Part shown: positions 1 through 30,000 of the stretch, one piece after another
How positions within the stretch are numbered: the stretch's first letter is position 1
Layout of the letters: each line of letters starts with the position of its first letter
Source of the DNA: Chondrilla cf. caribensis
Taxonomy: Eukaryota; Porifera; Demospongiae; Chondrillida; Chondrillidae
Reading direction: 5' to 3'
Assembly: GCA_964020155.1 (NCBI GenBank)
Contig: OZ026546.1
Span: forward strand, 3,065,400-3,095,399
Length of the DNA stretch: 30,000 bases
Notes under the pieces: model-generated
Told to the model about the DNA's origin: nothing
The model's input: the letters and a program-made list of their open reading frames with translations, nothing else
Database searches by the model: none
Made by a program: the position numbers and the translations under genes

Positions 1-230
1 TTGCAACAGTAATTAATACACTATGCCGGGTTAGTGTAAAGTTTGTCCTGATTGGCCATATAGGTAGACATACTGTAATTACATACTAACAATATCGTCA
101 ATTTCATTTGGTAAATTATATTATACATAATAGTATATAGCGCCTAGCTACACTTCATGCTAAACCACCTCTATGGGGCGACCACTTGGAGTATGCATAG
201 CTATAGTACCAGTAGGAACAGTACATGTAC
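1..230. repeat. Dispersed repeat, uninterrupted copy
   Basis: The first ~86 bases match 26662-26748 at high identity (shared TTGCAACAGTAATTA, TTAGTGTAAAGTTT, GCCATAT). Bases ~105-230 match 28550-28688 (shared TTTCATTTGGTAAATTAT, GCTAAACCACCTCTATGGGG, ACCACTTGGAGTATGCATAG). Here the two halves are contiguous, whereas at 26-28 kb they are split by ~1.8 kb. No coding potential seen; probably a non-autonomous transposable element. Its left end may lie outside the window. Confidence 0.8.
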
Positions 231-2055
231 TTTGGGACTGGATAGCTGACAATGAGGAATCGAGTCCTACTCTGTAGATCACTGTCAAAGACCGCCATTT
301 TGTTTTCACGTCATCCCTACATAAAAGTGCTATCACACTCTATGACTAGGTGTGCCCTATGTGCAAATACCTTGCTATATGCAACGCACAAGCAGACATA
401 CATATACAAATTAGAAATACAGTGGTAATGTAAAAGGGCCTAAAATGAACATATTAAGGCCATATTGTTGCCTCCAAGCAATTAAATGCGTGGGTAGGAA
501 CTTCTGAGTCCGCTACGGACCGGAAGCCATACGTCGAGATCATAAAAAATCGCTGACGCTTGGGATTATACTAGGTGTGCACTTTGTGCAGAACCTCGCT
601 AAGGAAGAATGTATGATCTAGTCTAGGTATACGTACATATATTGACTTGAACAATTGTATTGCAATATTAGGTAACCTTTAAAGAAAAAAAAAAAACAGT
701 CACGCGCATGCACATGACATGACATCATATATCATTTGCAAATGGCTGACAAGATGGACGTCATCATGGCCGGCCAATTCTAGGTCCTGAACTACGTATC
801 GACATACCCCACTTACGCCGAAAGGAAATTCGAAAATGGCGTTAGTCAGAATTTTTAGATAACTTGTTAGTTCGTGTTTTAAGAGGTCTGCTAATCATAG
901 CGAGAAGAGTGCCACCGTGAAGGAAAGAAATGTGAGTTACATTCTTTTACGAGTTGCGCAAACTCCAGTTTGTCTGTACAAACGTTCGTTGCTTTATTCT
1001 GTAGCACGCCGATGCCCGCTCATATTAGCAATGACCAATGTCGAATTTCGTTCACGAACACGTTGAAAGAAAGTACAAATGGGACAAATCTAGAGCGCCA
1101 ACTCTGGACAGCCCTACGTATGCGACGAAAACAGATAACCTCGCGCTATGAACCGCTCGGTAATAATACATCTGGTGTGTCATACCATAGATAGCGAAAA
1201 AGTTCTTTTAGTTTATCTATGGTCATACATAGCCGTCTTTGTACGTAGCTACCTCTGTACGTATGTCTAGCAGGTCCCTGGCAGTGATTGTACCATAGTG
1301 GTGCTATTTACCAAAATTAATGAATGCACGTTGTCGTAACTTTACGTGATTCGGCCGCGAGGAAAGCGGATTTTCTCCTGGGAGGTAGCATCGAACACGC
1401 TTAATTCTTGCACCCTATCTACCATCGGTAAGGCCGGATCAAGTGTCGGTAGTTTAAACTTTACATAGTACGCACTGAATGACGATTATTATTTAATTTC
1501 ACTGTAGTGGATGGAGATTGTTGTAAATCCGGACGATTGAAGCCTTTTCGAGTGCTCCTGCTCGTATACACGTGTTTCTCTTGAATATATATGCACTACA
1601 TTACAGTAATCTAAGAACTACTTACAACGACAGATCCTTAAAATGTTTCACATCCTATAATTACTGCATTTAAATTTTTCCACTGTGAATGCCGTGTTGC
1701 TATATACATACTGAACAGAAAATAGTTTCCTTTCTCTCACAGAAAACAGTTTAATTCCTCCTACAATCATGCAATCAAGTTCCGACAACATGAGACTGAG
1801 TTACCTGTGCAAATGGCAGTAATGCAGCTAGTATCAGATAATAGTATGTACTATTATATTAATTTTGTATTATTTTATAACTTTTTATCGGATGATGACC
1901 ATAATTGATTATGATAATCAGTCAATAATATTACATATAGATCAATTATGCCAACTATGTAGTGTTACAGTGAATATTGTGCAATAATGTTAAATAAAGT
2001 TTGAGCTACATATGTAATAAACTGCTATCATGACACTTTGAGAGTTGGCACAGTA
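231..2055. other. Left flank, no supported gene
   Basis: No long ORF, splice-consistent exon chain or RNA gene found. A short stretch at about 290-350 (CCGCCATT ... GTGCTATCACACTCT) is a diverged copy of sequence at about 21950-22003, so part of this region is dispersed repeat. A 74-codon open frame at 970-1194 starts at TTG and has no recognisable features. The last 200 bases before the transposon are AT-rich. Confidence 0.6.
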
Positions 2056-2099
2056 AACAGCTTCTTAGAATGACTGTCCCATTCTTAGAATGAGTGTTT
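2056..2099 (+). repeat. Left terminal inverted repeat
   Basis: Begins AACAGCTTCTTAGAATG and ends GAATGAGTGTTT. It matches the reverse complement of 15202-15245 with one mismatch (G versus T at 2088). Inside it the palindrome TTCTTAGAA, followed by TGA, occurs twice, 20 bp apart (2062 and 2082), a layout expected of paired transposase binding sites. Similarity to the other end stops sharply outside 2056. Confidence 0.9.
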
Positions 2100-2282
2100 C
2101 ACAAATACTGTTAGGCTTCGTTTGCTTTTTTGTACATTTTCACAAATATTCCCAGACTAGTGAATAGAACTATTAAAAGAATATTATTGAGAGAGTATAG
2201 TCATATATTTTTGCAAATTACTATCTCAAAAATCGTTTACAATTATGAATTTGTTGGCAAGAAGCATATATATTTACAAATA

Positions 2283-5200
2283 TTACATGGCAAGATTGTC
2301 ATACATAGTTTTCAAACAGGCTACAGTCTCTTTCTTTAAATGTTGTGTTTTGGTTAAATGAAAGTCAAAGAGTAAAATAGAGTTTCTAGATATCCAGTCA
2401 GTCCATTCCACTTTTCTTCTCTTATTGTGTTCATCCTCCACCATCCATGGCTGCCAACCTTTGTTATACGCACCTTTGAGCCACGCTACCTTTATTTCTG
2501 TGCCTTCTATCTCTTCCACCCTTCCAATAGATGGTGGAGGACAATCTGCTACATGGACTGCCACAAGAGAGCCAACCCCAAGACATGTTGTGTCCTCAAC
2601 ACCAACTATGTCCTTCTTGCCTATGGACACCTACAGCAAGATTTAGAAATTGACATATTAGATGACATGTGCATTACATTGAACAATGAAAATGTGGAAC
2701 ACAAATTTGTGTTCTGAAGACTCAAACACAGAGCACAAATTTGTGTTCTGAAGTATTAACTCAGAGTGCAAATTTGTGTTCTGAAGTATTAACTCAGAGT
2801 GCAAATTTGTGTTCTGAAGTATTAACCCAGAGCGCAAATTTGCGTTCTGAAGTATTAACCCAGAGCGCAAATTTGCGTTCTGAAGTATTAACCCAGAGCG
2901 CAAATTTGCGTTCTGAAGTATTAACCCAGAGCGCAAATTTGTGTTCTGAAGTATTAACTCAGAGCGCAAATTTGTGTTCTGCTTATCGAATAAAATGGCG
3001 TATTATAGATAGACAATAAATCAGCCATAGCTCCAAAACGCAAGTTCGAATGGTCTCCGCGCTTTCAGGGAACATTCTACTAAACGTTTAGATTGGATTT
3101 ATCGCAGAAAAGAATTGAAAAACTTGAAAGACCCGTATCTCTGTTTACGTAACGCGATATTGCCCCTTTTTATATAATTATAATAATTATATATCACTAA
3201 TATTATTGTACATTAGCGTAGAGACATTACGTAAGTACTTCCGGTACTGCCAACGCGCTGCGTCTCACCAGCTGCCTGGGAATCACGCTCATCTCTTTCT
3301 AGTTCTCAAGCAAGATCTGATCATAGACGCTCGAAGAAGAGGACCTATCTCTAATGGAAGATTTTGAATAGGTACAGGATCGTGATGGATAGCTTTTGTT
3401 CACGTAAGTGTTCTTCGCGATGATTTCGATTTTGAACCTTAGTATCACAACCTTTAGCTTTGCTTTAACTTAATTACCTTATAGTAACCCATAGACACTC
3501 TAAACTAGGGACGTAGTTTATAGGGTCTGTGGTATGACAGTGTGTGATTCGTGGTGTGTTCAATTTGTAAATCACACTGCTCACCGAGGATGTAGAGGCG
3601 ATCATGGGTAGGATACTCTCTGCCCTGGGCTGTTTGGTGACGTTCACGTGGCTATTAGCCAAAAGGATTGGTAGCATCCAACGTCTCGAGGGGGGTGGTA
3701 ATGGCTCCTTCAGAAACATGCCCCATTCTTCTACCGAGTCTTCCTGGAGCCATTTGCCCCACTTGGGGATGTCTCGCTGAAGATATGGTATATCCATTTT
3801 ATCCATGGATGGATCGACAGTGGCCGGCTGTGTCCTTAGTACTGGAAGTGACTGCATGGTAGATACATACCTGTGTATAATTACTCTTTTCTCTGGGCAC
3901 ACATTACATTTACGTACCTTATTATAGTCTGGGGATAGCTAATTCATAATTCATGAAGTTTACTATGTATTCTAAATTTTAGCTTCCCTCTAACTGTTAT
4001 ACAGGAGTAAATTACCTCCTGGTTGAAGCTGATCATTGTTGACTGTACCTCCCAGAATAAAGTGGTATGCCATCATATCTGACCATTTCTCTGATAGTGG
4101 ATAAAGGGCTGGCTATGCTAGACTACCTATTGTGTTTTAAATTTCTGATAATTGAAGTTACTCTGTATCCTGTATTTTCAACTACAGCATTAGACGGCTG
4201 GCAACCGTATGTGACCCAAAGCACCAACGGTGAAGAATGAACGTCCTTTCATTTTGAACATGAGGTACTAAGTGTAGCATATCAATGGTTGATTACTTTG
4301 GTTCCTATGTACATATGTCTATGTACATCGATGTTACAGCGTAATTGTGTCTTAAAATGTGTTTGAACATGAAATACGTATAGGTTATACAATAAGAATC
4401 GAAGATTTATCAATTCATACACCTGAAGGCGGAGCCCAAAGGTGTTTATCTCTAAACTTCCATTCCCATTGTATAACTATCTTGTACCATGATGCAAGAC
4501 ATCTAAAGACGTAGCTTCTGTAAGCACATCAACTTAATCTCTTTGTGCAGAGAACACCATGTGAATAGTAATGAGGTGTATTACAGGCTAATATACCTCA
4601 GGTAGTGTAGTGAATTATACACCTGCCCACATGAAAGAACGCCTATGCATCATGGTACAAGTGTACATAGTCAATTTTGTAATATGCTACTGTATAATAG
4701 TTATACCTGAAGTAACGGGGTTGGTATTCTTTTCCATGTGCCTTTACTGGTATCCCTGTAATCCAGTAGTGCTTTGCCTTTGTCATCCAGCTGGAACTTA
4801 AAGCACAGGGGCTTTGAATGGCCACTGATGGTGGTTGCATGAGGCTCTAAATAATCTTTGTAATTAAAGATTGTGTCTAGATGGATGACCTCCGCTGTAG
4901 GTGTGTATGCACCTTGGATTTTGTTTGATAAATCTACGTACATTCGTTTTAATGTGGAGGAAATAAGAATATGAGTGATGGTGGTAGAATCTGCTTTAAA
5001 TTGAAGTTATAATGCACAAGTACTCCATGACACAGCTTTAATTGCATATAGATGTGTATGTACGTATGTGCTAAGTATTGGACGTATTTACTGGCTCTTT
5101 TTACTTTAATGTTTCACGCACCTTGCAAACTCTCTATGCCATGCTTAAGAATGTGCTGGGATATTCTACTAAAAAATTGGTCACAATCGGCATGAGTGTG

Positions 5201-8000
5201 TCCCACAGGCAGAAAGTTTATACGTATCTGAATAGGAAAAAATCGTAACCATATTATACATGAATATTAAATTTAATGCTGTGTATTTGCTGCACACCTT
5301 ACGAAAAACCTTGAGCTCAACAAGCAATGCACAATATGCAAATATATATCTGTTTTTATTTTCCCGGTAGCAATTATCCATCTGTAGGTAGAGCACTTCT
5401 GGTAGGTGGGTCTGATTGGTAGTACAATATCTTGATAACAGTTCTTCCAGAATATTTATTGTTAAATTGGAGTCGTGTGGCCACTGTAACATGTCTACAA
5501 AAGCATACACTTGTTTACCACTGGGATCTACAGTATGGATAATTGCACCGGTTAAATGTGTCCTCAGTCTCCATAGTCCCTGTTGAAGGAATGAATATAC
5601 AGGTGATGATCATATTTCTTAGACTACACTACTCTATAACTTGCTTGAGCAGATTTGCTCTCTGTTGGTAGGAAAGGTACTGAGGTCTTCTTCTGGTCCA
5701 TTCCATCAATGATGATAGTTAAATACTTCTTGGGATTGGACCTAGCCTTTTGAATATGCTTGTGGTACAAGGACCTTTCAATCCTGTATATTGTATACAA
5801 GATTGATGTCAACCTTAATTATAAGGCAAACGCAACTATTGTTAATTTATGTACATATGTACAGTTGGCATCAGAAACTTCACCATAACATACCTATGCA
5901 TGCATGGTAATCTTAGTTACGTATGTCAGTGCAACACGATAATAGAATTTTTTTAATTTGATCATAATTGTACTGTACGTCTATCATGGCTGTTTAGAGA
6001 GCTCATATTGTAGTAGTTGTAAAATTTGGTCTATGTAGCATTCTCACAAACATACTTGATTTCTTCCAAGTGGATTTTGTATTCACTGTCCAATTTTGCC
6101 AGTCCTGCCTTGTTTCCTGACAATTTTTGTCGTTCATTTTTGTACATCACACATGTATCGCATTTAGCAAATCTATTGGTCTGTAATATGTATGTATATA
6201 GGTAATAATAGGTACGTACATATATTATAGATGTACAAAGGTGCACTATGTCCATGAGTAGGCATATACATAAAGTTACTGATCCACATATACGTAGAAA
6301 GTAACGGTATGTAGTGTTAACAGGCCCTAGAGGAATACCTTTGGAATGGAAACTTTAGGGAAATTTTCATTCCAAACCACATAGAAGCGTGACAGGGAAA
6401 TTATCTCCGACAGCTCCATTCCCTTGCTGCAGAAGTCTTCTCTCAGCTCTTTGTACACGCCTTCCCGTGATAGAAAGTGGGGTAGATGTACCATTTCACT
6501 ATCAGGCATTTTGTCCCCAAAGAGGTCAAACCAATTTTGCATCCATACAACAGCCTGTTGCACCCTTTGTGAATGATGTACAATTACAGTATATAAAATA
6601 TATTTATTGTAAGAGTAAATTTATGAAACTGTCCTACATCTATCACATACATACCTATCGGAAATCTTTCTACCAGTTGGCTTCAAGGGTGTTATGGTTG
6701 TGATCCCGGACTTGTACAGTTCTCTTATACGGTTAATGCGACGGGTGGTGGTATTCATCAGTGCAGCGAGGCCACAATCACAAACATGTTTGCCTTTGAC
6801 TAGTATCTGTTAATATGGTGCAATGTCATATATAAACATTTGCTAATAGTAACTCACATATTGTAAGAACAGATGAAATTAGTTATCACTAATTGCTCTG
6901 ATACAATCCACAGCTATTTACATATGTGTATTTGTACATTGCCACTGTAATGCGTGTGTATGTGTGTGCTTTTGTGTGTGTGGTTCTGTCTGTCTGTCTA
7001 TCTCTGTGTGTGTCATATTTACAGTACATACGTATGAACGAGAGGCCTTAGCTTGTCTGTGGTTTTACCTGATTGTGTCCATGGTTATCTGGCTGTGATG
7101 CTACTAACAAGTCCAGTAGGAATTGTCGTTGCTGGTGTACGGACTTTTTTGCAAACATTTTTGCACATTGATCTTTTTCATCTTCAGAATAACTTAGTAG
7201 GCAGTTTCTACTGCAACACGTGACTACATACGTACATGGGATATAATACTGTGATAGTGTATAATATTCTTCATAATTTAAATTTACATATACCGGTATA
7301 GTTGCTACAGTCTGGCTCGTATAATAAGAATGAAAGATACGTTGTCTTTTGGCACTTTAAGGTGAATTTACTCATGTACAAATGTAAGTGGGATGAGGTG
7401 TTTGCATGTATATGTTATGTGTGTATGCATGTTTAGGGGCTGGGATATGTGTGTGTTCTTATTCATGTAATTTTTATATTGAACAAAATAACAACCGATG
7501 TGTTCTTTGAAATTTCATGTACTTACAAGTGAACCCATGTGTGCTCACTCGACCAAGTAGCATTTACAGTACACCATGGTCAGGTCATTACACATGTAAA
7601 AATGTTATATTCTCTTCTGCCCAAGTTATTGTACTTTCTCTTTCTAATTTTGTAGCACCAGGGTTCATGAAGACAAATTTCTGAACAGTTTTGAACTCCA
7701 TTATTTAAGACATTCATATGAATATACAAGGTATAATTTCATTTACAACAACTACTGTATTATTTTTACATTGTAAAACTTTTTCTACTCTTAGTAAGAT
7801 GGAATTTATTACAAAACTTGACAGTTATCGCATGCATGATACGGATACGTATATACACGTAATAAAGTTCAGTATACTGTACCTGCATCCGACAATAATA
7901 TGGCGTCTTTCCTCTTCTTCTCTGGAGGTGGCGAATCAAATACATTTTCGAGCTCGCTATCGCTTTCGAACGAAATATCGATGTCTAACTCCAAAGCCAT
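2283..8000 (-). CDS. DUF7869-type DDE transposase, 11 exons, about 714 aa
   Basis: Exons (high to low): 8000-7883, 7223-7069, 6806-6655, 6564-6339, 6180-6056, 5783-5645, 5579-5298, 5227-5122, 4933-4707, 3851-3585, 2630-2283 (stop included). All junction phases match. Introns are GT-AG except 5644-5580, which is GC-AG. The N-terminus is acidic with a PPPEKKRKD nuclear-localisation-like patch (residues 24-32). Cys-rich stretches follow: VTCCSRNCL, HVCDCGL and RFAKCDTC. The catalytic core shows IIIDGMDQKK (D285), HDSNLT, LYLQMDNCYRENKN (D373) and FLPVGHTHADCDQFF (D413/D415), the hallmark blocks of this family. Residues 600-714 form a separate C-terminal module (IGRVEEI, WLKGAYNKGW, WTDWISRNSILL) found in relatives as I recall them. 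Likely role: binds the TIRs and catalyses excision and insertion. The junction 4707/3851 across an 855-bp intron is the least certain; a small extra exon is possible. No stop or frameshift seen. Confidence 0.85.
2697..2982. repeat. 33-bp palindromic tandem array in the last intron of the transposase
   Basis: Nine copies at a 33-bp period (first spacing 34). Each is centred on CAAATTTG, which starts at 2702, 2736, 2769, 2802, 2835, 2868, 2901, 2934 and 2967. Units contain TTCTGAAGTATTAAC and CAGAGYGC. Central units have the longer palindrome CGCAAATTTGCG, outer ones TGCAAATTTGTG. The array keeps several frames open because 33 is divisible by 3; I do not regard those frames as genes. It lies inside intron 3584-2631 and mirrors an array at the other end of the element. 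Confidence 0.9.
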
Positions 8001-8145
8001 TTCGCAGTTGCTCGATATGTGCAATGAAGTACGTACGTACGTATATCATTGGACGAAATGCTACCAGCTGACTTAGCTCGTCCACGGCGCCGGCGGTATA
8101 TTGTGCGCGCGTTTAAGCAAAGTGAAATAGCAGAAGAGGGGAAAT
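8001..8145. promoter_or_regulatory. Divergent (bidirectional) promoter between the two transposon genes
   Basis: The 145 bp separate the start ATG of the transposase (8000, minus) from that of the ParB-like gene (8146, plus). The interval contains an ATTGG (inverted CCAAT) at about 8048, a GTACGTACGTACGTA run, and a GC-rich patch with CCACGGCGCCGGCGG and GCGCGCG that stands out from the AT-rich surroundings. No clear TATA box for either gene. A shared core promoter is inferred from the spacing. Confidence 0.65.
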
Positions 8146-11100
8146 ATGCCTTCGAAACGATGGTACCTTTTTAACGACCGCAATATCGGCAAAATTGCTT
8201 TGATGGATGACGTAGAAGGCCAAATGATGAAGAGGCAAGACGGCGGCGACCTGGGATATATCACGGATATTAAGATAGCCGTAATTAGTTCCGACGACGT
8301 AATACAGCAGAAACTTCGGAAGTTCAAAGTTGCAAAGGAGACTGTTCTGGAGGTAATTAAGACTTAGTATAATAGTATTTGTAGTATACGTAGTAGTATT
8401 ATTTATAATGCAATGTATATCCCAGTGTACGAGTAGATATTGAGGACCTATTTAGTCCATGTATATAGGTAAAGTCACACAATGAATGTTGAGTGATATA
8501 ATACTGTAATAATAATAATAATAAAGGATACAATTGGAAATAATATTTAAAGGTGATAATAAAATAACTTCATTGTAATAATTAAAAGTACTATTTAGTG
8601 TAAGAGTAAATTTAAATGTCAAAATGTTCAGTAGCGCCATTCCTTAGCATTCGTAGGTACACCACTCTATTGAAATGTTTGATTCTCCCAATCTGGAAAA
8701 GGATTACAAACGGTTATGTAACATTCTGCATTTACCGTATTTTACGGTTTATAAGTTGCACCTGGGGATAACCCGTAAAATACGGTACTATGAAAATTAA
8801 ACACATCACTGAAAAACATCTAGTATCAGACTGTATCACGTGTATGTGAATTAGTGTATTGTATTAATAATCTCATTAAAGAAATCAACAAAGGTAGAAA
8901 GGATACTATTTCCTAAACACCAATATTTCCCTGTAGTTTCTCTGTGATGAAGGACGTAAACTTCTGAGTGTGGACTACTTTGTTCACAACAGAAATCCCT
9001 TTTCAAAGCAGTTTCAAAAATGTGAAACAGCACGGGATTTTGTGAAGACAATGACAACAGTGACCGACTTTCGAACCACTGAGCTTAGTGATTCTGATGG
9101 GGAAAGTGGTGAGCATATGCTAACATCAACTAGTCATGAAATAATATTAAAACTTTAGTTCAACTGTATTACATAATACAGTTTGTGTTAACATGCGGAA
9201 ATATGTATGCATCAACTCAACTTTAGATGATGATAGTCTTCCAATAAGTACCAGCTCCGGTGAACTGCTTGTCAGTATAGGTAAGCGAAGTGCTCCGAAT
9301 CCCTCTGGGAATCCATCTAAGAAAAGCAAACAATCATCAATGAAGCAGGTATCCACGGACTTAGATAGCCGAATTGAACGAAAAAAAATTGGTTGGTAAA
9401 TAAATTACAAGGATTAACAAAGTAATCTGTCAAGAACTCTGTTCATTTTCAGGTGATATGACAGTGCCAGTAAACCAGTGTTTGGAACCTCCAAAAGAGA
9501 GGCTGCTTCGAGGAATAGATGAAATATTTTTAGAAAAACTAAAGAAAAATATGAAAGCTGATCCTTACGGACCTGGTGTACCATCTGTAGCTCTACTGTG
9601 TGCAGATGTCAGAAGTACCGAGGACTTTGAGGTATGAAATGTATTACACCAGACATACGTATGTGAGTATGTACATATTATATTAAATATAATATGACAA
9701 AACAGTGAACCTAATATGCATATACATACGCCTGTATGTACGCAGCAAATTTGGAATTATGTACTTTCCCTGAAGTACATATGTCTGTTTCTAGATGTTA
9801 CTACAAAACACTCGTATCTGTATGTGTATTTGATCAGTAAATATAGCTTCAGAGCACACATAAACATTTACTTTTTTCCACCTTGTACTATACAGTAAAT
9901 GTATTAAGTCAGAACATCATACGGCATATGGTGTGAAAAGTAGACGTTCTATGGGCATTCTACAGTTCTATGTATGGATTGAATCAGATACAGATACGGG
10001 CGTTTTTGTGAAAATGTACTAATACAGATGCAGCCATTTGTGATAACATACAGACACCGATATGGGCGTTGTTGTGAAAACACATGGATATAGAAACAGG
10101 CATAGATTATACAGACAGGCATAGTTGATAGACAACGTACAGGTCTTATTTGACATTCGAATCTGCTGTTTCCTTCTGAGGATTCTTCTGAGCTATAATG
10201 TAAGCATTTGACTTCTTACGCTCTATTCTCACTCAAAGTGATCAGTTTGGACAGTTACTGTCTTAAGTACATATTTTGAAAGACTACGTAGGGTTGTAAG
10301 TATGGGCGTTTTCCTAGAAACATACTGTTAGAAAACGGATGGACCCACGGCCGTTGGTATGGGAATGTGTAATGCTTTACACCACGTATGTGGTAGGGGC
10401 CTGAAAATATTTAATGATAACTGCAATGATATGATGGTAAAATAGCAGTAGTATTATGAACCATACCTACATATGCATGTATGGCATGTGCACATCTACG
10501 AAGTTTACAAAGTTATCAATAACATTGTGGTTTTGTGTTAAGAAAATAGTAAAATCTGATTAATGTGTATGTAGATCACAAGGTAATAATAATAATAACA
10601 GCAATAGTAATAACTGAAGTTTACTAAATTACACACTACAGGAGAGATTCAAAGACCAGTATAAATACGAAATCATTGGCGGTTTACACTCTGTAACAGC
10701 AAGACAACAGCTGACTAGTGTAAATCACACCTTTGCCAATGTAAAAGCAAGTGTTTATGCTGGCCTGACAGATGACGAAGCTTTACATCTGGCAAAACGC
10801 CACAACATCAATAGCCATCTGTCACATGAGGTCACTCACAAGGACTATGTGAGTACACATACTTCTTGCAGTAGAATGTGCTCACCTAACATCAGTATTG
10901 TTCAGCGCAATCACTCCTCTTGAAACTACTGCCATAGATCCATGCTTGTCGGATTCGGTTGTTCAGAGTCGCGAACAAAATGGGTGACTTAGAATCTACT
11001 CATGAAGCCCCTCAAGGAACAACACAGTGGAGAGATGAATGTGGGGAATACATCCTTCCTAAAGTAAATAACAATACCAAAACAATTCTAACAAGTCACA

Positions 11101-14100
11101 ATACACATACGTATAAACACCTCATTAATTATCCCAATTTGCCTGTTAGACTATGTCATCTACAAACAAACGAAATATACTGAATGTGGCTAGCATGTCT
11201 ACAGAAGTGTGGGAATTGGCTGAAAAAGTGATGGAGGCATATGAAGAAGGACTTACAAAGGTGATGTTATTAATACAGGGCACAAGTTAAGTGCTGCAGG
11301 ACACCAGGATATAACGTCTTATACATTTTTGATCATACTTCAAACTTAAAAGTAATTTGAAGAGCTCTATATTGCAAGTGTATAATCAGCTTTTAGCGAT
11401 TACACAATCAATTTAGTTAGTCTGGAATAGGTCTATTAAAATATCTACTCAATCAATTTATACTACTTCAACTAATCCATCTTCTTATATCATAAAAGTG
11501 CTTTAACTAAATCTCTTAAAACTGAAGTGACTTTCACTATAGGGACAAAAGATTAGTACAAGCAAATTGAAAGAAGGAAAGAGACCAGAAATCAAAGCTC
11601 ACATGTTTGCCCCACTCTGCAATCTACCAAATGGGTTTCAAATTGAGGTGCTGAAATCTGTTCTAGATGGTAAGATACACATATGTACATGTAAACTAAG
11701 GAAGAATAATGCAAAATCTAATCAATATACCTGTTGACACATTTCAGGTAGCCAAAAGGTCAACGAAATGAAATCAGCTGCTGAAGACTATCGAAGAATG
11801 GATAAAACCAAAAGGGCCTTTACGAGAGCAGTGAAATGCCAGTCATGGGAGGAAGCAGCCCGGTCATTTCCAATGTATGCACAGGAATGTAAACTACGGG
11901 AGTTCACCCAACTGAAGTTTGATGGCACTAGCCTTCCTGCGTCATTCATTGGATATTGTCAAGCCGCAATTGACGGAGCAAATGTGCAAACCACGTCAAC
12001 TGCAGTGATGTATGGCTCATTCAGGTATGTAATATATGTTTTTATTACTACTCAAGCATCATAGTCAGACCCCAATGTTTGGCACCCCAAACCACAAAAA
12101 TCATGTTCCTCTGATATTTCCCCACGCAATGCAACAGAAATATTACCCTATTCACATGGACGCTGTAAAGCGGGTTGAACCCGAGTCGAACTTGGTTTAA
12201 AGCGAGTTAGTGCGTTCACATGACGTCACAAAACCGGGTCGAACCCAGGTTAAAATTCCGAGTCGAACCCTTGTAAAAAGTAGCTAAGGTTTGATCCGGT
12301 TAGAAGCGAGTTAATAATGGTGGACTAGTAGGACGAACATCGAGTGACGATGAGATCCAAGCTTTGCTTAATATAAATAGTAGTTCGACTCAGTTTATTA
12401 TTTTACTGAGCAATAACATGCTGCCTTTCGAGAAAACACTTTAGTTCCCGGGATGAAAAGTTGAAAGTGCCAACACAAAAATTCTGTTTCAATTCCCTAT
12501 CGAACCGAACGAACAAGAAAGCCAAAAAATGAGCAGTTTGCAAAGTCTGTACTGCCGCAAAACGGTTCATAACTGCTCTTCTCGTCATATACCTGATCCT
12601 TAGTTGCTGTCTACGAGCTCAATGCAATGCCACAACTAAAACAAGATGAGCAGAACGCCCAACATCGCCATTTCCTGGAAATGAAATATTTACACAATAT
12701 GTGAATCTTGTGAACGGAAATCAGGTCAAAAGCGGGTCGAACCCGATTTAAATCAACCCAGGTTCAACCCACTTACGGCGTCCATGTGAAAATGGTATAT
12801 TATGCATATCTGATATTAATCAAATTGAGGCCTATGTGCATACTAGGGACATTACAGGACAGAAGATTCGTCAACAGCAAGAAAATTACTCAGGAAGCAC
12901 ATTGGTCATTGCTGTTCTTGAGAAGGTATGGGGCTTATTAATATCAATCAGTATAAGCTTTTAATTAATGAACATTTTCTTTCCTGACATTAATTATTAT
13001 AGGAGTTTAATATAAGAACAGACTTGCTAACCTTGGTATTAGCTGCCAAGCAGGTGAATGCCATTACAGCAATCCAAGAGATGTTCACTCTTGCGATTCT
13101 TTGCTCCTACCATCAGAGTAAGGAGGTGTTCTCTATTGTGGAAAACAACATGGACAAAGCTCTGATGGCATTTACACATTGCCGTACAATACCGCAAGGT
13201 AAGACATATGCTTAGCATACATTCATAGACACCTGATGGGTTATCCTTAGGACACAGAAACAACAATCGTGTCTTATTTCAGAGTTATTCCAGTAAGATA
13301 TGCAACTCAATTAGGAGTAGATGAATATAGAACTTCAATTATATCATGTTGCATTTCAAATTTATTGCCAGAAGGATGTTCTGAGCATATTGTACTATTT
13401 AGCCAACATAATCACCAAAATTGAAGGCTGAATCCCATAGTATAACTTAGTTTCTATCTATCATCTCATGGTTAAGTGCATATTAAATTAGGGCTAAGAC
13501 AAATTTAAAACAGTTACTGTTTTCCAGATCAATTTCTAGTAAATAGGCTCAATCGATGGATTGTTTAGGGTTACATTGCTTAATAATGTCAGGATCGAAG
13601 CCGATTATGGCTGTGATCGTTCTTTTCATGTGATCGCTTAACCAGTAGCAATACTAGTTCGTGCTAAATCATGATACAAGTCTCGGATTCTATGATTTGA
13701 GCGGGTAAATGTACATGCAGTACGAATTTCCTCACAGCCACTGTAGACGACGACAAATAATAGATTAATTTTACCTTCGTGGAATTTTCATTGATCAAAC
13801 TTCCTAAACTTCGATTCATGGGAGACCCCGTCGGCCAGACAGCTGATCGATGTGTATTCACGAGTGCACTCAGTTGACTGTTGTGACGCGATTATAGTCT
13901 ACCTGGTCCGTCCCCGCACGCGCACCACGGGCGTTAAGAGCGGGACGGGCGCGTGTGCGGGGACAGGCTTGCTAGCGAGATAGATAGCTGGAAAACGATT
14001 GGTAATGCATATAACCGCGTAATAAACGCAAATGCAAACACATAGGCGAAACAAAATTATTAAATAACGCTATGATAGAAGTTAGTTGTCATGCTGAGCT

Positions 14101-15021
14101 ATTATACAAGATTAAATATGAATTTGTCATTTATTCCCTAACTCTGTCCCTTCACTTCTACGTATTCCAGTCACAGAATTGCATTCCCTCATATTGATAT
14201 CACATAATGGCTGATTCAGAATCTGTCAAGAAATGTGTACATACATGGTTTTGCCATCAATGTATATAGCAGAGTAATAAGTTTATACTAAACAATGTCT
14301 GATGCATATCAATTTTATATACGTACAGCTAAAGAATCCACAGAGCCATTCTCATTGCAAGAGAAAGTTGCCTGTTTGGTACTTGGCCATTACCATGTTG
14401 GAGAATGTAGATGTAAAATTGCACACGACAACCTGTTTCAGGGCGAATCTGGCAGTGCCATCTTGAGGGACATTGTGAGAACCTTCAGCAGTGAAGGGGA
14501 CTCTGTTCTGGACATCACAGGAATTTCCGGTGAGAAAAAACATGAGAATATCTAATAGTCCATTTCGAGAAAATCTGTATTCCATACCTATAATAACATT
14601 GCCAATTGCACGACAATCAATAATATTACGGTTAATTTGTGGGATCACAAGTATGATAAATGAGTCATCCTGGATCACAAATTTGTAAACTGAGCCAGAT
14701 CACAAATTTGTAAACTGAGCCAGATCACAAATTTGTAAACTGAGCCAGATCACAAATTTGTGAACTGAGTTGAATCACAAATTTGTAAACTGAGTTGGAT
14801 CACAAATTTGTAAACTGAGCCAGATCACAAATTTCTGAACTTTAAACTTACAATTACATGGGTTACAATTAGTCTTTCTATTTTCTCTCATAATTCCCGC
14901 AGGATCAGACATTGCAAGTGCTGCCAATGAAGAAGCAAGAGGATGTATTGTTCTTTGCAATAAAGAAGATAATATATGCTCTATAAGAAAAGACTTTGAA
15001 CTATTCACCAAAGATCACTAA
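8146..15021 (+). CDS. ParB/sulfiredoxin-like domain protein of the transposon, 13 exons, about 696 aa
   Basis: Exons: 8146-8352, 9012-9108, 9227-9391, 9453-9631, 10642-10848, 10938-11063, 11150-11260, 11543-11669, 11748-12024, 12847-12925, 13003-13198, 14329-14529, 14903-15021 (stop included). Phases agree at all 12 junctions. Exon 3 could instead end at 9280 (strong GTAAGC donor, also phase 1), giving about 659 aa without the KKSK nuclear-localisation-like stretch (residues 121-137). Residues ~166-300 resemble the ParB/sulfiredoxin fold: PYGPGVPSVALL, then YEIIGGLHSVTARQQL (G229, G230, H232), then SVYAGLTDDEALHLAKRHN and THKDYIHACR. The GG-x-H-x3-A pattern and the LTDDEA...HN segment are the diagnostic parts; the catalytic Cys of true sulfiredoxins is absent (Leu 231). 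The C-terminal ~390 residues are unrecognised. Position suggests an accessory transposition or DNA-binding/segregation role; this is inference. Confidence 0.83.
8733..8787. repeat. Short hairpin / MITE-like inverted repeat
   Basis: TACCGTATTTTACGG at 8733-8747 is perfectly inverted as CCGTAAAATACGGTA at 8773-8787, with a 25-bp loop. TA at both outer ends fits a tiny Tc1/mariner-style MITE. It lies in intron 1 of the ParB-like gene. Confidence 0.7.
9632..10641 (+). other. Intron 4 of the ParB-like gene with a diffuse repeated motif
   Basis: This ~1-kb intron has no coding signal. It holds three diverged copies of a motif ending in ATGGGCGTT or ACGGGCGTT followed by T-rich sequence and GAAAAC/GAAACA (about 9995, 10057 and 10303), and a short TAATAATAA run near 10585. 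Confidence 0.5.
12146..12795. mobile_element. 650-bp non-autonomous TIR element nested in intron 9
   Basis: The left end CCCTATTCACATGGACGC and right end (inverted) CCATTTTCACATGGACGC form an imperfect TIR that continues through a GGGTTGAACC block, about 36 bp in all. TA lies just outside both ends (12144-12145 and 12796-12797), suggesting a TA target duplication. The interior has repeated GGTCGAACCC-like motifs near each end. A 61-codon minus-strand open frame (12588-12403, Arg- and Phe-rich) could be a transposase remnant but I do not recognise it. The insertion is spliced out with the intron, so it does not break the host frame. Confidence 0.75.
13910..13964. repeat. GC-rich hairpin in intron 11
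   Basis: GTCCCCGCACGCGC (13910-13923) is inverted as GCGCGTGTGCGGGGAC (13949-13964), with a GC-rich loop. Its composition contrasts with the AT-rich 1.1-kb intron around it (13199-14328). It may be the core of a small MITE; no flanking duplication identified. Confidence 0.6.
14671..14845. repeat. 25-bp palindromic tandem array in the last intron of the ParB-like gene
   Basis: Seven copies at a 25-bp period. CAAATTTG starts at 14678, 14703, 14728, 14753, 14778 and 14803, with a degenerate seventh (CAAATTTC) at 14828. The unit reads roughly GATCACAAATTTGTAAACTGAGCCA. It lies in intron 14530-14902, about 360 bp inside the right TIR, mirroring the left array. Confidence 0.9.
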
Positions 15022-15170
15022 CTTGTATCATCATTCCTATCATTTAATCAACACTTGTAAACTTTCCAACATTATTGCCAACTATTGATGTACTTCCAAT
15101 CATTTATTGAGTTAAGAAGCATAATTCACAAATTGTAGCCAAAATATCTGGTTATTTTGTAAACAATCAA

Positions 15171-15176
15171 AATAAA
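15171..15176 (+). terminator. Polyadenylation signal of the ParB-like gene
   Basis: AATAAA, 150 bp after the stop at 15021 and about 25 bp before the inner edge of the right TIR. It would place the mRNA 3' end at or in the TIR. Confidence 0.65.
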
Positions 15177-15201
15177 TCTTCTTGTTGAGGATATTTTGTT
15201 A

Positions 15202-15245
15202 AAACACTCATTATAAGAATGGGACAGTCATTCTAAGAAGCTGTT
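15202..15245 (-). repeat. Right terminal inverted repeat
   Basis: Inverted copy of 2056-2099 with one difference. Contains TTCTAAGAA (15231-15239), and the second palindrome is altered to TTATAAGAA. Followed by AGTA at 15246-15249, matching the four bases before the left TIR. A third related word, ATTCTAAGAG, occurs just outside at about 15252. Confidence 0.9.
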
Positions 15246-15281
15246 AGTATTATTCTAAGAGAAAAGTACTTGATTTAGTCT

Positions 15282-15932
15282 TTATTCTGTGCATGGCTTG
15301 TTAGCAAGTCCATCCCTGTAGATCCAGAGCTCGATGTAGTTGATGCTGTAAACTTCATTCGGTTCATCACGGTACAAGTCTAATTTAATCTCTTTGCTCA
15401 AGTCCAATTCCTTAAAGTAAGTAACACAGAGTTTATGACCAGTGTCAATTGCACAGTATGCAGATCCCCAAAATTGTGTTGGCTTGATTACAATCTCAAA
15501 TTGATCTGGATTAAGTCTGGATGTTGTTGTCACCACTCCTTGTGCCATTTCTGTTACTGAGTCCAGTCCACGACCAGGGTTACCTTCAATCCCAATGTAA
15601 GGGCCTTTTGTCCCATAATCACGAGTTGGATCTCGGAGTTGGATTCCAATAGCCTTACTACCATCTGACAACATGAATGCCAATGGATCAGGAGGCTGAG
15701 GCTGGGGTTTTGGCTCTGGCAACTCAATACCAACTAGCATCCTCACTGTAATGTCTTCTTTACGCTTCAGAAACCCAGCAGGAATCAGAGAAAGTTTGAA
15801 AATGTTTTCATATTTGCGACCATCAGTACCAATTGTAAGTCTTACATCGTCTACAACTTCACGTTTGCAGTTGAACTCAGCATTTTTATCAAGCCAATTC
15901 GGAGTCATAAATCTATGATAGAGCAGAGCCAT
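15282..15932 (-). CDS. Uncharacterised single-exon protein, about 216 aa
   Basis: An intact minus-strand frame runs from 16013 to the stop at 15282. The first ATG gives 216 aa (MALLYHRFMTPNWLDKN...). The frame is open for 27 more codons upstream, so the protein may be longer if an upstream exon splices near the AAACAG at 16014-16019. A TATATAAA at about 16017-16024 could alternatively be a TATA box. A proline-rich linker (PEPKPQPQPPDP) separates two halves. The second half (IGIQLRDP, GPYIGIEG, DQFEIVIKP, WGSAYCAIDTGHKL, YSINYIELWIYRDG) has alternating hydrophobic strands suggestive of a beta-sandwich. No signal peptide or membrane segment is evident. I do not recognise the family. An AATAAA overlaps the stop codon (15280-15285 region), so the 3' UTR is tiny, and the transposon's right TIR starts only 37 bp further on. 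Confidence 0.6.
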   Translation of the reverse strand: MALLYHRFMTPNWLDKNAEFNCKREVVDDVRLTIGTDGRKYENIFKLSLIPAGFLKRKEDITVRMLVGIELPEPKPQPQPPDPLAFMLSDGSKAIGIQLRDPTRDYGTKGPYIGIEGNPGRGLDSVTEMAQGVVTTTSRLNPDQFEIVIKPTQFWGSAYCAIDTGHKLCVTYFKELDLSKEIKLDLYRDEPNEVYSINYIELWIYRDGLANKPCTE

Positions 15933-16013
15933 TCTTGAATACCGCACGTGAGGTGAACTGCACAAATTAGCCTGGTACAAATTCACAACTTGTATCTCAA
16001 CCGTTACTGCCAC

Positions 16014-16805
16014 TGTTTATATAGGCTAGGATGCAGATATAATATATGCAAGAACCCGGCTTCATATATATGCGCATATCAGGCTCATTTGACTTCCGGT
16101 ATGTAGCGCTCAATATAATGTTATGTTTTTACATGTAACCACAACAGTGAATATCTGTTGCATGAATCAGATAATTTTAGATTTCAATGGTATTAGTTGG
16201 GAGGGATGTTATACACAAGAGAGGTGGAACGATGCACTCCCCACAACAGATGCAATTGGAAACTGGGCTGGAATTCGTCTATGTCCCACAAGTAAAAAAA
16301 AAGGAAATGCTAAGAAAACTTGCCCAGATTCAATTACTTTACAAAACTACAGTGTAAACATAATTTCAATAGTAATTGAGCTATAATTTTGCATGAAATG
16401 AATAATACATTAGGCTATGAATTTCATTTTAATTGATTCATGAATATCATTGAAGCCTTAATAAATGATATGAATTACCAATATCCCAGATATCACCCAG
16501 CGCCATCACCCTGTTACCATGGTATTGGAAGACATATGTTATATGCACTGTACAAACAGTAATGGGAGGGCCATTTGTTGTGGGTAGTGACTCCTACCAC
16601 ATATATACATCTATATATGTACAACATCCCTCCCAACTAATGCTCCTAACACTGAGATATGTATCACAAATCAGACTATTGTGATAAATGATGATTGGGA
16701 AACATCTTAGACCATGTGAATGACAGGAATATTATGAGAAAATACAGAAAACTGGATATAATCAGTAACTGAGAGGCTATAATCTTCAAAATCACATGTG
16801 TGAAT

Positions 16806-16807
<2 letters not shown>
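16014..16807. other. Upstream region of the orphan ORF, no gene supported
   Basis: ACTTCCGGTATGTAGCGCTC at 16090-16109 (minus-strand reading contains CCGGAAGT, an ETS-type site). It closely resembles GAGCGTTACATACCGGAAGTC at 20545 and its copy at 20886, so it may be a repeat fragment rather than a promoter of this gene. An open frame on the plus strand at 16123-16386 has no recognisable content. The rest is AT-rich. Confidence 0.5.

Positions 16808-16867
<60 letters not shown>
16808..16867. repeat. (TG)n microsatellite
   Basis: About 30 uninterrupted TG units, followed by a degraded TG-rich tail to about 16920. Confidence 0.98.
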
Positions 16868-16869
<2 letters not shown>

Positions 16870-17130
16870 TTGTGCATGCATGTGAGTGTTTGTGTGTGTT
16901 TGCATGTGATCTTACATGTGTTGGTGTTTGTCATTCGGTTGAAAATCATCTCTCTTTATTTAAGAGGCTTCATTTGAGAATCTTTAAATATCCAATGGTT
17001 AGGATGATCAGTAAGGCTTAGCTTACAAGTATATAGAAATAAAATTTGTATAATATACACACTGTTGTCATTCTCTCACTGTCAAGTACATTACATAGCC
17101 TTTCTGTCAGTAGCATAACAACCATGATGT

Positions 17131-17562
17131 TGTTCGATTATTTTTACTAACTTCGTTAGCTATCTTCACTACTACTCCTAGTCTACTCGGTTTTTAGTGG
17201 GTTTAATCATTTCATCTAATCTTAAATCATAGATGATCATATATAAGTAAGCAGGCGTATAACAGATACGAAAGCTAAGTGGAATTCAGCCTGCTGAGAG
17301 AGAAAGGAGAAAAGCGAAAAACCGGCAACTGCGGGACTCGAACCCAGGGTGTCTGACTAAAGCCGTCATAAACCACTGAGCCACGAAGCCACCACAGAAA
17401 CCAGCCTTCCACAATTCTCCTTTCATACTACACTGGCGACTACTGCTAACTGCAGTCACACACCAGCGAGACCACACGGCTGCGTGGATTATCGCGAGTT
17501 GATGTTCGATTATTTTTACTAACTTCGTTAGCTATCTTCACTACTACTCCTAGTCTACTCGG
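17131..17562. mobile_element. 432-bp unit with 60-bp perfect direct repeats around a tRNA-like segment
   Basis: The 60 bases 17131-17190 (TGTTCGATTATTTTTACT ... CTAGTCTACTCGG) recur identically at 17503-17562. The 312 bp between them contain a tRNA-like sequence on the minus strand. Either a recent local duplication bracketed a SINE, or this is a small terminal-direct-repeat retroelement. No TG...CA LTR ends or primer-binding site could be shown. Confidence 0.7.
17322..17390 (-). tRNA. tRNA-derived sequence (SINE head or tRNA pseudogene)
   Basis: On the minus strand, TGGCTCAGTGG (A box, 17383-17373) and GGTTCGAGTCC (B box, 17344-17334) have tRNA-like spacing. A TTTTT run follows at 17320-17316, a pol III terminator. 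The acceptor stem pairs poorly (GGCTTCG against AGTTGCC), and I cannot assign an anticodon. A tRNA-derived SINE is more likely than a functional tRNA. Confidence 0.55.
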
Positions 17563-18317
17563 GTGTAAGAATGCTATTATATAATTCCATGAAATCAATG
17601 TGTAACAGTATATAATATTATTATGTATTTTTGTCAATGACTTGCTGTGTAGCAACTGTGATGAAAACAAGCATTTGAAGACTTACATGGTAACATGCAT
17701 GGTTGATATTGATTGGCTGATAACATCCATGGCATGTGTGAAATATACCAATGTGTATGTTATAATAACTAGTCCGAATTACCCGCCCTACGGGCGTATT
17801 CGTCTGTAACGTGTCATAAAAATGGCGCCTTTCAAGTACGGGGATAGTACGGTTTCGTTCGAATTCTAGAAGAAAGGCCTAAAATGAAACGCCAACCCCC
17901 TTAGTATACTTCACGGGTGCCGCCGAGAAGGATTGGGGAGTTTGACGTCGATCGCATGCGAACTGAAGGAGGAGTTCGCGAACAAACAAACAAACAAACA
18001 GAGACCCCGTAAATTATAGTAAGATGAGTGACTATTGTATAATAATGCATAGGGTGAAAGTACTCATGAGCTCCACATGTATGAGTCAGCACTGGGCCTA
18101 CCTACGCTCCCTGTGTGGCTGTGGGTCTATGTATAATATACATATATATACAGTATATACATATATATATATACACTACCTATCATATCTATACATATCT
18201 ATAAAAATAGTTAACGGCTAATCCGTTAACAGTTTAACGGTTAATCCGTTAACGGAAAACAGATAAATTGCATCGGTTAACCTTTAGCGCTTAACGGTTC
18301 ACCGTTACCTTTTCCAT
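17563..18317. other. Non-coding region with simple repeats
   Basis: No gene seen. It holds an AACA run at 17981-18001 right after a TTCGCGAA palindrome, possibly the tail of a retroelement. At about 18065-18140 a stretch matches, in inverted orientation, 20975-21050 (shared CATGTATGAGTCA and GTGTGGCT). At 18208-18308 there is a TTAACGG/CCGTTAA inverted-repeat cluster. Confidence 0.5.
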
Positions 18318-18325
18318 GAACCGTA

Positions 18326-18397
<72 letters not shown>

Positions 18398-18404
18398 TAC
18401 GGTA
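18318..18404. repeat. Long TA-centred palindrome
   Basis: ACCGTACTGTA, then about 65 bp of pure TA, then TACAGTACGGT. The unique arms are exact inverted copies, so the whole stretch is a near-perfect palindrome able to extrude as a cruciform. Confidence 0.85.
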
Positions 18405-18424
18405 TATATACAGTATATATAATA

Positions 18425-18830
18425 TATACACTGGGAGACAACTCATTGTATATGTTCCCTACTGCGATTGAGATGATAACAATGTGCATAAATTGAAGTG
18501 CAGAAATTAAGTATATATTTAGTATTCAATTTTATGGTATTAAACCTTACAAGTATTAAACATAAGTATTAAAGCATATATTGATCAACAGAAGGTGGTT
18601 GCTCAAAAGTAAAATACACAAGGAAATGGACGGAAAGAATGGTGTCATTTCAGGCATACGTTGTACCTCCTGTGTCTGTACTGGTAACACTCTCATACTG
18701 TTGTCTGCAATATCAGGATCTACTTAGGCCAAAGAATGGGCACGACTGGGGGTGTTCATCACAGACAAATTCACAATGTATTACAAACAGTTTCCTCTTC
18801 TTTGAAAGTGCTCAACAAGTAATTCGAGTT
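18425..18830. repeat. Dispersed repeat family, copy 1
   Basis: Aligns at an estimated 75-80% identity with 22395-22720 in the same orientation. Shared words include CACAAGGAAATGGAC, TGTACCTCC, CTGTTGTCTGCAATA and ATCTACTTA. The minus-strand frame corresponding to the zinc-ribbon-like remnant of copy 2 is degraded here. Confidence 0.8.
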
Positions 18831-18892
18831 TAAACAAGTAATTCGAGTTAAAAAACTCGTGGGGGTGCCGCCCCCCGCACTCGAATTACTTG
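18831..18892. repeat. Hairpin related to the element at 20.6 kb
   Basis: CAAGTAATTCGAGTT occurs twice in tandem and then inverted as CTCGAATTACTTG, around AAAAACTCGTGGGGG. The stretch AAACTCGTGGGG...CGCACTCGAATTACTTG recurs at 20607-20645, so this is a fragment of the same repeat. Confidence 0.7.
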
Positions 18893-18982
18893 CGAGTTAT
18901 TCGGTAAGCAAAAGAATTCTGTGCGCATGCACACACACACACACACATACAACCCACTAAAAATATACCATACACACATGTA

Positions 18983-19036
18983 GCTGTAGACACTAACATT
19001 GTAGTGTTTCGGCCTTCAGAGCCTCATCAGTACAGC
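18983..19036 (-). ncRNA. Hammerhead self-cleaving ribozyme
   Basis: Read on the minus strand from 19036 the parts appear in canonical order. Stem I 5' strand GCTGTA (19036-19031); core CTGATGA (19030-19024); stem II GGC...GCC (19023-19011, loop-closed); core GAAA (19010-19007); stem III CACTA (19006-19002), 6-nt loop, TAGTG (18995-18991); then TC at 18990-18989, the expected cleavage position; then stem I 3' strand TACAGC (18988-18983), fully complementary to the 5' strand. All conserved core bases are present and all three stems form. The open stem I makes it type I. Such ribozymes are known from Penelope-like elements and small retrozymes in animals. No reverse transcriptase frame is present nearby, so the host element is truncated or non-autonomous. 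Confidence 0.85.
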
Positions 19037-19235
19037 ATTAATATTTTACACAAGTGTACACGCTGGTACACACGCACACACACAAACATCAATATCATAA
19101 TAGTATGTCTATACTCTGTGTATTCACACACACATGAAAACTGCCACAAATACACACATCCATACATGTAAAATGATTGTGATTACAATAGCTACAAAAA
19201 GTAAATTCCAACACAGCACTGACTGTTTCAGGGCA

Positions 19236-19253
19236 CACACACACCAAGCACAT

Positions 19254-19299
<46 letters not shown>

Positions 19300-19317
19300 T
19301 ATGCTACCAACACACAT

Positions 19318-19359
<42 letters not shown>

Positions 19360-19374
19360 CAAACATGCACACAA

Positions 19375-19424
<50 letters not shown>

Positions 19425-19779
19425 ACACATACGGACACACACACACAGACACACACATACGGACACACACAACACACACACATACACACGGACACACACA
19501 CAGACACGCACGTACGGACACACACACAACACACACATGCACACACACACAGACATACACACACACACACATGTACACACACACAACACACACACACACA
19601 CACACAACACACACATGCACACGTACACACACACAGACATGCACGTACGGACACACACACAGACACGCACGTACGGACACACACACAACACACACATGCA
19701 CACACACACAGACATACACACACACACATGTACACACACACAACACACACACACACACGACACACACACAATACACATG

Positions 19780-19810
<31 letters not shown>

Positions 19811-19829
19811 CAAACATGCACACACACAT

Positions 19830-19872
<43 letters not shown>

Positions 19873-19950
19873 TACGGACACACACACAACACACACACAT
19901 GCACACACACACACACACACAACACACACATGCACACGTACACACACACA

Positions 19951-20016
<66 letters not shown>

Positions 20017-20034
20017 ACACACAGACACATATAC
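19236..20034. repeat. Complex CA-rich microsatellite block
   Basis: About 800 bp of (CA)n with interspersed ACGCACGTACGGACAC, CATGCACAC and ACATGTACAC variants. A higher-order duplication is visible: the stretch beginning GACACGCACGTACGGAC at about 19502 recurs at about 19663. Long His-Thr or Cys-Val open frames on both strands are artefacts of the dinucleotide repeat. Confidence 0.97.
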
Positions 20035-20594
20035 ACACAAGCAAGCACACTACAGTAACATACGAATGCATAGAACACTAAACAAAAGAGAGGCTTACCC
20101 GACAAATAAGCTTACCTGATTTGATCCAAAACGTGTCCGAAATGTATTTCGATCGACTAATAACTTGTCACATATTCGCTCTCTAGATGAAAGAACTTAG
20201 CGAGATCCTTCTTAAGAATGAATAAAGCTTCATTCATAAGTTTGACACACTTCCGCCTAGGAAAGATTTTTGAAAAGGAGCCTAGAAGTGGTTATCGGCT
20301 TTCTTTCTTTGAAACGAAGACTTCATTCTTCTTAATATTCTCTAAAAATCCTTCGCTGCTGTTTTCAAGCCAAACAAAGTCTATATGGTGAAGTTACACT
20401 TCCGAAAGAAATTCTTCTTCTCGAAAAGTAGCCATTTTCTTTAGCGCAATATAAATTTGCGTATAAATTAAGTGTTGCGGTTACGCGTAGGGACACATAT
20501 TATATATATATATATATCTATATCTATCTATCTATCTATCGGACGAGCGTTACATACCGGAAGTCGAAATGAAAACAATATAGGGGCTGCCTGT
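20035..20594. repeat. Repeat-derived region, first copy of the 20.6-kb element
   Basis: The part 20410-20591 is a diverged direct copy of about 20740-20932 (shared GCGCAATATAAAT, TTACGCGTAGG, TATCTATCGGACGA, GTTACATACCGGAAGTCG, TAGGGGCTGCC). A TATC microsatellite lies at 20500-20540. No gene seen. Confidence 0.7.
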
Positions 20595-20932
20595 GGCAGC
20601 CCCTAAAAACTCGTGGGGCTGCCTCCCTCCGCACTCGAATTACTTGGAGGTCTTTCTTAGGTTTAGAAGAACCTTCGCTGAGGTTATTACGTTCGGCGAA
20701 GCTTCAGCGCACGAATTCTAGCCCAATTTCTAATTGTCGGCGTTCGAAATCGGCCATCTTTATTTCGCGCAATATAAATTATAATAATATTATAAATTCA
20801 TTGTTACGCGTAGGAACACGTATTATATATATATTATATCTAGCTATCTATAATATTATTATAATATATAATCTATCTATCGGACGAACGTTACATACCG
20901 GAAGTCGAAATGAAAACAATATAGGGGCTGCC
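20595..20932. mobile_element. 338-bp MITE-like element with 11-bp TIRs
   Basis: GGCAGCCCCTA at 20595-20605 is inverted as TAGGGGCTGCC at 20922-20932. A further TAGGGGCTGCC at 20581-20591 ends the preceding copy, so two related elements abut head to tail with a 3-bp gap. No coding capacity. Confidence 0.7.
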
Positions 20933-22110
20933 AAAATACAAGCTGTATGTCACCGGTCTACATTTTGATGCACATACATACATCTAATACATAGTATACC
21001 AAAGCCACACCAGGAGTGTAAGCAGGCAGAGTGTTGACTCATACATGAGAACTCAGTTGGGCTAACCCAAAATGTGTCTTTCATTGAATCTGATCTAACT
21101 TGTGATGTTTTCATGCAGGTGTTCATTCTCATGTCTAGAGGCCATCCAAATGCCCCAAACATATCAATTACAGATGTGGTTACTTTGAAGAGTTCATACT
21201 AGTGCTGCTCACTCTGATCATTTTCGCATTCTGACATGCTTCTCACTCTGCCCATGTCCTTAGTCATATCCCACTCATCCCTACTTTGTTCCTTCACTTT
21301 TTGTCTAGTCATTCCTACATCCTTTTTCATTTTTAAATGTTTTTTATGCTTGTTTGTATTCTTTTCACCTCAAGTATGTGATGTTAGATGTGTATAATGT
21401 GGGAAATATATAAAAGGTCGCCCTCTCGAATGATATACTAGATCTCGATTGCAATAGACTAAGTACAGAATTTGGGCAGTTTACTGTCTATAGAGAACGT
21501 TTGATCTCATAGCAAAGTTCCGTATACCCTGTATATTGCTATCCCATGTAATATGAAGTAAGCAAATATTCTTAACTGAACAAGATGGCGTATTAACACG
21601 TGGCAGTCACTGTACAGAGCTGGAAATGCAGAAGTCACCATACGTAGTGCAATGGTAACAAGAGTAGGAAAGGGCACTGTGCACTACAAAACAAGATCGT
21701 TTGTGTTAAAATTAGCACCATAGCTTTGGTAGCTCTGTCTGAAAATATGGTGAGAAGTCCGAAATATTGACCTTCTATTTGTTTGACCTTTTGCCGATTC
21801 GTCACTTCAGCTATGCTTTCACTTGTTAGTACTTTTCTTACCTCTTAAATCAGTTGAATCTGTCTCCTGAATGCTGGCTTGGGCTTAATACCCATCCATA
21901 GGCAATATTTGCAAAACTGTAATGTATGTGTGGTACTATGATAGGGCCGCCATTGTGTTTTTGTGTCATCCCAACATATAGAGTGCTATCACACTCTGTG
22001 ATTCTTTAGTAACACCTGCCCTAAATTGTAAGGCTTTCATTCAGATATGCAGACATTTAGTATTGTGCCCAAATATTATATCAATTTCAAACTTACAATT
22101 GTGTTCATGT
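20933..22110. other. Non-coding, partly repeated region
   Basis: 20975-21050 matches 18065-18140 inverted. About 21950-22003 (CCGCCATT ... GAGTGCTATCACACTCT) is a diverged copy of 290-350. Otherwise AT-rich with no supported gene. Confidence 0.5.
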
Positions 22111-22227
22111 ACACACACACACACACACACACACACCCAAATACACATACACACGGAACCTCACAACTATCCAACCACCCCTCACACACAACACAAAACA
22201 CCTATACAAAACTATTATACATGTACG

Positions 22228-22292
<65 letters not shown>
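22111..22292. repeat. Two (CA)n microsatellites
   Basis: (CA) tracts at about 22111-22135 and 22228-22292, separated by degraded CA-rich sequence. Confidence 0.95.
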
Positions 22293-22294
<2 letters not shown>

Positions 22295-22394
22295 GACTTT
22301 CATTCAGATGTCCACATGTAGACATTTAACATTGTCACAGTGCCAAAATATCAATATCAAACTTCATACTTCATGTTCTAAAATATACACTAAG

Positions 22395-22965
22395 AGCAAA
22401 ATCATTGTATATAATCATTACTGTGATTAGGATGAGGACAATGTACATAAATTGAAATGCGATGGTATGTAGTATTCAGTTTTATGAATAGTCAGAGCAT
22501 ATATATTGATCAACAGAAGTTGGTTGCTTGAAAGAAGAATAATGCACAAGGAAATGGACAGAGAAGAATGGTGTCCTTGCAGACATAAGTTGTACCTCCT
22601 TTGTCTGTACCAGTAACACTCTTACACTGTTGTCTGCAATAACAGCATCTACTTAAGCCGAAGAATGGCCATGACTGCATGGGAGTGTTAATCATAGACA
22701 TTAGACAATACAGAGATAGACAATTCATGCCAAGCATGTGGCCGGGTGTCCACACAGGAGGTGCATGTGGGAGGATGAATGCTAAACCAAGGCAAATATT
22801 CATGTCCTGGTCACCGAGAGGAGTCAGTTGTGTTGTGTGCTCAGTTGGTGAGGGGTCAGTTCGCATATATAGCCAGTCACGAAGATGAATTTTCAATAGG
22901 GCTGGGTAGTAATGATGGAGTCTTGAAGTTGATTCAACAGATCCTATATATATGGCTTCCCTCAT
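22395..22965 (-). pseudogene. Dispersed repeat copy 2 with a possible piggyBac-like C-terminal remnant
   Basis: The minus-strand frame at 22965-22510 (151 codons) ends with a Cys-rich stretch: SRCCYCRQQC, then GGTTYVCKD, then LCPFPCALFF. The spacing loosely resembles the C-terminal zinc ribbon of piggyBac transposases (C-x2-C ... YxC-x2-C ... LC-x2-PC), but one Cys of the second pair is missing and no DDD catalytic domain is near. The sequence is a copy of the family also seen at 18425-18830 and 23930-24075. I treat it as a decayed fragment; the family assignment is tentative. Confidence 0.35.
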
Positions 22966-23285
22966 ACCCTGACATGTCTCTGTCTGTTAGAACTGACTAA
23001 GTCCACGAGGAAACACACCATGCAGGTTTCATACACTTTTCTTATTTAAAACCGTTGGCACAAATACACACTGTATTTTGAAAATGACACTATTTTTATG
23101 CATTACTGCATTCCAAGTACACATGTGATGGTCTCCATCATGTAGGCTTCAATTCCATCTTTCTCTTAATTTTATGTGGTCACACGTGAGTGTTGTTGTT
23201 AGTGGTGTACCTCACACATGCAAACCTATGCTACCATACCCATGGGAGAGTGCTATTGTATCTGGTGCATTTGGTGTACCATCTG

Positions 23286-23828
23286 TGCTATGTACACTAA
23301 ACTCAGAACACGTGACCATGAAGTCTCTGAGAATGGAATATGCACTTCATTTCTACTCAAAGAGCTGTGGGATGATGACAGTAATTGTCCATATCATATC
23401 CTGTTAATGGTCCATATCAAAGCTTTTCATACCTCAACTACCACATTCAATACTCAAAGGACATCCTAGTACCAGCCTACACAGTGCTATGTACACTAAA
23501 CTCAGAGCACGTGACCATGAAGTCTCTGAGAATGGAATATGCACATTATTTCTACTCAAAGAGCAATTAGAAACAGGTGTACCCAGCTTCACCTCAATCC
23601 CCCTCACACCTGTAGAACACAATGTCCCAAAACTCCTTGTATAGACATGTTCAATGAGCAGTTACATATAGCTGTTTATTCTGAAACATGCTAGAATCCC
23701 AGGTGTACAGTGGGATGATGACAGTAATTGTCCATGTCATATCCTGTTAATGGTCCATATCAAAGCTTTTCATACCTCAACTACCACATTCAATACTCAA
23801 AGGACATCCTAGTACCAGCCTACACAGT
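23286..23828. repeat. Local direct duplications
   Basis: GTGCTATGTACACTAAACTC and ~55 bp following occur at 23286 and again at 23489. The ~117-bp stretch starting GTGGGATGATGACAG at 23366 recurs almost identically at 23710-23828. No open frame survives across the copies. Confidence 0.85.
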
Positions 23829-23929
23829 CTGTTATTCACTCCTCCTCTGTGGTCACGTACACACCATAGTGTAGTTGTCAGGATATATACGTACACGCTG
23901 TTCATGAGTGCTGATTGTTAGTATTGTCA

Positions 23930-24075
23930 TGAATGCCAAGCAGGTGGGCATGCATGCTGCGTGTGGGAGGATGAATGCTAAAGCAAAGCAAATATTCATG
24001 TCCTGGTCACCAAGCAAGAGAAGTCTGCTGTGTTGTGTGCTCAGGTGGTGAGGTGTCAGTTCGGTACAGACGGGA
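23930..24075. repeat. Dispersed repeat family, copy 3
   Basis: Matches 22728-22866 (shared GTGGGAGGATGAATGCTAAA, CAAATATTCATGTCCTGG, GTGTTGTGTGCTCAG), the part of copy 2 beyond the Cys-rich remnant. Confidence 0.8.
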
Positions 24076-24143
24076 ACAAGACTACTTTGATATGCATTTA
24101 TTATACTTCCATACTAAATATCATATGATTGCACAATCATCCT

Positions 24144-24829
24144 CATAGTTGCCAACCTTTGAAACTTACCTTCAGGGACACTTATGTATCTACCGTATAC
24201 CTATGTGCTGTGGCCAAAATGGCTCAACGAATAGCTATATGCAGGTTTAGTATCATTGCTTGTGCTTGATAAATAGCTGTGAAAGTAGTGTTGAGCCTTG
24301 CTGAATATCATATGCATTTAGTATGAAATGATTCATTGAATGTATCACAAATGTAGATTAGTATGAAGAACCATAGGTTTTTCTCTAGTATCTATGGAAG
24401 AACACAATCAGCCAGTTTATGACGTCATATTGCAAATGGCTGTCAACGCACGGGCGAATTGAAAAGCCACGATTTTTGAGGGATAACTAGATGTTATGCT
24501 CCATAGGAATGTAATACTGAGTTTTTAACTCGTTACATTGATGAATTGACGACGAAGAACCTGCGCAAGTCTATCCAAGAGCTTTAAAATTGTCGCATTG
24601 ATCGCCGAACACTGCCGAACGAACATTGAACAGACTAAATATTCCTTCTAGCTAGATAGAATCGAAGCGCTTGTTTGTCGATTATTATGGCACTTCTAAA
24701 GACGATTTGAATAAAGACAATCGGATTTTGCACCCTGTGGTTTACTGTTGATAAATCCGGGACAAATCACCAATCCGTGCGAAAAAATCCGTGAATGTCC
24801 CGGATGATTCGGGACAGTTGGTAACTATG
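24144..24829. mobile_element. 686-bp TIR element with 6-bp target duplication
   Basis: Left end CATAGTTGCCAAC and right end (inverted) CATAGTTACCAAC, with GGGACA words further in on both sides. CATCCT lies immediately outside both ends (24138-24143 and 24830-24835). The interior contains ACGTCATA, a GC-moderate stretch and no long frame. Non-autonomous DNA element; superfamily not assigned. Confidence 0.75.
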
Positions 24830-24947
24830 CATCCTTTATGTAGTAGATGTACGCACATACAATATATAAGTGGATATACTTCAACAAACAAGTGATCATA
24901 AACTCTGTTTTTATATGAATATAAAACCCTGAGCACATTGAACAGGC

Positions 24948-25755
24948 AGGTACATGTACACACAATACTAACAACCCGAGGTACATGTACACACAATACT
25001 ACCAACCTGAGGTACATGTACACACAATACCACCAACCTGAGGTATATGTACACACAATACTACCAACCTGAGGTACATGTACACACAATACTAAAAACC
25101 TGAGGTACATGTACACACAATAACACCAACCTGAGGTACATGTACACACAATACTACCAACCTGAGGTACATGTACACACAATACCACCAACCCGAGGTA
25201 CATGTACACGCAATATTACCAACCTGAAGTACATGTACACACAATACCACCAACCTGAGGTACATGTACACACAATACCACCAACCTGAGGTACATGTAC
25301 ACACAATACTACCAACCCGAGGTACATGTACACACAATACTACCAACCCGAGGTACATGTACACACAATACCACCAACCTGAGGTACATGTACACACAAT
25401 AACACCAACCTGAGGTACATGTACACACAATACTACCAACCCGAGGTACTGGCATGTACACACAATACTACCAACCTGAGGTACATGTACACACAATACT
25501 ACCAACCTGAGGTACATGTACACACAATACTACCAACCCGAGGTACATGTACACACAATACCACCAACCTGAGGTACATGTACACACAATACCACCAACC
25601 TGAGGTACATGTACACACAATACTACCAACCCGAGGTACTGGCATGTACACACAATACTACCAACCTGAGGTACATGTACACACAATACTACCAACCCGA
25701 GGTAGATGTACACACAATGCCACCAACCTGAGGTACATGTACGCACAATACTAAC
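24948..25755. repeat. 31-bp minisatellite, about 26 copies
   Basis: The unit reads roughly GAGGTACATGTACACACAA followed by TACTACCAACCT. Two units carry an insertion (GTACTGGCATG) at about 25445 and 25635, 190 bp apart, showing a higher-order duplication of about six units. Long Cys-Val-His frames on either strand are by-products. Confidence 0.97.
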
Positions 25756-26325
25756 CTTGGAACTGAAACGGTGCAAGGTTGTAGCAACTATGTTTATATA
25801 AGCTTCTACAACCTTATAGGCAGCTCCAGCAACCGTATTACCAGATAATATATACAAGCTTGTATAACCTTGGAGGATGGATACCATGTGAAAGGTTGTG
25901 TGAAGGTGAGGACAAAGTTGAAAATTGTATATGGGATAACACTTCCACACGGTACACAAATCCTCCTGCGTGATCAGGACATGAATAGTTGCTACAACTG
26001 CATGTGGATCATCCGTCCACTACCTTCGAGCTCCCGGTTCACGATCAGGCATGGACACCCGTAACCGTAGCGGTGAGAATAAGTTGGAGTTATAAGAGTC
26101 TATGTATTAAGTGTCTATGATAGTACACATTCAATGAACCCCAACACTTGGTATACATCAGAAATTAATAACAATGCAAATTAGGACAAATCTATCATAC
26201 TCACGCGATCAATCATACTTTCATTCCAATATATCCACTTTATTCTGCATGGATCCTGAATACCGGATACACATTTTACACAATTTCATAATAAACACAT
26301 TCCATTTCGTAATGCACATTTCCAT
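25756..26325. other. No gene; small hairpin
   Basis: AAGGTTGTAG (25775-25784) pairs with CTACAACCTT (25806-25815). AAGCTT with following ACAACCTT/ATAACCTTGG is repeated at about 25800 and 25856. Otherwise featureless. Confidence 0.5.
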
Positions 26326-26516
26326 TATAAAAGGAATCAGGCTTGGGTCCACAAATTTGTAAACCCACAAAGATCAAAGGGAGATCAAAGAATGTTTACA
26401 CATTCAAAACACAAAACAAATAACAATAATCAATGTGTTCAATAAACTTGCAGCTGTTGCAGCTGATGCCTCATTGGGTTTACAAATTTGTGGACCCAAG
26501 CCTGATTCTCTTTATA
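26326..26516. mobile_element. 191-bp MITE with ~40-bp TIRs
   Basis: The left arm runs TATAAAAGGAATCAGG, CTTGGGTCCACAAATTTG, TAAACCCA. The right arm is its inverted copy, with two mismatches near the outer end. The arm contains CACAAATTTGTAAAC, a 15-bp word shared exactly with most units of the array at 14671-14845. No coding capacity. Confidence 0.85.
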
Positions 26517-26661
26517 CTGCAATGTTTTTATTTGCGGATTATTATTTTTGCAAATGTTAGGCCAACTGCGAAATCCGTGAAAATTTTTGTCCCACAAAAA
26601 TTTCCTGCTATACTCTACTGTACATCTTGCAAATGCTCTCTATTATAAATCATAAAAACAT

Positions 26662-26748
26662 TTGCAACAGTAATTACACTATACCCGGGCTTAGTGTAAA
26701 GTTTATCCCGAATTGCCATATGGGTAGAAGTACTGGGATTACATACAC
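26662..26748. repeat. Dispersed repeat, left half of a split copy
   Basis: Matches bases 1-86 of the window. Similarity ends at ATTACATAC, where inserted DNA begins. Confidence 0.85.
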
Positions 26749-26767
26749 TGTAAATACGGTGGTGTGT

Positions 26768-27354
26768 ATAACAATCCTACCAAGTTTCACGCCTTAGACG
26801 TGAGACTCACAATTTTGCAAGTGGTCTCAAGTTCTCACGCCCAGATTCTTCATTCTCACGCCTCAGAGCTAGGTTATACCTTATTGTAGAATAATCATAT
26901 TTAGATGATTTAGTAGAAATGGTCCCAGATTTAGCATTCTTAAGCTTCGATTGACCATAGACCATCTAGGGACCAACGACTGAGACGCCCGCATTTTTAT
27001 GCGTTCGATATGCGTGTCGACTTTATCAAACATGGCGACTTGAATGCAAGCCAAGTCAGCAACCTGGCAGTACAATAAAGAACATTCTAGAAAGTAGACT
27101 AAATTCAGTGCTGTTAATATTACATACTGTACTTATGTCAAATAATCATGCAGTTATAAATTTAAAGCCAGTTTTTGTTCCGCAATTGTATTATCAGTGA
27201 TTGACTATATAGTGATGCAAACTGCATTAATTTTGTTGTGGTGGACATTAAATTCAATGTATGCTGGTACGTCTCACTCCAAGTGGCTCTAATCTCACTC
27301 CTAACGGAGCTATATCTCACTCCTGCACTTTTTGGACCTTGGCAGGTATGGTAT
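26768..27354. mobile_element. Candidate TIR element inside the split repeat
   Basis: The left TATAACAATCCTACCAAG and right (inverted) TATACCATACCTGCCAAG match at 14 of 18 positions. Just inside, both ends carry repeated TCTCACGCC or TCTCACTCC words. A typical small DNA element layout, but the TIR is imperfect and no target duplication was established. Confidence 0.4.
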
Positions 27355-28544
27355 AACCCTCCAGTTGGTGGGTTATACACACCTCTTGTTAAACCCACCA
27401 GTGGTGGTTTCACATTGGTGGGTGTAAATCACCACAAAATGTATCGCCTCGTGGTGGGTTCTCATCGGTGTGCGTAAACCACCACGCTTAAGATGATGGG
27501 CTCTAAATAGAATATATACCGGCCAATTTCAACTTATTGCGCAACCGTCTTGGTTACGATGTTCAGTACGTGCGTGGATATAGTATATAGCCGGCCCCCT
27601 GCACTCCTCAAGACTCGACGCGAATTTGCCCGGAATGATCATGAGATGGCATACTTATATTTTGCTAAATTTTTGTTAGATAGATGTTAAGAAAATTATC
27701 GATGTAAAGGTAAGATATGTATTCAATTCATGTATAATTTTACAAATCCCTCCAGACACTAATCCCTTACACGTAACGTAAATGGCGCTCGTACAGAATT
27801 TATATTATTAGTATACTAAAATACACTGATTATATCTTTGCCTCTATGCATATGGATGTTGACTTATAGCAGTTGCTTGTATCACTCTACTTAGAATGCT
27901 CTGCTCAATGTAGAAAAGCAAACAGCCAGCTGAAAACTTACCAATCGCTTCCACATGACACACACACACACACACACACACGCAAGCATGCATTATTAAT
28001 ATTATAATATTATATATTAATATTAATATTAATATAATAATAATAATAATGGTGATAAAATGGCTCACAATTTCTTGATTCAGAGAATCTCTGTTGCCAT
28101 TCAGCGAGGCAACTCCATGGCAATTTTGGGTACAATGATGTTGGACACCCCACCGATTTAATTTTATTTGTTTTCTATTATTTATTTATTATTATTATTG
28201 TAATTATTATTATTATATCTATTTTATTTAATTGTAAAATACATGTATTATATATGTTTTATTTATTTTAATTAATTGTAAATTAGAGTATTATTATTAT
28301 TATTATTATGTAATATTAATACTTGAATCTTGATCATGATCAATATTGATACGTACAGCCATAATAATAATTATATAATATTAACACCCATATCTTATGC
28401 ATGCATGCAATATAATAAATTATATTAATTTTATTATATTATAATTATATAATTCAAGTACTTACGTATACATATGTATTATACATACATAAACTAGTCT
28501 TAGAAAATCAATAATACACACACACACATATTACTAACGATATT
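27355..28544. other. AT-rich inserted DNA without genes
   Basis: Contains several GGTGGGTT/AACCCACC-type words at 27365-27490, a short (CA)n at 27958-27982, and long AT-only stretches with ATT/TAA runs (28000-28450). No supported gene. Confidence 0.5.
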
Positions 28545-28688
28545 ATAGTGTTCATTTCATTTGGTAAATTATACATAATATTATAGTATCTATAGCACCT
28601 AGCTACAATCTTGCTTCATGCTAAACCACCTCTATGGGGTGACCACTTGGAGTATGCATAGCAATAGTACCAGTAGGAACACTACATG
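28545..28688. repeat. Dispersed repeat, right half of a split copy
   Basis: Matches bases ~105-225 of the window (TTTCATTTGGTAAATTAT, GCTAAACCACCTCTATGGGG, AGTATGCATAGC). Confidence 0.85.
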
Positions 28689-28778
28689 CAGTCCTCATGA
28701 AGCTGGTGATCCCTGTACCATAATGATAATAATAATATTATTACTATGATCGTTTGTGTTACATAATTCTATGCATTA

Positions 28779-29117
28779 TTGACTTCAGAATTATTACAAC
28801 TATCGATACTTAATTCAACAATTCGTCACCGCTTCTCAATATGCAGGATTGTTACAGTAAACAAAAGGACAGTAGGACGTGTAGTACAAGCGATATGGAA
28901 GACTAAATTGGTGACCCCCTTCCCAACCACAAAAATGCATTCAATTGGGGACACAACATCAAATATTGCAGGATTACCATCTTTGGCCTCAACTGTACAA
29001 AATTTAGTCCATATACAAAGCAAACAAATGTACAACATCTATGTCTGTCACAAATGCAATGTCCCAATGTATAACAACCCATCTTACAGAGTGTTACATG
29101 AATCTGCTAAGAATTGA
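28779..29117 (+). pseudogene. Open frame with a zinc-ribbon-like tail, possible transposase remnant
   Basis: A 112-codon frame ends in YVCHKCNVPMYNNPSYRVLHESAKN-like sequence. The C-x2-C-NVP...H pattern resembles the tail of piggyBac-type proteins, with Cys residues replaced by Tyr. The rest has no recognisable domain and no splice context. Its stop is followed at once by a MITE (29121). Weak evidence; it may be chance. Confidence 0.25.
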
Positions 29118-29120
29118 ATA

Positions 29121-29295
29121 CAGTGAATTCTCGTCAATCCGCCACAATTCGTTTTCGAAGAATATGGTGGATTAATGAGTTTGGCGGATTAAAAGAATAT
29201 TCATTGGTACTTGTACATTTTATTGGTAATGGGAAATTGTGGCGGATTAAAAGATTTGGCGGATAAAGCAGTGGCGGATTAACGAGAATTCACTG
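29121..29295. mobile_element. 175-bp pogo/Tigger-like MITE
   Basis: CAGTGAATTCTCGTCAATCC on the left is inverted on the right (GGATTAACGAGAATTCACTG, one mismatch), with TA at 29119-29120 and 29296-29297. CAGT-starting ends with TA duplication are typical of pogo/Tigger. The GGCGGATTA motif is repeated several times inside. Confidence 0.85.
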
Positions 29296-29297
29296 TA

Positions 29298-30000
29298 TAT
29301 GGATCTCAACATACAAACCCGGCTAGGGCGATTCAAACGTCTGGATTACTTCCCTCGCTTTGGATCAATTCAGCAATATTAATGTGGTGGTATTCCACTG
29401 TTAGTCTGAGAGTAATGTAGGCACTTTTGTCCCACAGAGAACACTCCCCAGTACCTTTAGTATTCTGAGCAATAGTTTTTATTGATGCACAAACAAGCAA
29501 ACTGAATTATAATATCTTGTAGCTGCTGGGTAAAATTATATTTATATTGTACCTAATATTATTTAATTGTCACTCGTTGCATGCATACTGTACAGCTGCA
29601 GACCCAATGGCAAGAGATAGATATGAAGTTACGTAATAGTTTTATAGAATAATCAGTTAAATTGCTGTATTATAAGCAATTGCACAAAAATAATGATGCA
29701 AAATCAATTGTGTCCTTTGATTATAGTGTTTTAATGTTACTTGATAATAGCTTTACTTTTAATCAAACTTGGGTCTTTAGTTTGGAACTTACATTAAGGC
29801 AGCCATTCTTGCCTACAAAGGAGAAAATGTAGTTTTGTGAATAACAATAACAAAGATTGAATTTATTCTATATGCATGTCTGTACACATACAATGCATAG
29901 ATGGTGTAGATACTTATTTAGTGCTCTATAATAAAGGAATGTGCTTTTGCATGCATAATACTTGTAAATGTATATACTTACAGTGCAGCATACATCCAAC
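29298..30000. other. Right edge, nothing supported
   Basis: AT-rich DNA. No splice-consistent exon chain, RNA gene or repeat recognised. Confidence 0.5.

What the first reader, a model, noticed from the sequence alone, without database searches (positions are those of the whole stretch)
2056..15245. A 13.2-kb, two-gene DNA transposon with matched TIRs
Two 44-bp inverted repeats 13.1 kb apart enclose exactly two divergent, multi-exon genes, each ending about 180 bp from its TIR. One is a DDE transposase and the other a ParB-like protein. The pairing of these two genes in one TIR-bounded unit is not one I know as a described element type. It may define a new superfamily or explain the mobility of DUF7869 proteins. 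The AGTA flanks suggest a 4-bp target duplication.
Basis: partly seen in the sequence, partly recalled or inferred. Interest (0 to 1): 0.95.

Follow-up and report, generated by a model that had tools for sequence, protein, structure and literature searches.

The report
Two-gene animal transposon with parS-like arrays
This is a 13.2-kb jumping gene in an animal genome (likely a sponge) that carries two divergent genes, one predicted to cut and paste it and one, weakly resembling a bacterial DNA-partition protein, that likely binds rows of the short palindrome CAAATTTG sitting just inside both of its ends; close-set rows of that palindrome occur in this genome almost only beside such gene pairs, which makes the partner protein's job directly testable.

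Summary
Window 2056-15245 is a DNA transposon: 44-bp TIRs (one mismatch), AGTA duplication, two divergent multi-exon genes ending about 180 bp from the TIRs. A second copy (about 99% identical) has AACA flanks and related empty sites; a third is partly unreadable. Two TIR-bounded copies of another family show matching 4-5 bp flanks. The left gene (DUF7869) is the likely transposase: relatives keep three aspartates (59/59, 57/58, 57/57 rows) and a model of one resembles integrase cores and Mos1. The right gene is ParB-like by motif only (no profile match); its C-terminus only hints at a methyltransferase and lacks the catalytic motif. Sixteen of 17 right-gene loci lie beside a left-type gene, all divergent. 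New here: CAAATTTG arrays inside both ends, in each gene's last intron. Across 137 Mb, 21 of 23 listed array clusters lie within 10 kb of such a pair; none lies beside the 9 DUF7869 loci without the right gene. The pairing has a precedent: a 2025 paper reports a ParB/methyltransferase gene opposite a Sola-1 transposase in a brown alga. So: probably a Sola-like element, a new animal variant with a likely parS-like end-array system, not a proven new superfamily.

The parts
2052..2055 (.). left target-site duplication AGTA
2056..2099 (+). left terminal inverted repeat, 44 bp
2283..8000 (-). left gene L: DUF7869 protein, 11 exons, 732 aa, likely DDD transposase. Exons 7883-8000, 7069-7181, 6655-6806, 6339-6564, 6056-6180, 5645-5783 (GC donor), 5298-5579, 5122-5227, 4707-4933, 3489-3851, 2283-2630
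   Evidence: model; 124 corrects two junctions by relatives; PF25273 E=1.4e-62; fold and conserved aspartates of relatives
2702..2981 (.). left array: 33-bp units, 9 CAAATTTG cores, inside the last intron of L
8001..8145 (.). 145-bp gap between the two divergent start codons, likely shared promoter region
   Evidence: coordinates
8146..15021 (+). right gene R: 13 exons, 684 aa; ParB-like motif region (residues about 150-280), methyltransferase-like C-terminus without catalytic motif. Exons 8146-8352, 8937-9108, 9227-9280, 9453-9631, 10642-10848, 10938-11063, 11150-11260, 11543-11669, 11748-12024, 12847-12925, 13003-13198, 14329-14529, 14903-15021
14673..14834 (.). right array: 25-bp units, 6 CAAATTTG cores, inside the last intron of R
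15202..15245 (-). right terminal inverted repeat, 44 bp
15246..15249 (.). right target-site duplication AGTA

Best explanation
The interval is a 13,190-bp DNA transposon with 44-bp terminal inverted repeats and a 4-bp target duplication, whose left gene (DUF7869) is predicted to encode its cut-and-paste transposase and whose right gene is predicted to encode a ParB-like protein that likely binds the CAAATTTG arrays just inside both ends. Shown: ends, duplications, recurrence of both genes, arrays, their genome-wide link to the right gene, and conservation of both predicted coding sequences between copies. Inferred: the transposase cuts at the TIRs using the aspartates of IIIDGMDQ, LQMDN and HTHADCDQ. 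Inferred: the ParB-like protein loads on the palindromes at each end, bridges the two ends, and so helps to build or regulate the end complex, with a methyltransferase-like domain that has probably lost catalysis and serves as a scaffold. The element is probably of the Sola superfamily or a close relative.
Confidence: 0.66

Rival explanations
1. The arrays are subterminal binding sites of the transposase L, as in other transposons with subterminal repeats, and R is a passenger or regulator with another target.
For: Arrays lie inside the TIRs, where transposases of other superfamilies bind repeats (recalled; one search lists papers on subterminal repeats, seen as listing and abstract start only).
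Against: No listed array lies within 20 kb of the 9 L-only loci, 3 of them with several DUF7869 matches, while the R remnant on C20 that has no L does have cores. The core is a palindrome, which fits a ParB-type dimer (recalled).
Confidence: 0.25
2. R is an active epigenetic writer (N6-methyladenine or N4-methylcytosine) that marks its own element, as proposed for the brown-algal relative.
For: PMC12477816 predicts this activity for the Sola1-1_Ec32 protein (passage). The C-terminus of R weakly matches N6_N4_Mtase at the right profile end and phage methyltransferase families.
Against: No [DNS]PP[YFW] motif in any of the 4 R-family members read, three of which are partial; at the position I take for that strand they read VIAVLEK, IIAVLQK, VFAVIGK, VFALLPE.
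Confidence: 0.1
3. The element belongs to a superfamily outside Sola.
For: No sequence link to Sola was tested; DUF7869 has no mention in the library searched (0 papers).
Against: 4-bp duplication, three aspartates, length over 13 kb and TIR length all fit the Sola description in PMC10741241, and the one transposon with the same opposite-strand partner in the passages read is Sola-1.
Confidence: 0.3
4. Two host genes that happen to lie between unrelated inverted repeats.
For: Both genes are multi-exon and conserved.
Against: Near-identical copies at other sites with their own duplications, empty-site relatives, recurrence of TIR, arrays and both genes.
Confidence: 0.01

Closest known systems
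Sola1-1_Ec32, 21.5-kb Sola-1 transposon of Ectocarpus (PMC12477816, passages seen)
   Same: Large DNA transposon with, on the strand opposite the transposase, a gene reported as ParB-like plus DNA methyltransferase.
   Different: Brown alga against animal; its partner is 1104 aa with a methyltransferase domain predicted active, against 684 aa without the catalytic motif; no palindromic end arrays are mentioned in the passages seen. Sequences not compared.
Sola superfamily (PMC10741241, passage seen)
   Same: 4-bp target duplication, transposase with three aspartates, TIRs of 11-1124 bp, some elements over 15 kb, present in metazoans and moss.
   Different: No transposase sequence comparison was possible; a fixed two-gene layout with end arrays is not part of that passage.
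Bacterial ParB-parS partition systems (knowledge recalled; P1 parB and parS annotation seen)
   Same: ParB-like motif region and clustered palindromic sites.
   Different: No ParA-like gene seen in the element, no profile match to ParB, sits in a eukaryotic transposon.
Transposons carrying other accessory genes: Sola2 with Fanzor1 (PMC3627910, passages), fungal TET/JBP transposons (PMC12730594, passages)
   Same: DNA transposon plus an accessory nucleic-acid gene.
   Different: Accessory gene unrelated.

Membership tests
Sola superfamily | 4-bp target-site duplication | tested here: met
   AGTA, AACA, GAGT in 3 complete copies; a fourth reads as TGAAT, 5 bp or 4 bp plus one base
Sola superfamily | DDD transposase with RNase H-like core | tested here: met
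Sola superfamily | TIRs of 11-1124 bp, element 2 to over 15 kb | tested here: met
   44 bp and 13,190 bp; range from PMC10741241
Sola superfamily | sequence similarity to Sola1, Sola2 or Sola3 transposase | not testable with these tools
ParB/sulfiredoxin-like domain | match to a ParB profile | tested here: not met
   no ParB family listed for 4 R-family members with the limit at E 10; the filters drop most matches above about 0.1
ParB/sulfiredoxin-like domain | motif order of strand, G-x-H helix, strand, DDEA-x-x-LA-x-x-x-N | tested here: inconclusive
   read by eye against the ParB motif as recalled; kept in 4 families
ParB/sulfiredoxin-like domain | clustered palindromic cis sites near the gene | tested here: met
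N6_N4 DNA methyltransferase | catalytic [DNS]PP[YFW] motif | tested here: not met
   absent in 4 of 4 R-family sequences, three of them partial
N6_N4 DNA methyltransferase | profile match over curated cut-off | tested here: not met
   E=0.15, 12.4 bits against 26.7
Kolobok | TTAA target duplication (recalled) | tested here: not met
   AGTA, AACA, GAGT
EnSpm/CACTA | CACTA termini and 3-bp duplication (recalled) | tested here: not met
   termini AACAG, duplication 4 bp

The most novel reading that the evidence does not exclude
An animal DNA transposon lineage runs on a captured prokaryote-type ParB-parS module: the ParB-like protein loads on palindromic CAAATTTG arrays at each end, spreads and bridges them, and so pairs the two ends (or the excised circle) for transposition, with its fused methyltransferase converted into a catalytically dead scaffold.
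Probability: 0.4. Interest if true: 0.92.

Novelty: new variant of a known kind. Interest (0 to 1): 0.77.

Why it matters
DUF7869 is a domain of unknown function with relatives listed from sponges, cnidarians, echinoderms, hemichordates, amphioxus, molluscs and a liverwort; this locus ties it to TIR-bounded elements with intact reading frames and a likely DDD transposase. It extends the ParB-like partner of large transposons, reported in algae, to an animal, and adds a cis sequence not mentioned in the passages seen here: conserved palindromic arrays at both ends that follow the partner gene through the genome. That turns 'what does the accessory protein do' into a binding and transposition assay with a named DNA site.

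Tried and rejected
Homologue search with R alone found none at E<=1e-3 among 7,996 scored; with a four-family profile it found one, P0121, a 326-aa metagenome protein. Viral contigs and genome-contig scans with the R profile: 19 and 68 pattern stretches, none confirmed. PDB sequence search with R profiles: designed repeat proteins and chance. AlphaFold of P0121 with window exons: mean pLDDT 52.6, not used. BFVD search with the L-relative model: nothing at E<=0.001. PADLOC was not searched. Paper searches: DUF7869 0 papers; ParB with eukaryotic TIR-transposon terms 6 papers, of which PMC12477816 alone looked on topic by its listing. Passages were seen of PMC12477816, PMC3627910, PMC10741241 and PMC12730594; all other papers as listing or start of abstract only.

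My first L model (755 aa) was wrong at two junctions: relatives (P0001, C8) lack 4 and 19 residues there, so moves one donor (GC) and one acceptor, giving 732 aa. Searches and the codon counts used the earlier letters; one search repeats the L counts (4 silent, 2 replacing; 10 silent, 2 replacing). One search prints a start-codon distance of 143 from a mistyped position; the coordinates give 145.

Five single TIR hits on C9, all on one strand, have no partner in the DNA held and no L or R match: not counted as elements. The TIR hits on C24 and C1:7704184 are also unpaired. The joined flanks of the window copy match nowhere else, so it has no empty-site relative. The two listed arrays without a gene pair are C7:526855 and C15:152550. 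Two R/L pairs have no array by the strict pattern: C2:5760-5770k and C1:7991-7997k; the latter has three wider-spaced cores. Four array hits were not listed; C16 and C20 DNA in hand accounts for four (inference).

Full report
WHAT IS THERE. The window is C1:3065400-3095399 of a 137-Mb genome in 37 contigs. It is an animal: 24 wnt-family matches (that wnt is animal-specific is recalled). The three best-scoring relatives of the left protein are a metagenome protein (58% identity) and proteins of the sponges Amphimedon and Ephydatia (38%, 45%), so a sponge host is likely, not shown. Positions 2056-2099 and 15202-15245 form a 44-bp inverted repeat with one mismatch, flanked by AGTA on both sides.

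GENES. By joining open frames at splice sites that keep phase, the right gene R runs from 8146 to 15021 (13 exons, 684 aa, 12 GT-AG introns) and the left gene L from 8000 to 2283 on the minus strand (11 exons, 732 aa, nine GT-AG introns and one GC-AG, correcting). The start codons are separated by 145 bp. The models are supported by a diverged family on C8, where both N-termini and the exon order recur, and by database proteins P0001 and P0121, which read across several predicted junctions (whether these come from RNA is unknown). The first and last junctions of L are the least certain.

COPIES. Copy 2 is C2:325612-339595 (13,984 bp, about 99% identical, an extra stretch near window 10430 and a longer right array). 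Its flanks are AACA and AACA. Copy 3 on C16 is about 99% identical in what can be read; part of it is withheld. The TIR pattern found 18 sites, 0 in the control: 8 form four complete elements (window, copy 2, C2:4675921-4691353, C2:5338779-5354660) and 10 are single. The last two elements are another family; flanks are TGAAT/TGAAT and GAGT/GAGT. Joined flanks of copy 2 find 20 other places nearby on C2. Twelve run across the junction without the element: three over about 200 bases at 82-85% identity, nine from only 15 bases before it at 78-81%; eight do not cross. These are related empty sites; their letters could not be read. The joined window flanks are unique.

TWO GENES, DIVERGENT. DUF7869 gives 56 matches in 24 loci, one of them below the family cut-off, and R 77 matches in 17 loci. 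Fifteen of 17 R loci have a DUF7869 locus within 20 kb and all 15 pairs are divergent; 0.12 pairings are expected by chance. A 16th, C2:5343003, has the C-terminal L exon at its other end by local tblastn, also divergent; part of that locus is withheld. The 17th, on C20, is a remnant with stops. Loci include close copies (three of the window family, and others with equal scores), so they are not independent. The R proteins of three other families are 34-50% identical to the window R, so the association is old. Nine DUF7869 loci have no R: six have a single match and three several (C19, C5:3354932, C7:2160752).

CONSTRAINT. Between the window and copies 2 and 3, non-coding DNA outside the arrays differs by 0.56% and 1.04% and R exons by 0.15% and 0.10%; L exons differ by 0.27% and 0.55%. 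Changes are mostly silent: R 3 silent, 0 replacing and 1, 1; L 4, 2 and 10, 2; no internal stops. The last R exon of copy 3 could not be read. Numbers are small. They suggest that both proteins were needed until recently.

R IS PARB-LIKE BY MOTIF, WITH A POSSIBLE VESTIGIAL METHYLTRANSFERASE. No profile in Pfam, NCBIfam or PHROGs was listed as ParB (filters drop most matches above E 0.1). The call rests on the motif YKYEIIGGLHSVTAR...VKASVYAGLTDDEALHLAKRHNIN, kept in pattern across four families, compared with ParB as I recall it. The C-terminus weakly matches N6_N4_Mtase (E 0.15, profile positions 160-218 of 221) and two phage methyltransferase families (E 0.10) near one loop that I take for the SAM-binding loop; unrelated families score as well elsewhere in the protein (E 0.058-0.29), so this is a hint. 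The catalytic [DNS]PP[YFW] is absent in all four sequences, three of which are partial.

PALINDROMIC ARRAYS. Inside each end lies a tandem array whose shared core is the palindrome CAAATTTG. Window: 9 cores in 33-bp units at 2702-2981, and 6 cores in 25-bp units at 14673-14834. Fifteen of the 16 cores in the element fit [CT][AG]CAAATTTG[CT][AG]; the full CACAAATTTGTG is found at 3 of 16 there and at 5 of 6 and 2 of 6 in the two ends of one family-2 copy. Each window array lies in the last intron of its gene; the same holds by position for R of the C8 family and L of the second family. The second family has 40- and 35-bp units with different spacers but the same core, C8 and C20 have cores starting 455 bp from the right end, and the far families on C5 and C1 have three cores each. 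Core number differs between copies (9/6, 7/12, 5 on the end of copy 3 that can be read). The element holds 16 cores against a mean of 0.58 in 300 first-order shuffles; 94 kb of other DNA held 2. A genome-wide scan for three cores 15-45 bp apart gives 60 forward hits and 0 for the reversed control. Fifty of the 60 are listed, in 21 clusters, 20 of them within 10 kb of an R/L pair, regions that make up 0.36% of the genome. A narrower scan (54 hits, 50 listed) adds C8 (at a pair) and C15 (not), so 21 of 23. Eight pairs have arrays on both flanks. Arrays occur at 15 of 17 R loci (two of these, C16 and C20, from DNA in hand) and at 0 of 9 L-only loci (Fisher p=2e-5; against the 3 with several matches p=0.009); relatedness of loci makes these p-values too small.

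HOW IT PROBABLY WORKS. Cut-and-paste by L at the TIRs (inferred from fold, aspartates, duplications and empty sites). R most likely recognises the arrays, since these follow R and not L, and since a palindrome suits a ParB-type dimer (recalled); by spreading or bridging it would hold the two ends together or mark the element. A dead methyltransferase-like domain may serve dimerisation. None of this was measured.

WHAT IS KNOWN. [quoted passage not shown] So the pairing is known in algae; an animal case, the loss of the catalytic motif and the end arrays were not found in the searches made, which cover open-licence papers only. The Sola passage in PMC10741241 fits, but sequence membership is untested.

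VERDICT. Observation confirmed. Interpretation partly right: a real two-gene transposon, probably Sola-like, with a known kind of partner gene in a new variant and a new, testable cis element.

Noticed in passing
window 26340-26510: Two CAAATTTG cores in inverted arms (GGCTTGGGTCCACAAATTTGTAAACCCA ... TGGGTTTACAAATTTGTGGACCCAAGCC), the only cores in the window outside the element; perhaps a short inverted-repeat element with a similar site.
   Followed up: partly
G000 C9:1782003, 1833948, 1843199, 1852891, 1902548: Five solo TIR-like ends on one strand, with shared outside flanks where read, no L or R match in the DNA held; looks like one end carried along in local duplications.
   Followed up: partly
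G000 C7:526855-526987 and C15:152550-152668: The only two listed CAAATTTG arrays with no R or L match nearby; the hit lengths on C7 fit the 25-bp unit of the window right array, so perhaps a solo end.
   Followed up: no
window 24855-25757: Tandem array of 31-bp units, 22 overlapping register copies.
   Followed up: no
window 153-227 and 28614-28688: A 75-bp stretch repeated at 96% near both ends of the window.
   Followed up: no
G000 C1:7830713: A DUF7869 match inside a 2351-aa open frame without R or arrays, unlike the multi-exon genes.
   Followed up: no
G000 C2:5473-5488k and C2:5554-5568k: Two element-like loci 80 kb apart with nearly the same spacing of arrays and genes, perhaps one segmental duplication.
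   Followed up: no
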